DNA of 64,000 nt from Roseivirga spongicola (GTDB lineage Bacteria; Bacteroidota; Bacteroidia; Cytophagales; Cyclobacteriaceae), in contig NZ_LRPC01000001.1 of assembly GCF_001592965.1 (NCBI RefSeq), forward strand, positions 868,001 to 932,000, in the 5' to 3' direction. Below, piece by piece: positions 1-64,000 of the stretch. The notes beneath the pieces were generated by a model. It was not told the DNA's origin, made no database searches, and worked only from the letters and a program-made list of their open reading frames with translations. Position 1 is the first letter of the stretch. The number at the start of each line of letters is the position of its first letter. The position numbers and the translations under genes are program-made.

Positions 1-1577
1 TTGTAGGTTCTACTGGTGCATTGCAAAATGCCAAGAGCGTGCTTACAGCCGAACAGCAAAAAAGATGGGAACAAGCTCAGAAAGAATTCGTTGAGCCTGT
101 TAAAATTGTAACATTAGAAGAGGCTAAAGAGAACGAAAAAGAAGGTACTTCTGAAACCAAAACTTGGCACTATAAGGCAGAAAACGTGAGAGACTTTGCA
201 TGGACTTCTTCTAGAAAGTTTGTGTGGGACGCTATGGCTGCCGACATTGAAGGTAGAGAAGACCACCCAATGGCCATGTCTTACTACGCCAAAGAAGCTT
301 ACAACCTTTATGAAAGATACTCTACTAAAGTTGTAGCTCATACGCTTAAGACTTACTCTAAGTACACCATTCCTTATCCTTACCCAGTGGCTATCTCTGT
401 AGAAGCTTCTAACGGTATGGAATACCCAATGATTTGCTTCAACTATGGTAGAACTTTACCTGATGGCACTTATTCAGAAGGTACTAAGTATGGCGCTATT
501 GGTGTAATCATTCACGAGGTAGGTCACAACTTCTTTCCAATGATTGTAAACTCTGATGAGCGTCAGTGGACTTGGATGGATGAGGGCTTAAACACTTTTG
601 TTCAGTACCTAACCGAGCAGGAGTTTGATAACAACTACCCTCACAGAAGAGGCCCTGCGGCTAACATTGCTCCTTATATGGCATTGCCTAAAGATCAACT
701 AGAGCCAATTATGACCAACTCTGAAAACATTATTGGTTTTGGTAGCAATGCTTATGCTAAAGCAGCTACAGGCTTGAATATTCTACGTGAAACCATTATG
801 GGTCGCGAACTATTCGACTTTGCTTTCAAAGAGTACGCTAAACGTTGGGCATTTAAGCACCCAACTCCAGACGATCTTTTCAGAACGCTAGAAGATGCTT
901 CTGCTGTAGACATCGACTGGTTCATTAGAGGTTGGTACTTCACTATAGATAATGTTGATATTGCTATAGACGATGTAAAATGGTACAAACTGAATACTCA
1001 AAACCCAGAGATAGAAAATCCAATTGCTAAGGCAGAAGATGAGTTGAGAAACACAGATATTGCCGATAGCAGAAACCGAGAAGAAGGTCTTAAGTTCTAT
1101 GTTGAAGAAGACACTAGACTTCAAGATTTCTACTACTCTTACGATGAGTTTGAAGTAACAGAAGAATCTAAAAGAGCTTACCAGAGATTTAGCGCTTCAC
1201 TTTCTGCCGAAGAAAGAGCTCTACTTGGTGGCGATAAAAACTTCTACGAAATAGACTTCTCTAACAAAGGAGGCTTAGTAATGCCAATCATTATTGAGTG
1301 GACTTATGTGGATGGCACAAAAGAAGTAGAGAAAATACCTGCGTATATCTGGAGAAAAGATGAAGATAAAGTGACTAAAGCGTTTATGAAAGACAAGGAA
1401 GTTGCTCAAATCAGAATTGACCCTTACAGAGAAACAGCAGATACTAACGAAGACAACAACTACTTCCCAAGATCTAGCAAGCCATCTAGATTTGAATTAT
1501 TCAGATTTGGCGGTGGTGCTGCAAGAGGCCAGTCTACAGGCTCTAACCCAATGCAAAGAGCCAACGGAGGTAATTAA
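1..1577 (+). CDS. M1-family zinc metallopeptidase, 5' end outside window
   Basis: This is the C-terminal part of a gluzincin (M1, aminopeptidase N-like) metallopeptidase. The reading frame is open from base 3 with no start codon required, so the gene begins upstream. The zinc site is clear: HEVGH at 513-527, followed after about 18 residues by the third ligand in WMDEGLNTF. The remaining ~330 residues form the helical C-terminal part, ending in a low-complexity Gly/Arg/Asn tail (PMQRANGGN). In Bacteroidota such proteins are usually secreted or periplasmic and cleave peptides for nutrition. The signal peptide cannot be seen here. A strong terminator follows 24 bp after the stop. The family call is secure; the substrate is unknown. 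Confidence 0.9.
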   Translation, partial: VGSTGALQNAKSVLTAEQQKRWEQAQKEFVEPVKIVTLEEAKENEKEGTSETKTWHYKAENVRDFAWTSSRKFVWDAMAADIEGREDHPMAMSYYAKEAYNLYERYSTKVVAHTLKTYSKYTIPYPYPVAISVEASNGMEYPMICFNYGRTLPDGTYSEGTKYGAIGVIIHEVGHNFFPMIVNSDERQWTWMDEGLNTFVQYLTEQEFDNNYPHRRGPAANIAPYMALPKDQLEPIMTNSENIIGFGSNAYAKAATGLNILRETIMGRELFDFAFKEYAKRWAFKHPTPDDLFRTLEDASAVDIDWFIRGWYFTIDNVDIAIDDVKWYKLNTQNPEIENPIAKAEDELRNTDIADSRNREEGLKFYVEEDTRLQDFYYSYDEFEVTEESKRAYQRFSASLSAEERALLGGDKNFYEIDFSNKGGLVMPIIIEWTYVDGTKEVEKIPAYIWRKDEDKVTKAFMKDKEVAQIRIDPYRETADTNEDNNYFPRSSKPSRFELFRFGGGAARGQSTGSNPMQRANGGN

Positions 1578-1600
1578 GAATACGTAATAATCATTTTATA

Positions 1601-1633
1601 AAGGCTTTGGCACTAGTGTCAAAGCCTTTTTTT
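1601..1633 (+). terminator. Rho-independent terminator of the M1 peptidase gene
   Basis: The stem AAGGCTTTG pairs with CAAAGCCTT around a CACTAGTG core and runs into seven or more T residues. It lies 24 bp after the stop codon of the peptidase gene. Confidence 0.9.
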
Positions 1634-1657
1634 ATGCATTTCCTGTGCTATGTGATT

Positions 1658-1814
1658 GATAAGATTCTTCACTACTCTCAGATGAACTTAGACGGAAGAA
1701 TATCAGCCTCAACAGTTTTGAAAGACACATTGGTATTAGGCACTCTGCTCAGTAACCAGAACATCATCGGTAAGTCTTGCAAAAGCCCTGAAGTATCGAG
1801 GGAAGCATCTTATT
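1658..1814 (-). repeat. Dispersed intergenic repeat family A, copy 1
   Basis: The reverse complement aligns over about 130 bp with 27587-27714, with scattered mismatches. Shared blocks include GATAAGATTCTTCACT, ACTTAGACG, ACAGTTTT, CACATT-GTATTAGGCA and CATCATCGGTAAGTCTTGC. It ends with a degenerate form of the CCCCGAAGTATCGGGG hairpin found in the other copies. An open frame runs through it on the plus strand (1607-1852), but that is a by-product of the repeat and not a gene. The copy sits in the 327-bp gap between the peptidase terminator and the convergent gene at 1905. Confidence 0.85.
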
Positions 1815-1904
1815 ACGCTAAGCCCCACCTTTTCAATCCCGACCTAAAGTAGGATCATCCCAGACGATGTTCCTTCCCATAGAATCGCCCAACATGGAAA
1901 ACTG

Positions 1905-2513
1905 TTAAGCACTCAGCTTTCTTCTCATAGAAGGCCGCCTGCGATAAGCATAATAAGCCAGCACATACTCAATAGCTTTGCGCATGGCCAGGTTGATTGG
2001 GTAGCGGACTGTTCCCAAGTCCGGGTCTATAGAGCGAATTTGAAAGTAGAAGTCGCTCATCATCGGAATTTCATAGCCATTGTTCAATTCATTCTGAACA
2101 GCCTCAACCTTTTCGGCCTGAGATTCTTTAATTGTTTTGCAGGTAACATATTTACGTAAACCATCTTTGTCTTTCATAGCTGAGTAGCCAAAGAGTCTAC
2201 AAATAAGTCCTCGGTGAATGTATTGACCGCAAGAGCCCCTGTCTAGACTTAGCGGCTTAGGTGTAAACAGATGACAGTGAGCTTGGCCACCTGAAACCAG
2301 CTGCTCGTGCACTTCATCAATTCTTTTGGTAAGAAATAGGTCGAAAGCCAAGGGTAGAAATTCCAAAGGAGTAGCTTCAATATCTGGCTTGAAGCAACAT
2401 TTGCCACAACCTTCCAAACACCTTATTTGAGATGTATTCTGAAAACTTTTGATTTCTACATCTAGAGCTGTAAAAACCTTTTCTACTGCTCTCACTTTGC
2501 GAACCACCGACAT
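1905..2513 (-). CDS. YkgJ-family cysteine-cluster protein
   Basis: A 202-residue soluble protein with the CxxxCxxCC pattern of the YkgJ/FliB-like family (PF03692): CLEGCGKCC at about residues 33-41. Further cysteines follow in CHLF, GSCGQYIHRGLICRLFGYS and VTCKT. The family probably binds zinc or an iron-sulfur centre; some members are linked to flagellin lysine methylation, but most have no known function. No flagellar genes are present here, so that role is not suggested. ATG at 2513 lies 11 bases from a perfect TAnnTTTG -7 box (2525-2532, minus strand), giving a very short leader. It appears to be a single-gene transcript. Confidence 0.85.
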   Translation of the reverse strand: MSVVRKVRAVEKVFTALDVEIKSFQNTSQIRCLEGCGKCCFKPDIEATPLEFLPLAFDLFLTKRIDEVHEQLVSGGQAHCHLFTPKPLSLDRGSCGQYIHRGLICRLFGYSAMKDKDGLRKYVTCKTIKESQAEKVEAVQNELNNGYEIPMMSDFYFQIRSIDPDLGTVRYPINLAMRKAIEYVLAYYAYRRRPSMRRKLSA

Positions 2514-2524
2514 AAAAAGAGGCG

Positions 2525-2532
2525 CAAAAGTA
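2525..2532 (-). promoter_or_regulatory. -7 promoter box of the YkgJ-family gene
   Basis: On the minus strand this reads TACTTTTG, a perfect match to the Bacteroidota -7 consensus TAnnTTTG. It lies about a dozen bases before the ATG at 2513. Confidence 0.6.
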
Positions 2533-2569
2533 AGTGGAAAATGAATTGAAGATTCTCGCCTTGAAATAA

Positions 2570-3298
2570 TTATTTCAGGTCTATTTCTAACACTTGTGGT
2601 TTGGGTTTTTTGAAGTCATCTACCACCGGATAGAAGAGGCCTTTGTACTTTTTTCGCTTGTCTCTAAAGAGGTAAACAATGCCAAGTTCAACCTTACTGT
2701 AGTCCCTATCAAAAGTGTACTCAATAACTTGAAGCGGACCAATGTTTGTTAAGTAGAGCTCTAGACCTTTGATATTATTGGTTTCGGCCAGTACGGTATC
2801 TTGCTGAAAAGTTAGCTGAAGGTTATCGAAAGGGTGATCAGGAATTTTGAACTCCGCTTTGGTTTTCGCTTCAACACCTTCTAGCTTAAGTTTATCTTCT
2901 ACCTTCAAGAAGGTGTATTCTGTAGGCACTGCATCAACAGTGCTACTTAGAATAATCTGATCTTGAGAATAAGAGCCATAAAGCGTGTCTCGTTCACCGA
3001 ACATCAATAGGCTATCTTGCTGCAATTGCCATTGCCAAGATTCATTACCATCCCACGAATGGCTGATAGCAGCTCTTTGAGACTCAAACTGAATTACCAT
3101 TAAACCTGGAGTATAAACCTCAGAAGAATCGTAGGGGTCACCTTCATCGAAAGTAAGCTCTCCTTGCTCCATAGTAGCAGAAAGCACTGGCTGCTTGGCC
3201 TTAATATGAGCCATTACCCAAGTGCCTGAAGGCTGCTGAGCAAATGAATAAGGGAGGACTAAAGAAAGAAGAACTGAGAATCCGAACTTTTTATACAT
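2570..3298 (-). CDS. Secreted protein of unknown function
   Basis: 242 residues with an N-terminal signal peptide (MYKKFGFSVLLSLVLPYSFAQ, cleavage near residue 20). The rest is beta-rich: the first part (GTWVMAHIKAKQP... then WQWQLQQDSLLMFGERDTLYGSYSQDQIILSS) resembles the lipocalin-like 'weight of evidence' domains common in Bacteroidota, in which a term is measured against a threshold, but I cannot name a family. The C-terminal part is lysine-rich. It starts 41 bp after the LytTR regulator on the same strand, so it may be the last gene of the operon that begins at 6499. Its function is unknown; a role in cell-envelope sensing is only a guess from context. Confidence 0.7.
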   Translation of the reverse strand: MYKKFGFSVLLSLVLPYSFAQQPSGTWVMAHIKAKQPVLSATMEQGELTFDEGDPYDSSEVYTPGLMVIQFESQRAAISHSWDGNESWQWQLQQDSLLMFGERDTLYGSYSQDQIILSSTVDAVPTEYTFLKVEDKLKLEGVEAKTKAEFKIPDHPFDNLQLTFQQDTVLAETNNIKGLELYLTNIGPLQVIEYTFDRDYSKVELGIVYLFRDKRKKYKGLFYPVVDDFKKPKPQVLEIDLK

Positions 3299-3339
3299 AA
3301 ACTGATTAACCTAAATGATTAGTCGAAAGTTACAGATAT

Positions 3340-4098
3340 CTATCGATCCAACCACTTTTTAAAGTCTTGTACTCTTTCACGGCTGACAATCGCATCCATT
3401 TCGTCTGATTGATGAAGAATAATGCGCAAACGGCTGTTGGTATAACTGACTATGTCTTTGACGGCACGCATAGAAACCAGATACTTTCGGTTGATTCTGA
3501 AGAAGTCTTGTGGATCAATAAGGCCTTCTACTTCTTCTAAAGTGTAATCTATTATGTATCGCTTCTTCTCTTCTGTGACTAGAAAAGTAGCCTTATCCTG
3601 ACTGAAGAAATAAGCGGTATCACTCACCGGAATAGTATGGATATGCTCCCCAATCTTTACCACAAAACGTTCTTTGTATTGCTTAGTCAGCATTTTCATA
3701 GCCTGCTCTAGCATAGCCATGTTGGGTTGCTGAGGCTCTGGTTGCCTGAAATTCTGGTGAAACTTTTCCAGTGCATGCTTCAGCTCTTCTGGATCTATAG
3801 GCTTGAGCAGATAATCAATGCTATTCACCTTAAAAGCCTTGATGGCGTATTCATCGAAAGCGGTGGTGAAAATAATTGGGGTTTGAATATTCACTTGGTT
3901 GAGGATTTCAAAACTCAATCCATCAGCCAGCTGAATATCGAAGAACAGAAGGTCTGCCTCATTAGCAGAAAGCCACTTTACAGCGGTTTTCACCGAGTCT
4001 AACTGATCGAGAATCTCAATGTCTGGCTCTAGCTTTAGCAAAAGGTTGGTTAACCTTTTGGCCGCCATCGATTCATCTTCAACAATTAATACTTTCAT
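3340..4098 (-). CDS. LytTR-family response regulator (system 1)
   Basis: 252 residues. The N-terminal receiver domain has the acidic pocket VEDE (residues 6-9), the phospho-acceptor Asp54 in LLFFDIQ, and the conserved Lys in YLLKPID near residue 103. The C-terminal ~100 residues form a LytTR DNA-binding domain (FVVKIGEHIHTIPVSDTAYF... through FFRINRKYLVS). It overlaps its kinase gene by 4 bp (ATGA), so the two are translationally coupled. The direct-repeat sites at 6561-6591 and 9361-9391 are its best candidate targets, because the first lies upstream of the operon that contains it. The domain calls are firm; the target assignment is inferred. Confidence 0.95.
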   Translation of the reverse strand: MKVLIVEDESMAAKRLTNLLLKLEPDIEILDQLDSVKTAVKWLSANEADLLFFDIQLADGLSFEILNQVNIQTPIIFTTAFDEYAIKAFKVNSIDYLLKPIDPEELKHALEKFHQNFRQPEPQQPNMAMLEQAMKMLTKQYKERFVVKIGEHIHTIPVSDTAYFFSQDKATFLVTEEKKRYIIDYTLEEVEGLIDPQDFFRINRKYLVSMRAVKDIVSYTNSRLRIILHQSDEMDAIVSRERVQDFKKWLDR

Positions 4099-5129
4099 TC
4101 GGAAATAGTTAAAAGTGGAAGTTCGACCCTAAATACTTGGTCCGTCTTTTCAATATTTACAAGCTTATCGCTTAGGAATTCATAGCGTGCTTTAATGTTA
4201 GCCAAGCCCATTCCTGAGCTTTCCTCCGTAGGAATATTCTTTATCTGCAGGTTGTTCTCAACCACAAGCATTTCACCTTGAACAAAGATTTTAATAGTTA
4301 GCGGTTCATCCTTGGCAATGGTGTTATGTTTAATAGCGTTTTCAAGCAACATTTGCAGCGCCAAAGGCGGAATCATTCGCTTTTCAAAGCCCACTACATC
4401 AGCTTCAACCTTAAGCTTTTCATCAAACCTTATTTTTTGAAGGAAAAGGTAAGAGTCTACAAACTTCATTTCGGTTTCCAAGCTCACTAACTCCTTAGAC
4501 CTAGTTTCGAGCACATATCTGTAAACCTTCGAAAGCTGCCTGATAAAGTCCGCTGCCATATCTTGGTCTTCATAAACCAAGTTGGTTAGCGCATTCAGCG
4601 AGTTGAAAAGAAAATGCGGGTTTACCTGATTTTTGAGCGACTCATACTTAGAAGCCATTTGCTCCTTCTTCAGTCTTTCGGCATCTAAAGCCGTTTGTTT
4701 CCAATTTCTAAGAAACTCTGCCGCATTAAGGAAAAAGCTAATTATAAAAGTGATGCCTATGGAAATAAGCATGATACTCGCTAAACCCGTTATACGAATA
4801 TCGACCAACCACCAAGACATTAGATAGAGAAAAAGTACCGCTGCAGGTGAATAAAGAATAACGCCAATACTGCCCCAGATAAACCTTTTGGTAGGGTTCT
4901 CTAACCAAGAAATTCTATATGAAATGTAATCCGAAACCAATCCGTTTCCCTGCCAAAGGAACACCCACATTAAGCCTGAAAAGACCATTGAGAAACTTTC
5001 ATTCTTTAGGGCTTCCCAGCTAGAGAAACAGTCTTCACAAAATAAAGTATTAGTGACTGCCCCAAAGAGGAAAATAGGAAGGGTCATTTTGAAGATTTTC
5101 TTCCAGCTGACAGTTTCTCGAAAGCTCAT
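4095..5129 (-). CDS. LytS-like sensor histidine kinase (system 1)
   Basis: 344 residues with four predicted membrane helices in the first ~150 residues and no large extracellular domain, then a short coiled linker and a His_kinase (PF06580) domain. The phospho-acceptor His is in NPHFLFNSLNAL and the N-box is MLLENAIKHN. The glycine-rich ATP lid SSGMGLANIKARY completes the HATPase module. It phosphorylates the LytTR regulator encoded just downstream. It starts 20 bp after the membrane protein gene at 5150, so kinase, regulator, membrane protein and the 6499 gene form one likely operon. The input signal is unknown; the two cysteines in the N-terminal segment (FCEDCFSS) are a possible redox or metal site. 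Confidence 0.95.
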   Translation of the reverse strand: MSFRETVSWKKIFKMTLPIFLFGAVTNTLFCEDCFSSWEALKNESFSMVFSGLMWVFLWQGNGLVSDYISYRISWLENPTKRFIWGSIGVILYSPAAVLFLYLMSWWLVDIRITGLASIMLISIGITFIISFFLNAAEFLRNWKQTALDAERLKKEQMASKYESLKNQVNPHFLFNSLNALTNLVYEDQDMAADFIRQLSKVYRYVLETRSKELVSLETEMKFVDSYLFLQKIRFDEKLKVEADVVGFEKRMIPPLALQMLLENAIKHNTIAKDEPLTIKIFVQGEMLVVENNLQIKNIPTEESSGMGLANIKARYEFLSDKLVNIEKTDQVFRVELPLLTISE

Positions 5130-5149
5130 TGTTTAAAACTAAATAAAAT

Positions 5150-5839
5150 TCAATTGTTGAGAGCAGCGTATTTGCCCACTTTAAATTTCTTACGGTATTT
5201 ATTCATTGAATAGGCTATTAGTGGGCTTCCGATGATAGTAGGTACCACCCAAGGTAGCCACATCATTTCAGAAGGAAGCTTAAAAATTTCTCCGTTCTGC
5301 ACTGTAAAGGCGGTAATACTAGCTATTAGAGCACCACACATGGAATTCATGTGGGCGAACCACCACCACATTTTTTCTTGATTGGCACCTCTTCTAAAGC
5401 CTTTAATATTCTCCCAAGCGGTCTGAGCAGTGAATATGCCGAAGAAAAAGCATAAGTATCCTACCACAGAAGACCATTCAGCTTTTAGTTGATAGCTGAA
5501 GCCCATGCCTATGAAAAACAGACCCGATAGCAAGGTAATGATGGCAGCGGTCCAATCGACTGGCTTAGCCATCATAGTCTTCTTGAGTTTGAGCACCCGT
5601 ACTCCCGAGAAAGTCATATACCAACTAAATACTGCGATGACCAAGAGAAACGCACTGAATCTTACAAAACTTATGATGAGCAATGCTGAGATAAAAATCC
5701 AGAACATAGACCAGTAGAATACCAAACCTACTTGTCTGTGCAACTTCCCACCCTTTTTACCAAAAAACGCAGCTAAAAGTCCGGAAATCAAAGTGGTGAC
5801 TCCAGCCACCACATGAGATAAAATCAGTGCATCTGCCAT
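5150..5839 (-). CDS. Polytopic membrane protein, DUF2306-like
   Basis: 229 residues with about six to seven hydrophobic helices and few charged residues between them. The pattern of an early His in LSHVVAG, GKLHRQVG after helix 1 and a later WWWFAHM resembles the DUF2306/small b-type-cytochrome-like membrane family. I cannot confirm it without a profile search. It sits inside the system-1 operon, 20 bp before the sensor kinase, so it may be an accessory sensor or a target of that kinase. The spacing to both neighbours (15 and 20 bp) supports co-transcription. Confidence 0.7.
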   Translation of the reverse strand: MADALILSHVVAGVTTLISGLLAAFFGKKGGKLHRQVGLVFYWSMFWIFISALLIISFVRFSAFLLVIAVFSWYMTFSGVRVLKLKKTMMAKPVDWTAAIITLLSGLFFIGMGFSYQLKAEWSSVVGYLCFFFGIFTAQTAWENIKGFRRGANQEKMWWWFAHMNSMCGALIASITAFTVQNGEIFKLPSEMMWLPWVVPTIIGSPLIAYSMNKYRKKFKVGKYAALNN

Positions 5840-5854
5840 TCTTACTTAGCGTAA

Positions 5855-6499
5855 TTATTTACCGCACTGCTTAACTAATTCTTCCGCAGTTTCCTTACCC
5901 CAAGTTGGGTCTAAAGTTTGCTCCTTTGAAGCAGCATTGAAGAGTTCTAGTGCCTTTTGTCCCTTTTCACAGGCTTTATCGGTAGGAGAGCCGAAGAATT
6001 GAGCCATCCCCATTTCCATTTGAGCAAGAAAAACATTAGCCCTTGGGTTGTTTGGATCGATGTTTAGGGCTTTACCAAACTGTTGCATAGCCATTGGTGA
6101 CATATTTTGACCACGGCTTACAGGGTCGGCAGAAAGTTCGATCATGTACTTAAAGCCTTGCAAAGCCACAACCTCTGAGTGGTTTGGAGCTATCTTTTTG
6201 GCTACGTCAATATATTCCTGAGCTTTGTCTGTAAGTTTATCTTTTTCCGATACATCATTGGCTCTGAAAGACATGTTAATGTAAGCCAATGCAGCATAAT
6301 AATGAGAATGCCATTGATCTGATACCTTAGCAGAAATGCGCTCGAATTGGCCAGCAACTCCTTGCCAGTCTTCCATAGTTCGGGCTTCTCCCATTGACTG
6401 TAAACCTTTGCTCATGGCACCTATGTAGGCTTGTTGACTTTGTGCGTTTACGGTTAAACCTGCTACTAAAATTCCGATTATTACTACTAGTTTTTTCAT
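5855..6499 (-). CDS. Secreted TPR-like helical protein
   Basis: 214 residues: signal peptide (MKKLVVIIGILVAGLTVNAQ) followed by helices that read like degenerate tetratricopeptide repeats, such as HSHYYAALAYINMSF, YIDVAKKIAPNHSEVVALQGF and FGKALNIDPNNPRANVFLAQMEMG. It is probably periplasmic. It is the first gene of the system-1 operon. Its promoter carries a -7-like box (6519-6526) and a pair of LytTR-type direct repeats at 6561-6591, so its expression is probably controlled by the regulator at 3340 (autoregulation of the operon). Its molecular role is not known. Confidence 0.75.
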   Translation of the reverse strand: MKKLVVIIGILVAGLTVNAQSQQAYIGAMSKGLQSMGEARTMEDWQGVAGQFERISAKVSDQWHSHYYAALAYINMSFRANDVSEKDKLTDKAQEYIDVAKKIAPNHSEVVALQGFKYMIELSADPVSRGQNMSPMAMQQFGKALNIDPNNPRANVFLAQMEMGMAQFFGSPTDKACEKGQKALELFNAASKEQTLDPTWGKETAEELVKQCGK

Positions 6500-6518
6500 T
6501 GTTCTTGAGTTTGTGAGC

Positions 6519-6591
6519 TAAAAGTATTGTCTTAAAAATAGGTGAAGAAAAGAGTCTGACTGAACTGTAGAGTTTAGCAGATGAACTGTAG
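6519..6591 (-). promoter_or_regulatory. LytTR-type operator and promoter of the system-1 operon
   Basis: On the plus strand TGAACTGTAG occurs at 6561-6570 and again, identically, at 6582-6591, exactly 21 bp apart. The reverse complement ACAGTTCAT agrees with the published LytTR half-site [TA][AC][CA]GTTN[AG][TC]. Toward the gene, a near-consensus -7 box (TACTTTTA on the minus strand) lies at 6519-6526. The GTT core of the nearer repeat is 37 bp from the box. The same layout is seen upstream of the TonB receptor. Confidence 0.75.
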
Positions 6592-6601
6592 TTAGTATTA
6601 A

Positions 6602-6677
6602 CTTTGACGAACTTGTAGCCATGATACTCTCGTGAGCCGAGGCCTAAGCTGTAGCTCTATCTTAAAGTTCGTCAAAG
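6602..6677. other. Long stem-loop between the DUF2141 gene and the system-1 promoter
   Basis: CTTTGACGAACTT at 6602-6614 is perfectly complementary to AAGTTCGTCAAAG at 6665-6677. The 50-base loop contains a smaller stem (CTCG/CGAG). It lies 8 bp after the stop of the DUF2141 gene, so it would form the 3' end of that transcript and separate it from the operon starting at 6499. There is no long T-run, so it is not a classical terminator. Confidence 0.6.
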
Positions 6678-6684
6678 GTTTCTC

Positions 6685-7119
6685 TTAGTAAGAGAGGTAG
6701 ACCATATCAATAGAAACTACCTTATCCGAGCTCACTTCGAAAGAGGCATCACCAAAACTTGGAGGCCCATCTTGACCCATGGCATTATTCGAGAATGCAA
6801 AGCCCTCTTCTGGCATACCATATTCATTATAATCCATTTCCTCATTTCCATTTTCATCGTGAAGTACAGCGATGGCATACTCTCCTGGTTCTAGCTTATC
6901 GAAGGTAACCTCTACACTTGAGCCATCGGCCTCCACATATTTTGAGGCGAAACCATCACCTTCAGGGAAGTCTCCATAGCCATCGAAAAGCCCGATGGCT
7001 ACATATCCATTTTTGTTTTTCAATCCATCAACTTGAACAGTGATAGAAACCGTTTTCGATTGGCTTGTACTACCCAAAATCAGTACTAAGCTTAATAGCG
7101 TTGTTAATAATACTTTCAT
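6685..7119 (-). CDS. DUF2141-domain secreted protein
   Basis: 144 residues: signal peptide (residues 1-19) and a single beta-sandwich DUF2141 domain, recognised by VTVQVDGLKNKNGYVAIGLFDGYGDFP, the LEPGEYAIAVLHDENGNEEMDYNEYGMPEEGFAFSNNA block and the final beta strand. Proteins of this family are periplasmic or secreted and of unknown biochemical role. In Bacteroidota they are often paired with a TonB-dependent receptor, as here: the gene begins 11 bp after the receptor stop. The pair is probably expressed from the promoter at 9319-9391. The stem-loop at 6602-6677 follows it. Confidence 0.9.
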   Translation of the reverse strand: MKVLLTTLLSLVLILGSTSQSKTVSITVQVDGLKNKNGYVAIGLFDGYGDFPEGDGFASKYVEADGSSVEVTFDKLEPGEYAIAVLHDENGNEEMDYNEYGMPEEGFAFSNNAMGQDGPPSFGDASFEVSSDKVVSIDMVYLSY

Positions 7120-7130
7120 GTTATTTGACT

Positions 7131-9296
7131 TTATAAATTATCTAATTGATTAGTTTGCTTATCTTTTGTTAGAGTTATGAACAGCCCTACAAATACAAAT
7201 CGCTTAGCTGCCTGACCTATTACCCTACTTTCAAAAACACCTTGATCATTGGCCTGATCTGCATATTCATATCCGAAAATGTTCTCTCTTCCGAATATAT
7301 TGGACGAAGACATATAAAGGATGATGTTCTGCTTGAGCAATACTGCCGCATTTAAACTCACATCGTGATAAGCTGGTGTACTGCTGTTCTGAAAGCCAGC
7401 TTGGTTAGGGTTATGAAAATGGCGAGCAGAAGCAAAGTTGTACGAAGCCCCTACTTGGGTTCTGATCGGGTCTATCATATGTTTTACCACTACCGAAAAG
7501 TTATGTGCCGATAGGAAGGACGGAGTCATTAACTGATCGAAGTTCTGATATTCCCTTTCAGAATCTACGTAGGAGTAAGACACCCAATAATCCGTATTCT
7601 TGATGGTTTTATTATCTCTCCAGAAAACATCTAACCCTTTCGCACTTCCGAAACCATTGTTGTTATAATTATTCGGATCAAAGTCTCTTTCCACCTCAAA
7701 CTTTACCAAGTCTTCATAATCCTTATAATACGTTTCGACTCTGAATATTCTATCGTTCTTAATATGTTGATAATTAAGAATATAATGGGTGGCTCTTTCT
7801 GGCTTAAGAGCCGGTTGTACAATACTGTATTCGTTTTGAGGAGCCTGTACAAATTGACCATATGCCAGCGAAAACTGACCTTCATTATTCAATTTGTAAG
7901 ACATGGCAACCCTTGGGCTCATAAAATGCTGGTCGGTGAGTGAAGTGTATTCGCTCCGTAAACCCGCTCTTACCACAAATCTATTTGACGCATAATAATC
8001 GGCCTCCACAAAATTGGCCATGATGTTCTCTTTAAAGCTTGTCTTAAACGGACTCTCGTTTAAGGGATTGGTTCTTTGCAAATACTCTCTGCTGAACCAA
8101 TCGGCCCCCATGTTTACTGATAGTTTTTCACTAGCATCCCACTGAAGCGCAAGCTTCGAGTGCATGCCCAATTCTTGGCCAAACAGTCCATTACGGTTTA
8201 AGCTCAGGTTATCTTTATTATTGGTAACAGAAACGCCAGATTTTATTGACCACTGCTTATTGAGAATATCTTTATAGCTAGCATTCAAATAGAAATATCT
8301 ATTCTCAAGGTCGAAAGTGTCCTTAACATTGTTCCGATTAATATTCTCTTGCTTGATGGAAAAGCTCGATCTATCAGTATTCAGGTAAACTTTAACTATG
8401 CCTGTTTGACTCACCTTATGCCTGATTACAAACTCAGAACCCACAGAACTTGGTGCTTCCTCCCAATCGAATCGCTGCTTAATTAAGTTCTGATATGGCC
8501 TGAAATCGGTGTAGAGCACTTTACCAGACACACTCGTTTTATCCCATTTTTTGGTGTAAGCCACATCTCCACCTACAGACATTATAGAAATATCTGCCTG
8601 AGACTGGGTTGGCATATCGTTGGAGTTCAGTACCAAAGCCGAAGACAATGCCTGACCATACTCTGCAGAATATCCTCCAGTACTAAAAGAGGTTCCTTTG
8701 AAGAGAAAAGGACTAAAACGACCACGAGTTGGCACATTAGGTGCAGTAGCTCCAAAGGCATTTCTAACCTCAAGTCCATCTATAAATACTTTGGTCTCGT
8801 AGCCTTCGCCACCACGGACAAATAGTCTGCCCGACTCGCCAACGGTGGCTGTTCCTGGTAAGGTATTGATGGCTCCCATAATATCACCAACTGCACTGGC
8901 AGTAGTTGCAATGTCGAGCGGCTTAAGTACAGTGTTCTTTTTTACTTCACCTGCTTCATAAGAACCAGCCGTAATGGTAACACCATCTATTTTATTAATT
9001 TCTTCCTCGAGCTTAAGCTCCAGAGTAATTGATTTTTCTTCAACCTGAACAGGCTTTTCAAGCGTTTTGAAGCCAATAAAGCTAACCACCAGAATATGGC
9101 TTCCCTCTTCATAAGTCTCGAAAGTGAATGAACCGTCATTTTGGCTAACGGCTCCATCGAAGGTGTCTTTCAGATAGATATTGGCTCCGGGAATGGTTTG
9201 ACCTTGACCATCCCGAACCACGCCTTTGATTTGAGTTTGAGCAAATGCCTGTGCTGACAAAACAAGCATTAGAAATAAGTTGATGAGTTTTTGCAT
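7131..9296 (-). CDS. TonB-dependent outer-membrane receptor
   Basis: 721 residues. Signal peptide (1-19), then a carboxypeptidase-regulatory-like beta domain (about 20-105, TQIKGVVRDGQGQTIPGANIYLKDT), a plug domain (about 115-225, with ALNTLPG-type and LFVRGGEGYETKVFIDG motifs) and a C-terminal 22-strand barrel region. The usual SusC box is absent and the protein is shorter than SusC (~1000 residues), so this is a smaller siderophore/metal/cofactor-type receptor of unknown ligand. There is no SusD partner; the downstream partner is DUF2141. Its promoter has a -7-like box and a pair of LytTR-type repeats at the same spacing as the system-1 operon, so it is likely a target of that system. Confidence 0.92.
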   Translation of the reverse strand: MQKLINLFLMLVLSAQAFAQTQIKGVVRDGQGQTIPGANIYLKDTFDGAVSQNDGSFTFETYEEGSHILVVSFIGFKTLEKPVQVEEKSITLELKLEEEINKIDGVTITAGSYEAGEVKKNTVLKPLDIATTASAVGDIMGAINTLPGTATVGESGRLFVRGGEGYETKVFIDGLEVRNAFGATAPNVPTRGRFSPFLFKGTSFSTGGYSAEYGQALSSALVLNSNDMPTQSQADISIMSVGGDVAYTKKWDKTSVSGKVLYTDFRPYQNLIKQRFDWEEAPSSVGSEFVIRHKVSQTGIVKVYLNTDRSSFSIKQENINRNNVKDTFDLENRYFYLNASYKDILNKQWSIKSGVSVTNNKDNLSLNRNGLFGQELGMHSKLALQWDASEKLSVNMGADWFSREYLQRTNPLNESPFKTSFKENIMANFVEADYYASNRFVVRAGLRSEYTSLTDQHFMSPRVAMSYKLNNEGQFSLAYGQFVQAPQNEYSIVQPALKPERATHYILNYQHIKNDRIFRVETYYKDYEDLVKFEVERDFDPNNYNNNGFGSAKGLDVFWRDNKTIKNTDYWVSYSYVDSEREYQNFDQLMTPSFLSAHNFSVVVKHMIDPIRTQVGASYNFASARHFHNPNQAGFQNSSTPAYHDVSLNAAVLLKQNIILYMSSSNIFGRENIFGYEYADQANDQGVFESRVIGQAAKRFVFVGLFITLTKDKQTNQLDNL

Positions 9297-9318
9297 GACC
9301 GTTGGGCTTTTGATAAAC

Positions 9319-9391
9319 CAAAGGTGCTGCGAACTCAGTCCTTTACTAAATAAGTCTTACCGAACTGTAGAATTGAGAAGATGAGTTGTAA
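9319..9391 (-). promoter_or_regulatory. LytTR-type operator and promoter of the TonB receptor gene
   Basis: CGAACTGTAG at 9361-9370 and TGAGTTGTAA at 9382-9391 are direct repeats 21 bp apart, matching the sites at 6561-6591. A -7-like box (CACCTTTG on the minus strand, 7 of 8 to consensus) lies at 9319-9326. The distance from the AAC core (9363) to the box end is 37 bp, identical to that at the 6499 promoter. Confidence 0.72.
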
Positions 9392-9399
9392 AGTTCAAC

Positions 9400-9478
9400 A
9401 TGTATAGAAAGTATATCAAAACTATACACGTCACTAACGACATGTATAGAATTTGCGATTTTCTATACATGTTAAGTT
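9400..9478 (+). repeat. 79-bp direct repeat, left copy, with operator-like palindromes
   Basis: Identical over 79 bp to 10591-10669. It contains ATGTATAG and CTATACAC half-sites and an inverted repeat with 12-bp arms, ACATGTATAGAA and TTCTATACATGT, around a 9-base loop. A further pair of boxes (ATATGTATA ... TATACATAT) follows and ends at the fic start codon, so the array covers the whole fic promoter region. Confidence 0.95.
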
Positions 9479-9511
9479 TGATATGTATATATTTATTCAA
9501 TTTCTATACAT

Positions 9512-10591
9512 ATGAATTTACCCTTCCTGCCCCCAAACGTTCCTCTAGAAAGAATAGAAACTCGGAAAGTTCTTAAACTTTTGACCGAGGCAAGGGCGTC
9601 ATTAGCCGAACTCAAAGGAGCAGCTAGCACCATCCCGAATGAACAGATCCTTATAGACACTCTTTCTCTGCAAGAAGCTAAAGACAGTTCCGCCATCGAG
9701 AATATTGTCACTACTCACGATGAATTGTATAGATCTGAAGTAGATAAAGAGGATTTTGCTTCAGCTTCTGCCAAAGAGGTACATCGATATGCAGAAGCTC
9801 TTAAATATGGATTCGATACCATTCGAAGAGATCGAATCCTTACCACTAATAGTATCTTGAAAATTCAAGAAATCATCGAAGGGAATAGTGCTGGAGTGAG
9901 GAAAGTACCCGGAACTGTCTTAAAAAATGATCTTACAGGAGAAGTTGTATACACCCCACCACAAGACTTTCAAACCATTCAAGAGCTGCTAAGCAACCTT
10001 GAAAAGTTCATCAATAACGACTTAGCCTACGATGCTGACCCATTGGTGAGAATGGCTATTATTCATCATCAGTTCGAAAGCATACACCCATTCTTTGATG
10101 GCAACGGCAGAACAGGAAGAATCATCAATATACTATACCTTATCAATGAAGGATTGCTCAACCTACCTGTTTTGTATCTCAGTAGGTATATAATTAAAAA
10201 CAGACCTGAATATTACGAACTACTACAATCTACTAGAGTCTCTAACGAGTGGGAACCTTGGGTTATATTTATGCTCAAAGCAGTAGAAGAGACTTCAAAA
10301 GAGACTGTTATTCTAATCAAAGCCATTAAATCATTAATGCTTTCAACTAAAAAGAGAATTAGAGAAGAGCAATCAGGAATATATAGCCAAGACTTGATCA
10401 ACAACCTTTTCCGACATCCTTATACCAAGATAGACAGGCTTCAGAAAGACCTACATATCTCAAGAATTACTTCAACGCGTTACTTGAATATCTTAACGGA
10501 AATGGGCATTCTCAATAAGCAAAAGCTTGGTCGTTCGAATTACTACGTTAACATTGAGCTCTTTAAACTTCTAAGCGAAGGGGTTAAGTAA
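9512..10591 (+). CDS. fic: Fic-domain protein with C-terminal winged helix
   Basis: 359 residues. An N-terminal Fic_N helix carries the inhibitory motif SSAIEN (residues 59-64, Glu63), typical of class II self-inhibited Fic enzymes. The catalytic Fic motif is complete: HPFFDGNGRTGR at residues 192-203, with His192 and the ATP-binding Gly/Arg loop. Such enzymes transfer AMP (or another nucleotide moiety) to hydroxyl side chains of a target protein. The C-terminal ~75 residues (DLHISRITSTRYLNILTEMGILNKQKLGRSNYY) form a winged-helix DNA-binding domain, which suggests autoregulation through the TGTATAG boxes. The gene is bounded by 79-bp direct repeats; the second begins at the last base of the stop codon. 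No separate antitoxin is encoded. Confidence 0.93.
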   Translation: MNLPFLPPNVPLERIETRKVLKLLTEARASLAELKGAASTIPNEQILIDTLSLQEAKDSSAIENIVTTHDELYRSEVDKEDFASASAKEVHRYAEALKYGFDTIRRDRILTTNSILKIQEIIEGNSAGVRKVPGTVLKNDLTGEVVYTPPQDFQTIQELLSNLEKFINNDLAYDADPLVRMAIIHHQFESIHPFFDGNGRTGRIINILYLINEGLLNLPVLYLSRYIIKNRPEYYELLQSTRVSNEWEPWVIFMLKAVEETSKETVILIKAIKSLMLSTKKRIREEQSGIYSQDLINNLFRHPYTKIDRLQKDLHISRITSTRYLNILTEMGILNKQKLGRSNYYVNIELFKLLSEGVK

Positions 10592-10669
10592 TGTATAGAA
10601 AGTATATCAAAACTATACACGTCACTAACGACATGTATAGAATTTGCGATTTTCTATACATGTTAAGTT
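10591..10669 (+). repeat. 79-bp direct repeat, right copy
   Basis: An exact copy of 9400-9478, beginning at the final base of the fic stop codon. It has no gene to regulate directly downstream on the plus strand, because the next gene is convergent. That makes a pure operator role for this copy less obvious. Confidence 0.95.
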
Positions 10670-10677
10670 CAAATTGA

Positions 10678-10739
10678 CTCAAAATCCAAAATGATTATGT
10701 TTATTTTGGATTCAATTCCAAAATGATTATGATTTTGAG
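10678..10739. repeat. Gene-less palindromic array with CCAAAATGATTATG boxes
   Basis: The direct repeat CCAAAATGATTATG occurs at 10686-10699 and 10718-10731. The array is bounded by the inverted ends CTCAAAATC (10678-10686) and GATTTTGAG (10731-10739). AATCCAAAAT pairs with ATTTTGGATT inside it. It starts 8 bp after the right fic repeat and ends before the stop of the convergent LytTR gene. It looks like an operator array without its gene. Confidence 0.7.
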
Positions 10740-10754
10740 AGAGGTAAGTAGAGT

Positions 10755-11495
10755 CTAATACCTCAAAACCTCTTTCAACCTGCCATGACCGCTTCTACTA
10801 ACGGGTAGTTGCTGACCGTTTTTGAGGTAGAGAATGTAAGAGTCCTTCTCATAAAGCTCCAGCTTTTCAATATGCTTTACATTGACAATATGAGACCGAT
10901 GAATTCTCACAAAGTCTCCTGTGGGTAAACCATTCTCTAGCGCTTTCATACGCATTAGTTTCAGAAACTTACCTTGATCAGAATGAATGGCCACATAATC
11001 GTCTTGCGCCTCAAAGTGATGAACCTGATTAAGCGCTAGAATCTGAATTTTGTTTCCCGTCTTCACCACAATACGGTCTAGACTTTCTTGCTCAGACCTA
11101 GTTTCTTTTAAGCCTTCCAACTCCTTTTGGTTGCTTTCCTTCTGACCTATTTTAGCTAAGGCCTTTTTAACGGCCTCTTCAAAACGAGCTTCAGAATAAG
11201 GCTTCAGCAGATAGTCAGTGGCATTTAGCTCGAAGGCTTTAATGGCATACTGATCGAAAGCAGTGCTGAAGATAACCACAGGCGGATTTTCAATAAGCTC
11301 CAACATCTCGAACCCAGTGATTTTCGGCATTTGAATGTCGAGAAAGATCAAATCTGGATTATGTTGTTGAATAGCCTTTAACCCCTGAAAACCATCGGAA
11401 CACTCAGCAATAATTTCTACCTGATCGAACTTTTTGAGATAAGCCTTAATAAGCTCTCTTGCCAAATTTTCATCGTCTATAATTACTGCCTTCAT
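10755..11495 (-). CDS. LytTR-family response regulator (system 2)
   Basis: 246 residues. Receiver domain with IIDDE at residues 5-9, phospho-acceptor Asp53 in LIFLDIQMP and Lys in YLLKPYSEARF. A short linker rich in Lys/Glu precedes the LytTR domain (about 145-246, RIVVKTGNKIQILALNQVHHFEAQDDYVAIHS ... FVRIHRSHIVNVKHIEKLE). It overlaps its kinase gene by 4 bp. A distinct direct-repeat site (13683-13713) lies upstream of the LiaF-like gene that heads this cluster and is the likely target. Assignment of regulator to site is inferred from position. Confidence 0.95.
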   Translation of the reverse strand: MKAVIIDDENLARELIKAYLKKFDQVEIIAECSDGFQGLKAIQQHNPDLIFLDIQMPKITGFEMLELIENPPVVIFSTAFDQYAIKAFELNATDYLLKPYSEARFEEAVKKALAKIGQKESNQKELEGLKETRSEQESLDRIVVKTGNKIQILALNQVHHFEAQDDYVAIHSDQGKFLKLMRMKALENGLPTGDFVRIHRSHIVNVKHIEKLELYEKDSYILYLKNGQQLPVSRSGHGRLKEVLRY

Positions 11496-12547
11496 GAGTC
11501 TGCTATAGTTTGAGGAATGTCTAACCTTATCGTGAAAATACCATCTGTTTTGCTAACCTCCACCAATTGGCTCACTCCATAAATGAGCGACAGCCTTTCG
11601 CGAACATTTTTCAAGCCAATACCTTTGCCTTTTCTGGATACTGCATTTGGATCGTATTCATTACTTACCTGAATTTTCAACAAGTTGCCATCTTTCCAAG
11701 CTTTCAACTGAATGGTTATTTCTTCTAAGCTTTCGTAGATACCATGCTTAATGGCATTCTCGAAAAGCGGTTGCAATATCAGGTTGGGTAACTTGTGATC
11801 CTTTACATTTTCGGCAACCTCTTTTTCAACTTTTAACCGATCACCAAATCTTACCCGCTCAATATCCAGATAAAGCATGATGTTATTGATTTCATCCTCC
11901 ACCGAATTCATCTGGTCATTCTCTTTTCCCAAAGAGTATCGAAGAAAATCTGAAAGTTTTACCACCATTTCGCGCGCCCTGTCTGGCGCAATCATGGTAA
12001 GCGAAGAAATTGAGTTGAGGCTATTGAAGATAAAGTGGGGGTTAATCTGAGACTTCAGCATTTCAAGCTCAGAACTTTTGAGCATGGTTTCTAACTGGGC
12101 CTGTCTCTGAGACTTTGTGTTCAGGTCGTCATAGTAGAGAATAAGGTAGTAAATGAGTACTACAATAGCGTAATAAAGTACTCCAAGAGCACCACGCAAC
12201 GGCATAGAGTCTTTCACAAAAGTCTCGTAATACTCTTCTTTAACCATTGGCGTAACAATCATCTTAAAAAGGAAAACGCCAACCAAAATGGAAATGGCCG
12301 CAGCAGCCAAGTGACTAATCACCTGATTGATTAACTGTGATTTATCGAAAGTGCTATAGCGAACGTTGAACCAATAGGCTAAGCCCAAACCCATAAACAG
12401 AGCATTAAACACCAAAGAGTCTATAAGTGCTGTTTGCCAAGTTAGGCCATAGAAATTATAAAGTGCAAAACCGAAAACGGCAGCAATCATTACCCAAGTG
12501 GTAATGTATGGAATAAAGTTTCTGTTCTTGAGGAAAGGATGCTGCAT
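11492..12547 (-). CDS. LytS-like sensor histidine kinase (system 2)
   Basis: 351 residues: four membrane helices in the first ~145 residues, a short helical linker (LNTKSQRQAQLETMLKSSELEML), then a His_kinase domain with the acceptor His in NPHFIFNSLNSIS, N-box PLFENAIKHG and ATP lid KGIGLKNVRERL. It pairs with the regulator at 10755, with a 4-bp overlap. The start is unusual: a terminator-like hairpin ending in seven T residues directly abuts the ATG (12548-12568 read on the minus strand), leaving no room for a leader downstream of it. Either the transcript reads through a 5' attenuator or the real start is further inside. Confidence 0.93.
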   Translation of the reverse strand: MQHPFLKNRNFIPYITTWVMIAAVFGFALYNFYGLTWQTALIDSLVFNALFMGLGLAYWFNVRYSTFDKSQLINQVISHLAAAAISILVGVFLFKMIVTPMVKEEYYETFVKDSMPLRGALGVLYYAIVVLIYYLILYYDDLNTKSQRQAQLETMLKSSELEMLKSQINPHFIFNSLNSISSLTMIAPDRAREMVVKLSDFLRYSLGKENDQMNSVEDEINNIMLYLDIERVRFGDRLKVEKEVAENVKDHKLPNLILQPLFENAIKHGIYESLEEITIQLKAWKDGNLLKIQVSNEYDPNAVSRKGKGIGLKNVRERLSLIYGVSQLVEVSKTDGIFTIRLDIPQTIADS

Positions 12548-12568
12548 AAAAAAACCGCCCGAAGGCGG
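12548..12568 (-). terminator. Terminator-like hairpin abutting the system-2 kinase start codon
   Basis: On the minus strand CCGCC-TTCG-GGCGG is followed by seven T residues and then immediately by ATG. The stable TTCG tetraloop and T-run make it a textbook intrinsic terminator. It would stop transcription from the LiaF-like gene just before the kinase. Confidence 0.75.
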
Positions 12569-12603
12569 AATTTAGTAAAATTTAGAAACCTGTTTCATGA
12601 AAA

Positions 12604-12833
12604 GGCCTCTCCTTTTGAGAGGCTCTTATTTATTAGTCACAAAAGGAGTTAAAACTATGCACTTCAGTGCATTTCGCTTTAGCTTCTAAAAAGCATCCAG
12701 GAATTTACGAGGTACGAATTTTGATTGACGTCAATCGTAAATCTAAGATCGTACATTTTCTAAGTCCGCCATTCAAAGCGACTTTCGGTTGCTTTTAAAA
12801 CTATGGTGCGCTTTCAGCCCATAGTGGTTTATT
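12604..12833 (-). repeat. Dispersed intergenic repeat family B, copy 1
   Basis: Aligns over ~230 bp with the reverse complement of 43504-43733. Shared blocks include CACAAAAGGAGTTAAAACTA, TGCATTT, CTTTAGCTTCTAAAAAGC, ATCC-GGAATTTACG, TTGATTGACGT and CTATGGTG..CTTTCAGCCC. It begins at the stop codon of the LiaF-like gene and ends in a hairpin (GCCTCTC at 12605-12611, GAGAGGC at 12617-12623) with CTTTT on the minus strand. The hairpin probably terminates that gene. Confidence 0.85.
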
Positions 12834-13545
12834 TTACACTACCACCGCCAAAGAGGACCAGTCCTTGTACAATGAGTTCTTTACCGTTGTTGGCTTCGTT
12901 ATCTGCAATCATCTTTCTTTCGTCAGAGAACCCACCAAAAATTGCGGTAACCTTCACTTTCACGTTCATATCAGAAGGTACGCGAATATCGCAGCCGCCA
13001 AACAGAATAAATACATCCAAAACATTCGTGCCATGGTTAAGATCTGCGTTCATCAGATTTAAATCTGTTCCTCCAAATATTGAAGTGAGTTTGCCGCCCT
13101 TGAATTGCTTTGAGGTGACCATTCTCTCTGCTCCTCCGAATACGGCCAGTTCGTCAACGTAGTCGAGGTCGTGACTTCCGTCAATGTTTTTTTTTTCGTA
13201 ATCCCTGTTATGGCTAGTTCTCTTCAGTATCAATGAGGCACCTACTGCCACAAACACCAGAGGCCATAATCTGAAAATATCTCTGAAGTCAAAGTCCCAC
13301 CAATAATAATCGGCCATGTCGTTCAGCAGAAAGATTCCTCCTACTATAATGAGGGTTATACCCACACCCAACTTTTCTCTAACCGTTGCAATGAAAATAC
13401 CTATCACAACCAAGAAGGTATGCCATCTGAACAAATACCCAGGTAAGTGAAAATCGAATATGTCTAGGTTATCTAGCGTAAGCACCGCTCCAATTATCAA
13501 GAAGAGGGCACCAATTAAAACACGTCTATTCATTTGAGAATCCAT
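12829..13545 (-). CDS. LiaF-like membrane protein
   Basis: 238 residues. Four N-terminal membrane helices (LIGALFLIIGAVLTL, WHTFLVVIGIFIATV, VGITLIIVGGIFLL, WPLVFVAVGASLIL) of the LiaI/LiaF-like type, then a C-terminal beta-helical domain with repeated hydrophobic-FGG units (LAVFGGAE, TSIFGGTD, FILFGGCD, TAIFGGFS, LVLFGGGS) as in the cell-wall-active-antibiotic-response (LiaF C-terminal) family. In Firmicutes LiaF inhibits a LiaRS envelope-stress system; the Bacteroidota homologues accompany LytTR systems, as here. The promoter has a perfect -7 box and a direct-repeat LytTR-type operator. Inferred role: envelope-stress sensing with system 2. Confidence 0.88.
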   Translation of the reverse strand: MDSQMNRRVLIGALFLIIGAVLTLDNLDIFDFHLPGYLFRWHTFLVVIGIFIATVREKLGVGITLIIVGGIFLLNDMADYYWWDFDFRDIFRLWPLVFVAVGASLILKRTSHNRDYEKKNIDGSHDLDYVDELAVFGGAERMVTSKQFKGGKLTSIFGGTDLNLMNADLNHGTNVLDVFILFGGCDIRVPSDMNVKVKVTAIFGGFSDERKMIADNEANNGKELIVQGLVLFGGGSVK

Positions 13546-13643
13546 GATTTTGAGTTTTTCGTTGTTGTTTTTTGAGTTTTTGACTTTTGGGCTTCAGGCG
13601 ACCAAACCTTGATCCAAATCGTTGTTTTTTGTTTTTGACTACT

Positions 13644-13713
13644 CAAATGTACGCTTGTTGGGTACTTCAACGACTAGAGAAATCGGTAAACGAACGCCCC
13701 GCCTCGGTAAACG
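13644..13713 (-). promoter_or_regulatory. LytTR-type operator and promoter of the LiaF-like gene
   Basis: TCGGTAAACG occurs identically at 13683-13692 and 13704-13713, 21 bp apart. On the minus strand this reads CGTTTACCGA, fitting the LytTR half-site with core GTTTAC. The perfect -7 box TACATTTG (minus strand) lies at 13644-13651, with the GTT core 38 bp away. The leader is about 95 nt and T/G-rich. The 13546-13836 gap holds this site and the fumC promoter. Confidence 0.75.
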
Positions 13714-13800
13714 TCAGTACGGTTCGACCAAAACTTTTACCCTTTAAGTAGTTATCGGTGAATAAGATTGAATTCCTTTCAATTACAGGCTTTCAATGCC

Positions 13801-13808
13801 TAATTTTG
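13801..13808 (+). promoter_or_regulatory. -7 promoter box of fumC
   Basis: TAATTTTG is a perfect match to TAnnTTTG and lies 28 bases before the fumC ATG. No clear -33 element was seen. Confidence 0.55.
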
Positions 13809-13836
13809 GCTTCCTCTGAAAAACATACAGAACACT

Positions 13837-15237
13837 ATGGAATACAGAATAGAAAAAGACACAATGGGTGAGGTAAAAGTACCTGCCGATAAGTATTGGG
13901 GTGCTCAAACCGAACGTTCAAGAAACAACTTCAAAATTGGTCCTGAAGCCAGTATGCCACTGGAGGTGGTATATGGTTTCGCTTACCTTAAAAAAGCAGC
14001 TGCTCATACTAACTGCGAATTAGGTGTTTTAAGTGAAGAGAAAAGAGACCTTATTTCTAAAGTATGTGACGAAATTCTTGATGGTCAGCATGACGATCAG
14101 TTTCCATTAGTAGTATGGCAAACAGGTTCTGGAACACAGTCGAACATGAATGTGAATGAAGTGGTTTCTAACCGTTCTCATGTAATTGCTGGTAACACTC
14201 TAGGAGAAGGCACAAGTTTGGTTCACCCAAATGACGATGTGAATAAGTCTCAATCTTCTAACGACACCTACCCTACAGGAATGCACATTGCCTGCTACAA
14301 AATGGTGGTAGAAACTACCATTCCGGGTGTTGAAAAGCTAAGAGACACTTTGAAAGCTAAATCTGAAGCTTTCATGAAAGTGGTGAAAATCGGTAGAACT
14401 CATTTGATGGATGCTACTCCGCTTACTTTAGGTCAAGAGTTTTCTGGTTATGTTTCTCAATTAAATCACGGGTTGAAAGCATTGAGAAATACATTAGATC
14501 ACCTTTCTGAACTTGCCCTTGGTGGTACAGCGGTAGGAACGGGAATTAACACTCCAGAAGGTTATGCTGATTTGGTAGCAAAGAAAATTGCTGAATTTAC
14601 TGGTCTTCCATTCGTTTCTGCAGAAAACAAATTCGAAGCACTTGCTGCGCACGATGCACTTGTAGAAACTCATGGTGCTTTAAAGCAACTTGCTGTTTCA
14701 TTAAATAAAATTGCCAATGACATTAGAATGTTAGCTTCTGGCCCTCGTTCAGGAATTGGTGAAATCATTATTCCTTCAAACGAACCTGGCTCTTCTATAA
14801 TGCCAGGAAAAGTAAACCCAACGCAGTGCGAAGCCATGACCATGGTTTGTGCTCAGGTAATGGGTAACGATGTTGCCGTAACCGTTGGCGGAACTCAAGG
14901 CCACTACGAACTGAACGTATTTAAGCCGGTAATGGCATACAACGTTTTACAGTCTGCTCGTTTGATTGGTGATGCTTGTGTATCGTTCGAAGAGAATTGT
15001 GCTATTGGAATAGAGCCAAACCACAAAAGCATTCAACAACACCTGAATAACTCGCTAATGTTGGTTACTGCATTGAACACCAAAATTGGCTATGAAAAGG
15101 CTGCGAAAATTGCCAAAACAGCTCACGAAAATGGGACTACTCTAAAAGAAGAAGCAGTGAACTTAGGCTATTTAACTGCCGATGAATTCGATGAATGGGT
15201 AAGACCTGAGGATATGATTGGTAGTTTGAAAAGCTGA
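13837..15237 (+). CDS. fumC: Fumarate hydratase, class II
   Basis: 466 residues, the normal length of the oxygen-stable, iron-free tetrameric fumarase. It interconverts fumarate and L-malate in the TCA cycle in the cytosol. The three superfamily blocks are present: [13 protein letters not shown] near residue 98-110, [22 protein letters not shown], and the signature [17 protein letters not shown]. The catalytic Ser of the mobile loop is in GSSIMPGK. The N-terminus [28 protein letters not shown] is canonical and fixes the start. The gene is monocistronic or followed after 47 bp by the SPOR-like gene. Argininosuccinate lyase and aspartase are excluded by the fumarase-specific N-terminal and [14 protein letters not shown] blocks. 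Confidence 0.97.
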
Positions 15238-15284
15238 TAAGAATAAGCTAATTTGTACACAAAGAATTTGATAAACCAACTCCT

Positions 15285-15941
15285 ATGAAAGCTCAAAAGG
15301 CATTATTTACTCTGATTTTGGGAATTATGGTGGCTAGCGTAGCCATAGCTCAAACTTCTGAAAATCGACCATTGACTAAGAAGGAAAAAAGAGAGTGGAA
15401 GAAGAAAAAGAAGAAGATGTCTCCAGAAGACTTCATGATTCTTTATGAAGAAAACACTAGCCAAAAAGCAGAGATTGCCAGCATGGAGGGTGATATCAGT
15501 AGCTTAGAGTCTCAAGTTTCTTCCAAAGACGAGAGAATCAGCGACCTTCAAAAGCAGGTAACTAGAATGCAGGCAGCTTATCAAGCGGCTCAAAATGAGA
15601 TTGAAAAGCTTAAAGCTGACCAATCAAAAAGACCTGCCTATAACCCAGATCTGATCAATGGTGAAGACTTCTCAATTGGAGTGGTTTTCAAAGTTCAGGT
15701 AGGAGCCTTCAGAAAAATGGATTTAGAGAAGTATGCTAATTCATCTAAGGAGTTTTCTGAAGAAGGCGCAGACGACTTGAGAAAGTACGTAATTGGCAAC
15801 TTCAGAAATTATGAAGACGCAAACGTGCTAAAGAGATACCTAAGAGAAATGGGCGTTGAAGATGCTTGGATTGTTCCTTACAGAGATGGTCAAAGAGTGC
15901 CTTTAAAAGACGTTTTACCAGGAGTTTCTGGCTCTAACTAA
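15285..15941 (+). CDS. Secreted coiled-coil protein with SPOR-like domain
   Basis: 218 residues. Signal peptide (1-23, ending SVAIAQ), a strongly basic stretch (KKEKREWKKKKKKM), a coiled coil of about residues 55-112 (ISSLESQVSSKDERISDLQKQVTRM) and a C-terminal SPOR-like domain (about 128-205: GVVFKVQVGAFRKMDLEKYANSS, then NFRNYEDANVLKRYLREMGVEDAWIVPY). SPOR domains bind peptidoglycan glycan strands lacking peptide stems, so a periplasmic cell-wall role is plausible. Similar Lys-rich/coiled-coil/SPOR proteins are common in Bacteroidota with no assigned function. A terminator follows at once. Confidence 0.82.
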   Translation: MKAQKALFTLILGIMVASVAIAQTSENRPLTKKEKREWKKKKKKMSPEDFMILYEENTSQKAEIASMEGDISSLESQVSSKDERISDLQKQVTRMQAAYQAAQNEIEKLKADQSKRPAYNPDLINGEDFSIGVVFKVQVGAFRKMDLEKYANSSKEFSEEGADDLRKYVIGNFRNYEDANVLKRYLREMGVEDAWIVPYRDGQRVPLKDVLPGVSGSN

Positions 15942-15959
15942 TAATATTTTTACATTACT

Positions 15960-15993
15960 AAAGGCAGTGTCTAACACAGGCACTGCTTTTTTT
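15960..15993 (+). terminator. Rho-independent terminator after the SPOR-like gene
   Basis: AAGGCAGTG pairs with CACTGCTTT around a short loop and is followed by a run of T residues. It lies 19 bp after the stop. Confidence 0.85.
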
Positions 15994-16028
15994 ATACAAT
16001 AAACCTGAATATCCTTTAAATTTAGAGA

Positions 16029-17732
16029 ATGCAGAAGAGGTGGATTTTTAATGAGGATTTTGATGGTGACGCTATAAATACCCTTCAGCAAGAATTAAAC
16101 GTGAGCCATACACTGGCCAAGCTGATTAATCAAAAGGGTATAAGCTCTTTCAACGAAGCCAAGTCTTTCTTTAGACCAACTTTAGACCAACTACATGACC
16201 CCTTCTTAATGAAGGACATGGACAGGGCGGTCAATCGCTTAACGGAGGCCATTGCCAACGAAGAAAGCATTTTGGTTTATGGAGATTACGATGTAGATGG
16301 CACCACCGCAGTGGCCACGTTTTACGGCTTTCTTTCTAAGTTTTATCAAAAGCTAGAATACTATATTCCCGACAGATATAAAGAGGGTTACGGTGTTTCG
16401 GAAGATGGTATTCGATATGCATCTCAGAACGGTTATTCACTTATTGTAACACTAGATTGCGGCATAAAGGCGCTAGAAAAAGTAGATCTAGCAAACGAAC
16501 TGGGCATAGATGTTATCATTTGTGATCACCACACACCTGGAGAGGAGACTCCAAATGCCTATGCTGTATTAGACCCAAAACAGGTAGACTGTAATTATCC
16601 ATACAAAGAACTTTCTGGCTGTGGGGTAGGCTTTAAGCTACTTCATGGCTTCTGTCTGCAAAGCGGTTTTGAGATTGAAGAACTATATCAGTTTCTAGAC
16701 CTAATGGCTGTTTCCATTGCCTCAGACATTGTTCCTATTACAGGAGAGAATAGAGTATTAGCCTATTTCGGATTGAAGAAACTAAATCAGTCTCCTAGGC
16801 CTGGGCTAAAAGCACTGATCGATTTATGTAAAGGAAACCGCGACCTGACCATTTCGGGAATTGTTTTCGGCATAGGCCCAAGAATCAACGCAGCTGGCCG
16901 AATGGATCATGCAGGTTCTGCCGTGGCTTTACTTTTGGCAAAAGACGAAGAAGAAGCCAACCTCCTGGCTGATATGGTGAACACCAAGAATGATGTTCGT
17001 AGAGACTTTGACAATACCATTACCGAAGAGGCCATCCAGATGATTACTACTAACGATAGTCTAACACATGCTAAGGCTACCGTTTTATATAAAGAAGATT
17101 GGCACAAAGGAGTTATTGGAATTGTGGCTTCTCGCTGTATAGAGAAATTCTATCGCCCTACCGTAATTCTTACTGAATCGAACGATAAAGTGACTGGCTC
17201 GGCAAGGTCTGTAGACGGTTTTGATGTTTATGCCGCCATTTCCGAATGTTCTGACTTGCTAGAGCAATTTGGCGGGCACATGTATGCGGCAGGAGTAACC
17301 ATGTCTGTAGATAATGTGGCAGCATTTCAAAAGAAGTTCCAAGAAGTGGTGGCTCGCCAAATTACGGATGAGCAACTCATTCCTTCGCTTTATATTGACA
17401 CCGTTATTCGCTTAGAAGAAATTGATCGGAAGTTTTTCAACGTGGTAAATCAGATGGCTCCTTTCGGGCCTCAGAACATGCAGCCCGTATTCATGACAGA
17501 GCAAATTCAGGCTACAAATGTTAAACTTTTGAAAGAACAGCACCTTAAGTTCACTGCAAAACAAGAAGGCACTAATGTTGCTTACGATGCCATAGGATTT
17601 GGCTTGGGCGAATATTACGATCTTGTAAATTGCGGACTGAAATTTCAGATGGCCTTTACGGTAGAAGAAAATGATTTTAGAGGGCACAAAACCCTTCAGC
17701 TCTTTGTCAAAGACATCAAGTTTGACGACTAA
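16029..17732 (+). CDS. recJ: Single-stranded-DNA-specific exonuclease RecJ
   Basis: 567 residues, the usual length. 5'-3' ssDNA exonuclease of the DHH superfamily, acting in recombination and mismatch repair with a RecQ-type helicase. Motifs in order: VYGDYDVDGTTA (motif I, ~residue 80), VTLDCG, CDHHTPGE (the DHH motif, ~residue 160), SGCGVGFKL, GPRINAAGRMDHA (~residue 282), then the DHHA1 motif GHMYAAGVTM and an OB-fold C-terminal region. All catalytic Asp/His residues are present. lptB follows after 10 bp, so recJ, lptB and the GH3-like gene form a probable operon. Confidence 0.97.
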   Translation: MQKRWIFNEDFDGDAINTLQQELNVSHTLAKLINQKGISSFNEAKSFFRPTLDQLHDPFLMKDMDRAVNRLTEAIANEESILVYGDYDVDGTTAVATFYGFLSKFYQKLEYYIPDRYKEGYGVSEDGIRYASQNGYSLIVTLDCGIKALEKVDLANELGIDVIICDHHTPGEETPNAYAVLDPKQVDCNYPYKELSGCGVGFKLLHGFCLQSGFEIEELYQFLDLMAVSIASDIVPITGENRVLAYFGLKKLNQSPRPGLKALIDLCKGNRDLTISGIVFGIGPRINAAGRMDHAGSAVALLLAKDEEEANLLADMVNTKNDVRRDFDNTITEEAIQMITTNDSLTHAKATVLYKEDWHKGVIGIVASRCIEKFYRPTVILTESNDKVTGSARSVDGFDVYAAISECSDLLEQFGGHMYAAGVTMSVDNVAAFQKKFQEVVARQITDEQLIPSLYIDTVIRLEEIDRKFFNVVNQMAPFGPQNMQPVFMTEQIQATNVKLLKEQHLKFTAKQEGTNVAYDAIGFGLGEYYDLVNCGLKFQMAFTVEENDFRGHKTLQLFVKDIKFDD

Positions 17733-17742
17733 ATTTTAATGA

Positions 17743-18474
17743 ATGAAGCTCATTGCTGACAATCTGGTTAAGACCTATAAAAAGAGAAAAGTTGTTAACA
17801 GCGTATCTGTTGAGGTAAACCAGGGAGAAATAGTAGGACTTTTAGGCCCCAATGGTGCTGGTAAAACAACCACTTTCTACATGATTGTAGGGCTTGTAAA
17901 ACCCAATGAAGGGCGAATTCATCTCGATAAAGAAGACATTACACCCCTGCCCATGTTTAAGCGAGCTCAAATGGGCATTGGTTATTTAGCACAAGAACCT
18001 TCGGTTTTTCGAAAGCTTACGGTAGAGCAAAACATTATGGCTGTGTTAGAAATGACCAAACTCAGCAAGGCCGAGCAGAAAGAGAAAATGGAGTCTCTAT
18101 TAGAAGAGTTTTCTTTAACTCATGTAAGGAAAAACCTCGGTAGAGTACTTTCCGGAGGAGAAAGAAGAAGAACCGAAATTGCCCGAGCACTTTCCGTAGA
18201 TCCGAGTTTTGTTCTATTAGATGAGCCATTTGCAGGAGTAGATCCTATTGCGGTAGAAGAAATACAAAGCATTGTGGCTCAGCTCAAAAACAGAAACATC
18301 GGAATTCTAATTACAGACCATAACGTACAAGAAACACTTTCAATTACCGATAGGGCCTACCTGATGTTCGAAGGAAAACTACTCAAAGCTGGAACTGCAG
18401 AGGAGTTAGCTGCTGATGAACAGGTAAGAAAAGTGTATCTTGGCCAACACTTCGAGCTAAAAAGAAAAATCTAA
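17743..18474 (+). CDS. lptB: LPS-export ABC transporter ATPase LptB
   Basis: 243 residues. ATPase subunit of the LptB2FG complex that extracts lipopolysaccharide from the inner membrane. Walker [10 protein letters not shown] (~residue 36), Q-loop, signature [15 protein letters not shown], Walker [14 protein letters not shown] and H-loop [10 protein letters not shown]. The insertion-free length, the [18 protein letters not shown] block and [11 protein letters not shown] separate LptB from the related LivF/LivG ATPases. LptF/G are not in the window. The stop codon directly abuts the ATG of the next gene, so the two are translationally linked. Confidence 0.93.
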
Positions 18475-20010
18475 ATGGCCATTATCAACTCCATCCTTAC
18501 TTGGGTCATGAAGAAACGCATGCACCAAATTGAACTCTTCATGAAATACCCTCATGATGTTCAGGATGAGTTGTTCAAAAAGCTAGTCACTACGGCTAGA
18601 AACACTGAATTCGGTCGTACTTACGGTTTTGCCGATGTTCACAATGTGGAACAGTTCCGCAAAATGATTCCAGTGTTTTCCTATGAAGAAATAAGCCCAT
18701 ATATAGAAAGAAACATGGCTGGAGAGCAGAACCTGCTCTGGCCTTCAGATGTGAAGTGGTTCGCTAAATCTTCTGGCACCACCAATGCTCGTAGCAAGTT
18801 CATTCCTGTTTCTTATGAAGCATTAGAAGATTGCCATTTTAAAGGTGGAAAGGACCTTTTGAGCATTTATTGCAATCATTTTCCAGACACTAAAATGTTC
18901 GATGGAAAGGGGCTTACCATTGGTGGCAGCCAACAAGTAAACCAACACGATAGCAATAGTGAGTCGTTCTATGGCGATGTGTCAGCAGTAATCATGTCTA
19001 ATCTGCCTTATTGGACACGCTTTGTTAGAACTCCAACATTAGACATTGCGCTAATGGATGAGTGGGAGTCTAAGATTCAGAAAATGGCAGAGGTAACCAT
19101 GGATGAAAATGTTACCAGCATTTCTGGAGTACCAACCTGGACAATAGTTCTTCTTCAGCGAATAATAGAATTAAAAAGAGCCAAAGACATCACGGAGGTC
19201 TGGCCAAACCTAGAGGTCTTCTTTCATGGAGCAGTGGCATTTGGGCCATACAGAAGCATTTTCCAGAAGCTGATTCCTTCAGATAAAATGAGGTATATGG
19301 AAACATACAATGCCTCTGAAGGATTTTTTGGAATTCAGTTTGAACCTGATTCTGACGACATGCTACTAATGCTGGATTACGGAATCTACTACGAGTTCAT
19401 TCCTTATCCTGAAATACACAAGGAGAACCCAAAAGTGATTGGCTTAGATGAAGTGAAAGTTGGCGAGCATTATGCCATTCTTATTTCTACTAATGCAGGC
19501 CTTTGGAGGTATATGATTGGTGATACAGTTGTTTTCACCTCTACGGACCCGTATAAAATCAAGATTTCTGGCCGCACCAAACACTTTATCAATGCCTTTG
19601 GCGAAGAGGTAGTAGTAGAGAACGCTGAACGCGCGATCTCTGAAGCATGTGAACAAACTGGCGCTCAGATCAACAACTTTACTGCAGCCCCTAAATACTT
19701 TGGAGGCGAAGAAAAAGCTTCTCACGAGTGGATTGTAGAATTTGAACAAGAGCCAAGCAGCTTAGAGGAGTTTACAAAAGTTTTGGATGCAACACTTCGT
19801 AGAATCAACTCAGATTACGATGCCAAGAGACACAAAAGTTTAGCCTTAGGCTTACCAATTGTACACATGGCGCAACCAGGCACCTTCTACGAGTGGATGA
19901 AAAGAAGGGGAAAGCTTGGTGGTCAGAACAAAGTGCCCCGCCTTTCTAATACCAGAGAATATCTGGATGATATTCTAAAACTTATCAGCAACTCAGAGCT
20001 GAGCCTATAA
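18475..20010 (+). CDS. GH3 auxin-responsive-promoter-family protein
   Basis: 511 residues. The family is an adenylate-forming acyl-acid-amido synthetase fold best known from plant GH3 enzymes, which conjugate hormones to amino acids. Recognisable blocks: KSSGTTNARSKFIPVS (phosphate-binding SSGTT, ~residue 101), ETYNASEGFFGIQ, LISTNAGLWRYMIGDTV and KISGRTKHFINAFGEEVVVENAE near the C-terminus. In Bacteroidota these genes are widespread and commonly sit beside lptB; the substrate is not known. A hairpin follows the stop. Confidence 0.93.
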   Translation: MAIINSILTWVMKKRMHQIELFMKYPHDVQDELFKKLVTTARNTEFGRTYGFADVHNVEQFRKMIPVFSYEEISPYIERNMAGEQNLLWPSDVKWFAKSSGTTNARSKFIPVSYEALEDCHFKGGKDLLSIYCNHFPDTKMFDGKGLTIGGSQQVNQHDSNSESFYGDVSAVIMSNLPYWTRFVRTPTLDIALMDEWESKIQKMAEVTMDENVTSISGVPTWTIVLLQRIIELKRAKDITEVWPNLEVFFHGAVAFGPYRSIFQKLIPSDKMRYMETYNASEGFFGIQFEPDSDDMLLMLDYGIYYEFIPYPEIHKENPKVIGLDEVKVGEHYAILISTNAGLWRYMIGDTVVFTSTDPYKIKISGRTKHFINAFGEEVVVENAERAISEACEQTGAQINNFTAAPKYFGGEEKASHEWIVEFEQEPSSLEEFTKVLDATLRRINSDYDAKRHKSLALGLPIVHMAQPGTFYEWMKRRGKLGGQNKVPRLSNTREYLDDILKLISNSELSL

Positions 20011-20031
20011 AAAAAGGCGGTTGACACCGCC
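20011..20031. terminator. Bidirectional terminator between the GH3 and redoxin genes
   Basis: GGCGGT-TGAC-ACCGCC is preceded by seven or more A residues, which become a T-run on the minus strand. It therefore terminates the convergent redoxin gene well and the plus-strand operon less strongly (CTTCTT after the stem). Confidence 0.85.
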
Positions 20032-20057
20032 CTTCTTATCAAGTAAACTCTGATTGG

Positions 20058-20669
20058 TTAATTGCTCCACTTAATAGTGCAGCCAATAGCTTTCGTGCTT
20101 TTTGTAGATACATCGGCCCCAGCAATCAGGCTATCTACTGCCTCTTGAACATAATGCTTGCTGGCAGCAGATGCATTTCTACTGTTATTATCTATAGCGC
20201 CAATATACTCCACTCTAAAATTATTGTCCGAAACCTTATTCAAAACATATACCTGTGGTGTATTAGTAGCACCATAAGTAGTAGTGGTTTGCTGTGTTTC
20301 ATCAATGACATACGGAAAGGGATAGGCCTTCTCTTTTGCTCTTGCTTGCATATTCTCGAAAGAATCTCCCGGAGACTTTCCTGTATCATTCGGCTGTATA
20401 GCTAAAACAGGGTAGCCTTGGCCTGCATACTTATTATGTAAGTCTATTATTCTCTGCTCATACATATTGGCATAAGGACAGGTATTACAAGTAAAAACCA
20501 AAATGTAACCCTTAGCCGCCTTATTGCTACTAAGAGATATCATTTTACCATCTACATTCTTTAGGTTAAAGTCGGCTGCTTTGTCGCCAACACCAAGGCC
20601 ATTCTCTTTGCTTCCAAAGTTGGACAACAGTAGAATTCCCGTAAGCGCTAATGCTTTTAAGGCTTGCAT
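20058..20669 (-). CDS. Secreted thioredoxin-fold (AhpC/TSA-like) protein
   Basis: 203 residues with a signal peptide (MQALKALALTGILLLSNFG) and a redoxin domain: AADFNLKNVDGKMISLSSNKAAKGYILVFTCNTCPYANMYEQRI. The CNTCPY motif is the likely redox-active pair. The pattern matches the thioredoxin-family proteins annotated near TlpA-like reductases in Bacteroidota. It is probably periplasmic. It follows the TlpA-like gene by 11 bp, so the two form an operon and may handle extracytoplasmic disulfides or a metal. The substrate is unknown. Confidence 0.87.
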   Translation of the reverse strand: MQALKALALTGILLLSNFGSKENGLGVGDKAADFNLKNVDGKMISLSSNKAAKGYILVFTCNTCPYANMYEQRIIDLHNKYAGQGYPVLAIQPNDTGKSPGDSFENMQARAKEKAYPFPYVIDETQQTTTTYGATNTPQVYVLNKVSDNNFRVEYIGAIDNNSRNASAASKHYVQEAVDSLIAGADVSTKSTKAIGCTIKWSN

Positions 20670-20680
20670 GGTTCTATAGT

Positions 20681-21163
20681 TTAATCAGTTAATTCCATTA
20701 CGATTGACTCTATTTCCCCTTCTTCCAACTCCTTTTCCACAAACTTTCGCTTTCCATTTTTATGGTTGATCACCAAAGTTGCTGGTATAGCCCCACTCCA
20801 AGATGGGTCTACCTTATCTATCCATGAATTGTAATCAATATTATCGAGCAGAATGACATCTGCCGAAATGCCGTTTTTCTCTACAAATGGCATCACCTTC
20901 TTTTGAAACTCATCTGCAAAATCTAGTGAAACCAGCGTTACTCTTACTTCGTCATTCGTTTCGTGTAGTTTTTGGAAATAAGGAATCTCAGCAATACAAG
21001 GTTTACACCAAGTGGCCCAAAAATTAATAACCTCAACTTTTTCAGAATTGGTCTCCATAATGTCTTGGAGGGCTTCGAACTTAACAACTTCCATTCTCCG
21101 CTTTTCTGAACAGGAAGTTACTAGCGCAAACAAAAGTATGAGACCGAAGTAACGCATGCCCAA
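20681..21163 (-). CDS. TlpA-like thioredoxin lipoprotein
   Basis: 160 residues. Lipoprotein-type signal (LILLFALVTSCSE, Cys at about residue 18) and a thioredoxin fold with the active site FWATWCKPC near residue 51 and the cis-Pro loop IPATLVINHKNGK. It acts as a membrane-anchored periplasmic thiol-disulfide reductase. It is the first gene of a two-gene operon with the redoxin at 20058. Confidence 0.9.
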   Translation of the reverse strand: MGMRYFGLILLFALVTSCSEKRRMEVVKFEALQDIMETNSEKVEVINFWATWCKPCIAEIPYFQKLHETNDEVRVTLVSLDFADEFQKKVMPFVEKNGISADVILLDNIDYNSWIDKVDPSWSGAIPATLVINHKNGKRKFVEKELEEGEIESIVMELTD

Positions 21164-21730
21164 ATTAAACGCGAAGGGAATAATAAAGTTAGACCGTTCA
21201 TAAAATGCTGAGTAGAAGCCCTAAATTCTATGTTCATACAATCATTTTCAGAATTGTATTATTTCATGACAATTTCATCCAAGGCAGTTTAATGTAAACT
21301 GAAAATTACCACTATGTAATCAGTGATGGGAGATTGTATGATTTCGAGTTAATGTTGTCTTAACATGGAACAAGTTTGAACTGACTAGCCTACAAGCCAC
21401 TGAAGGCCTATTAGGAATAAGCTGAAAATCCAAAATCGTTTAAGCTAATGGACCAAAAATTAAACAGTTATAAGGAGCTATTGTCCCAAATTCTAGAGCG
21501 ATATTTAGACAAAAAAAAGATTCAAAAAAATACCTCTGTTTTTTTCCACATTTTCCAATATTTATCCACAGTTTTCCACCTATCCAATATTAACAACTGA
21601 ATATCAGCAAGTTATACCCTTTTCTTCAAAGTCAATTTCTGTTGATAACTTTCAGCAAGAATTCAATAAGCAGCGGATTAGACCATTATTAGCCCATTGA
21701 AATAGAGCGACTTAAAGAGCTAGAAGCGAC
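21164..21730. other. 567-bp gene-poor gap with phased DnaA-box-like sequences
   Basis: The gap holds one short open frame (21448-21603) and, inside it, a run of TCCA-centred boxes at roughly 10-bp spacing: TTTTCCACA 21542-21550, TTATCCACA 21562-21570 (a perfect consensus DnaA box) and TTTTCCACC 21572-21580. A weaker reverse box TGTTGATAA lies near 21640. An A/T-rich tract (21508-21545) precedes them. The rest has no recognisable features. It is a candidate replication origin or a DnaA-regulated site. Confidence 0.45.
21448..21603 (+). CDS. Small open frame with XisI-like N-terminus
   Basis: A 51-residue frame from ATG at 21448 to TGA. The first ~23 residues (MDQKLNSYKELLSQILERYL) resemble the N-terminal helix of XisI proteins, but the rest (VFFHIFQYLSTVFHLSN) does not and is simply the translation of the phased TCCA boxes. 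It is likely either a decayed remnant or chance. Confidence 0.2.
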
Positions 21731-23500
21731 TCACTCTTTATTCTGCCTTCTGAGCTTGGTTCTGTAGGCATTGAAGATTCTAGACTTAGAAACGATGCCT
21801 ACATATTTACCGTGATCGATAACTGGTAGGTTCCAAGCACCAGTTTTCTCAAACTTTGCCATCACCTCAGACATTTTTTCATCGGATTGCACTGTTTCTG
21901 GGGGTCGGTGCATTAAGGATTCAGCAATTAAACTTTTTTGAGAATCTGAATTGAACATTATTTCACGGACATCATCAAGGGTAATGATACCTTTTAGCTC
22001 GTCATTCTCATTCACGACAGGGAAAATATTCCTTCTCGACTTTTTGATGAGGCTAACCAAATCTTCTAATGTCTGCGATGGATGAATGGTGAGCAAGTCT
22101 CTTTCAATCATCTTTTCAATACTGATTAAACTTAGTACTTGCTTGTCTTTATCGTGAGAAGGAATTAAGTCTCCAGACTTAATCAGCTTAGCGGTGTAGA
22201 AGGAGTATTTCTCAAAATAACTGTTGGTGCTATAGGCCACGGCCGACACGAGCATAAGGGGTAAGAATAGTGTATAGCCACTGGTGATTTCAGCAATAAG
22301 GAAGATGGCAGTAAGCGGTGCATGCAGTACGCCACTCATTACGCCACACATACCCACTAAGGTAAAATTGCTAATAGATAAGCCTTGATTCAGACCAAGC
22401 AGGTTATTGGTCTGAGAAAAAACAAAGCCTGTAATTCCACCAATAAAGAGCGATGGTGCGAAAATTCCACCATTTCCTCCCGCGCCAATCGTTAAACCAG
22501 TGGCTATAGGCTTCATTAAAATAATAGCCAATCCAAACACCACAATAAACCATGGATCTTGAAAACGGGAGAACAAGGCACTAGAAGAAACAATTTCTTG
22601 CACTCGGCCTTGAAGTAAAAGTTTGATGGAGTCATAGCCTTCACCATAAAGCGGTGCTAAAACAAAGATTACAGCGGTAAGGGCAAGCCCACCTATAATA
22701 GCCCTAGGAAAGACCGACTTCACTTTACCTATAATTTTCTCTGTCCAGAGGGTGGTTCTGGAAAAATAAACTGAGACTAGACCACAAATAGCTCCCAATA
22801 GAAGATAGAATGGAAAATCTGCCGCACTGAACGGATCGGTAAGCTCAAAAGAGAAAAGCACATCTTTTCCTAGTAGAAGCATGGAAATCAATGAGCCCAG
22901 AACCGAAGCAATGAGCAGCGGTATAAAGGCAGCAATGGTAACATCTGTCAGAATTACTTCAATACTAAAGATGACTCCCGCCACTGGCGAGTTAAATATT
23001 CCAGAAATTGCAGCGGCCGCCCCACAACCAATCATTAAGGTTCGTTGCTTGTAGTTGAGGTGCATCAATCGGCCTATGTTAGAGCCAATGGCAGATCCTG
23101 TTACCACAATTGGAGCCTCCAAACCAACCGAACCTCCACAGCCTACAGTGATTCCTGAGGTGATCATTCGGCTGAACATCTTATTCCTGTGAATGATACT
23201 AGACTTCTTAGAGATGTAAAAAAGAATGGAAGTAATACCATGACCAAGTTGCTCTCGGAACATGTACCGGGCAATAAGAGCGGTAACAACAATACCGAAT
23301 ACAGGAAAAAACAGGTAAGAGTAATCTACATTAATATGCTTAATGAGCTCTTGAATAAAGTGAACTGCACTTTTCAGAGTTACCGCAGCAATACCACCAA
23401 CAACGCCTACGAGACCACCCACCATGATCACAAAGTTTCTGGTGCTCAAATGGCGAATCCGCCAGACTAAAAACTTACCTAGTAGTCTCTTAAAGCTCAT
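21731..23500 (-). CDS. ClC-type chloride channel/antiporter with CBS domains
   Basis: 589 residues. About ten to eleven membrane helices over residues 20-430 with ClC signatures: GHGITSILFYIS, GSVGLEAPIVVTGSAIGSNIGR (containing the gating Glu in GLEAP) and GAGGNGGIFAPSLFIGG. Two CBS domains follow (about 455-580: MIERDLLTIHPSQTLEDLVSLIKKSRRNIFPVVNENDELKGIITLDDV and the second copy). It is likely a Cl-/H+ exchanger or chloride channel of the inner membrane with nucleotide-sensing CBS regulation. It overlaps mazG by 4 bp (ATGA) and is cotranscribed with it. Confidence 0.93.
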   Translation of the reverse strand: MSFKRLLGKFLVWRIRHLSTRNFVIMVGGLVGVVGGIAAVTLKSAVHFIQELIKHINVDYSYLFFPVFGIVVTALIARYMFREQLGHGITSILFYISKKSSIIHRNKMFSRMITSGITVGCGGSVGLEAPIVVTGSAIGSNIGRLMHLNYKQRTLMIGCGAAAAISGIFNSPVAGVIFSIEVILTDVTIAAFIPLLIASVLGSLISMLLLGKDVLFSFELTDPFSAADFPFYLLLGAICGLVSVYFSRTTLWTEKIIGKVKSVFPRAIIGGLALTAVIFVLAPLYGEGYDSIKLLLQGRVQEIVSSSALFSRFQDPWFIVVFGLAIILMKPIATGLTIGAGGNGGIFAPSLFIGGITGFVFSQTNNLLGLNQGLSISNFTLVGMCGVMSGVLHAPLTAIFLIAEITSGYTLFLPLMLVSAVAYSTNSYFEKYSFYTAKLIKSGDLIPSHDKDKQVLSLISIEKMIERDLLTIHPSQTLEDLVSLIKKSRRNIFPVVNENDELKGIITLDDVREIMFNSDSQKSLIAESLMHRPPETVQSDEKMSEVMAKFEKTGAWNLPVIDHGKYVGIVSKSRIFNAYRTKLRRQNKE

Positions 23501-24306
23501 TTAAGTTGCTTGGCTTTTTCCCAATATACATCCATTTCTTCGAGGCTCATCTCACTGATGTTCTTGCCGTCTTTCTTCGACTCTGTCTCTAAATACTGAA
23601 AACGCTTAATGAATTTCAGATTAGTTCTTTCTAAGGCTTCTTCAGGGTCTATGCCTATAAATCGGGCATAATTTACTAGAGAGAAAAGCAGGTCACCAAA
23701 CTCTAGAGTAGCTTTCTCTTTATCTATGACTTCGGCCTCTGCATTGAATTCTTCTTTGAACTCCTGCATTTCTTCCTCAACCTTCTCCCAAACCTGTTCT
23801 TTCTTTTCCCAATCAAAGCCAACTCCTCTAGCTTTATCTTGAATTCGAATGGCTTTTACTAAAGCGGGTAATGAATTCGGCACACCGCCTAATACAGATT
23901 TATTGCCTTTTTCCTTCAGCTTAATTTTCTCCCAATTGGCCTTTACCGCTTCAGCATCATTGGCCTCCACATCTCCATATATATGTGGATGCCTGTGAAC
24001 CAACTTGTCAGAAATGGAATTGAGCGCATCGGCCACATCGAAAGCCTTCTGCTCATCGGCAATCTTAGAATAGAAAACCATATGCAGCATCAAGTCACCA
24101 ATCTCTTTCTTCATCTCCTCAATGTTCTCGTTGAGAATGGCATCAGACAGTTCGTAAGTTTCTTCTATGGTTAAGTGCCTGATAGATTCTAACGTCTGCT
24201 TCTTATCCCACGGACAGTTAAGCCTTAGCTCGTCCATAATAGTAAGCAGGCGGTTAAAAGCCTCTAGTTTTTCCTTTCTACGTTCGTCTTTCGGGGGGAT
24301 AATCAT
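23497..24306 (-). CDS. mazG: Nucleoside triphosphate pyrophosphohydrolase MazG
   Basis: 269 residues, the length of the two-domain MazG. It hydrolyses NTPs/dNTPs to the monophosphate and PPi, a house-cleaning enzyme. First domain: LNCPWDKKQTLESIRHLTIEETYELSDAI with the EExxxD metal motif, EIGDLMLHMVFYSKIA; second domain: LEFGDLLFSLVNYARFIGIDPEEALERTNLKFIKRF. The start is fixed by the perfect minus-strand -7 box at 24338-24345, 32 bases upstream. The ClC gene overlaps its 3' end. Confidence 0.96.
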   Translation of the reverse strand: MIIPPKDERRKEKLEAFNRLLTIMDELRLNCPWDKKQTLESIRHLTIEETYELSDAILNENIEEMKKEIGDLMLHMVFYSKIADEQKAFDVADALNSISDKLVHRHPHIYGDVEANDAEAVKANWEKIKLKEKGNKSVLGGVPNSLPALVKAIRIQDKARGVGFDWEKKEQVWEKVEEEMQEFKEEFNAEAEVIDKEKATLEFGDLLFSLVNYARFIGIDPEEALERTNLKFIKRFQYLETESKKDGKNISEMSLEEMDVYWEKAKQLK

Positions 24307-24337
24307 ACGTCTGATTAGTGGTGAGAAACTTCTGGCA

Positions 24338-24374
24338 CAAAGGTAGTGTTATGCAAACAGTAATATTAAATTTG
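24338..24374. promoter_or_regulatory. Divergent promoters of mazG and the small NqrM-like gene
   Basis: Minus-strand box TACCTTTG (24338-24345) serves mazG; plus-strand box TAAATTTG (24367-24374) serves the gene at 24392. Both match TAnnTTTG perfectly. Their -33 regions overlap, so the two promoters may compete. Confidence 0.6.
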
Positions 24375-24391
24375 CACCAAATAAGTCGATT

Positions 24392-24622
24392 ATGACAACG
24401 TTAATTCTGACACTGGTATTGATAGGGCTGTTTTTCGTGGGGATGTCTGTAAGACTTCTGTTGATAAAAAACGGTGAGTTTAAAGGCACATGTGCTTCGC
24501 AAAGCCCATTCCTGAACAAAGAAGGAGTAAAATGTGGCTTCTGTGGAAAGGAAATGAAAGAAGGAGAATCTTGTGGAAACCCAGACAATGAGGTTGACAA
24601 GGTTTTGGCTCAATTCAAGTAA
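24392..24622 (+). CDS. Small membrane-anchored Cys-rich protein, NqrM-like
   Basis: 76 residues: one N-terminal membrane helix (MTTLILTLVLIGLFFVGMSVRLLL), the GTCASQSPF motif after it and CGFCGKEMKEGESCG near the end. The layout (N-terminal helix, then GSCGG-like block, then Cys cluster) recalls NqrM/DUF539, the maturation factor needed for iron insertion into Na+-NQR. The sequence match is not exact and no nqr genes are in the window, so this is a tentative name. It has its own promoter box at 24367-24374 and ends before a terminator-like hairpin. Confidence 0.6.
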   Translation: MTTLILTLVLIGLFFVGMSVRLLLIKNGEFKGTCASQSPFLNKEGVKCGFCGKEMKEGESCGNPDNEVDKVLAQFK

Positions 24623-24646
24623 ACCATATTTTCATACCGACTTTTT

Positions 24647-24674
24647 AAAGCCCTATTGTTAGGTGCTTTTTTTT
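24647..24674 (+). terminator. Terminator between the small Cys-rich gene and glmM
   Basis: AAAGC-CTA pairs with TAG-GCTTT around a short loop and is followed by an eight-base T-run. Confidence 0.6.
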
Positions 24675-24703
24675 AATTTTATCCCTGAGTAAACAATAGG
24701 ACA

Positions 24704-26089
24704 TTGACACTTATAAAATCGATTTCTGGAATTAGAGGAACCATTGGTGGTGCCGTAGGCGAAAGCTTAACCCCTGTAGATGCAGTAAAATTTGCTGCTG
24801 CGTTCGGATCTTGGGTAGTAGCAAAAACAGGCAAAAAGAAGATCATTATTGGTAGAGATGCCAGACCTTCTGGCCAAATGATATCCGACTTGGTTTCTTC
24901 CACACTTATTGGCTTAGGAATAGACGTTGTAGACCTCGGTCTTTCAACAACTCCAACCGTAGAAATAGCTGTTCCTTTAGAAGAAGCTGGTGGAGGAATT
25001 ATTCTAACAGCCAGCCATAACCCTGTTCAGTGGAATGCCTTGAAGCTTTTAAATGATAAGGGCGAATTCATTAGCGGAGATGATGGGAAAGAAGTTCTAG
25101 AGATTGCTGAAAAAGATAATTTCAAATTTGCCGATGTTAAGAAGCTTGGAAAAGTAACTACCAACGATTCTTACATTCAAAAACATATTGAGATGGTTTT
25201 AGCCCTGCCTTTGGTAGACGTAGAAGCCATCAAAAAAGCTAAGTTCAAAATTGTGGTAGATGCTGTTAACTCTACAGGAGGTATTTCAGTATTGCCATTG
25301 TTGAAAGCTTTAGGGGTTGAAACTGTTGAACCACTTTATTGTGAGCCAAATGGTCAATTCCCTCATAACCCTGAGCCGTTACCAGAGCACTTAGGGCAAA
25401 TTAGCTCCATGCTAGAAAGTGGTAAATACGACTTAGGTATTGTGGTAGACCCAGATGTAGACCGTCTTGCATTTGTAGACGAGTCTGGAAGTGTATTCGG
25501 AGAAGAATACACCCTAGTTGCTGTGGCAGATTATGTGCTGAGCCAGACTAAAGGAAATACCGTTTCGAACCTTTCTTCAACGCGTGCCCTCAGAGATGTA
25601 ACTGAGAAGTATGGTTGCCAATATGAGCCTTCTGCTGTAGGCGAGGTAAATGTGGTAGTGAAAATGAAGGAAATAGGTGCTGTGATTGGTGGCGAAGGCA
25701 ACGGAGGTATCATTTACCCTGAACTTCATTATGGAAGAGATGCATTGGTAGGTATTGCGCTATTCTTAACTCACTTAGCTAAGTTTGGCAAGAGAGTTTC
25801 AATGCTCAGAGCGAAATACCCAAGCTACCACATCTCAAAGAATAAAATCGAACTTTCACCTGAAATTGATGTGGACAAGGTATTGACCAAAATGAAGGAG
25901 CAATACAAAAAACAACCTATCAACACAGTTGATGGTGTAAAAATTGAATTCGATAAGGAATGGGTTCACTTGAGAAAGTCGAACACAGAGCCTATCATTA
26001 GAATATATGCAGAATCTGAGTCGGCTGCTACAGCAGAACACTTGGCTCAGAAGATAATGTCTGATATACGAGAAATCGTGGCCAACTAA
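24704..26089 (+). CDS. glmM: Phosphoglucosamine mutase (alpha-D-phosphohexomutase family)
   Basis: 461 residues. Interconverts glucosamine-6-phosphate and glucosamine-1-phosphate for UDP-GlcNAc, peptidoglycan and LPS synthesis. Domain 1 has SGIRGTIGGAVGE and the phosphoserine loop TASHNPVQWNALKLL; the metal loop is DPDVDRLAFVD; the sugar loop GEGNGGIIYPELHYGRD; the C-terminal phosphate loop RKSNTEPIIRIYAES. A phosphomannomutase/phosphoglucomutase role cannot be ruled out by sequence alone. No ATG is available: a TGA lies 18 bp upstream in frame, so the TTG at 24704 is the start. The cysteine desulfurase follows after 10 bp. Confidence 0.87.
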   Translation: MTLIKSISGIRGTIGGAVGESLTPVDAVKFAAAFGSWVVAKTGKKKIIIGRDARPSGQMISDLVSSTLIGLGIDVVDLGLSTTPTVEIAVPLEEAGGGIILTASHNPVQWNALKLLNDKGEFISGDDGKEVLEIAEKDNFKFADVKKLGKVTTNDSYIQKHIEMVLALPLVDVEAIKKAKFKIVVDAVNSTGGISVLPLLKALGVETVEPLYCEPNGQFPHNPEPLPEHLGQISSMLESGKYDLGIVVDPDVDRLAFVDESGSVFGEEYTLVAVADYVLSQTKGNTVSNLSSTRALRDVTEKYGCQYEPSAVGEVNVVVKMKEIGAVIGGEGNGGIIYPELHYGRDALVGIALFLTHLAKFGKRVSMLRAKYPSYHISKNKIELSPEIDVDKVLTKMKEQYKKQPINTVDGVKIEFDKEWVHLRKSNTEPIIRIYAESESAATAEHLAQKIMSDIREIVAN

Positions 26090-26099
26090 TTTTTAGCCT

Positions 26100-27239
26100 A
26101 TGAAAGTCTATTTCGATAACGCTGCAACTACTCCGCTAGACCCGGAAGTATTCGAAGTAATGAAGCCTTTGATGCTGGATATGTATGGAAATCCATCATC
26201 TACTCACGCCCATGGCCGAGAGGTTAGAACTAAAATTGAATACGCCCGAAGAACAGTAGCTGAATTGCTAAACACGGTTCCTGCAGAAATATTCTTTACT
26301 TCTGGAGGTACTGAAGCAGACAATACAGCCATCAATGGAATGGTGAATGCCTATGATGTAAAGCACATCATTACCACTTCAATTGAGCACCATGCGGTAG
26401 GTCATACGGTAGACAAGTTGGTAGAATTAGGCAAGGTGAAAGCGAGCTATGTAGAGTTAGATGCTCAAGGCCACCTTAATATGGATCACCTAGAAGAGTT
26501 GTTGAAAAACAACCCAAACTCTTTGGTGACCATCATGCACGCCAACAACGAAATAGGCACCAAAAACGACATTGAGAAGATTGGAGAAATGGCGACAGAA
26601 TATGGCGCTACTTTCCATTCTGATACTGTCCAAACCATGGGCCACTTCAAGCACGACCTCAAGTCACTGAACTGTCAGTTTGTGGTGGGTGCAGCACATA
26701 AATTCCACGGACCTAAAGGTGTAGGCTTCCTAAGAGTTTGCAATAGCCGTAAAATCGGCCGATTCATAGAAGGTGGTGGCCAAGAAAGAAACCGCAGAGG
26801 TGGAACCGAAAACGTATACGGAATTGTAGGTTTGGCCAAAGCGTTGGAGCTAGCCTATTCTCACATGGACGAACACCGCAGTCATGTTCAGTCTTTAAAA
26901 GATAGAATGATTGAAAAGCTCAAAGCGAACTTCTCGGATATTCAATTTAACGGAGACATTAACCCTGAAAGTAGTTTGTATACTGTGTTGAATGTGAGTT
27001 TTCCTCCACACGAAAACAACGGTATGCTGTTGTTCAGCCTAGACATTAACGGAATTTCTGCTTCTGGCGGAAGCGCTTGTTCTAGTGGAGCAAACACTGG
27101 CTCTCATGTATTGAATGGCATAAAAGCCGACCCGAACAGGCAAGGCATTCGTTTTTCATTTAGCAAGTATAGCACGGCCGAAGAAGTAGATTATACCGTA
27201 GAGAAATTGGTAGAGATTTTATCACCAGTTGCGGTATAA
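26100..27239 (+). CDS. Cysteine desulfurase (NifS/IscS family)
   Basis: 379 residues. PLP enzyme converting L-cysteine to alanine and a persulfide for Fe-S cluster or thiocofactor synthesis. Blocks: YFDNAATTPLDPEV at the start, FTSGGTEADNTAI, ITTSIEHHAVGHT, the Schiff-base Lys in GAAHKFHGPKGVGFL, ENVYGIVGL and the active-site loop SGGSACSSGANTGSHVL with the catalytic Cys. The short form without the C-terminal IscU-binding tail suggests NifS/IscS-like group I, but the exact partner is not in the window. The stop overlaps the next ATG by 1 bp (TAATG). Confidence 0.95.
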   Translation: MKVYFDNAATTPLDPEVFEVMKPLMLDMYGNPSSTHAHGREVRTKIEYARRTVAELLNTVPAEIFFTSGGTEADNTAINGMVNAYDVKHIITTSIEHHAVGHTVDKLVELGKVKASYVELDAQGHLNMDHLEELLKNNPNSLVTIMHANNEIGTKNDIEKIGEMATEYGATFHSDTVQTMGHFKHDLKSLNCQFVVGAAHKFHGPKGVGFLRVCNSRKIGRFIEGGGQERNRRGGTENVYGIVGLAKALELAYSHMDEHRSHVQSLKDRMIEKLKANFSDIQFNGDINPESSLYTVLNVSFPPHENNGMLLFSLDINGISASGGSACSSGANTGSHVLNGIKADPNRQGIRFSFSKYSTAEEVDYTVEKLVEILSPVAV

Positions 27240-27541
27240 TGGCTAAAAGAGCATTCCTTTTGCTTTTCTTCTTACTTGGCAGCCTGAGCTGTTCAGATAA
27301 TGATATCGATATTGTAGAGGTTGAAGCCACGGTTGAGGATGTTCGAGATGTACCTGGATTTGAAGATTGCGCTTGGCTTCTTTTGTTCAACGGCCAACAG
27401 TATAAGCCTTCATATTTACCACCAAGCTATCAGGAAGACGGCCTTCAGGTTAGAGCAAAAGTGGAACTACTCACAGAATCAGCAAGCTGTAATAGCAGCT
27501 TAGAGCTACTCAGAATAGAGCAAATTGCTCTGGCTAACTAG
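27239..27541 (+). CDS. Small lipoprotein of unknown function
   Basis: 100 residues. Lipoprotein signal (MAKRAFLLLFFLLGSLSCSDND, lipobox Cys about residue 18), then an acidic beta-rich domain (VEATVEDVRDVPGFEDCAWLLLFNGQQYKPSYLPPSYQEDGLQVRAKVELL) with two further cysteines. Similar small lipoproteins occur after cysteine desulfurase genes in Bacteroidota, but I cannot name a function. Start and stop overlap with the desulfurase indicates coupling. The last 22 bp of the gene recur almost exactly 470 bp downstream at 27988-28009. Confidence 0.7.
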   Translation: MAKRAFLLLFFLLGSLSCSDNDIDIVEVEATVEDVRDVPGFEDCAWLLLFNGQQYKPSYLPPSYQEDGLQVRAKVELLTESASCNSSLELLRIEQIALAN

Positions 27542-27573
27542 TCGTCATACCTCAAAGAAGGTCTTGCTAACTT

Positions 27574-27979
27574 GATAAGATGCTTCGTGCCTCAGCAAGA
27601 CTTACCGATGATGCTTTGGTTACTTAACAGAATGCCTAATAACAATGTGCCTTTCAAAAACTGTTGTGCCTGATGCTCTCTCGTCTAAGTCATTCTGAAC
27701 ACAGTGAAGAATCTTATCCTCGATGAAAAATCTGTAAGATTTGATAAGTTGCTTCCCCCGATACTTCGGGGCCTCAGCAAGACTTACAGATGCTGATTTC
27801 GGTAGATACACAAGGTATACAAGAGGTTTTCATTAGATAAAAGCTGTTACGCCTGATGCTCTCACGTCTATGTCATTCCGAGTGAGCGAGGAATCTTATC
27901 CATGTAGCAAGGCAAGTATAGCTTGATAAGATGCTTCTCCCGAATCCTCGGGAACAGCATGACTTACCGATGCTGCTCT
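27574..27979 (+). repeat. Dispersed repeat family A, tandem copies 2 and 3
   Basis: Copy 2 (about 27574-27795) holds GATAAGATGCTTCG, AGCAAGACTTACCGATGATG and CTAAGTCATTCTGAACACAG blocks, with a perfect hairpin CCCCGATACTTCGGGG near 27757. Copy 3 (about 27850-27979) repeats the same order with CTATGTCATTCCGAGTGAGC, GATAAGATGCTTCTCCCG and GACTTACCGATGCTG. The units are about 184 bp apart. Confidence 0.85.
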
Positions 27980-28011
27980 GATTACTAAGCAAATTGCTCT
28001 GGCCAATTAAT

Positions 28012-28126
28012 CGCGTCATTCAGAAAGAGAAAGATCGGGGATGAGGCGACTGAAGAATCTCCCTCGTCTGGTACAGTACACTTGGGGATTCTTCGGTCGG
28101 CTTGAGGCCTCCCTCTGAATGACCTC
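28012..28126. repeat. Palindromic intergenic element
   Basis: GTCATTCAGA near 28013 pairs with CTCTGAATGAC near 28114, and GACTGAAGAATCTCCC near 28049 with GGGGATTCTTCGGTC near 28085. The whole 115 bp folds into one long imperfect stem. It lies at the 3' end of hemH and could terminate it. Confidence 0.75.
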
Positions 28127-28131
28127 AAATA

Positions 28132-29151
28132 TTAAGACTTCCTTACTAAATCTTCCAAGCAATCTACCCAAACAGGAGAATCGTTTAAACTCGGAACTAG
28201 GTCCCAAACCTCTCCGCCAGCTTCCATAAACTCCTCTTTGAATTCCTCACCAACTTCTAGAGTAGTTTCTAAGCAATCGGCAATAAATGCTGGAGAAAAG
28301 GCTAGCACTTTCTTCTTTCCTTTTTCAGAAAGCTCTTTTAAAAACTCATCCGTATAGGGTTGAATCCACGGGTCTTTACCCAATCGAGATTGGAATGTAG
28401 TAGTGTACTGATCTTCCTTCAAGCCTAAAGCAGCAGCTAAAAGACGCGAAGTATAGAAACACTGTGCGCGGTAGCAATATCTGTTTCTCTCATGGAAAAC
28501 ATTACAACAGGTGCTCAGCTGACACTGATTACCGACTGAACCCTTCTTTATATGCCTTTCCGGAACTCCATGATAACTGAAAATGATGTGATCATAATCT
28601 TGCTTACTCATCATTTCTCGTCCATTGGCAGCAAAAGCCTCAATGAACTTCGGGTGATCCATAAACTGATTGATATGCGTAATGGAAGGAATTATCTGCC
28701 ATTTGTTCACAATACTGTTCACCTTCTCAGAAACTGAACCCGTTGTAGCAGAAGCATATTGAGGGAAAAGCGGAACAACTATAATTCGGCTTACATTCAC
28801 TGCTCTCAGTTCTTCCAAAGCCTCTTCTATACTCGGGCTTTGATAACGCATACCAAGAGCTACTTTATAGTCACTGCCTAACTTTTCTTGAAGCATATCG
28901 CGGACATCGTAGCCATAGAACTTCAGCGGGCTACCACGATCTTCCCAAAGTTTAGCATATTCTTTCGCACTTTTTGGTGCACGAAACGGAGCTATAATGC
29001 CTTTTACAAGCATTGTTCTGGGCACAACAGGAATATCAATTACCCTTCCATCCATTAAAAACTCCTTCAAATACTTTCTTACATCGCCAGTAGAAGGACT
29101 GTCTGGAGTACCTAGGTTTACTAGTAAAACCCCAATTGTATTTTTTGCCAT
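28132..29151 (-). CDS. hemH: Ferrochelatase
   Basis: 339 residues. Inserts Fe2+ into protoporphyrin IX (or a precursor porphyrin) as the last step of haem synthesis. Blocks: GVLLVNLGTPDSPSTGDVRKYLKEFLMDGRVID at the start, VALGMRYQSPSIEEALEEL, the metal-binding His in FSYHGVPERHI, and the second acidic/His region in LAFSPAFIADCLETTLEVGEEF. The segment NQCQLSTCCNVFHERNRYCYRAQCFYTSR holds five cysteines, suggesting a [2Fe-2S] cluster as in some bacterial ferrochelatases. The start is supported by a perfect -7 box at 29182-29189. Confidence 0.96.
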   Translation of the reverse strand: MAKNTIGVLLVNLGTPDSPSTGDVRKYLKEFLMDGRVIDIPVVPRTMLVKGIIAPFRAPKSAKEYAKLWEDRGSPLKFYGYDVRDMLQEKLGSDYKVALGMRYQSPSIEEALEELRAVNVSRIIVVPLFPQYASATTGSVSEKVNSIVNKWQIIPSITHINQFMDHPKFIEAFAANGREMMSKQDYDHIIFSYHGVPERHIKKGSVGNQCQLSTCCNVFHERNRYCYRAQCFYTSRLLAAALGLKEDQYTTTFQSRLGKDPWIQPYTDEFLKELSEKGKKKVLAFSPAFIADCLETTLEVGEEFKEEFMEAGGEVWDLVPSLNDSPVWVDCLEDLVRKS

Positions 29152-29462
29152 TTGCTGTTATTCTTCAGGAAAAACCGAGTGCAAAGATATTTGTTTAGAA
29201 GCGCTAAGGAAAGCCAAAATGAAAGAAGCCACCCAATGGGTAGCTTCTGATTTATAACACTCTTAAGGTTGTTCAGTAATCTCCTCCAATCGCTGAGTTT
29301 TTAACCCTTGCTGAGAGTGCCTTAAAAAGGTAGTTGCTCATAAAACAGTGTTCAAAGCAATTACCCTTACTTGAGGTAGTACATTCAAGTCGGTTGGCTT
29401 ACAGAATAATGAAACTTTTTAACCAGAAAAGACTTTAAAATACAAGCCACTAATTTTTTGAA
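29152..29462. other. 311-bp divergent intergenic region
   Basis: Holds the hemH promoter (29182-29189, minus) and a hairpin at 29222-29246 (GAAGCCACCC-AAT-GGGTAGCTTC) that reads as a weak terminator on the minus strand, upstream of the hemH box. No conserved promoter was found for the fused gene at 29463. Confidence 0.55.
29182..29189 (-). promoter_or_regulatory. -7 promoter box of hemH
   Basis: Minus-strand TATCTTTG, perfect to TAnnTTTG, 31 bases before the ATG. Confidence 0.65.
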
Positions 29463-30671
29463 ATGAAAACCATCAAGCTCAAATTTCCTAATCAAGACGG
29501 AGAGCAACTCTCCGCGAAACTCGAACTTCCCACAGACCGAAGGGTTCGTGCTTACGCCATATTTGCACATTGCTTTACCTGTTCTAAAAACCTTATTGCG
29601 GTTACACACATTAGCCGAGGGCTGACCTCCAAAGGCATTGCGGTTCTTCGTTTCGACTTTACGGGCTTAGGTGAAAGTGAAGGAGAATTTGAAGACACCA
29701 ATTTCTCTAGTAACGTGCAAGATTTAATTGTTGCTGCCGAGTATTTAGAAGAAAATTATGGTCCAGCAAAAATGCTTGTAGGTCATTCTTTAGGAGGTGC
29801 TGCAGTATTAATGGCAGCTGCGAAGCTTAAAAATATCGAAGCCATCACTACAATTGGAGCACCTTCAGATCCGGTTCACGTAAAACACCTGTTTCAAGAA
29901 TCTATCGATGAAATTAAAGAGAAAGGAGAGGCCACCGTTTCTTTAGGGGGAAGACCCTTCACTATAAAGAAGCAGTTTGTAGATGATTTGGCAGAATACG
30001 AAAAGTCCGATGTAATCAAGACGCTCAAAAAGCCATTACTCATTATGCATTCACCTCAAGATGATACTGTAGATGTAAGCAACGCTGAGAAAATCTATAC
30101 TTCGGCCATGCATCCTAAAAGTTTTATATCTCTCGATGGTGCAGATCATTTACTCAGCAAATCTGAAGATGCGCAATATGCGGGCGAAGTTATAGCCGCT
30201 TGGGCAGCTAGGTATGTAAGTTTCGAAGAAGTTCGTGCCTTAGAAACAGACGAACAGGTAGTAGTGAGAAATGAAGCACATCGCGGTTTGCAAACCGAAA
30301 TAATGGCTAACGGGCATTTCATACTTGCCGATGAGCCTAAAGATGTTGGAGGAACCAATTTGGGAGGAACCCCTTACGATTTATTGGTTTCGTCTCTAGG
30401 AGCTTGTACTGCCATGACTATTAGGATGTACGCCAAACATAAAAAGTGGCCGTTAGATGAAGTGAAAGTACATCTGAGTAGAGAAAAGCGTCATTCGGAA
30501 GATGCAGAAGACCTTGGCGAGCACAGTAAAATTGAGGTAATAGATAGATATGTTGAGCTCAGCGGAGATTTAACTGAGGAGCAAAGGAAACGCATTTTGG
30601 AGATTGCAGATAAATGCCCAGTGCACAAAACTCTAACCAACGGACTAACTGTTCACACCAAACTGAAATAA
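29463..30671 (+). CDS. Fused alpha/beta-hydrolase and OsmC-family protein
   Basis: 402 residues. The N-terminal ~250 residues are an alpha/beta hydrolase (AHCFTCSKNL, the nucleophile elbow VGHSLGGAAVL with Ser near 104, later Asp in HSPQDDTVD and His in DGADHLLSK). The C-terminal ~135 residues form an OsmC/Ohr domain with two redox cysteines: Cys in SLGACTAMTIRMYAKHKKWP and Cys in DKCPVHKTLTNGL. The peroxidase module detoxifies organic hydroperoxides or acts on sulfur species; the hydrolase role is unknown. The fused form is known in Proteobacteria and Bacteroidota. It is single-gene, convergent with the Spy-like gene at 30682. Confidence 0.94.
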   Translation: MKTIKLKFPNQDGEQLSAKLELPTDRRVRAYAIFAHCFTCSKNLIAVTHISRGLTSKGIAVLRFDFTGLGESEGEFEDTNFSSNVQDLIVAAEYLEENYGPAKMLVGHSLGGAAVLMAAAKLKNIEAITTIGAPSDPVHVKHLFQESIDEIKEKGEATVSLGGRPFTIKKQFVDDLAEYEKSDVIKTLKKPLLIMHSPQDDTVDVSNAEKIYTSAMHPKSFISLDGADHLLSKSEDAQYAGEVIAAWAARYVSFEEVRALETDEQVVVRNEAHRGLQTEIMANGHFILADEPKDVGGTNLGGTPYDLLVSSLGACTAMTIRMYAKHKKWPLDEVKVHLSREKRHSEDAEDLGEHSKIEVIDRYVELSGDLTEEQRKRILEIADKCPVHKTLTNGLTVHTKLK

Positions 30672-30681
30672 GAAAGGAGGC

Positions 30682-31161
30682 TTAATTGCCTCCTCCTTCT
30701 TCTTTTTCTTTCATTTCTTTCAGCCTTTCCATTCGCTGCTTATACATCATTGGTCTGCGTTTTCTGAACTGCTCAATTCTAGCTCTGTCCATTCGCTCAC
30801 CTCTGCGATCCTGAAATCTGGCCTTTCCTCTGCGTTGACCTTCAGATTTCATGGCTTTAAGTTTCTCCAATTGCTCAGGAGTAAGAATCTCTTTTAGTCT
30901 TTCGTGCTGTGCCTGTCGTTCCACAAAAGCATCTCGCTTCATTTCTTCACGCAGTGCTCTATACTTTTCGGCTCTTTGCTTTCTGGCTTCTTCATTAGCC
31001 TTGAATTCTTTATCTAACTGAGCCTTTTGGGTATCATTCAACTCTAGCCTAGCTGCTAGCTGTTCCGTTCTTAAAAGTGTTTTTTCTTTGCTCTGACCGA
31101 AGGCCATTTGAGATGCCACGACCATGATGGCAATTGCAATAATTTCGATAAATGTTTTCAT
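30682..31161 (-). CDS. Secreted Spy/CpxP-like protein
   Basis: 159 residues from ATG at 31161. A longer frame to 31281 exists, but its 40 extra residues precede a normal signal peptide (MKTFIEIIAIAIMVVASQMAFG), so the internal ATG is chosen. The mature part is very basic and helical, with LNDTQKAQLDKEF and LTPEQLEKLKAMKSE blocks of the LTxxQ type seen in Spy/CpxP-like periplasmic chaperones. The C-terminal KEKEEGGGN tail is low complexity. It starts 49 bp after the DUF2911 gene on the same strand; both may be one transcript. Confidence 0.78.
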   Translation of the reverse strand: MKTFIEIIAIAIMVVASQMAFGQSKEKTLLRTEQLAARLELNDTQKAQLDKEFKANEEARKQRAEKYRALREEMKRDAFVERQAQHERLKEILTPEQLEKLKAMKSEGQRRGKARFQDRRGERMDRARIEQFRKRRPMMYKQRMERLKEMKEKEEGGGN

Positions 31162-31210
31162 CTTCTTGCTGTTGTTGTTCGCTTCTTTGATGCCTAAAGC
31201 GCAGCAAGGT

Positions 31211-31756
31211 TTAATCAGAGGGCCAAAAAGGAACAGTGACCTTGGTATTATCCCATGCCATAGTAAGTCTGGGCTGACCATTTTCTTCAGTAAAATCTAT
31301 GGTGAAAACCTCTACGGTTTGCGGCAGACGTTCTACATGACCTACTACATTTAACACATCAAACTGCGGGTCGTAGTCTGTTCCCCAATCTGGAATTTTT
31401 GAGTTGAAAATTACCTGCCATTCGTTGGCATTAGGAATGGTAACCAGCGAGTACTTACCTGCAGAAAGGGTCTCTCCATTTTCGAAACGAATATCGCGTG
31501 TTAGTTCAATTTGGGTAGCCTCATTAGCTCCAGTTCTCCACCATTCACCATAAGGAACCAGGTCTCCGAAAATGACTCTGCCTTTTTTAGAAGGTCTGTT
31601 GTAAAAAACCTTCACCGCCACATCGGTGCTGATATACTCAGCAGTTTCTTCCGGACTATACTGTTTGGTTTGGTATAATCTGTACTGATTGAAGCCTACA
31701 ATAGCCAAAACCAAAAAGAATATTGCCCCTAAAATGTATAGAAGTCGTCTGCTCAT
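31211..31756 (-). CDS. DUF2911-family membrane-anchored protein
   Basis: 181 residues: an N-terminal membrane anchor (LLYILGAIFFLVLAIVGF) and a DUF2911 domain recognised by VKVFYNRPSKKGRVIFGDLVPYGEWWRTGANEATQIELTRDIRFENGETLSAGKYSLVTIPNANEWQVIFN. Function is unknown; members are extracytoplasmic and common in Bacteroidota. Upstream (31757-32049) lies a 293-bp gap shared with glyS. Confidence 0.9.
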   Translation of the reverse strand: MSRRLLYILGAIFFLVLAIVGFNQYRLYQTKQYSPEETAEYISTDVAVKVFYNRPSKKGRVIFGDLVPYGEWWRTGANEATQIELTRDIRFENGETLSAGKYSLVTIPNANEWQVIFNSKIPDWGTDYDPQFDVLNVVGHVERLPQTVEVFTIDFTEENGQPRLTMAWDNTKVTVPFWPSD

Positions 31757-32037
31757 ATTACTCTTTCAAAAAGAATGAAACCATCACATTTTCAAATCAC
31801 ACGCTTTAGCCCATCCTTAAAGGGAGTTGTGAGATTTTTAAGCTGTTATCCCTTTAGAGATAAGGTCAAAACAGTTTAAAAATCTGATAATCTTAAATAA
31901 CTGGTTTCATTCAGTACCCTAAATATATTCAATTCAAAAAAGTGCTCACCAGAAACGAGCCATATTCTGCCGAATTATAGGTTTATTCATGTTTTTCATT
32001 TTTGAACTCCCATTGGCTTTGTTGAAAGTGATTTACA

Positions 32038-32045
32038 TATCTTTG
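32038..32045 (+). promoter_or_regulatory. -7 promoter box abutting the glyS start
   Basis: TATCTTTG, a perfect TAnnTTTG match, lies only four bases before the ATG at 32050, with TTTG/TTG candidates for the -33 element at 32018-32023. Transcription would start at or very near the A of ATG, so the mRNA may be leaderless. Confidence 0.6.
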
Positions 32046-32049
32046 CGGC

Positions 32050-33594
32050 ATGGCACAGAATGACGATAATCTGCTCAAGAAAATTACTAGTCACGCAAAG
32101 GAATATGGCTTCATTTTCCCTTCAAGTGAAATTTACGATGGTTTGGCGGCTGCCTATGACTACGGCCAAAATGGAGTTGAGCTAAAGAATAATATCAAGG
32201 AGTATTGGTGGAAAGCCATGGTACAAATGAATGAGAACATTGTAGGTATAGATGCCTCAATTTTCATGCACCCTAGTACTTGGAAAGCGTCTGGTCACGT
32301 AGATGCTTTCAACGACCCAATGATTGATAACAAAGATTCTAAGAAGCGTTATCGTGCCGATGTACTGATTGAAGACGTGATCAAAAAGTACGAAGCCAAG
32401 ATTGAAAAGGAAGTAGCCAAAGCTCAGAGGCGTTTTGGCGATTCCTTCGACAAAGAACAGTTTTTAGCTACTAACCCTAACGTAAAGCGCAGCCAAGATA
32501 AAATCGATGAGATTGAAACTAGGTTAGGAAGCAGCCTTGCTAAAGGAGATTTAGCCGATGTAAAAGCATTGATTGAAGAACTTGGTATTGCTGACCCAGT
32601 GTCTGGATCTAAAAACTGGACCGATGTGCGCCAGTTCAACCTAATGTTCTCAACAGAGTTAGGTTCTGTAGCAGAAGGTGCCAACAAAATTTACTTGAGA
32701 CCAGAAACGGCTCAGGGTATTTTTGTGAACTACCTAAACGTGCAAAAAACCGGTAGAATGAAGTTGCCTTTCGGTATTGCGCAGATTGGTAAAGCCTTCA
32801 GAAATGAAATTATTGCTCGTCAGTTCATCTTCAGAATGAGAGAATTTGAGCAGATGGAAATGCAATTCTTTGTGAAGCCAGGTGAGGAAATGACTTGGTA
32901 CGAAAGCTGGAAAGCTAAGCGTATTGCTTGGCACAAAGCTTTGGGCTTAGGTGAAGACAACTATAGATTCCACGATCATATAAACCTAGCGCATTATGCC
33001 AATGCTGCTACTGATGTAGAATTTAACTTCCCGATGGGCTTCAAGGAGCTAGAAGGGGTTCACTCTAGAACCGATTTCGACTTAAAAGCGCATGAAGAGC
33101 TTTCGGGTAAGAAGCTTCAGTTCTTCGACCATGAAGAGAATAAGTCTTACGTGCCTTATGTAATTGAGACTTCAATTGGTCTCGACCGTATGTTCTTGGC
33201 TGTAATGTCTTCGGCTTACACTGAAGAGACTTTAGAAGATGGCAGCGAAAGAACTGTGATGAAAATTCCTGCAGCTTTGGCTCCTTATAAAGTAGCGGTT
33301 CTTCCGTTGGTGAAGAAAGATGGTCTGCCTGAAAAAGCTAGAGAAATTCTTTCAGACTTGAGGTTCGATTTCAACTGTCAGTACGATGAGAAAGACGCTA
33401 TCGGTAAGCGATACAGAAGACAAGATGCCATCGGTACTCCATTCTGCGTTACAGTAGATTATGACACTTTGGAAGACAACACAGTAACCATTAGAGATAG
33501 AGATGATCTATCTCAAATCCGTGTTTCTATCGATGAATTAAAAGCTAAGTTGAAAGAAAGCTGCTCGTTGGAGGGATTGTTAAGGAAGCTATAA
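32050..33594 (+). CDS. glyS: Glycyl-tRNA synthetase
   Basis: 514 residues. Class II alpha2-type enzyme charging tRNA-Gly. Motif 1 lies near KEYWWKAMVQMNENIVGIDASIFMHPSTWKASGH, motif 2 in FRNEIIARQFIFRMREFEQMEMQFF, motif 3 in VIETSIGLDRMFLAVMSSAY, and the glycine-specific block MFSTELGSVAEGANKIYLRPETAQGIFVNY. The C-terminal anticodon-binding domain covers about 415-510. The insert between motif 1 and 2 (residues ~100-185) is normal for this family. The ATG is fixed by the adjacent promoter box. Confidence 0.97.
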   Translation: MAQNDDNLLKKITSHAKEYGFIFPSSEIYDGLAAAYDYGQNGVELKNNIKEYWWKAMVQMNENIVGIDASIFMHPSTWKASGHVDAFNDPMIDNKDSKKRYRADVLIEDVIKKYEAKIEKEVAKAQRRFGDSFDKEQFLATNPNVKRSQDKIDEIETRLGSSLAKGDLADVKALIEELGIADPVSGSKNWTDVRQFNLMFSTELGSVAEGANKIYLRPETAQGIFVNYLNVQKTGRMKLPFGIAQIGKAFRNEIIARQFIFRMREFEQMEMQFFVKPGEEMTWYESWKAKRIAWHKALGLGEDNYRFHDHINLAHYANAATDVEFNFPMGFKELEGVHSRTDFDLKAHEELSGKKLQFFDHEENKSYVPYVIETSIGLDRMFLAVMSSAYTEETLEDGSERTVMKIPAALAPYKVAVLPLVKKDGLPEKAREILSDLRFDFNCQYDEKDAIGKRYRRQDAIGTPFCVTVDYDTLEDNTVTIRDRDDLSQIRVSIDELKAKLKESCSLEGLLRKL

Positions 33595-33657
33595 TATTTA
33601 GTTTTATGTTCTAGGATTCAAGATTGATTTGTAGAAAAATCTTAATTTGAACCTACA

Positions 33658-34182
33658 ATGAACATCAAACTATTCCTCAATATTTTAAAGCTACTTCTTA
33701 TAACAATCTCTTCAATTACGGTTTTGATTGTGATCTTTCTATTGATACTAATTTTCTCGGTTCCACTTGGTATTCCTCCTGAAGTCCACTTTGAAGTCTT
33801 TTCAGACAACAACCTTATATTACCAATTTCAGCGACCGTATTGGCTTCTATAGTGGCAATTGCTTTACCACTTTCTATTCAGCTAGTTAGCCATTCGGCA
33901 AAAGAGGCGTTCAATGAGGGGGAAATTGGAGAGCTAATTTTTGATAGCAAACCTTATAAACACCTCAAAAAAGGAATGGCCATCATGGGATTAGTTGTGC
34001 TGATCTCATGGACTGGCTCCAACAGAGTTATAGAATTTCCTATTGTCATCATAATCTTTTGGTTCATTCAAAGATTCTGGGTGTTCATCAATTTCATGGA
34101 AAAATATATTTCTGACTTTAGTGGAGAATTAATCAAAAAAGAGCAGAATAAAGTAGACCAACTCTTGAATGGCCAATCTTGA
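33658..34182 (+). CDS. Membrane protein of unknown function (partner of 34169 gene)
   Basis: 174 residues with four hydrophobic helices: residues ~5-36, ~53-78, ~108-120 and ~126-143. A cytoplasmic loop (SHSAKEAFNEGEIGELIFDSKPYKHLKKGMAI) and a charged C-terminal tail follow. I do not recognise a family. It overlaps the next gene by 14 bp, so the two are coupled and probably function together. The local sequence is visibly more AT-rich than the flanking glyS and radical SAM genes, suggesting acquisition. No promoter matching TAnnTTTG exactly is seen; a shorter TAATTTG lies 10-16 bases upstream. Confidence 0.6.
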   Translation: MNIKLFLNILKLLLITISSITVLIVIFLLILIFSVPLGIPPEVHFEVFSDNNLILPISATVLASIVAIALPLSIQLVSHSAKEAFNEGEIGELIFDSKPYKHLKKGMAIMGLVVLISWTGSNRVIEFPIVIIIFWFIQRFWVFINFMEKYISDFSGELIKKEQNKVDQLLNGQS

Positions 34183-36592
34183 TTTTTACAAATCATTTGA
34201 AAGAATAACCAAAGCACTGGTATTAAAGCTAGCTGAAGGAGACTATGAAACCGTAATTAATACGATTGATTGGCTTGATAAGCGACTTCAGAAACTATTT
34301 GAACTTATTGACAAAGACGAAAGTCTTTTTTTTGAAATTTTCGATCCGGAACGAGAATTTCAACCAAGGCTCATTGAGCAGAACCCAGTTGAAAGACTTT
34401 CTTTTTCCGATTTACTCAGCAGTGGGCAGATCGGTGTTTCCTCAAGACCGATCAAACGTGAACCTCCTAGATTAATAGACCAAAAAATAGACCTTGGATT
34501 AAGTGGTCGTAGAAGAGATTCCAAATCCTTTCTGGAAAAGCTTCTACAACTTTTTTACTCTATTTGGGATAAGGCTCGCAATGTTAGAGGCTATTCTATA
34601 GACATCTTGGTTGGCCAGATTTATCACAACTTAATGGTCTACGTGTCGCAAATGGAAGAATCAAAAATAGAGACACAATCTGTATTAAGGAGGTTATTCT
34701 GGATTTTCGAAAATCAAGCTTATGAATTAAAAAGGGGTAAAATTGAATTAGAGTTTATTTGGCGAGCGGACTTATTCAATTCTATAGACCTAATCTTTAA
34801 GGAGTCATTTCCACCTAAATATTCAAGTCTTGTTCAAGGTCATATATTCAATATGTTACTATCAACTTTTGATGAAGATTTGATACTTCAGAAAAGATAC
34901 ATTGAATCGATAACCTCAAAACACAGAATACCCTTATCATCGGATTTCACAAATCTACTTGATGAAATTCATTTTGATCAAGCACATAAAGTCGGTCTGG
35001 GGGTGTTAACTGATATGGTTTTTAAAGAAAGGGACAAGCTCATTACCAAGATTAAATACATTGATGAATCAAAAATAGATGACTTGGAGTCTCTGGATAT
35101 TTACAGAAATCAGGTAGCAGAATTTTTCAAAACTGATTGGATCAATGTATATAAGTCAGAAGAGAATAACTGGAAAGTTGAGAAAGAGAAGGCTAGGTTA
35201 TCAATAGTATACAAAGCTAACCTAGAAAAAAACACCCTTTTTCTTCTTTTACTTTACTCAATTAGCCAAGATAGGTTCGATTTTGTAAACTATATATTCG
35301 AGAACAATACTCCTCATAAGCTCAGTTCATCTTGGTCGTCTCCAGAGTATGCTCCCATTCAGTTAGATCAAACGCTAAATCTTTTTCTCAATCGCCATCT
35401 TCAAACTAACAATCAACTGATTTTCTCTTCTGATAAATATGAGACTGATCACCTAATAAACATTCTCATATTGTTTTCATTGAAATATGTACTGAAATAT
35501 GAATACAAGTTTTACGTCAAGAATGACAACATTATTCAGGGTTACTTTGATGATAAAAATGCGGAGGAATTGAAGTCATATGAATATAGACTGGAGAGGT
35601 TAGATTCGATGATAAAGAATGAGAATCAGAGATGGAAAGAGAAGAATTTCTCACAAAAAAACTTAGAACAAATATCTGCGCTCCTTAGTAAAATATCTAG
35701 GGTCGTTAAAAGCAGTTTACAAGACCTAGAACAACTAACCAAGATTCCAGAGGGAGTATTCCAAAATTTGATTGTTAGTATAGAACAGAACCTCAGCGAC
35801 AAATCCATTTTTCTAAAGCTAATTTCAGAATTTGCTGAGGTCAACTACTCACAAGAATTGACTGAATTTGATGACAAAAAGGGACATATAGGAGTCTATA
35901 CTAATGAAGTACATTTCAGAAGATCATTTTTGCCCAATTGGCCTGTCCCAACGTATGGCACGATAGAGTATTTCTCAGAAAAAATACGCTCTACCCTTGA
36001 CCTTTTGTTATTTAGGAAGATTAAAGAATCCTTTGAGAAGCACTCCTCTCGAGAGTTTGAAGTAATAAAAGAATCCAACGTCTTCGTTGACTCACTTGAA
36101 AAATCCGATTTCGAAATAGTATTATTCCGAAATTATCACCCTTCCAGTCTAATGAGAAAAATAGAAGGTTTTATTCCTAACTATCAAGTTGAAAAAGGTC
36201 TGTTCGAATCCTTTAAAAATCGATTTGTCGGGCTGCTCAATAATGTTCCGATCTTCTGGTATATTGACCCTTTCAAAGATCAAAACGAGGTCATTTTGTT
36301 CAACAAATCTGACTTAGGTAGTATTGAGGTGCTTCGAACAAAAGAAACAGAAGAAGCTCATTACAATAGCGAATTTATAAATGCTCAAATATTCGACTTA
36401 CCTATCGATCCAGAGGCAAAACAGAAAATCCTTGAGGAAAGTCCAGTTTGGTTGGAACGAGAGGCTGAAGAAACGGGTAAATCCATTGATGACATCTTAA
36501 TGGAGAAGGTTTGGATCAAAATCTATGCTTATTTGAAATATGTTCCAGCTCAAAACCTTGGGGCAACGAAAACAATTAAAATAGAATTTTAA
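34169..36592 (+). CDS. Large unknown protein of a two-gene module
   Basis: 807 residues, soluble, mostly helical, rich in Lys/Glu/Ser/Phe and without signal peptide, membrane helix, P-loop or other motif I can name. Blocks worth a profile search are WSSPEYAPIQLDQTLNLFL (~residue 390) and SFLPNWPVPTYGTIEYF (~residue 592). The C-terminal part has EEAHYNSEFINAQIFDLPIDPEAKQKILEESPVWLEREAEE. It is coupled to the membrane protein upstream (14-bp overlap), a layout seen in some phage-defence modules, but no catalytic signature supports that. The function is open. Confidence 0.55.
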   Translation: MANLDFYKSFERITKALVLKLAEGDYETVINTIDWLDKRLQKLFELIDKDESLFFEIFDPEREFQPRLIEQNPVERLSFSDLLSSGQIGVSSRPIKREPPRLIDQKIDLGLSGRRRDSKSFLEKLLQLFYSIWDKARNVRGYSIDILVGQIYHNLMVYVSQMEESKIETQSVLRRLFWIFENQAYELKRGKIELEFIWRADLFNSIDLIFKESFPPKYSSLVQGHIFNMLLSTFDEDLILQKRYIESITSKHRIPLSSDFTNLLDEIHFDQAHKVGLGVLTDMVFKERDKLITKIKYIDESKIDDLESLDIYRNQVAEFFKTDWINVYKSEENNWKVEKEKARLSIVYKANLEKNTLFLLLLYSISQDRFDFVNYIFENNTPHKLSSSWSSPEYAPIQLDQTLNLFLNRHLQTNNQLIFSSDKYETDHLINILILFSLKYVLKYEYKFYVKNDNIIQGYFDDKNAEELKSYEYRLERLDSMIKNENQRWKEKNFSQKNLEQISALLSKISRVVKSSLQDLEQLTKIPEGVFQNLIVSIEQNLSDKSIFLKLISEFAEVNYSQELTEFDDKKGHIGVYTNEVHFRRSFLPNWPVPTYGTIEYFSEKIRSTLDLLLFRKIKESFEKHSSREFEVIKESNVFVDSLEKSDFEIVLFRNYHPSSLMRKIEGFIPNYQVEKGLFESFKNRFVGLLNNVPIFWYIDPFKDQNEVILFNKSDLGSIEVLRTKETEEAHYNSEFINAQIFDLPIDPEAKQKILEESPVWLEREAEETGKSIDDILMEKVWIKIYAYLKYVPAQNLGATKTIKIEF

Positions 36593-36606
36593 GCCTTAGT
36601 AAGCTT

Positions 36607-36855
36607 TTATCTCAAACCAATATCCCTTCTTAGGTTACCAGTAAAGACAGTTAACCTACCCTCGACAATATTTTGATATCCCTCCAGAATTGACTCTCGA
36701 AGTGCTTCTGCTTCTTTTCTCTCCTGATCATGCCGTATTAGATCGCGAACATATTCACTTGGGGTGGAATACATAGTGCCATCACCAGCTTGCTCTGAAA
36801 CAAAACGCTTCATTTCATCAGTAAGAGGCACATTTATGCTTTTGAAGTTCGCCAT
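36607..36855 (-). CDS. ParD-like antitoxin, no partner toxin
   Basis: 82 residues: MANFKSINVPLTDEMKRFVSEQAGDGTMYSTPSEYVRDLIRHDQERKEAEALRE. The N-terminal ribbon-helix-helix and the SPSEYVRDLIR-type helix match ParD/CopG-family antitoxins, which bind DNA and neutralise ParE-type gyrase toxins. No ParE-like frame follows within the 14-bp space to the 807-residue gene on either strand, and none precedes it, so it is an orphan, a remnant of a type II pair or a solo regulator. Confidence 0.8.
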   Translation of the reverse strand: MANFKSINVPLTDEMKRFVSEQAGDGTMYSTPSEYVRDLIRHDQERKEAEALRESILEGYQNIVEGRLTVFTGNLRRDIGLR

Positions 36856-36915
36856 AATCTAATCTACATAATTCTGAATACTTTTGAATATTTGACAAAT
36901 AATAAAGTTAAAGGC

Positions 36916-36972
36916 TTTATAGCTCACAAAAGCACCATTTCATGAGCTATAAACTGATTATTTATAGCTCAT
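36916..36972. repeat. Gene-less TTTATAGCTCA palindromic array
   Basis: TTTATAGCTCA at 36916-36926, its inverse TGAGCTATAAA at 36943-36953, and TTTATAGCTCAT at 36961-36972. Three boxes of one motif in forward/reverse/forward order resemble a winged-helix operator array. No gene that would own it is adjacent; the nearest genes are the ParD-like antitoxin and the radical SAM gene, both on the minus strand. Confidence 0.6.
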
Positions 36973-37008
36973 AATCTCAATACGCTGTACTCAATAATAG
37001 CTACTCCC

Positions 37009-38058
37009 TTAAAGAAGCCCCATTTGCCCCCTGTTTGTCTTCACGAATAGATCGGTTCTTAAAGGAGGTCTGTGATGAGTGTTGCCGAAGTACTTCGCCT
37101 TGCTCACAGCAAAAAGCTGATGAATGGATTCTACCATCAGCCCTTCACCTCGCATTCTGGCTCCAAAACGACTGTCGTTCAGCTTTCCATTGTGCGCACC
37201 TTTAATCTGGTTGAGTATTTTATCTGCTCTGTCAGGAAAAGCCCTTTCCACCCAATGCTCGAAAACCTGGCCGATTTGACCATTCAGCCTCACCATGGTA
37301 AAACTGGCACTCTTAGCACCAGCCTTTGAAGCTGCCTCCATAATATTTGGGATTTCGTGATCATTCAGACCGGGAATAATCGGCCCGATCATAATATTGC
37401 AGTTCACTCCAAGTCGGCTTAATGTTTCAATAGCCCTTAGCTTCTGTTGTGTAGTAGCGGTTCTGGGTTCAAGTTTCCTTCTTACTTTTTCATCCATTGT
37501 GGTTATGGAGAAAATAATAGTGACCAAATTATCCTTGGCCAACTCGGAAAGAATATCGGCATCTCTGGTTGCTAACACATTTTTGGTGATGATGCCAACA
37601 GGATGTTTATACTTCAAAAATACCTCAAGGAGCTTTCGGGTGATTCCCAACTTTCGTTCAATGGGTTGATAGCAATCTGTATTGCCAGAAAGCACAATAG
37701 TTGCCGGTTGGTACTTGGGCTTCTGAAAGTACTTTTCAAGTAGAGCAGGAGCATTCTCCTTATAAAGGATAACTCTTTCAAAGTCCAAACCAGCATTGTA
37801 GCCCCAGTATTCATGTGAGTTTCTGGCGTAACAATAAATACACCCGTGTTCACAGCCCTGATAAGGATTCATAGAAAACTCCATCCCAACATCTGGGCTT
37901 TCTACTTTGTTGACAATAGTTTTAGGAAAAATGGGGATGTACTTAGTTGGAGGTGCACCATCATCATATTCATCTATTCCCTCTAAGTGTTCTTGCACAT
38001 ATTCATGCATTAAGAACCTATTCTTCACCTGAGTCTGAGCCCCTCTTCCTTTTATCAT
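37009..38058 (-). CDS. PA0069-family radical SAM protein
   Basis: 349 residues. Radical SAM core with the [4Fe-4S] motif CEHGCIYCYAR (CxxxCxxC, ~residue 69), NPYQGCEH preceding it, and the family blocks VLSGNTDCYQPIERKLGITRKLLEVFLKYKHPVGIITKNVLATRDADIL and CNIMIGPIIPGLNDHEIPNIMEAASKAGA. The family is related to spore-photoproduct-lyase/SplB-like enzymes; the reaction is not established. It is monocistronic, transcribed away from the BNR-propeller gene. The start ATG at 38058 has no clear promoter box. Confidence 0.93.
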   Translation of the reverse strand: MIKGRGAQTQVKNRFLMHEYVQEHLEGIDEYDDGAPPTKYIPIFPKTIVNKVESPDVGMEFSMNPYQGCEHGCIYCYARNSHEYWGYNAGLDFERVILYKENAPALLEKYFQKPKYQPATIVLSGNTDCYQPIERKLGITRKLLEVFLKYKHPVGIITKNVLATRDADILSELAKDNLVTIIFSITTMDEKVRRKLEPRTATTQQKLRAIETLSRLGVNCNIMIGPIIPGLNDHEIPNIMEAASKAGAKSASFTMVRLNGQIGQVFEHWVERAFPDRADKILNQIKGAHNGKLNDSRFGARMRGEGLMVESIHQLFAVSKAKYFGNTHHRPPLRTDLFVKTNRGQMGLL

Positions 38059-38244
38059 TATCTATAATTTTTAGCAATACTAAATTAAATAGTATTCATC
38101 TAAATATCATAGCCTGTGAATACTAAAATCTTGCGAAAGAGTGTCTGGTGCAAATCGGCTTTTTTGATGAGTGCCCTGAATTATTTATCGGTAACGACTA
38201 TCTTGAAAACCTCATTCAAATTCGAAACTCAAACGAATCGACCC

Positions 38245-41200
38245 ATGAAAAAACGACTAGAAATTATGGTGCTGGTTTTATTGTGCTGTGGCCTGATGAG
38301 CCCCGACCTGCTAGCCCAAAGAAGAAGTAAAAAGAACTCGGAAGAGAATAAGAAAGACCCACTAGCTGGTATTTCTCTCAATGGATTCAAATTCAGAAGT
38401 GTAGGGCCAGCCCTAACTTCAGGTAGAATCGCAGACTTTGCGGTAAACCCAAACGACCCAAGCGAATTCTATGTAGCCTCAGCTGCAGGTGGTGTTTGGA
38501 AAACTACTAATGCAGGAACCACTTTTGACCCTATTTTCGATAACTACGGAAGTTACTCTATCGGGGCATTAGCCATGGACCCGAATAACCACAATGTTAT
38601 TTGGGTAGGAACTGGAGAAAATAATAATCAGAGATCTGTCTCTTACGGAGACGGGGTTTACAAGTCTATCGATGGCGGTGCATCGTTCAACCATATGGGA
38701 CTGAAAAAATCTGAGCATATTGGTATGATCGCTATCGACCCAAGAAATTCTGATGTAGTTTATGTGGCTGCCACTGGTCCACTATGGAGCAGCGGAGGAG
38801 ACAGAGGTCTTTATAAAACTACTGACGGAGGAGAAACCTGGGACTTGGTACTGGAAATTAGTGAACACACTGGTGTGAATGAAGTGCACATGGATCCGAG
38901 AAACCCAGATGTGCTTTACGCAACTGCTCACCAAAGAAGAAGACGCCAGTGGACATACCTTGGTGGTGGCCCAGAGTCTGGAATCTACAAATCGACAGAT
39001 GCTGGTGCCAACTGGGAGAAGATAAACAGAGGTTTACCAGGTGGCGATAAAGGAAGAATTGGCATGGATATTTCTCCGGCCAATCCTGAGGTAATTTATG
39101 CCATAGTTGAAGCACAAAATGGACAAGGTGGATTCTTTAGAAGTACAAACCGCGGTGCTTCTTGGCAAAAAATGAGCAGCCATTCTACTAGCGGAAACTA
39201 CTATCAAGAAATTGTGGCTGACCCAGTAGATGTAGATAGAGTTTACTCTTTGAATACTTTTACTATGGTGACAAATGATGGTGGAAAAACCTTTAGTCAA
39301 CTAGGTGAGCAGAGTAAGCACTGGGATAATCATGCTATTTGGATTGATCCTGCTAATAACAAACACCTCCTTGAAGGCTCAGATGGTGGAGTATATGAGT
39401 CTTTCGACCAAGGTAAAACATGGAAGTTCTTCACAAATATTCCTGTTACGCAGTTCTATAAAGTATCTGTAGATAATGCTGAACCTTTCTACAACATTAT
39501 GGGAGGAACGCAAGATAACTACAGCTTGCACGGACCATCTCAAACCTTATCGGCTCATGGTATCATCACGGCCGATTGGAAAGTAACGCAAGGTGGAGAT
39601 GGCTTTGAGTCGGTTCCAGACCCTGAAAACCCAGACATCGTTTATGCACAATCGCAAAATGGTGGCTTGGGCAGGTTCGACCTTAAAAGCGGTGAGTCGG
39701 TAACCATTATCCCTAGACCTAGAAAGGGTGAAAAGCAATATAACTTCAACTGGGATTCACCATTGATGGTAAGTCCACACGATGCTAAAACGCTTTACTA
39801 TGCTGCCAATAAAGTATTCAAAAGTACAGACCGTGGTGATTCATGGGAGGTTATCAGCGATGAGTTAGACCAAAATATAGATAGAAATCAGCTCCCAATT
39901 ATGGGTAAAATTTGGCCTATGGATGCTGTTGCTAAAAACGGCTCTACTTCTAGGTATGGAGCAGTTGTAGCCTTAGACGAATCTAGACTTCAGGAAGGTT
40001 TGATCTATGCTGGTTCTGACGATGGACAAATTAGCGTAACGGAAAATGGCGGTGCAGATTGGTTCAAGATCAACAGCTTTCCGGGTGTTCCTGCCAATAC
40101 TTATGTGTATGACCTAATTGCCTCTAAACATGATGTAAATACGGTTTATGCCGCCTTCAACAACCATAAGAGTGGAGATTTTACACCTTATGTTTATGTG
40201 AGTAATGATAAGGGTAGAACCTGGAAAAACATTAGCAACAACCTGCCTGAAGGTGCTGTTTACGCATTGGAGCAAGATCATGTAAATGCCAATATCCTTT
40301 TTGCGGGGACAGAATATGGAGTTCATGTTTCTCTTGATGGTGGTGATAGCTGGAAGCCATTAAAAGCTGGTTTACCAACCGCTAACGTTCGAGATATGGC
40401 TATTCAGGAAAGGGAGAATGATTTGGTGCTAGCTACCTTTGGTAGAGGTTTCTATGTATTAGATGACTACAGCGCAATGCGAGAACTTACCCCAGCACTT
40501 CCAGAAAAAGAGGCTCACATTTTCGACATTGCTGAGGCTAAAATGTTCAACACATGGATGCCATTAGGTTCATTAGGCTCTAGGCAGCACGGTTTCCAAG
40601 GCGAAATGCACTATTCAGCACCAAACCCAGAAACTGGCGCCATCATTAAGTATTACCTAAAAGAAGGTGTAAGCAGCCTTAAATCTGAAAGAAGTAAAAG
40701 GGAATCTGCCGCCTTTAAAAATGGAGAAAACATACCTTATCCAACTTTAGAGGAATATAAAGCAGAGCAAAACGAGCCAGCCTCTTACCTTATCTTCACC
40801 ATAAAAGACCAAACTGGTGACATTGTGAGTGAGTTGAGAAGCCCGTTAAGAAAAGGTATGGGGCAAGTTGTTTGGGACATGACCTACATGAACTTCTCTA
40901 GTGTAAACTCAAGACAAGCTAACCCTAGCTCAAGCTTAGGTTCTACTGGTATTTTCGTTGTTCCAGGTACTTATACCGTCAGCATGAGCCAGGTGGTAAA
41001 AGGAGAGTTAAGCGAATTAGTTTCTGGGGTTAGTTTTGAGGTATCTAAACTCGATAATCAAATTCTTCCTGCAGACGATTGGAACGCCATGGCAGAATTC
41101 AAGAAAAAAGCAGCGTCATTAATGTCTGCTATGAATGCCACCAGAGGTGTACTGTCAGAGATGTCTGGCAAAATTGCCAACTACAAAGCGGCTGCTAAGG

Positions 41201-41550
41201 CATTCCCTATTCAAGAGTCTTTAGATTTACTAGCTGAAATTGAAGCTCTAGAGAAGGAGGTTGAAGCGGTAAATATTGCCATGAATGGAGATTCAGACGT
41301 TGGAAGATTAGATATGGATCAGGAATATAGCGTAAGGCAAAGAGCTCAAAATGCTGCTTACGACATCTTCGGTTCGCTTTCTAATGTAACTGGAACTTCA
41401 ATCAGAAACTATGATATTGCTGCCGATGAGTTCGCTCCAGTTTTATCAAGTGTAAAAGCGCTTCAACCCAAATTTGAAGCTATGGATAGCAAGTTAGGTA
41501 CAATGGGGGCTCCGTTATTACCAGGAGCGCTTCCCAACTGGAAAAAATAA
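38245..41550 (+). CDS. Secreted BNR/VPS10-like beta-propeller protein
   Basis: 1101 residues from ATG at 38245. An upstream in-frame ATG at 38116 adds 43 residues ahead of a signal peptide (MKKRLEIMVLVLLCCGLMSPDLLAQ), so 38245 is chosen. The mature protein has repeated Asp-box/BNR-type blades (SxDxGxxW, e.g. KTTDGGETWD, KSTDAGANWE, ESFDQGKTWK, KSTDRGDSWE, VSLDGGDSWK) between residues ~60 and ~760, forming one or two beta-propellers as in sortilin/VPS10-like and glycosyl-hydrolase-like proteins. The C-terminal ~350 residues are partly helical. It is extracytoplasmic and of unknown substrate. A strong terminator follows. Confidence 0.92.
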   Translation: MKKRLEIMVLVLLCCGLMSPDLLAQRRSKKNSEENKKDPLAGISLNGFKFRSVGPALTSGRIADFAVNPNDPSEFYVASAAGGVWKTTNAGTTFDPIFDNYGSYSIGALAMDPNNHNVIWVGTGENNNQRSVSYGDGVYKSIDGGASFNHMGLKKSEHIGMIAIDPRNSDVVYVAATGPLWSSGGDRGLYKTTDGGETWDLVLEISEHTGVNEVHMDPRNPDVLYATAHQRRRRQWTYLGGGPESGIYKSTDAGANWEKINRGLPGGDKGRIGMDISPANPEVIYAIVEAQNGQGGFFRSTNRGASWQKMSSHSTSGNYYQEIVADPVDVDRVYSLNTFTMVTNDGGKTFSQLGEQSKHWDNHAIWIDPANNKHLLEGSDGGVYESFDQGKTWKFFTNIPVTQFYKVSVDNAEPFYNIMGGTQDNYSLHGPSQTLSAHGIITADWKVTQGGDGFESVPDPENPDIVYAQSQNGGLGRFDLKSGESVTIIPRPRKGEKQYNFNWDSPLMVSPHDAKTLYYAANKVFKSTDRGDSWEVISDELDQNIDRNQLPIMGKIWPMDAVAKNGSTSRYGAVVALDESRLQEGLIYAGSDDGQISVTENGGADWFKINSFPGVPANTYVYDLIASKHDVNTVYAAFNNHKSGDFTPYVYVSNDKGRTWKNISNNLPEGAVYALEQDHVNANILFAGTEYGVHVSLDGGDSWKPLKAGLPTANVRDMAIQERENDLVLATFGRGFYVLDDYSAMRELTPALPEKEAHIFDIAEAKMFNTWMPLGSLGSRQHGFQGEMHYSAPNPETGAIIKYYLKEGVSSLKSERSKRESAAFKNGENIPYPTLEEYKAEQNEPASYLIFTIKDQTGDIVSELRSPLRKGMGQVVWDMTYMNFSSVNSRQANPSSSLGSTGIFVVPGTYTVSMSQVVKGELSELVSGVSFEVSKLDNQILPADDWNAMAEFKKKAASLMSAMNATRGVLSEMSGKIANYKAAAKAFPIQESLDLLAEIEALEKEVEAVNIAMNGDSDVGRLDMDQEYSVRQRAQNAAYDIFGSLSNVTGTSIRNYDIAADEFAPVLSSVKALQPKFEAMDSKLGTMGAPLLPGALPNWKK

Positions 41551-41570
41551 ACTTAGAACGAATTAAAAAA

Positions 41571-41605
41571 GGCCTCATTTCACAGAAATGAGGCCTTTTT
41601 CTTTT
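41571..41605. terminator. Terminator after the BNR-propeller gene
   Basis: GGCCTCATTT-CACAG-AAATGAGGCC is a perfect 10-bp stem followed by TTTTT on the plus strand and preceded by an A-run, so it may act both ways. Confidence 0.92.
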
Positions 41606-41662
41606 TGGATTATCAGGAATATGTAGAACTTTCGAGAGAAAGGAATTAAATGTACACCCAAC

Positions 41663-41678
41663 TTTCCGTTAACGGAAA
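41663..41678. promoter_or_regulatory. Perfect 16-bp palindrome upstream of the TPR gene
   Basis: TTTCCGTTAACGGAAA is self-complementary over all 16 bases. It lies 148 bp before the start of the 41812 gene, inside the 260-bp gap, next to a second inverted repeat GACGCT (41682) / AGCGTC. It is a plausible dimeric-regulator site. Confidence 0.4.
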
Positions 41679-41779
41679 ATTGACGCTAAATACATTTTTT
41701 TACATGCAAGCGTCTATATATAAAGTGTATCTTTAGTTCTCCTTTAACCCTCAACTTTATTAGAGTCTCGTAAAACTTT

Positions 41780-41787
41780 TAAATTTG
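41780..41787 (+). promoter_or_regulatory. -7 promoter box of the secreted TPR gene
   Basis: TAAATTTG, perfect to TAnnTTTG, 25 bases before the TTG start at 41812. Confidence 0.6.
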
Positions 41788-41811
41788 TCTTAACGACAAA
41801 GGGCTGGATCA

Positions 41812-42987
41812 TTGAAATATGTCGTCATCATATTAGTTAGTCTATTAACTGAGCACTCTCATGCCCAAGATCTTATTTCTGTTGCCAATACTTTCCTGAA
41901 TGATAAGAATTATCTGGAGGCCAAAGCCGCAATAGATGAGGCATTTGAAAGCGATCAGGCCGATGAAAATCCGAGAGCTTGGTACACTAAGGCCAGAATT
42001 TACCATGAAATTTTAAAGTCTACTGATCAAGCGCTTAAAGAGATAAAGTCTGACCAAAAGGCTTTTGTTGCCGAGGTGGTAGATGCCTACCAGAATACCA
42101 AAAGACTAACAGACCCCACTAATAACCTCCACATTTTGGCCAACAACCAAATTGAAATACTCTGGGCCGACTATGTGAATGCTGGAATTACCAAGTTCCA
42201 GTCTAGCAAGTTTATAGAAGCCTCAGAGTTCTTTGAAGTTTCTCAGATTGCTAAACCTGCCGACTCCACAGGCTACTTATATGCAGCGCTCAGTCTGCAA
42301 AACTCAGGTAAATATCAGCGAGCTATAGATAATTATATGGCCCTGAGAGATATATCAAGGTTAACAAAGAATGCATACAATGGCCTAATTATCTGTCAGC
42401 AACTGCTCAACTTACCCGATGCTCAGCAACTAGATGTGGTAGAAGAGGCGCTGTTTGAATACCCGAACCACTTGCCTTATATACTTCAGGAAATAAGAAT
42501 TCTAATCAGGTTGAAGCGATTCGATGCGGCAGAATCGGTATTAAAAACATCAATTCAGAGAAACCCAAATAATGCCCAACTAGTACTTAGACAAGCCGAC
42601 CTTTATGATAGAGTATTTAAAGATGCTTACCTAAACGGGGAGCCAGAGCGCTCTGAGCAATATTTTGAAATGGCATCTAGAAGTTATGAAAGGTACCTCA
42701 ATAGCTTTCCTGAAGACTTTACTGCCAACTATAATTACTCGGTAATGATCAACGAACAGGCCAATAGAGTTTACGTGCGCGTAAACCTAATGAGCAAGGA
42801 AGAGTATGAAATGAGGGGCAAAGAGACTGAACAATTAGGTCATGACTGGACGCGCAGGGCTTTACCTTACATGGAGAAGGCGCAACAGGCAAAACCAGAA
42901 GATGAAAATGTAATCAAGGCCCTGAAGGTGTACTACGAAAGGCTCGAAATGACAGAAAAACTCAATCAAATTAATGGAGGAAATTAA
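41812..42987 (+). CDS. Secreted tetratricopeptide-repeat protein
   Basis: 391 residues. TTG start (no ATG is available, and translation gives the signal peptide KYVVIILVSLLTEHSHAQ). The mature part consists of TPR-like helix pairs: NDKNYLEAKAAIDEAFESD, ITKFQSSKFIEASEFFEVSQIAKPAD, SGYLYAALSLQNSGKYQRAIDNYMALRDISR and RFDAAESVLKTSIQRNPNNAQLVLRQADLYDRV. It is a protein-protein interaction scaffold of the periplasm, function unknown. It overlaps the YjjX-type NTPase by 14 bp, so expression is coupled. A clear -7 box (41780-41787) drives it. Confidence 0.85.
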   Translation: MKYVVIILVSLLTEHSHAQDLISVANTFLNDKNYLEAKAAIDEAFESDQADENPRAWYTKARIYHEILKSTDQALKEIKSDQKAFVAEVVDAYQNTKRLTDPTNNLHILANNQIEILWADYVNAGITKFQSSKFIEASEFFEVSQIAKPADSTGYLYAALSLQNSGKYQRAIDNYMALRDISRLTKNAYNGLIICQQLLNLPDAQQLDVVEEALFEYPNHLPYILQEIRILIRLKRFDAAESVLKTSIQRNPNNAQLVLRQADLYDRVFKDAYLNGEPERSEQYFEMASRSYERYLNSFPEDFTANYNYSVMINEQANRVYVRVNLMSKEEYEMRGKETEQLGHDWTRRALPYMEKAQQAKPEDENVIKALKVYYERLEMTEKLNQINGGN

Positions 42988-43507
42988 ACTCATTGTAGCC
43001 TCTAGAAACCCTGTGAAGATTGAATGTGCCGAAAAGGGCTTCTCCAAGGTATTTCCAAAATCAAAAATCTTAGCTCGAGGTATTGCCGTTGCATCTGGTG
43101 TGGCAGACCAGCCAATGACAGATGCTGAAACACTTGAAGGTGCTAAAAACCGAGCTGAAAATGCAAAAGCCTCTGAACCTGAAGCAGACTTTTGGATAGG
43201 TATTGAGGGTGGCATTGCCGAACCATCATCAACTATGGAAGCCTTTGCGTGGGTCTATATTATTTCTAAAGACAGAAACGGTAAAGCCAGAACAGCTAGC
43301 TTTGACCTTCCTCCTAAAATTCAGGCATTAATACATGAGGGTATTGAGCTAGGCGTTGCAGACGATATGGTGTTTGACCGCTCTAACTCTAAACAGAAAA
43401 GCGGTGCAGTAGGTATACTCACTCACGACCTAATTAATCGTGCTCAATACTACGAACCAGCTGTTATTCTGGCGCTTATCCCTTTTGTAAATACAGAGCT
43501 CTATTAA
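42974..43507 (+). CDS. Inosine/xanthosine triphosphatase, YjjX family
   Basis: 177 residues. House-cleaning NTPase that hydrolyses non-canonical purine nucleotides (ITP, XTP). The N-terminal block LIVASRNPVKIECAEKGF and the ADFWIGIEGGIAE loop match the YjjX/NTPase fold, with SKQKSGAVGILTHDLINRAQYYEPAVILALIPF near the C-terminus. ATG at 42974 overlaps the preceding TPR gene. A family-B repeat begins at its stop codon. Confidence 0.9.
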   Translation: MEEIKLIVASRNPVKIECAEKGFSKVFPKSKILARGIAVASGVADQPMTDAETLEGAKNRAENAKASEPEADFWIGIEGGIAEPSSTMEAFAWVYIISKDRNGKARTASFDLPPKIQALIHEGIELGVADDMVFDRSNSKQKSGAVGILTHDLINRAQYYEPAVILALIPFVNTELY

Positions 43508-43733
43508 ATAAACCATTATGGGCTGAAAGCACCATAGTTTTAGAGGCAACTGAAAGTCGTTTTGAATGCCCGACTTAGAATTAACGTCAATCAAACCCCG
43601 AGCATTATCGGGGCGTACACCGTAAATTCTAGGATGCTTTTTAGAAGCTAAAGGGAAATGCACTAAAGTGCATAGTTTTAACTCCTTTTGTGACCAATAA
43701 AAATGCCATCCCTTTTAGAGATGGCATCCTGAA
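43504..43733 (+). repeat. Dispersed intergenic repeat family B, copy 2
   Basis: Reverse complement of 12604-12833 over ~230 bp. It begins right at the stop of the YjjX-type gene (TAAATAAACCATTATGGGCTG versus TAAAATAAACCACTATGGGC in copy 1). It ends with the hairpin ATGCCATC (43703-43710) / GATGGCAT (43720-43727), whose T-run on the minus strand makes it the terminator of the convergent M28 peptidase. A CCCCGAGCATTATCGGGG hairpin lies near 43596. Confidence 0.85.
43701..43727 (-). terminator. Terminator of the M28 peptidase gene at 43775
   Basis: Minus strand: ATGCCATC-TCTAAAAGG-GATGGCAT followed by TTTTATT. It lies 48 bp after the stop of the peptidase gene and within repeat B copy 2. Confidence 0.75.
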
Positions 43734-43774
43734 TATTAAATTCTATATCTGACCGGTGGTCAAACAGAAACATC

Positions 43775-45319
43775 TTATCTACGTCTAGAAGTTTCAAAAA
43801 CCTTTGGCTTACGAGGAAGCTTCTCGTCCATGTTGGCAGTTTGCATAACCATAGTAGCCACAATGATAGCGTTCTTTCTTAGGTCTGCTCCCTGAAGTCT
43901 CTCATAAAGGTCCATGTTTGTATGGTGAGTTCTTGTACCATAGTCAATAGGATCTTGGATAAACTGGAAACCTGGAAGGCCAATACCATCAAATGCTTGG
44001 TGGTCTGTACCGCCAGTATTTCTGATGGTTACAGTGTTTGCACCCATATCTTCAAATGCGCTGAACCACTCTTTAAAGATTGGTCTTAAAGCCTCGTTTC
44101 CTTGTAAGTAAATACCTCTAATGGCACCTGTTCCGTTATCCATATTATAGTAAGCAGAAAGCTTAGCGTGGTTATCATTCGGCTGACCATTTTTCATAAA
44201 CTCACTCTGAACGTAGTTTCTAGAACCGTAAAGACCTTGCTCTTCACCACTCCAAAGTGCTACTCTTACTGTTCTTCTCAACGGAACACCAGACTCTTTC
44301 AAAATTCTGATAGCCTCCATCATTACTGCAGAACCTGCTGCGTTATCTGTTGCTCCTGTTCCTGCAAACCAAGAATCTAAGTGAGCACCAAGCATTACAA
44401 CTTCGTCTTTCAATTGTGGGTCTTGGCCTGGAATTTCAGCCAAAACATTGTAGCCTTTCTCATCAGACTCATGGAATTCAGTTTTGGTATCGGCTTCTAC
44501 CATTACCTTTTCACCTTTAGATAGTAATCTTACTATTCTGTTGTAGTGCTCTGGAGCAACTTCCATTTCTGGCAATGCTTCAGGATCGTTTCTAGAACCG
44601 TTTGAAGTAAAGAAAGTACCTTGACCACCACCTCTGGTAGTGTTAAGAATCATAGCTACACCTTCATCTTTAAACATTTGATAAGCAGCATTTCTCAACT
44701 GAGCTGCTCTTCTGAAGTCAGAAATTCTTCTTTGACTGAACACACTGTTAGAGTTGCTTACTCTCTCGCTAGTCATTCCTTCAAGCTGTTCGTCAGTAAA
44801 TCTTCTAGCATCTGCTTCAAAAGTAGTTTTTGCCTCAACGCTAGTAGGCATTAAAACAATTTTACCTTTAAGGTTACCTTTGAATTTTGCCAAATCGGCT
44901 TCAGACTGAGCGTCTACATAAACAGCTTCTCCGCTAATTAAGCCATTGGTACCTGGAGTCCATGCTTTTGGAATACCAATAATCGCTTGGTAATAAGGAA
45001 CAGTCATAGCTACGTAAGATTTTCTTACATCCCATCCTCTTCCAAAGTCACCCCAAGGGTCAACTTTAACATTAGAGAGGCCCCACTCTTTAAATTGGCC
45101 AGAAGTCCAGTCATAAGCATTTTTTAAGCCTTCAGAACCTGTTAGTCTTGGACCAATTCTATCGGTAAGGTTCCAGGCAATGTCCATTACCTGACTGTTG
45201 TTTAGGCCCTCATCTTTAATTTTGTAGAGAGCATTGTAGTCTAATTGGGTATTCTGAAACCCAAATGCTGCGAACGTGCAAAAGAACATGCACACAAAAA
45301 ATAGTTTTATCGTCCTCAT
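43775..45319 (-). CDS. Secreted M28-family metallopeptidase
   Basis: 514 residues from ATG at 45319. A GTG 21 bp upstream is in frame, but it would overlap a TATATTGTG promoter-like box at about 45338-45346, so the ATG is preferred. Signal peptide RTIKLFFVCMFFCTFAAFGF. An inserted PA-like region spans about 130-220. The zinc-binding M28 core has MLGAHLDSWFAGTGATDNAAGSAVMME (His/Asp ligands), LWSGEEQGLYGSRNYV (catalytic Glu-Glu) and NTGGTDHQAFDGIGLPGFQF (His ligand). Aminopeptidase/carboxypeptidase activity is inferred from the family. A terminator follows within repeat B copy 2. Confidence 0.9.
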   Translation of the reverse strand: MRTIKLFFVCMFFCTFAAFGFQNTQLDYNALYKIKDEGLNNSQVMDIAWNLTDRIGPRLTGSEGLKNAYDWTSGQFKEWGLSNVKVDPWGDFGRGWDVRKSYVAMTVPYYQAIIGIPKAWTPGTNGLISGEAVYVDAQSEADLAKFKGNLKGKIVLMPTSVEAKTTFEADARRFTDEQLEGMTSERVSNSNSVFSQRRISDFRRAAQLRNAAYQMFKDEGVAMILNTTRGGGQGTFFTSNGSRNDPEALPEMEVAPEHYNRIVRLLSKGEKVMVEADTKTEFHESDEKGYNVLAEIPGQDPQLKDEVVMLGAHLDSWFAGTGATDNAAGSAVMMEAIRILKESGVPLRRTVRVALWSGEEQGLYGSRNYVQSEFMKNGQPNDNHAKLSAYYNMDNGTGAIRGIYLQGNEALRPIFKEWFSAFEDMGANTVTIRNTGGTDHQAFDGIGLPGFQFIQDPIDYGTRTHHTNMDLYERLQGADLRKNAIIVATMVMQTANMDEKLPRKPKVFETSRRR

Positions 45320-45400
45320 TCTTAAAGTTTGTTTGCTCACAATATAGCAATGTCAAGATTGAGTGTCCCTTTTTTTGGGATGTATGGAAAGAATTCAGTC

Positions 45401-46456
45401 TCAATTGCCGTTTGATGCTGCGGCCTTCTGAATTTGAGCTACAAAAGCATTGAGTGCCTCGAACCAATTTTCCGAAGCGTCCCATTCTTTTCCTATAAAA
45501 ATGGTATTGGTTCTAAGGTCGTCTAAGTAGAACTTATAGACTGTCTTTTCAGAGGGTGTGCTATCCTCAGGCAGGGGAATCCATTCATTTAGCGTTTTTT
45601 CTTTTGCCTTAAGCATCTTCAACTCATAAATAAAGCCTGACCTTCTTAGCGTAGCATCATTCTCATTGTTAGCAACAAGCTCCATTGTATTGGTAGAGTC
45701 TGCTGAAAGCATTTGAAACTGTTGGTTCTGCAAGTTGATCTGCTGCATGAGCGAATCTTCTTCAAACATATAAGCATGCTGAACTTTAAAGATGGGTAAC
45801 TGCTCATACTTCTGTTTGACTATGGGTCTCATAGCTATTTTAAACTCCGCAACTTGTGGAGGCACAGACCTACCTATAACACCTGGCTTTATGGTTGAAT
45901 AGAAAAACTCAGGGTTTTCATTCACCAACAAATTGGTTCTTTGAAACTGATCAGTTTTAAAATAAGTATTCAGCTCTTGCCATACTGTGCTTAAGTCTGA
46001 AGTGAGCCTGGCAAAAGCTGAAGCACCTTTATTCCACATGCTTTCTTCTTTATTAAACTGTGTAATGGCTAAGAAAATGGGACCATCTGCCTCTTTGGCC
46101 GAAAGAATAATAAGGTTTTCTATTCCTCTAGAAAAAGTAAAATCTGGGAGTGGTAGAGGATCATTTAGAGATGCATCATACTTATCTACAGGAAAATATG
46201 CTACTGCATCTACGCCTACTTCTGCAAAGAAGGCTTGCATTTCATCTAGAATTTCTTGCCACTCGCTTGGCGATTCGTCCATCGGCACAGAAAGAAGCAC
46301 CAAGCTTTTGGTCTTCAGAATATCTTGAGGAGGATATAAGGCCTGATTAAGGCCTAACTTGTTCAAATACTGGTCAATATCGCTCTGCGCCTGTAAAGAC
46401 ATAGAGCAACCAAAGGCCAAGAGAAGAAGAATAATTTTGTGAGTAAGTGAGCGCAA
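45401..46456 (-). CDS. Secreted protein of unknown function
   Basis: 351 residues. TTG start at 46456 (no in-frame ATG precedes the signal peptide RSLTHKIILLLLAFGCSMSLQAQ). The mature protein has alternating alpha/beta segments: LVLLSVPMDESPSEWQEILDEMQAFFAEVGVDAVAYFP, ENLIILSAKEADGPIFLAITQFN. A long central helical region and DSLMQQINLQNQQFQML follow. I do not recognise a family. It lies 81 bp upstream of the M28 gene on the same strand, so the two could be one transcript. Confidence 0.7.
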   Translation of the reverse strand: MRSLTHKIILLLLAFGCSMSLQAQSDIDQYLNKLGLNQALYPPQDILKTKSLVLLSVPMDESPSEWQEILDEMQAFFAEVGVDAVAYFPVDKYDASLNDPLPLPDFTFSRGIENLIILSAKEADGPIFLAITQFNKEESMWNKGASAFARLTSDLSTVWQELNTYFKTDQFQRTNLLVNENPEFFYSTIKPGVIGRSVPPQVAEFKIAMRPIVKQKYEQLPIFKVQHAYMFEEDSLMQQINLQNQQFQMLSADSTNTMELVANNENDATLRRSGFIYELKMLKAKEKTLNEWIPLPEDSTPSEKTVYKFYLDDLRTNTIFIGKEWDASENWFEALNAFVAQIQKAAASNGN

Positions 46457-46537
46457 ATCTTCTTAAGGTATTGATTAAGTTTAAGACTAAACTAGTCCAC
46501 AACCAGATAGCAATAGCTTTCTATAACTGTCACAACG

Positions 46538-47443
46538 ATGCAAAGGTATTCAAATTTCATTCTCATTTCTTTTCTGCTTTGTCTCATTTCTATTCCAGCG
46601 TTTTCTCAATTAGATAGACTAGACACAGAGTATATGCTAGAAGACTTAAGAAAGCTTTCTCACGATGCTGCCGAAGGCAGAAGAACTGGAACCAATGGAG
46701 CAGAGGCTGCCAGAAGGTTTATAATAAAGCAGCTAGAAGATATGAATGCTAAAAGTCTTCAAGACGATTTTAGGCATCCGTTTAACTTCGTAAGCCGAGG
46801 TGGTGACACTATTCAGGCTGAAAATATTGTGGCTTACATAAAAGGTGAGGAGCAAACTGCCTTTGTTATTACCGCTCACTACGATCATTTAGGGGTAAGA
46901 AACGGACAAATTTATAACGGTGCCGATGATAATGCCTCTGGTGTTGCGGCTATGCTGGCCATGGTTGAATACTTCAAAAGTAATAAGCCAAGACACACAA
47001 TGGTATTTGCTGCTCTAGATGCCGAAGAAATGGGCTTGCAAGGTGCCAAGGCATTTCTTAACGATGAAAGCATTCCGCAAGACATGATTAAGCTGAACAT
47101 TAACATGGACATGATCAGCATGAATGACAAAAATGAGCTTTATGTAGCTGGCACCTCACATTACCCTAACCTGAAGCCAATAGTTGAGAGCGTAAATGTG
47201 TTGCCTCTGCAACTAAAGCTAGGTCACGATACTCCAGACCTTGGTAGTGATGACTGGACTAACTCTTCTGACCACGGACCATTTCACAAAAGAGGGATTC
47301 CTTTCCTCTATTTTGGAGTAGAAGACCATGCGCATTATCATAAACCTACAGACGTTTTTGAGAACGTAAATCAAGACTTTTATATAAAGGCTACCCACGC
47401 CATTCTAGACTGTATTCTCGCACTAGACTCTTCTTTGAACTAA
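46538..47443 (+). CDS. M28-family aminopeptidase-like protein
   Basis: 301 residues. Signal peptide (MQRYSNFILISFLLCLISIPAFSQ) and the M28 core: VITAHYDHLGVRNGQIYNGADDNASGVAAMLAMVEYF (first His, bridging Asp), FAALDAEEMGLQGAKAFLN (catalytic Glu-Glu), LNINMDMISMNDKN (second Asp), SSDHGPFHKRGIPFLYFG (last His). Secreted leucyl-aminopeptidase-like activity is plausible. A DUF5687 permease follows after 10 bp; linkage of a peptidase and this transporter may be an operon of three genes to 49639. Confidence 0.92.
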   Translation: MQRYSNFILISFLLCLISIPAFSQLDRLDTEYMLEDLRKLSHDAAEGRRTGTNGAEAARRFIIKQLEDMNAKSLQDDFRHPFNFVSRGGDTIQAENIVAYIKGEEQTAFVITAHYDHLGVRNGQIYNGADDNASGVAAMLAMVEYFKSNKPRHTMVFAALDAEEMGLQGAKAFLNDESIPQDMIKLNINMDMISMNDKNELYVAGTSHYPNLKPIVESVNVLPLQLKLGHDTPDLGSDDWTNSSDHGPFHKRGIPFLYFGVEDHAHYHKPTDVFENVNQDFYIKATHAILDCILALDSSLN

Positions 47444-47453
47444 TAGCATTCAC

Positions 47454-48929
47454 ATGATAAGAACCTTAATTAGCCACTCTTTCAAGCAACAGTTTAGGTC
47501 GCCCGTATGGGCTAAAAACCTAGTAGCCAACGTTTTTCTTGGCTTTGCTGGGGTGGTATTGTCCATATATGTGCTTGTGTTGGGTATATTTCTCAGCGAA
47601 ATCTTAGACTCTCTAGCTCCAGACAAAGAACCCATTCAACTACTTAATGGGCTTATTATCTACTATTTCGCAGTAGAGTTTTTTATGAGGTTCTTTCTTC
47701 AAAATGTTCCTGTATTGGCTATTGAGCCCTACTTGCACTTGCCTATGCCAAAGCGCAAGATTGTGCACTTTATGCTCAGAAAAAGTCAGGTCAGTGTTTT
47801 CAATCTTATTTCAATACTTCTGTTTACCCCATTTGCATTTAGAGAAGTATTGACGACCCATGGAGCCACAGCCACACTTGGCTGGTTGGTAATGATTTTT
47901 GGTTTAGCATTTACCATTCACTTTCTCACTATACTCTTTAAGAAGAAATTGAATGAACAGCCCAACCTAGTACTCATTATTGCTGGGCTTTTCTCGGTAG
48001 TTGGTGGGCTAGATTATTACGGATTCTTATCACTTTCTACTATTTCTTCAGACCTATTTGGTTCAATTATAGAGCAACCTGCCTTTGCGCTTATTCCTGT
48101 TGTTCTCTGGTTTGTGAGTTACAGAGCCAATTATTCTTTTTTGGTGAATAATACTTATCCAGAAGAAATTTCAACCAAGAAGAAAAAATCAAAGATCTCT
48201 GGCGATTTCGCTTTCCTGAAAAGGTTTGGCCGAATTGGAGAAATGATTGCTTTGGAACTGAAACTGATAATCAGACACAAGCGCCCAAGAAGTGCCCTTA
48301 TGATTTCTGGCTTTCTGTTGCTTTATGGACTTATTTTCTATCCAGAAGAGCAGTATCAGCAAATGAACTGGATTTTCTTGTTTGTAGGAATTTTCATTAC
48401 CGGTACTTTCTTTCTTCAGTATGGTCAGTTTTTGCTCAGCTGGGAAAGTGGCTACTTCGATTTTGTACTGACTAGAAAAGTAAAGTTCAGGCAGTATTTC
48501 GAGTCTAAGTACTACCTGTTTCTTGCTACCTCTACTATCTCATTTGTACTGTCTTTAGCCTATGGATATTTCGGGGCGCAGATTATTTTCATCAATCTGG
48601 CCGCCTACCTCTTTAATATTGGGGTGAATGTTTTCTTTGTTATGCGCATTGCACTCTTCAACCCAAAGAAAATTGACTTAAGCAAAAGGGCAGCTTTCAA
48701 TTATGAAGGAGTTGGGGCCGCTCAATTTCTAATAGCCTTGCCAGTAATGTTTTTGCCTTACGTCATTTATGCTCCATTCCTGATCTTAGGAATTGGTGAG
48801 TATGGGCTTCTATTACTTGGGGTTTTAGGTCTAATTGGCTTTTTGCTGAGAGACAAATGGCTAGACTTTATCACAAAAAATTTCATTAAAAACAGACATA
48901 AAATAGCAGCGGGTTTCCGAGCACAATAA
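47454..48929 (+). CDS. ABC transporter permease, DUF5687 family
   Basis: 491 residues with about 12 hydrophobic helices; DUF5687 is recognised by LISHSFKQQFRSPVWAKNLVANVFLGFAGVVLSIYVL, EPYLHLPMPKRKIVHFMLRKSQVSVFN and IALELKLIIRHKRPRSALMISG, found only in Bacteroidota. It pairs with the ATPase encoded 11 bp downstream to form an inner-membrane exporter of unknown substrate. The start ATG at 47454 is the only one in position. Confidence 0.93.
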   Translation: MIRTLISHSFKQQFRSPVWAKNLVANVFLGFAGVVLSIYVLVLGIFLSEILDSLAPDKEPIQLLNGLIIYYFAVEFFMRFFLQNVPVLAIEPYLHLPMPKRKIVHFMLRKSQVSVFNLISILLFTPFAFREVLTTHGATATLGWLVMIFGLAFTIHFLTILFKKKLNEQPNLVLIIAGLFSVVGGLDYYGFLSLSTISSDLFGSIIEQPAFALIPVVLWFVSYRANYSFLVNNTYPEEISTKKKKSKISGDFAFLKRFGRIGEMIALELKLIIRHKRPRSALMISGFLLLYGLIFYPEEQYQQMNWIFLFVGIFITGTFFLQYGQFLLSWESGYFDFVLTRKVKFRQYFESKYYLFLATSTISFVLSLAYGYFGAQIIFINLAAYLFNIGVNVFFVMRIALFNPKKIDLSKRAAFNYEGVGAAQFLIALPVMFLPYVIYAPFLILGIGEYGLLLLGVLGLIGFLLRDKWLDFITKNFIKNRHKIAAGFRAQ

Positions 48930-48940
48930 ATATTTCGATT

Positions 48941-49639
48941 ATGATAACAGTAAAAGGACTTAGAAAGCAATACAAAGGAGTAACCGTTGTGAATATTCCT
49001 GAATTGATAGTTGGAAAAGGCGAAAGCTTTGGCCTAGTCGGAAATAATGGTGCTGGTAAAACTACTTTTTTCAGAATGATTCTGGACTTGGTAAGGCCAA
49101 CGGAAGGAGAAGTACTTAGCCAGGGTACAGACGTAAAGAAAACAGAAGACTGGAAGTACTACACTGGCTCTTTTTTGGATGAATCATTCTTAATTGACTA
49201 CCTCACTCCAGATGAATATTTTGAGTTTGTTGCTAGCCTCCACGATTATTCTGCCGGAGACTTACAGGAGTTCCTTTCTCAATTTGAGGCTCTATTCAAT
49301 GGCGAAATTATTGGCCAAAATAAATACATTCGAGACCTCTCTAAAGGTAACCAGAAGAAGGTTGGTATAGCTGCTGCATTGATGGGCCGACCAGAAGTAA
49401 TATTGCTCGATGAACCTTTTGCCAACTTAGACCCAACCACTCAGATTAGACTGAAAAACTTACTGAGAGACTGGAAAGAGAACCATCAGCTGACAATGCT
49501 AATTTCTAGCCACGACCTTAACCATGTTACAGAGGTTTGTGAGCGCATAGTGCTCTTAGAAAAAGGCGAAGTAAAGCAAGACATTAAAACGAGCAGCTCA
49601 ACGCTTAAAGATCTGGAAGACTATTTTGCGGCTTACTAA
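48941..49639 (+). CDS. ABC transporter ATPase of the DUF5687 exporter
   Basis: 232 residues. Walker A GNNGAGKTTFF (~residue 33), signature LSKGNQKKVGIAAALMGRPE, Walker B VILLDEPFANLDP and H-loop LISSHDLNHVTEV. The signature is LSKGN, a common variant in exporters of this family. It energises the DUF5687 permease; the substrate is unknown. A short gap of 37 bp separates it from the convergent VOC gene. Confidence 0.95.
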   Translation: MITVKGLRKQYKGVTVVNIPELIVGKGESFGLVGNNGAGKTTFFRMILDLVRPTEGEVLSQGTDVKKTEDWKYYTGSFLDESFLIDYLTPDEYFEFVASLHDYSAGDLQEFLSQFEALFNGEIIGQNKYIRDLSKGNQKKVGIAAALMGRPEVILLDEPFANLDPTTQIRLKNLLRDWKENHQLTMLISSHDLNHVTEVCERIVLLEKGEVKQDIKTSSSTLKDLEDYFAAY

Positions 49640-49676
49640 CGAGGCATAGAAGGTCTTCTATACGGTCACTTTTTTG

Positions 49677-50093
49677 TCACTTAGCAAATATCTGAGACGG
49701 GTCTTTGAACGACTTAAACTCCAGTGCATTTCCGCTTGGGTCTAAGAAAAACATAGTGGCTTGTTCTCCAACTTCTCCTTCAAAACGGATGTATGGTTCT
49801 ATAACGAAATTGATGCCGTGCTGCTTAAGCTTTTCTGAAAGCTCATGCCATTGATTCCACTCTAAAACAGCTCCAAAATGACGGACAGGTACGTTTTTAC
49901 CATCAACAGCATTGGTATTGGCTTGAGCCAGTTCTTCTGGCTTAACATGCGCACTGAGTTGATGGCCGAAGAAGTTAAAGTCGATCCACTTATCGGTAGA
50001 GCGACCAATTTCGCAGCCGAGTAAGTCGCCAAAAAAGGTTCTGGTAGATTCAATGTCCTTGACAGGGAATGCTAGGTGAAAAGGAGTATTCAT
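49677..50093 (-). CDS. VOC-family (glyoxalase/dioxygenase-like) protein
   Basis: 138 residues. Single VOC unit: [50 protein letters not shown], then [60 protein letters not shown]. His and Glu positions are compatible with a metal-binding glyoxalase-like or dioxygenase-like enzyme, with an unknown substrate. It is single-gene and convergent with the ABC operon. Confidence 0.9.
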
Positions 50094-50253
50094 TATTTGG
50101 TCAGTTAGATAATTGGTTATTCGTTGAATGGGGGTGAATTTACGACTTAATTATATTCAGCATAGCATTGTTAGAAATTCGTCACTTTTAGAGTGTGGTT
50201 GGTCACATTAAGTGGAAGGAAGAATGGTGATTGGTTAATGTTGAAATAAAAAG

Positions 50254-51771
50254 ATGAGTAGAATAAAAGTGTTCAGAGGCATAGTTCTTTCTATTGCCAT
50301 TCTATACGTCATTAAAAAGGCTCTTGTAGATATAAATTCAATCTATTCACAATATGCAAAGCGATCATTCGAGTTTTTCCAACAAAGCCCTGAACTAGCA
50401 AGTAAATATTGGGACATTCTACCTGTTCAACTTTTAACACACGATCTAATTCTAATCTTGATTGGGGTAACCTTTTATCACCTCGTCAAAAAATTCGAGA
50501 TAAATAAGAGGTTATATCTGGCATACCTAATTTTCTTACTTCCATCTGCTTTGTTTGGCTATTTACTGGCCCAATATGACCAATTAATAAATCCATATTA
50601 TTTTCTCAAATACCCCAGCCCGATTATTACTAATCAATACTCTCTATTTACGCATTTGGTAATTAGAAATTCAATTGAGTTTGTTTCATTGTTCTTTCTG
50701 GTAATGGCGATGTACAGAATCGAAAGAACATATATTAGAAACTCCAGCTTTTTAAGAGAACTATTTGAGCTACCAAAATCGAGTATCTTTATCAACTTCT
50801 TTCTTCCAATAGCTCTTCTTATATTAATCACTCTAGAGAGTTTTGCTGGTAATCTGCAACTACAAATGTATATCTCTTGGCAGGTATTACTTTGGTCAAG
50901 CTTCTTGTGTTTACTTGGTCTAACACTAATTGTTTATTTGGCTAAAGAAATTGACAAAGTTAAAGCTCTCAGTTACTGGAAAGTTTACGAGCTATATTTA
51001 GGTATATGTTTGACTCTTATAGTATTTACACTCTTTAGAAAGGTTTCGTTTGGAGATGAATTTCTAACAAACATAAATGATTGGATACTCTATGTGTTTT
51101 TAATTATCGGATTAATTCCTCTACTCTCTGGCTTTGTAGGATACAAAATCAATCAAAAGCTTATAGTCAATAGGCTCGAGTCACTAAACACCCAATCCGA
51201 ACTTTCAAACCTCAAATCGCAAATCAACCCACACTTTCTCTTCAATTCACTAAATAGTCTTTATGGCTTGGCATTGGAAGAAAGCAGTCCGAAAACCTCG
51301 ACAGGAATTCAAAAACTCAGTGAAATGATGCGCTTTATGCTGCGCGAAAATGTGGAAGACAAAACTGAAATCAGCCGGGAGTTTGAATACGTAGAAAACT
51401 ATATTGAGCTTCAAAAATTAAGGGTTGATGGAAATGAAAAAGTGAGATTAGAGTATGAGATAGACACAGCTTGTGAGGGTAAAATAACTCCTATGCTTAT
51501 TATTCCTTTTATTGAAAATGCCTTTAAGCATGGGGTCAGTGCGCATCATAATTCATGGATTGAGATTAAATTGAGTTGTAGCAAAGAGGCCATTCATTTG
51601 AACGTGAAAAACAGCAATCATAAGAAATCGAAATCTACGGAAGAAGAGAGCGGTATTGGGCTGGAGAATGTAAGGCAAAGGCTTACCATGCTCTATCCAG
51701 ACAAGCACCTTTTCCAGCTATTTGAGAATGAAGAAAGCTTTGAAGCCAACCTTAAAATTGAACTCAATTGA
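50254..51771 (+). CDS. LytS-like sensor histidine kinase (system 3)
   Basis: 505 residues. The long N-terminal half has seven or more hydrophobic helices (IVLSIAILYVI, LLTHDLILILIGVTFY, IFLLPSALFGYLL and others), a sensor module larger than those of systems 1 and 2. A short coiled linker (LESLNTQSELSNLKSQ) precedes His_kinase with the acceptor His in NPHFLFNSLNSLY, N-box FIENAFKHGVSAHH and the ATP lid SGIGLENVRQRLTMLY. The stop overlaps the TTG start of the regulator. No LytTR-type direct repeat was found upstream. Confidence 0.94.
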   Translation: MSRIKVFRGIVLSIAILYVIKKALVDINSIYSQYAKRSFEFFQQSPELASKYWDILPVQLLTHDLILILIGVTFYHLVKKFEINKRLYLAYLIFLLPSALFGYLLAQYDQLINPYYFLKYPSPIITNQYSLFTHLVIRNSIEFVSLFFLVMAMYRIERTYIRNSSFLRELFELPKSSIFINFFLPIALLILITLESFAGNLQLQMYISWQVLLWSSFLCLLGLTLIVYLAKEIDKVKALSYWKVYELYLGICLTLIVFTLFRKVSFGDEFLTNINDWILYVFLIIGLIPLLSGFVGYKINQKLIVNRLESLNTQSELSNLKSQINPHFLFNSLNSLYGLALEESSPKTSTGIQKLSEMMRFMLRENVEDKTEISREFEYVENYIELQKLRVDGNEKVRLEYEIDTACEGKITPMLIIPFIENAFKHGVSAHHNSWIEIKLSCSKEAIHLNVKNSNHKKSKSTEEESGIGLENVRQRLTMLYPDKHLFQLFENEESFEANLKIELN

Positions 51772-52436
51772 TTAGAGCCATTGCTATAGATGACGAGCCT
51801 ATTGCCTTAAAGGTGGTGGAAGAACATGCTTCCAAAATCCCTTTCCTGCAACTAGAAGAGTCATTTACCGATGCCTTTGCCGCTTTGGACTTTCTGCAAA
51901 ACAATAAAGTAGATCTGATCTTTTTAGACATCAATATGCCAGATATCTCTGGCCTCGACTTGCTAAAAGCAACCGATGCTAAGTTTCAAATCGTATTTAC
52001 AACCGCCTATTCCGAATATGCTGTAGAAAGCTATGAACACAATGCAGCAGATTATTTGCTCAAGCCCTTCGAATTTGGTCGCTTTCTGAAAGCTGTTATG
52101 AAAGTGAAAGAGGGTCTAAAACAGGCGAAGGAAGACTACTTCTTTGTAAAGTCTGGTTACGAGTACATACGCATCAACTTTCAGGATTTGCTTTTTATTA
52201 AGGGAGAAGGCAACTATCTCAAGTTGGTGGAAAAGGAGCGTAGCACACTCACCAGAATGACTTTTGAGGAAGTTTTGAGCCAAATACCAGAGAGCTTCAT
52301 TCAGGTGCATCGGTCATTTATCATTAACTCTCAGCTCGTGGAAAAGCTGGAAAAGCACCAGGCTAAAATTGGGCAACACCAAGTGCCAATTAATACTGAA
52401 GGTTACGACAGGTTGAGGGCTCTAGTTATCAAGTAA
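51768..52436 (+). CDS. LytTR-family response regulator (system 3)
   Basis: 222 residues. TTG start at 51768 overlapping the kinase stop (TTGA); no ATG is near. Receiver domain with AIDDEP at residues 6-11, phospho-acceptor Asp54 in LIFLDINMPDIS and Lys in YLLKPFEFGRF. LytTR domain from about residue 120 to the end (FFVKSGYEYIRINFQDLLFIKGEGNYLKLVEKERSTLTRMTF ... FIQVHRSFIINSQLVEKLE). Targets are unknown. Confidence 0.94.
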   Translation: MIRAIAIDDEPIALKVVEEHASKIPFLQLEESFTDAFAALDFLQNNKVDLIFLDINMPDISGLDLLKATDAKFQIVFTTAYSEYAVESYEHNAADYLLKPFEFGRFLKAVMKVKEGLKQAKEDYFFVKSGYEYIRINFQDLLFIKGEGNYLKLVEKERSTLTRMTFEEVLSQIPESFIQVHRSFIINSQLVEKLEKHQAKIGQHQVPINTEGYDRLRALVIK

Positions 52437-52447
52437 AGAACCGTTCC

Positions 52448-52575
52448 AGTAAGTCTTGCTGAGGCCCCGAAGTATCGGGGGAAGCATCTGATCAAGCTAT
52501 ACTTGTCCTTCTACATCGATAGGATTCTAGCCTCACTCGGTATGACATAGACGGAAGGTCATCAGGCTCAACATT
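52448..52575 (-). repeat. Dispersed intergenic repeat family A, copy 4
   Basis: The plus strand reads AGTAAGTCTTGCTGAGGCC, a CCCCGAAGTATCGGGG hairpin, GAAGCATCTGATCAAGCT, then blocks matching copy 3 in reverse. It lies between the third LytTR regulator and the TPM operon. Confidence 0.85.
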
Positions 52576-52610
52576 CTTAAGGGTAAGCACTTTTTGCCAT
52601 AGGGGGAAAC

Positions 52611-52638
52611 AAAAAAGGCTTCACTATTCAGCGAAGCC
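52611..52638 (-). terminator. Terminator of the TPM/LemA operon
   Basis: Minus strand: GGGCTTCGC and its partner GTGAAGCC flank TGAATA, followed by six T residues. It sits 37 bp after the stop of the last TPM gene. Confidence 0.8.
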
Positions 52639-52674
52639 CTAATAACTAATTTCCTGATCAACGAATGGACTGGC

Positions 52675-53505
52675 TTACCAACTGCCTCCGGAACCGCCTC
52701 CGCCAAAGGAGCCGCCTCCGAAACCACCGAAGCCTCCGCCTCCACCGCCAAAGCCAGAACCACCACCGAACATTCCTCCGCCACCGCGGAAGTTATCCCA
52801 GTCGTCATCTCTTCTTCTGCCCATGGAGTTACCCATCATCATCCAGGCCCACCATGGAATACCACGAGTTCCGATACCTCTGCCTCTTCTTCTACCAAAA
52901 ATTGCCGGAAGAATAAATACTAAGAAGAAAAATACAATAAAGAAGCGGAAGCCACCGCCTCCTCCATCATTACCTCTTCTTCTATTTTGAGCAAATTGCT
53001 CTGCGGTATATTCGCCAGAAGCTAATTCAAAAATGACATCGGTAGCATCGTCTAAACCCTTATAAAAATTGCCTTCTTTAAATCTAGGGTTCATGTACTC
53101 CTCACGGATGGTATAAGTAGCTGCATCGGTTATAGAGCCCTCCATTCCATAGCCAGATACAATGGCCGCCATTCTATCATTAATAGAAACAACAATGAAA
53201 ATCCCATTGTCTTTGGCCGTACCTACTTTCCACTTTTCGGCTGTTCTTTGAGCAAAATCAACAACTTCGTAACCATTCAAAGACTGAACAATTAGAATCG
53301 AAACCTGGGTAGAAGTAGAGTCTTCATAACCCAACATCTTATTCTCTAAGGCACGAAGCTCTTGTTGAGAAAGCGTACTATTAGTGAAATCATTGACCAA
53401 CCTTGGAGGGTTTGGTGCATCTGGAATTCCGCTTTGTGCAAAGCCTAAACTGCTGATGGATATAAGAAGTATTACTAGTAAGTTCCGCATATTAGTCTTT
53501 GCCAA
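52675..53505 (-). CDS. TPM-domain membrane protein with Gly-rich tail
   Basis: 276 residues. Signal peptide, then a TPM (TLP18.3/Psb32/MOLO-1) domain: PNPPRLVNDFTNSTLSQQELRALENKMLGYEDSTSTQVSILIVQSLNGYEVVDFAQRTAEKWKVGTAKDNGIFIVVSINDRMAAIVSGYGMEG. One membrane helix follows (FFIVFFFLVFILPAIFG), and a C-terminal tail of Gly/Phe repeats ending GGSGGSW. TPM proteins with such tails and LemA neighbours are envelope-associated and of unknown biochemical role. It overlaps the next upstream gene by 14 bp. Confidence 0.92.
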   Translation of the reverse strand: MAKTNMRNLLVILLISISSLGFAQSGIPDAPNPPRLVNDFTNSTLSQQELRALENKMLGYEDSTSTQVSILIVQSLNGYEVVDFAQRTAEKWKVGTAKDNGIFIVVSINDRMAAIVSGYGMEGSITDAATYTIREEYMNPRFKEGNFYKGLDDATDVIFELASGEYTAEQFAQNRRRGNDGGGGGFRFFIVFFFLVFILPAIFGRRRGRGIGTRGIPWWAWMMMGNSMGRRRDDDWDNFRGGGGMFGGGSGFGGGGGGFGGFGGGSFGGGGSGGSW

Positions 53506-53932
53506 ATGAGATATCGTCCGATAATTCGTTTATGTCGTCTTTTTGGTAAGGATAGAATTCTTTCAGCCTTTCGCCAACACATAGAATGCCATCCACTAGG
53601 CCTTCGGTAAACTTTCCATCCTTAAAGTGCTTCACCATTTTCTCTTTGGTGATGTCCCAAAAGTCTGGCTCCACTTTGGCGTTGATACCGCCATCGCCAA
53701 TAATGCCAAACTTATGGTCTTTAATAGCCATATAGATGAGCACGCCATTTCTGGCTTCGGTCTCATGCATTTTAAGCTGAGCAAAAACCTGAGCCGCTCT
53801 GTCCAACACATTGTCTTTTTTGCAATGGTTTTCTAGATGCACGCGAATTTCGCCACTGGTATTTAGCTCAGCCTCTTCAATGGCTGCTTTAATTCTCTTC
53901 TTCTGATCTGATGTAAAATGTGCTTCTGCCAT
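53492..53932 (-). CDS. TPM-domain protein, short form
   Basis: 146 residues, no signal peptide or membrane helix: FTSDQKKRIKAAIEEAELNTSGEIRVHLENHCKKDNVLDRAAQVFAQLKMHETEARNGVLIYMAIKDHKFGIIGDGGINAKVEPDFWDITKEKMVKHFKDGKFTEGLVDGI matches the TPM fold, here as a stand-alone cytoplasm-facing module. It overlaps LemA by 1 bp and the second TPM gene by 14 bp, so all three are one tight operon. Confidence 0.9.
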   Translation of the reverse strand: MAEAHFTSDQKKRIKAAIEEAELNTSGEIRVHLENHCKKDNVLDRAAQVFAQLKMHETEARNGVLIYMAIKDHKFGIIGDGGINAKVEPDFWDITKEKMVKHFKDGKFTEGLVDGILCVGERLKEFYPYQKDDINELSDDISFGKD

Positions 53933-54525
53933 TAGTCAAAACTTACTTCTGGTGCTGTTTCTGCTCCTGCAGTAGATTCAAAATATCCTTTTTGGTCGAA
54001 GCCAAACATATTAGCGTACAAGTTTTTCGGGAAGCTTCTGATGTAAGTATTGTAGCCTCTTACCTGCTCGTTGAAGTTTCTTCTTTCTACCGCAATACGG
54101 TTTTCCGTTCCTTCTAACTGAACTTGTAATTGCTGAAACTGCTGGCTCGCCTTTAAGTCAGGGTAACGCTCAACAGATACTAAAAGTCTACTTAAAGCAC
54201 CACTCAATCCTTGTTGTGCTTGCTCAAAGTTAGCAATAGCATCAGGAGTAAGGTTTGAAGGGTCCACATTTACGGAAGTAGCCTTTGCTCTAGCTTCAAT
54301 TACTCCAGTAAGTGTCTCTTGCTCAAAATCGGCATAACCCTTTACGGTATTCACAAGGTTAGGAATAAGGTCAGAACGTCTTTGATATTGGTTTTCAACT
54401 TGAGCCCAAGCGGCTCCAATTCCCTCGTCTTGCTGAACCATTGTATTATACGTGCCTTTTATACTCGAATAACCGATCAAAACTAGCACCACTAGAATGA
54501 TCAGCACAATCCATTTTTTCTTCAT
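53932..54525 (-). CDS. lemA: LemA-family protein
   Basis: 197 residues. One N-terminal membrane helix (WIVLIILVVLVLIGYSSI) and a helical extracytoplasmic LemA domain: YNTMVQQDEGIGAAWAQVENQYQRRSDLIPNLVNTVKGYADFEQETLTGVIEARAKA ... ERRNFNEQVRGYNTYIRSFPKNLYANMFGF. LemA is common in Bacteroidota next to TPM-domain proteins. It is the first gene of the operon with the two TPM genes; no promoter box was identified. Confidence 0.95.
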   Translation of the reverse strand: MKKKWIVLIILVVLVLIGYSSIKGTYNTMVQQDEGIGAAWAQVENQYQRRSDLIPNLVNTVKGYADFEQETLTGVIEARAKATSVNVDPSNLTPDAIANFEQAQQGLSGALSRLLVSVERYPDLKASQQFQQLQVQLEGTENRIAVERRNFNEQVRGYNTYIRSFPKNLYANMFGFDQKGYFESTAGAETAPEVSFD

Positions 54526-54578
54526 TGTCTATTTAGGTTTTGATAGAAATTACGGCTTACAGCCTGCAACATATGTGC

Positions 54579-54586
54579 TAACTTTG
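54579..54586 (+). promoter_or_regulatory. -7 promoter box of the PLP decarboxylase
   Basis: TAACTTTG matches TAnnTTTG perfectly. The ATG at 54599 is only 12 bases downstream, whereas ATG 54620 is 33 bases away, which supports the latter as start. Confidence 0.6.
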
Positions 54587-54619
54587 TTATCGGACAATAT
54601 GACAGATAAGCGTAGAGAA

Positions 54620-56029
54620 ATGGATACTCAATCTTTCAGAAAACATGCACACGAATTGGTAGACTGGATGGCCGATTACTTTGAGTCGGTTGAAGATTAC
54701 CCAGTAATGTCTCAGGTAAAACCTGGAGATATTCTGAAGCAAATTCCCACCAAAGCACCCAATCAGCCAGAGTCTTTCGACCAAATGCTGAAGGACTTCA
54801 ATGATATTATCATGCCTGGTGTTACGCATTGGGAAAGCCCGAACTTTATGGCCTATTTCCCAGCTAATAAGAGTAAAGGCTCTGTTTTGGCCGAAATGCT
54901 GATGAGCACTTTGGGTGCACAATGTATGCAGTGGCTTACTTCGCCTGCCGCTGCAGAACTGGAAGAACAAATGATGAATTGGCTTCGCGAAATGCTGGGT
55001 TTGCCAGAGTCATTTACAGGAGTAATTCAAGACACTGCCTCCACTGCTACGCTTTGCGCATTGCTCACCGCCAGAGAAAAAGCGACCAATTACAGCATCA
55101 ACGAAAAGGGTTTCGATGAAAGAAAGTTTACCATTTACTCTTCCGAGCAAATTCATTCCTCAATAGACAAGGCAGTAAAAATTGCTGGTTTTGGGATTGA
55201 GGCTTTGCGTAAAGTGGAAGTGGACGATGGCTACGCCATGATCCCTGAAAAGTTGGAAGAACTTATTGAAGCCGACAAAGCTGCTGGATATATTCCGTTA
55301 TGTGTGGTTTCAGCCATAGGTACCACGAGCACAACCGCAGTAGATCCGATTAATGAGATAGGAGACATTTGCCTAAAACACAACATCTGGCATCATGTAG
55401 ATGCAGCTTATGCCGGAACGGCTTTGGTACTTCCTGAAATGCGCTGGATGTCTGAAGGAGTTGAGAAAGCCGACTCATTCGTTTTCAACCCACACAAATG
55501 GATGTTCACCAATTTTGACTGCACAGCATACTTTGTGAAAGACCCGGTAAGTCTAGTCAATACCTTCACCATTACTCCAGACTACCTGAAAACCTCAGTA
55601 GACGGAGATGTAAAGAACTATCGTGATTGGGGAATTCCTCTAGGCCGCAGGTTCCGAGCACTTAAGCTTTGGTTTGTCATTCGTGAGTTTGGTGTGGAAG
55701 GAATTCGGGCGAAAATCCGAAAGCATATTATGCTCGGAAAATGGTTGGCTCAAGAAATCGATGCACATTCCGACTTCGAGTTGATGGCTCCCGTTCCGAT
55801 GAACACCGTATGTTTCAGGTATACCAAAGGAGAAGAATCTCAGCTCGATGTACTGAACGAAGCGATCATGAATAAGATCAACAATTCAGGCAAGTTGTTT
55901 TTCACACAAACTAAGCTAAAAGGAAAGTTTGTTTTACGTTTAGCCTTTGGAAACACCAATTTAGAGGCCTTTCATGTGGAAAACGCGTGGCAGTTGATTC
56001 AGGAAACAGCCAGTGAAATCAAACCTTAA
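54620..56029 (+). CDS. PLP-dependent aromatic-L-amino-acid-type decarboxylase
   Basis: 469 residues from ATG 54620 (MDTQSFRKHAHELVDWMADYF, the usual family start); an open frame extends further upstream without support. Group II decarboxylase fold: HWESPNFMAYFPANKSKGSVLAEML, DTASTATLCALLTAREKA, HVDAAYAGTALVLPEM, and the Schiff-base Lys in NPHKWMFTNFDCTAYFV. It likely decarboxylates an aromatic L-amino acid (Tyr, Trp or DOPA type) to an amine. Ser/His details that set substrate cannot be resolved here. Two lipoprotein genes follow after 24 bp. Confidence 0.92.
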   Translation: MDTQSFRKHAHELVDWMADYFESVEDYPVMSQVKPGDILKQIPTKAPNQPESFDQMLKDFNDIIMPGVTHWESPNFMAYFPANKSKGSVLAEMLMSTLGAQCMQWLTSPAAAELEEQMMNWLREMLGLPESFTGVIQDTASTATLCALLTAREKATNYSINEKGFDERKFTIYSSEQIHSSIDKAVKIAGFGIEALRKVEVDDGYAMIPEKLEELIEADKAAGYIPLCVVSAIGTTSTTAVDPINEIGDICLKHNIWHHVDAAYAGTALVLPEMRWMSEGVEKADSFVFNPHKWMFTNFDCTAYFVKDPVSLVNTFTITPDYLKTSVDGDVKNYRDWGIPLGRRFRALKLWFVIREFGVEGIRAKIRKHIMLGKWLAQEIDAHSDFELMAPVPMNTVCFRYTKGEESQLDVLNEAIMNKINNSGKLFFTQTKLKGKFVLRLAFGNTNLEAFHVENAWQLIQETASEIKP

Positions 56030-56053
56030 GTCGATCATCTGGTTTCATTTGGC

Positions 56054-56602
56054 ATGAAAAGGTTGTCCATACTCTTGCTGAGCCTGTTTATTATTTCAGC
56101 TTGTAATCCTGTAAAAGACAAGAAAGTTGACCAGACAACTATTGGCTTTAAAACCGATGAATCTTCTAAGCTATTCTTCAAAAACGTAAGGCGTTCTTAC
56201 TACGATGTAGAGGTAATGGAAGAAGCCAAACTGGAAATCTATCGGCTGAAAAAGCGAGTGAAAGAGTCTGATGAACCTATTCTTAATATCAACATAGTCA
56301 ATAACTGGAGATATGACGAGGCTTATGTTCTGCTTGAACCTAATTCAGCCGCAGGCTCATTGTCCGATATAAAGGTTATTTGGGAAAACGAAGATGGAAA
56401 AAGTGGAGAAATCAGCCTAGAAGGTGGAAATAAGAAGAATCAGTTAGACTTTGCAGCCAAAGTATATGATCAGATACAAAATGGAAGTCAGTTCTATATA
56501 ATGAAGGATGGAGAAAAAAAGGCATTCTTAATTGATTCGAAAAGCAGAGAAGCCTTCAGAGTTACCATGTTCGACTATTTTCGGCTAACTTTAGAGTATT
56601 GA
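56054..56602 (+). CDS. Lipoprotein of unknown function, tandem paralogue 1
   Basis: 182 residues: lipobox LLSLFIISACNP (Cys 17) and an alpha+beta domain (FFKNVRRSYYDVEVMEEAKLEIYRLKKRVKESDEPILNINIVNNWRYDEAYVLLEPNS ... LDFAAKVYDQIQNGSQFYIMKDGEKKAFLIDSKSREAFRVTMFDYFRL). It is paralogous to the next gene with conserved LKKRV, INIxxW, EPN, LDFAAxVxDQ and REAFxxTMxDY blocks. No family is recognised. Probably outer-membrane or periplasm-facing. Confidence 0.78.
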   Translation: MKRLSILLLSLFIISACNPVKDKKVDQTTIGFKTDESSKLFFKNVRRSYYDVEVMEEAKLEIYRLKKRVKESDEPILNINIVNNWRYDEAYVLLEPNSAAGSLSDIKVIWENEDGKSGEISLEGGNKKNQLDFAAKVYDQIQNGSQFYIMKDGEKKAFLIDSKSREAFRVTMFDYFRLTLEY

Positions 56603-56615
56603 CACACTCACTCTA

Positions 56616-57164
56616 ATGCATTTCCGAGCTCTCGCCATTTTTATCTTAATCATCACTGTTGGTTGCCAAAAAGAAAAGACTCCAGAATTCGATCAGGAGA
56701 TCATTGATTTGAAGCTGTTGAATTATAACCTCAATTATTTTAAGTTCAATAGAATTCCCTCTTATGACCTAGAGACCTTCGAAAACCGAATGAAGCTTGG
56801 TTTAAGGTTGAAAAAGCGGGTGCTCGATCAGTCCAGACCTATAATAAATCTTTGCATTTTTATTGACTGGAAGCACGGCCAAAGCGAAATAATTGTTGAG
56901 CCCAATGACTACATCAAGCATCCTGATGAGTTCGAACTTCTGTGGCGCGACCTGGATGGAGTGCGCGGACTCATCTTCTTTGAACAAGGAGACAGGAAGA
57001 AACACCTTGAGTTTGCCGCTCAAGTTTTAGATCAGCTAGAAAGAGGGTGTGAATTTTACCTCAAGCAAGATTCAGAATACATACCCGTACTAGCAGATAC
57101 TACTAGTCGTAAGGCCTTTCATATTACTATGCTAGACTATTATGGACTATTGAAGAGTCTTTAG
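56616..57164 (+). CDS. Lipoprotein of unknown function, tandem paralogue 2
   Basis: 182 residues, same length as its neighbour: lipobox FILIITVGCQK (Cys 17), then the matching order RLKKRVLDQSRPIINLCIFIDWKHGQSEIIVEPNDY, LEFAAQVLDQLERGCEFYLKQDSEYIP and SRKAFHITMLDYYGLL. It arose by tandem duplication. It starts 13 bp after the first paralogue. Its stop codon overlaps the 3' end of the convergent small gene at 57161 by 3 bp. Confidence 0.78.
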   Translation: MHFRALAIFILIITVGCQKEKTPEFDQEIIDLKLLNYNLNYFKFNRIPSYDLETFENRMKLGLRLKKRVLDQSRPIINLCIFIDWKHGQSEIIVEPNDYIKHPDEFELLWRDLDGVRGLIFFEQGDRKKHLEFAAQVLDQLERGCEFYLKQDSEYIPVLADTTSRKAFHITMLDYYGLLKSL

Positions 57165-57301
57165 TGACTCTCGTCTTCTTTCTTTTTCTTGCCTTTGAAA
57201 AGGGCATCATGCTGAGAAAGTGCACCTACAAAGCCAATTAGGATAACAACAATCCAGATGAAAGTATTAGCTCCGCTAGCAATTGGTGGGTCAAATAACA
57301 T
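57161..57301 (-). CDS. Small single-helix membrane protein
   Basis: 46 residues: MLFDPPIASGANTFIWIVVI, then LIGFVGALSQHDALFKGKKKKEDESH. One membrane helix (about 13-30) and a strongly charged C-terminal tail. It is supported by a perfect minus-strand -7 box TATCTTTG at 57322-57329, 20 bases before the ATG, so it is a real gene rather than a shadow. It converges with the lipoprotein gene. Family unknown. Confidence 0.65.
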   Translation of the reverse strand: MLFDPPIASGANTFIWIVVILIGFVGALSQHDALFKGKKKKEDESH

Positions 57302-57490
57302 AGTTCTTTTCGTTTAGGCTGCAAAGATAAAGCAAAAGGCTAATGTTAAGAAGCGGTTCACTATTTTTTAACAGCGGTGTAACAAATAGCCAATTTTGCT
57401 CACCAAAATGTAATATAAAGTTAACGTTTTTGAGGCGCGAAAACGGAGTGCAAGACTCTAATTTCACAGCATCAAAAACGACTTCATCGA
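57302..57490. other. Intergenic region with promoters and an inverted repeat
   Basis: Contains the minus-strand -7 box at 57322-57329 for the small membrane protein and an inverted repeat CGTTTTTGA (57425-57433) / TCAAAAACG (57472-57480) that brackets a TAATTTCA box-like sequence upstream of the XRE gene. The latter could be an autoregulatory operator. Confidence 0.45.
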
Positions 57491-57700
57491 GTGAAAAATT
57501 CCCTGAAGGTAGAACGTAAGAAAAAGAAGATTACCCAAGAGCAACTTGCTGATCTAGTTGGCGTATCTAGGCAAAGTATTAATGCCATAGAACGCGGTAA
57601 ATATACTCCTTCTACTGCCCTAGCTCTTAAGATTTCAGAAATCTTTAATACTACCGTAAACAAGCTTTTTGAGCTAGAACCTGTTGATTATCAGCATTAA
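57491..57700 (+). CDS. Small XRE-family HTH regulator
   Basis: 69 residues from a GTG start: VERKKKKITQEQLADLVGVSRQSINAIERGKYTPSTALALKISEIFNTTVNKLFELE. A complete Xre/Cro-type HTH with the QxxIxxIExGxxxPS pattern and no extra domain. It lies upstream of the patatin locus with a 62-bp gap, so it may regulate that locus. The inverted repeat at 57425/57472 is a candidate operator. Similar 65-70-residue XRE proteins commonly accompany small membrane proteins. Confidence 0.9.
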   Translation: MKNSLKVERKKKKITQEQLADLVGVSRQSINAIERGKYTPSTALALKISEIFNTTVNKLFELEPVDYQH

Positions 57701-57762
57701 TTTTCTGTAAGCTGAATTTTTTCAGTGTGTTTTTACTAAATTCAATTCGTAAATAACACACA

Positions 57763-58080
57763 ATGAAAAAGACACTCACAATTGCCTTATTGGCTGTTAT
57801 GGTTCTGTCTGGCCAATGTTTCGCACAAGACAGCTTTAGCCAAATCAAAATTACTTCAGTAGAAAACCTGGAACCAAGCAGGCTTGGTAATACCGAAGTC
57901 TATTTAGACGACTTCATCAAGTTTTCTATTGATAACCCTGACTCCGTTGAGCTTAAAGAGCCACAAAGCCTCTTTCTTTATATTAACGGACACCGATTAA
58001 GCCCTTATCAAGCCAATTACATCACCAAAAACAGTGTTGTTTTCAACTTTTTCCATCCGATACCCTCCGTGGACTCATGA
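57763..58080 (+). CDS. Secreted N-terminal part of a possibly split membrane protein
   Basis: 105 residues: signal peptide (MKKTLTIALLAVMVLSGQCFAQ) and a short beta-rich segment (IKITSVENLEPSRLGNTEVYLDDFIKFSIDNPDSVELKEPQSLFLYINGHRLSPYQANYITKNSVVFNFFHP) that ends without the rest of a domain. The next frame, overlapping by 4 bp (ATGA), continues with what looks like the second half of the same beta domain before its membrane helices. Either two coupled genes or one gene interrupted by a frameshift (real or a sequencing error). Confidence 0.6.
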   Translation: MKKTLTIALLAVMVLSGQCFAQDSFSQIKITSVENLEPSRLGNTEVYLDDFIKFSIDNPDSVELKEPQSLFLYINGHRLSPYQANYITKNSVVFNFFHPIPSVDS

Positions 58081-58757
58081 AAAAAGAGATCAATAGTTGG
58101 GGAGAACATGAAGCCAAGGTGAGAATGAGCTTCGGAAATGCAACGGGTGAGCATGTTCAAATCGAGAAACCTAATGTTACTATAGATTTTGATCCCAACT
58201 TTACAGTAAGAAGCTGGATTGGAAGAGGCATTATCTTGCTCATCATCTTTATGTTCTTCGTTCTAGTGAAGAGGAATTATTTTCTCAAGGCAGTAGGCAG
58301 TTCAAAATATAGCCTTTCCAGAGTTCAACTTGGTTGGTGGACCATGATTGTTATTTGCTGTTACATTGCCCTTTGGTCGGATAGTGGCGTGTTGGTTCCG
58401 CTCACTACTGACACCTTAATTCTTCTCGGAATTAGTGCTGGTACAGCTGCAGCTGCACAGACCATCGACATAAACAGAGTTCAGGCATTAAAATCTCAAA
58501 ACCCTGCCGCTCCTGTTGAACCAGCAAATGCTGCTCATAAAGGTCAATCGTTCTTATTCCAGATTCTATCAGACCATGATGGAATCAATATTCAACGATT
58601 CCAGAGTGTAGTTTTCACCTTCTTTATTGGGGTTTTCTTTGTTTTCGAAGTCATCACCAAGTTCGAAATGCCAGATTTAGATCCTGGAATTTTAGGGTTG
58701 ATGGGCATTAGCTCTGCAACATATGCTGGTTTAAAAACCAACGAGGGTAAAAATTAA
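58077..58757 (+). CDS. Membrane protein of the patatin locus
   Basis: 226 residues. The first ~48 (EINSWGEHEAKVRMSFGNATGEHVQIEKPNVTIDFDPNFTVRSW) are beta-rich and soluble-looking. Four or so hydrophobic helices follow: IGRGIILLIIFMFFVLV, LGWWTMIVICCYIALW, LILLGISAGTAAAA, VVFTFFIGVFFVFEVI and a short LGLMGISSATYAGL. It has no signal peptide, which fits its being the second half of the protein starting at 57763. The patatin gene follows after 11 bp. No family recognised. Confidence 0.6.
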   Translation: MKKEINSWGEHEAKVRMSFGNATGEHVQIEKPNVTIDFDPNFTVRSWIGRGIILLIIFMFFVLVKRNYFLKAVGSSKYSLSRVQLGWWTMIVICCYIALWSDSGVLVPLTTDTLILLGISAGTAAAAQTIDINRVQALKSQNPAAPVEPANAAHKGQSFLFQILSDHDGINIQRFQSVVFTFFIGVFFVFEVITKFEMPDLDPGILGLMGISSATYAGLKTNEGKN

Positions 58758-58768
58758 ACACAACACAC

Positions 58769-59803
58769 ATGAGTACTAAAAAGGTAAAAATCCTCAGCAT
58801 TGATGGCGGAGGGATTCGCGGCATTTTGCCAGGCACAATCCTCAACTACATAGAAACTGAACTTCAGCGAAGAACTAATAACCCGAATACACGGCTGGCA
58901 GATCATTTCGATTTAATAGCTGGCACCAGCACAGGAGGTATTCTCACATGTACTTACCTTATTGTTGATGAAAATGGGCAGACAAAATATTCTGCAGCTG
59001 ACGCTCTTAACATTTACCTAGAGCGAGGTGGAGATATTTTCAACCTACCATTTAGCCGAAAACTTTGGAGTCTCTTCGGAATTAGAAGACCAAAATATTC
59101 GGTCGACTCTTTGGAAAGTGCCCTTCACGACTACTTCGGGGAATCAATGACCGCAGACTTGAAGCGTCCTTGTATTATCACCTCTTATGATATTCGCGAT
59201 AGAAAGGCAATCTTCTTTAACAAAGTAGATGGAATCAATAATCCAGTTAGAAATTACAAAGTTCGCGATGTAGCAAGAGCCACTTCTGCTGCCCCAACTT
59301 ACTTTAAACCCGCGAAAATAAAATCTGCTATAGATTCGCCTTTGGTTTTGGTAGATGGCGGAGTGTTTGCCAATAACCCTGCACTTTGTGCTTATGCGGA
59401 AGCAAGAACATTAGACTTTGCTAAACAGGATACACCAAGTGAAATTGCCTTTCCTAGCGCGGAAGATATGTTCTTGCTTTCTCTAGGAACAGGCACTGAA
59501 CAACAGCCTTATTATTATGACAGCGCCAAAAATTGGGGAATGCTCAAATGGATTCAGCCAATTATTGACATTATGATGTCTGGAAACTCAGAAACGGTAG
59601 ATTATCAGTTGAAGCAAATGTTCAAGGCGGTAAAGCATGAAGATTGCTATCATCGCATTCAACCAAGCTTGCATAATGCCAAATCTCAGATGGACGATGT
59701 TTCTCCTCAAAACTTAAAAGCTCTGCATGAAGCAGGGCTCGTTTACATCAGCAATAATGAAGAGAAGATCAGTAAAATAATCGACAAGATTTTGGAGAGT
59801 TAA
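58769..59803 (+). CDS. Patatin-like phospholipase
   Basis: 344 residues. Complete patatin catalytic dyad: oxyanion-hole DGGGIRG (residues 12-18), nucleophile Ser54 in GTSTGG, and the catalytic Asp196 in LVDGGVFANNP. It is cytoplasmic (no signal peptide). It likely hydrolyses acyl esters of membrane phospholipids. Its compact form is like the CapV effectors of CBASS phage-defence systems, but no cyclase gene is present within the window, so a defence role is only a possibility. Its stop overlaps the convergent YjbQ-type gene by 4 bp. Confidence 0.9.
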   Translation: MSTKKVKILSIDGGGIRGILPGTILNYIETELQRRTNNPNTRLADHFDLIAGTSTGGILTCTYLIVDENGQTKYSAADALNIYLERGGDIFNLPFSRKLWSLFGIRRPKYSVDSLESALHDYFGESMTADLKRPCIITSYDIRDRKAIFFNKVDGINNPVRNYKVRDVARATSAAPTYFKPAKIKSAIDSPLVLVDGGVFANNPALCAYAEARTLDFAKQDTPSEIAFPSAEDMFLLSLGTGTEQQPYYYDSAKNWGMLKWIQPIIDIMMSGNSETVDYQLKQMFKAVKHEDCYHRIQPSLHNAKSQMDDVSPQNLKALHEAGLVYISNNEEKISKIIDKILES

Positions 59804-60219
59804 TCTCCATGCGCAGTAAGCACTAAACGCCTTGAACCACCGTAATTTCGGTGCTCACAAAGGTAAATTCCTTGCCAGGTTCCTAGGTTCAAACGGCCGT
59901 TGGTAATGGGAATAGTTACCGAAGGGCCAAGGAGCGAAGCTTTAATGTGCGAAGTCATATCGTCTGGCCCTTCAAAAGTATGCTGATAATGGTTTAAGCT
60001 TTCCGGCACCAAATAATTGAAGTGCGTTTCGAAGTCTTCGCGCACTGTTGGGTCAGCATTTTCATTGATGGTCAAGCTGGCCGAAGTATGCTTGATATGC
60101 ACATGCAACAGGCCAACTTTCAGTTTTCTGATTTCATCAAAACTGGAAACTACTTCATGAGTAATCAGGTGAAATCCTCTTCCTTTTGAAGGAATTGATA
60201 TTTCTTTCTGGAAATACAT
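59800..60219 (-). CDS. YjbQ-family protein
   Basis: 139 residues matching UPF0047/YjbQ, a family with secondary thiamine-phosphate-synthase activity: GLLHVHIKHTSASLTINENADPTVREDFETHFNYLVPES, DDMTSHIKASLLGPSVTIPITNGRLNLGTWQGIYLCEHRNYGGSRRLVLTAHG. It overlaps prfA by 1 bp (TAATG) and is likely co-transcribed downstream of it. Confidence 0.93.
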   Translation of the reverse strand: MYFQKEISIPSKGRGFHLITHEVVSSFDEIRKLKVGLLHVHIKHTSASLTINENADPTVREDFETHFNYLVPESLNHYQHTFEGPDDMTSHIKASLLGPSVTIPITNGRLNLGTWQGIYLCEHRNYGGSRRLVLTAHGD

Positions 60220-61292
60220 TAATCCATAGAGCCTTCTTGTAGCTTCTCGGCATTTTCTGCAATGCGCAAGTTCTCCACAAAATCGTCTAAATCTCCATCC
60301 ATTACAGTTGGTAAATTGTGAACAGAGTAGCCAATTCTGTGGTCTGTAACTCTTCCTTGGGGATAATTATACGTTCTGATTTTGTCAGACCTATCGGCAG
60401 AACCAACTAATGATTTTCTTGCTCCGGCTATTTCGTCCTGCTGCTTTTTCAACTCCTGCTCATAAAGTCTAGAACGAAGTACAGTCAAAGCTTTGTCGTA
60501 GTTTTTGTGCTGGGAACGCCCATCTTGACACTCCACCACTATACCTGTAGGAATGTGAGTTAAACGAACTGCAGATTCCGTTTTGTTTACGTGCTGACCC
60601 CCCGCACCCGATGCTCTGTAGGTATCTTTTTTCACGTCTTTCATGTCGAGTTCTACATCAACATCTTCCACTTCTGGAAGCACCGCAACCGATGCTGCAG
60701 AAGTATGAACCCTTCCTTGTGACTCAGTTACCGGAACTCTCTGCACTCGGTGTACGCCCGATTCAAACTTGAGCGTACCATAAACATCTTCGCCCGAAAC
60801 GCTGAAAACAATCTCTTTGAATCCGCCAGATGAGGCTTCGTTCAAACTGATCAATTCTTTTGTCCAGTTTTTGGTATCGATAAAGCGCTCATACATACGG
60901 TAAAGGTCACCCGCAAAAATCGCGGCCTCGTCTCCACCAGCACCAGCACGAATTTCCATAATCACATCCTTATGATCATCTGGGTCTTTCGGAATCAGCA
61001 TTACCTTCAATTCCTCTTCTAACTCTTCTTTTCGAGTTTCAAGCTCATCTAGCTCAGCTTTAGCCATTTCACGGAAGTCTTCATCTTTTTCCGTTTTAAG
61101 CATCTCCTTAGTAGAATTGATGTTTGCGCTTACATTTTGATATTCATCAAAGTGCTTGACAATCTTTTCGAGGTCTTTGTATTCCTTGCTGAGCTTGGAA
61201 TAGGCTTTCATGTCAGACATTGCATCGGGTTGTACAATGAGCTGACCCACCTCTTCAAATCTGTCTTTTATGGCCTGAAGCTTATCGATCAT
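60219..61292 (-). CDS. prfA: Peptide chain release factor 1
   Basis: 357 residues from ATG at 61292 (MIDKLQAIKDRFEEV); a longer frame to 61322 has a 10-residue extension without support. Recognises UAA and UAG stop codons on the ribosome and triggers peptide release. The GGQ loop is in ASGAGGQHVNKTESAVRLTHIP; the tripeptide anticodon region is around VQRVPVTESQGRVHTSAASVAVLPE. Length fits RF1, and the absence of a frameshift site excludes RF2. Confidence 0.96.
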   Translation of the reverse strand: MIDKLQAIKDRFEEVGQLIVQPDAMSDMKAYSKLSKEYKDLEKIVKHFDEYQNVSANINSTKEMLKTEKDEDFREMAKAELDELETRKEELEEELKVMLIPKDPDDHKDVIMEIRAGAGGDEAAIFAGDLYRMYERFIDTKNWTKELISLNEASSGGFKEIVFSVSGEDVYGTLKFESGVHRVQRVPVTESQGRVHTSAASVAVLPEVEDVDVELDMKDVKKDTYRASGAGGQHVNKTESAVRLTHIPTGIVVECQDGRSQHKNYDKALTVLRSRLYEQELKKQQDEIAGARKSLVGSADRSDKIRTYNYPQGRVTDHRIGYSVHNLPTVMDGDLDDFVENLRIAENAEKLQEGSMD

Positions 61293-61369
61293 AGAATTAG
61301 TATTAGCCTGCAAAATTAACAAACAAATACAATAGCTGTTTACCTTTGTAAAAACATCCTTGAAGCAAC

Positions 61370-61840
61370 ATGCTCAGAAAGTTTTCTTTTTTCGCTTTTA
61401 CTACTGCTTTACTATGGTCTTGTGGCGACCAAAAAATTGATACCACCAAAGCTCGTGAAGAAATGGAGTCTCGAGAAATTAAGGTGGTTTCCGATGCACA
61501 AATCATTGAACAGGCCATGAAGTTAGGTGGTGAGGTTGCTGAAAAATTTCAAGTAAGTGAAACTGAGGAGGGTTTCGAAGTTGCTTTCGGAACAGATTCG
61601 ACCTATCAAAGCTCATTCTACCTTTTTGATGAAGCCAATGAGCTGAGCGGAAAAGAACTCCAACTTTTTCAGGCTTACAACTACAATCGGAAAAATGGAA
61701 TTGCTTCAGAGCCTAATGTTCAAAAGTTAGAAGAAGGGAAGACATTACTTTATACGAAGCCCATGAGTTTTAAGGACTCAACTATTGGTATGTGGTCCAT
61801 AAAGTTTAGCCGAAAACAGATTGTTCTCAGCATCGACTAA
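61370..61840 (+). CDS. Small lipoprotein of unknown function
   Basis: 156 residues. Lipobox FFAFTTALLWSCGD (Cys 18), then an acidic region (AREEMESREIKVVSDAQIIEQAMKLGGEVAEKFQVSETEEGFEVAFG) and a beta-rich C-terminal half ending SIKFSRKQIVLSID. The family is not recognised. Its stop is overlapped by 4 bp by the convergent tag gene. Confidence 0.7.
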   Translation: MLRKFSFFAFTTALLWSCGDQKIDTTKAREEMESREIKVVSDAQIIEQAMKLGGEVAEKFQVSETEEGFEVAFGTDSTYQSSFYLFDEANELSGKELQLFQAYNYNRKNGIASEPNVQKLEEGKTLLYTKPMSFKDSTIGMWSIKFSRKQIVLSID

Positions 61841-62400
61841 ACTTCCTTGTACCGAAAGCAGTCAGTAGTGTGGTCATTCACCAACCCGCAAGCCTGCATA
61901 TAGGCATACATAATGGTGCTTCCGACAAACTTGAACCCTCGTTTCTTCAAGTCTTTGCTCATGGCATCAGATTCCGGTGTAGTTGCTGGTACTTCTTTCA
62001 TGCTCTTCCAAGCATTAACAATTGGTTTTCCTCCTACAAAAGACCAGATATACTTGTCGAAAGAGCCAAACTCCTTTTGAACCTCTAAAAATTTCTGAGC
62101 ATTAATCACTGTACCTTGAACCTTCAGCCTATTTCGGATAATTCCGGGGTCGAGCAACAAGGCCTCCACTTTCTCTTGACTGAATTGTGCTACTTCTTCA
62201 GGGTCGAAATCTGCAAATGCAGCACGATATCCATCTCTTCTCTTAAGAATGGTGGCCCAACTTAAGCCTGCCTGAGCACCTTCCAGAATAAGAAACTCAA
62301 AGTGAACCCGATCATCATGAACAGGAACTCCCCATTCTTCATCATGATACTTTATATATTCGTCAAAGGTGTTTTCGCACCAAGTGCAGCGTTTTTTCAT
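61837..62400 (-). CDS. tag: DNA-3-methyladenine glycosylase I
   Basis: 187 residues. Base-excision repair enzyme removing 3-methyladenine. The N-terminal block RCTWCENTFDEYIKYHDEEWGVPVHDDRVHFEFLILEGAQAGLSWATILKRRDGYR with the Zn-ligand Cys and the helix-hairpin-helix region are diagnostic, together with RNRLKVQGTVINAQKFLEVQKEFGSFDKYIW, FKFVGSTIMYAYMQACGLVNDHTTDCFRY at the end. A single-gene unit. Confidence 0.96.
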   Translation of the reverse strand: MKKRCTWCENTFDEYIKYHDEEWGVPVHDDRVHFEFLILEGAQAGLSWATILKRRDGYRAAFADFDPEEVAQFSQEKVEALLLDPGIIRNRLKVQGTVINAQKFLEVQKEFGSFDKYIWSFVGGKPIVNAWKSMKEVPATTPESDAMSKDLKKRGFKFVGSTIMYAYMQACGLVNDHTTDCFRYKEV

Positions 62401-62480
62401 TTGTTGAGATTAAGAAAGATTAATTTCAGCTTTATCCCATCTTAAGGTCGGGTCAGTAAGTTTACAAAAAACGATAAGAA

Positions 62481-63884
62481 ATGAAGCGATTAACACTCAC
62501 TCTGTTCTTGACTTTAATGGTATTCTACACTCATGGACAAGGCTATGAACTACCAAAAAATGTTCAGGAACAAATCAAAAGAACTAGGGCAAAGCAGAAT
62601 CACATTACACAGTTTCATATAGGGAAAATAAAAAGCATTGAATATAGTAGCGAACTCAGAGGTGAGTTTCTGAACGCCATCATCTTTGAGAAACAAGATG
62701 GTTCATATATGAAGTTATGGATTCCAGCAGCTCAAGGGGCTAACATACTTCCGTATTTGAAAATCGGTGAAAGCGCAGAAGTAAAAGTAACGGGAGATGA
62801 ACTCTTATTAAGAAAGATTCAATTCAAAGACCGTAATATTCAAGAGACTGAAAGCCGTTTGAAAATTAAAATCAGCGGAATTGGAAACTTGAATTCCATT
62901 CTGACCTCCAAAGGTCTATATAGTGTTAAACAAGAGGCTCATGAAAATACCACAGAGCAATTCAATGGTTATGAGATTATACTCGATCAAAAGGTTATGT
63001 CTACTAACCGAGAAAAGAATCTCAATTATTGGTTTCTGTCAAATAAAGACACTTTATATGGGCCAAGAGCAGGAAATCTAAAGACTAATCTGAAAAGCGA
63101 AAGTATCTCTTACATCAGGCCAAAGCGTAATCAGCTTAGCGGGTATATCTACAAAAGCCAGAACACCTATAAAATCTCACCTGGCTTGTACAGAACAATA
63201 GGAAACGAAACCACTCCAATATCTACTATGGGCTTAACTGGCCTTTTCTTAAACAAGGAAAAAGGGTCGATTAAAGAAATTCTTGCGGACTTGACTGGTT
63301 TAGCAAGTAAGCTAGAAGTTGAAACAGATGAAGGCAACTTATACTTTCAGTTCGACCCGAAGAGCGCGGAAAAGGTATTTGAATTTATTCAGCAAAACAG
63401 AGAATACTTATATACTCTCTACTTCCATACATCTAGTCCCGATGCACATGCCAAAAGTGAAAAGAGAAACTACCTATATGCTATCGCAAATGGAACAGAC
63501 ACTCTTCGAATTTCAGGAAAGGAAGATTTTCTCGGAACCAACACAGCATATGAAGAAGTGCTAAGTAGTTATTCAGGAAGAATCACTGAAATTCATTATC
63601 CCAAAGAGGTAAACAAATCATCTACAGATCTTTACAAGAAAACAGTAGAAAATAGCTTCAGAAGTTTCATATTAAATGACTCTGTAGTTGTAATGATTCG
63701 AAATGTGCTTGCCTTGTCTTTGGCAGATTATATTGAAGAAGGAAAAAAAATTGAGGTTACTGGTTGGAAACGTAAATTGGCTGATGGTGAAATGAATTTA
63801 AAAAAGCACACAATTATACTTCCAAAGACAATAACCGTTGATGGGAAAATATTCGAAAACCAGCCTTACACTGATAAGTTATGA
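62481..63884 (+). CDS. Secreted protein of unknown function
   Basis: 467 residues: signal peptide (MKRLTLTLFLTLMVFYTHGQ), then a beta-rich protein with OB-fold-like stretches (YMKLWIPAAQGANILPYLKIGESAEVKVTGDELLLRKIQF, later VVMIRNVLALSLADYIEEGKKIEVTGWKRK at the C-terminus) that look like related repeats at the two ends. No family recognised. Its stop overlaps by 4 bp the start of an OmpR-type response regulator, so the two are coupled, possibly as an input protein and a two-component regulator. Confidence 0.7.
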   Translation: MKRLTLTLFLTLMVFYTHGQGYELPKNVQEQIKRTRAKQNHITQFHIGKIKSIEYSSELRGEFLNAIIFEKQDGSYMKLWIPAAQGANILPYLKIGESAEVKVTGDELLLRKIQFKDRNIQETESRLKIKISGIGNLNSILTSKGLYSVKQEAHENTTEQFNGYEIILDQKVMSTNREKNLNYWFLSNKDTLYGPRAGNLKTNLKSESISYIRPKRNQLSGYIYKSQNTYKISPGLYRTIGNETTPISTMGLTGLFLNKEKGSIKEILADLTGLASKLEVETDEGNLYFQFDPKSAEKVFEFIQQNREYLYTLYFHTSSPDAHAKSEKRNYLYAIANGTDTLRISGKEDFLGTNTAYEEVLSSYSGRITEIHYPKEVNKSSTDLYKKTVENSFRSFILNDSVVVMIRNVLALSLADYIEEGKKIEVTGWKRKLADGEMNLKKHTIILPKTITVDGKIFENQPYTDKL

Positions 63885-64000
63885 GAATTCTACTGGTTGA
63901 AGATGAAAAGAAGCTAGCCAGTTTCATAGAAAAAGGGCTACAACAGGAGGGTTACAACGTTTCTGTTAGCCACAGTGGGAGCACAGCTTTAGAAATGGCA
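63881..64000 (+). CDS. OmpR-type response regulator, 3' end outside window
   Basis: First 40 residues only: MRILLVEDEKKLASFIEKGL then QQEGYNVSVSHSGSTALEMA. VEDE at residues 6-9 is the acidic pocket of a receiver domain and the N-terminus matches OmpR/PhoB-type regulators. The Asp and DNA-binding domain lie beyond the window. ATGA overlap with the preceding gene shows coupling. Confidence 0.85.
   Translation, partial: MRILLVEDEKKLASFIEKGLQQEGYNVSVSHSGSTALEMA

Follow-up and report, generated by a model that had tools for sequence, protein, structure and literature searches.

Fic AMPylases of class II combine the Fic motif HPFxDGNGRxxR with an N-terminal inhibitory motif, [S/T]xxxE[G/N]. The closest described system is SoFic, a single-gene anti-phage AMPylase (PADLOC; Shewanella SoFic 3eqx/3zcn, E. 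coli EcSofic 9vjc). The fic gene studied here, located in a stretch of 64,000 nt from Roseivirga spongicola (the window), encodes the same domains and the same Fic motif. The excerpted text on EcSofic assigns the C-terminal domain a role in regulating toxicity and describes AS1, an antitoxin of 47 residues encoded downstream; operator arrays like those of the window are not spoken of in this excerpt (PMC12249575). According to the excerpt of a 2023 paper, DNA binding by SoFic had not yet been demonstrated (PMC10628234).

Two other systems are related by mode of regulation. CccR, a Fic-HTH protein of Yersinia pseudotuberculosis, represses its own promoter via an inverted repeat and resembles the window fic in joining a Fic toxin to a C-terminal helix-turn-helix with a palindromic operator. 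Its DNA-binding helices are 70.2 Å apart, corresponding to ~21 bp of B-DNA, which is close to the 21-bp box spacing in the window. In contrast, CccR is a more distant Fic and a secreted effector with one promoter operator and a 26-bp spacer, and a flanking operator copy is not mentioned in the excerpt (PMC9755527). RptR, the repressor of a restriction-modification island, resembles the proposed SoFic regulation in being an autorepressor on short repeated palindromes with a link to type I restriction; it differs in being alpha-helical, its repeats lie in the promoter and the text of the paper does not mention Fic (PMC12255303).

In the window, fic lies between two identical arrays of palindromic boxes. 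A report of this arrangement was not found in titles and abstract starts of the open-licence literature, nor did that literature yield a match for a Fic domain with direct repeats and excision. Recombination between flanking repeats leaving one copy behind is well known from solo LTRs and other direct-repeat deletion scars. The repeat in the window differs from those as it looks like an operator, and transposition machinery was not found.

We consider it probable (roughly three in four) that a SoFic gene under autoregulation is flanked here by its own operator array in two copies, and that recombination deletes fic while a solo array stays. The C-terminal winged-helix domain of SoFic, assumed to act as dimers, would bind the boxes, whose spacing would correspond to about two helical turns, and would thereby control fic. 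The upstream (U) and downstream (D) arrays share one orientation, so that fic could be deleted through homologous recombination between them or through replication slippage. One array would be left, which would persist and later decay. This would be a simple route to shed a toxic defence gene while its operator remains.

The fic locus of the window

A summary of the locus is given in Table 1. As stated in the preliminary description, exact direct repeats of 79 bp flank one fic gene; a sequence comparison within the window gave 100% identity. The palindromic boxes lie in fic's own promoter region (9400-9511), as read from the sequence only.

Table 1. Features of the fic locus. Positions refer to the window.
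Feature	Position	Strand	Remarks
TonB-dependent receptor, left neighbour	7131..9296	-	name from the preliminary description; marker for the homologous site
Upstream operator array (U), predicted	9400..9478	+	left copy of the 79-bp repeat; four alternating TGTATAG/CTATACA boxes, ~21 bp apart
Start-proximal palindrome (TGATATGTATA...TTTCTATACAT)	9479..9511	+	abuts the fic start codon; absent from the downstream copy
fic, predicted SoFic-type AMPylase	9512..10591	+	359 aa; sole fic ORF between the repeats; Fic_N, Fic and SoFic-like_C domains
Downstream operator array (D), predicted	10591..10669	+	identical to U; its first base coincides with the final one of the fic stop codon
CCAAAAT palindromic array	10686..10731	+	no gene behind; counterpart in G015 and G018 precedes an AAA_14/DUF4143 ATPase
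LytTR response regulator, right neighbour	10755..11495	-	name from the preliminary description; convergent with fic

The fic protein matches the PADLOC model of SoFic with an E-value of 8.5e-122 and the EcSofic structure 9vjc in the PDB with 2.8e-93. The Fic motif is present at residues 192-203, nearly all positions being invariant among 36 sequences, and S59, E63 and N64 of the inhibitory motif are invariant in the same set. Judged by these features, fic is a predicted SoFic-type (class II) AMPylase of the phage-defence family. The structure model (mean pLDDT 90) exhibits a helix at 318-330 and, directly after it, two strands that form a beta wing, as in a winged helix. Carriage of fic by phages was considered and rejected: viral contigs contained one relative only (55% identical).

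Box arrays at SoFic loci

Arrays adjoin most of the 134 SoFic loci examined, either upstream, downstream or, as in the window, on both sides. A spaced array, i.e. at least three boxes with regular spacing, was detected in 60 upstream and 48 downstream regions of the 134 loci, compared to 5 of 267 regions after shuffling and, among 156 other ORFs from the same loci, to 6 and 8. Demanding at least four boxes gave 57 of 133 and 33 of 134 regions versus 2 of 268 shuffles, and at least two TGTATA boxes were present upstream of 21 and downstream of 12 of the 134 loci versus 1 and 1 of 159 other ORFs. With TGTATA boxes added, an array was assigned to the upstream side alone at 56 loci, to the downstream side alone at 44, to both sides at 6 and to neither at 28; this set is biased toward close relatives and contains duplicates (L006 and L040 are one locus, L086 and L087 match in length and position). 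An automatic extraction of half-sites placed just 78 of the 134 loci and was left out of the counts.

By eye, both-sided arrays are seen in the window, in six Pedobacter loci and in L060. The automatic class "both" comprises L004, L009, L062, L079, L109 and L203, of which L009, L109 and L203 are likely due to chance, and it misses L055, L060, L061, L068 and L105, where both arrays are visible by eye.

Direct repeats around the gene (score of at least 16) are in excess at SoFic loci, 18 of 108 versus 6 of 216 other ORFs. We place little weight on this excess because only six of the 18 are arrays (L004, L060, L061, L062, L079, L105). Ten are other repeats, mostly off the gene ends (L009, L013, L020, L027, L030, L034, L047, L077, L080, L108), and two are short (L021, L033). 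The other repeats of L013, L020, L027, L030, L047, L080 and L108 are ~40-126 bp long; non-array repeats of this kind possibly represent duplicated neighbour genes or cassette arrays.

Box sequence and residues of the recognition helix

Both the box sequence and the first residues of one helix vary between SoFic clades. TGTATA boxes go along with R[I/L/V]T, TGTTAA with RQT (7 of 8), TGTGCA with HRNT (5/5), TGTACCA with ERKA (4/4), CGTGGGCC with ARKT (6/6), TATAACCC with SRNT (4/4), TATAAGTC with SRST (3/3) and TGAACA with SRTT (12/12), many of the sequences being close relatives. TGTAAAG boxes are paired with SRPT where the array is downstream (7/7) and with SR[I/V]T where it is upstream (7 of 8). 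The code is therefore not one-to-one, with proline at 319 in the former and mostly I or V in the latter.

Residue 319 is the alignment column most informative on box type in both the full set (64) and the restricted set (51), with an adjusted mutual information of 0.65; the box labels had been assigned by hand to 101 of the 134 loci ahead of any look at the residues, whereas the restricted set was defined later. In the restricted set, 319 is followed by 317 and 322, which rank 8th and 10th in the full set. In the structure model, 317, 319 and 322 map to the start of the predicted recognition helix (318-330).

A test without labels gave the same picture. At 45-70% protein identity, loci with the same three residues share 5.6 8-mers (66 pairs) versus 2.4 for the remainder (3,787 pairs), the pairs not being independent. 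For pairs of one upstream and one downstream array the values are 5.4 (20 pairs) and 2.3 (1,957 pairs). None of 300 random residue triples matched the observed difference in 8-mers. Two cases that were checked afterwards fit as well: the second SoFic of G015 has a TPKT helix and boxes resembling those of the other TPKT clade, and the SoFic of G007 combines an SRTT helix with TGTCC/TGAACA boxes.

Since box sequence covaries with residues 317, 319 and 322 regardless of whether the array is upstream or downstream, the arrays are most likely operators of SoFic itself, as predicted from sequence comparison. The preliminary description had named operators as the alternative reading of the repeats, which is most likely right for their identity. 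The SoFic C-terminal domain, for which we found no proven DNA target, would hereby gain a concrete predicted target and a partly readable code from residue to base.

In L046, L047 and L051, where fic precedes hsdR, the array proximal to fic shows TGTAAAG together with proline 319, and the box proximal to hsdR is TGTATAG as in relatives. This would fit a joint replacement of fic and its array.

Solo arrays in the genus

The preliminary description expected recombination between the repeats to remove fic with a scar as the product, and proposed to look in relatives for an empty site between the receptor and LytTR genes and for solo copies of the repeat. Such copies do occur. At the homologous receptor-gene site a single array without fic is found in three genomes of the genus (G015, G018, G007) and a decayed one in a fourth (G016; 48/70 identical); the excision itself would be the step connecting these states. 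The LytTR regulator is present in 19 of 19 genus genomes. The receptor gene adjoins it in four others within the fetched flanks (L115, L116, L124, L128), two of which, G002 (L124) and G003 (L128), have no array at the site.

The array of G015 is identical to that of the window in 74 of 77 positions. Its left flank resembles the left of U (91/100) and its right flank the right of D (70/94), and the controls from the fic sides show no similarity. In G018, where the receptor is separated from LytTR by an ATPase gene, one array (74/76) is located between receptor and ATPase. The array of G007 (61/78) lies beside a homologous receptor gene; its flanks are barely alignable with the window, hence the site assignment depends on the receptor gene alone. 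Moreover G012 harbours a 67% identical fic elsewhere, with an upstream array in the same order as in the window and the downstream array missing. A DNA search of the family matched 8 of 295 genomes: the own genome, G018 and G007 (solo), G012, G361 and G430 (beside a SoFic gene), and G066 and G096 with short matches not counted as arrays; G015 is not among the eight.

We considered whether another SoFic encoded in the same genome might bind the solo arrays, and rejected this. The second SoFics of G015 (44% identical) and G007 (40%) have other boxes and other helix residues and, by sequence, do not look like partners of the solo arrays. G018 contains just one distant Fic match (E 9e-13).

Taken together, excision is most likely a correct account of what the repeats make possible, and we infer loss of fic rather than gain. 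Against loss, a solo array might conceivably predate fic at its site. Simple ancient loss also leaves unexplained why the G018 array is 97% identical amid flanks of 63-68% identity (69/102 and 59/94), and this excess does not fit a passive scar unless it is recent. Either selection acting on the array or a recent exchange with subsequent loss would explain it. The G018 array thus hints at exchange.

A comparison with empty sites in E. coli was abandoned, as 9 of 5,426 genomes matched over only 105 bases, to another fic.

Downstream arrays and neighbouring genes

Autorepression alone does not explain the arrays located downstream only (44 of 134 loci). In some relatives the order is fic, array and then hsdR, a type III res gene or hsdS. 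Within the hsdR group, the array separates fic from the hsdR gene that follows; hsdS is found on the upstream side, within 1.5 kb in five loci and farther away in L043. A restriction gene on the same strand within 700 bp is found at 12 of 44 loci with a downstream array versus 1 of 56 with an upstream array only; five of the twelve supplied search queries, and 7 of 39 remain when these are excluded. The same holds for 5 of 28 loci classed without array. In two Pedobacter genomes pieces of MTase_III and REase_III follow the downstream array. This suggests from gene order that SoFic may also control restriction genes, and arrays of the same kind connect it with adjacent restriction genes of types I and III.

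In G015 and G018 the solo array is followed on the same strand by an AAA/DUF4143 ATPase of the PDC-S01 group (PADLOC assignment made on the G015 protein), which has its own CCAAAAT array. The window retains the CCAAAAT array without the ATPase gene.

These observations bear on the possibility that D is, or was, the functional operator of a neighbouring defence or restriction gene likewise repressed by SoFic, which has been lost in the window, so that the repeat would be a by-product of a shared regulator. Restriction genes behind downstream arrays and the ATPase behind the solo arrays speak for it, but 32 of 44 downstream-array loci lack such a restriction gene, the ATPase has its own, different array, and the window has no same-strand ORF of at least 60 aa between fic and LytTR. 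As to a small downstream antitoxin gene such as that of AS1, the sole ORF of at least 20 aa on the plus strand there has 28 aa and lies inside the downstream array (10591-10677). We regard this account as possible but doubtful; it is compatible with deletion of an autoregulated fic between its own operators.

A wider view is more tentative still and in our opinion rather unlikely. Here, binding to the array would also set the state of the enzyme, the DNA serving as antitoxin or sensor, and would control adjacent restriction genes, and the duplicated arrays would be a site of fic loss and of regain via solo arrays. If true, DNA binding that sets the enzyme state would explain why arrays are located upstream, downstream or on both sides.

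Elsewhere in the genus, genes for AAA_14/DUF4143 ATPases are directly preceded by palindromes of another sequence, so that regulation by arrays may extend to this ATPase family. L073 contains two Fic genes in opposite orientation, 2 kb apart. The one at 20-1027 is 31% identical to the query; the one at 3001-4068 is 58% identical and has an array and then a type III restriction gene behind it.

Pedobacter and a third lineage

Of 145 Pedobacter genomes, 6 carry a fic of a clade that shares at least 91% identity with the fic of G197, all six with both arrays. Seven further genomes have an array without such a fic (G211, G227, G270, G282, G307, G315, G328). The array of G282 is 174 bases from the contig end, so that its solo state depends on the absence of fic from the assembly, and those of G315, G328 and G270 are located at sites where no fic was seen. 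The underlying array search matched 17 of 145 genomes, with the short matches in G277, G279, G288 and G332 left out; the one in G288 may be a decayed array. For G211 and G315 we considered an operator of HipA_2 as the meaning of the solo arrays and rejected it: G244 lacks an array at this position and still conserves the sequence immediately preceding HipA_2.

At the pdhB site, fic lies between arrays in 4 genomes and one gene further in 1, an array is present alone in 4 and a weak remnant in 1 (G341), among 60 genomes taken from 144 matching ones (the 40 best-ranked and 20 chosen lower), the search profile being built from the same arrays. G321 as a further remnant at this site was not significant. 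The states of array and fic are scattered across the pdhB tree.

Synonymous divergence of fic equals or exceeds that of pdhB in 9 of 10 pairs (G195-G198, G200), the exception being G197-G198 with 0.57 for fic and 0.83 for pdhB; pairs with G199 are saturated for fic. Non-synonymous divergence of fic is low. The Pedobacter fic therefore looks old, constrained and repeatedly lost, and the comparison with pdhB makes its descent look mostly vertical. The patterns in the genus and in Pedobacter fit repeated loss of fic by repeat recombination with one operator left as a scar.

For a third lineage we used the TATAACCC array of L060 as query, which matched 5 of 195 genomes of its family, the own one included. 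L301 shows an array-like stretch without fic within ~3 kb and L302 a degraded one; L303 and L304 gave short matches only.

Possible mobility of the unit

Alternatively, fic and its arrays might leave as a circle and re-enter solo arrays by homologous recombination, spreading without a transposase. The conservation of the G018 array, arrays at several different Pedobacter sites, and the case of G198, whose fic occupies one site while a third array stands alone at the position of fic in G200, are in line with this. However, the synonymous divergence in Pedobacter speaks for mostly vertical descent, neither a circular form nor a donor was seen and viral contigs hold the single relative only. Spread as a circular cassette thus appears unlikely.

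A composite transposon or insertion cassette with terminal inverted repeats and a transposase acting in trans, close to what the preliminary description had proposed from a perfect 14-bp inverted pair (9397-9410 and 10651-10664) and AAGTTC on both sides (9391-9396 and 10665-10670), is highly improbable: the identical pair recurs inside the left array alone (9397-9410 and 9460-9473) and is therefore not specific to the unit ends, and five of the six right-hand AAGTTC bases (10665-10669) lie inside the 79-bp repeat with only one outside. The 14-bp repeats do exist, but as boxes of arrays common to most of the 134 SoFic loci and not as termini. The supposed target duplication is an artefact, AAGTTC not being conserved in G015 or G018; an empty site implying insertion with duplication was not found in the relatives, and the own genome, when searched with the unit, yielded three matches, all at the fic locus, and no further copy. 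The 79-bp repeats look like operators that allow loss of fic, not like transposon ends.

Other genes at the pdhB site

In L264 (G198) the order is pdhB, array, fic, array, a type III restriction fragment, DUF885 and array. In L251 (G307) the solo array at the pdhB site is followed by a gene with NYN domain at 1509-2141, which PADLOC assigns to HEC-09; single defence genes may have a hot spot at this site.
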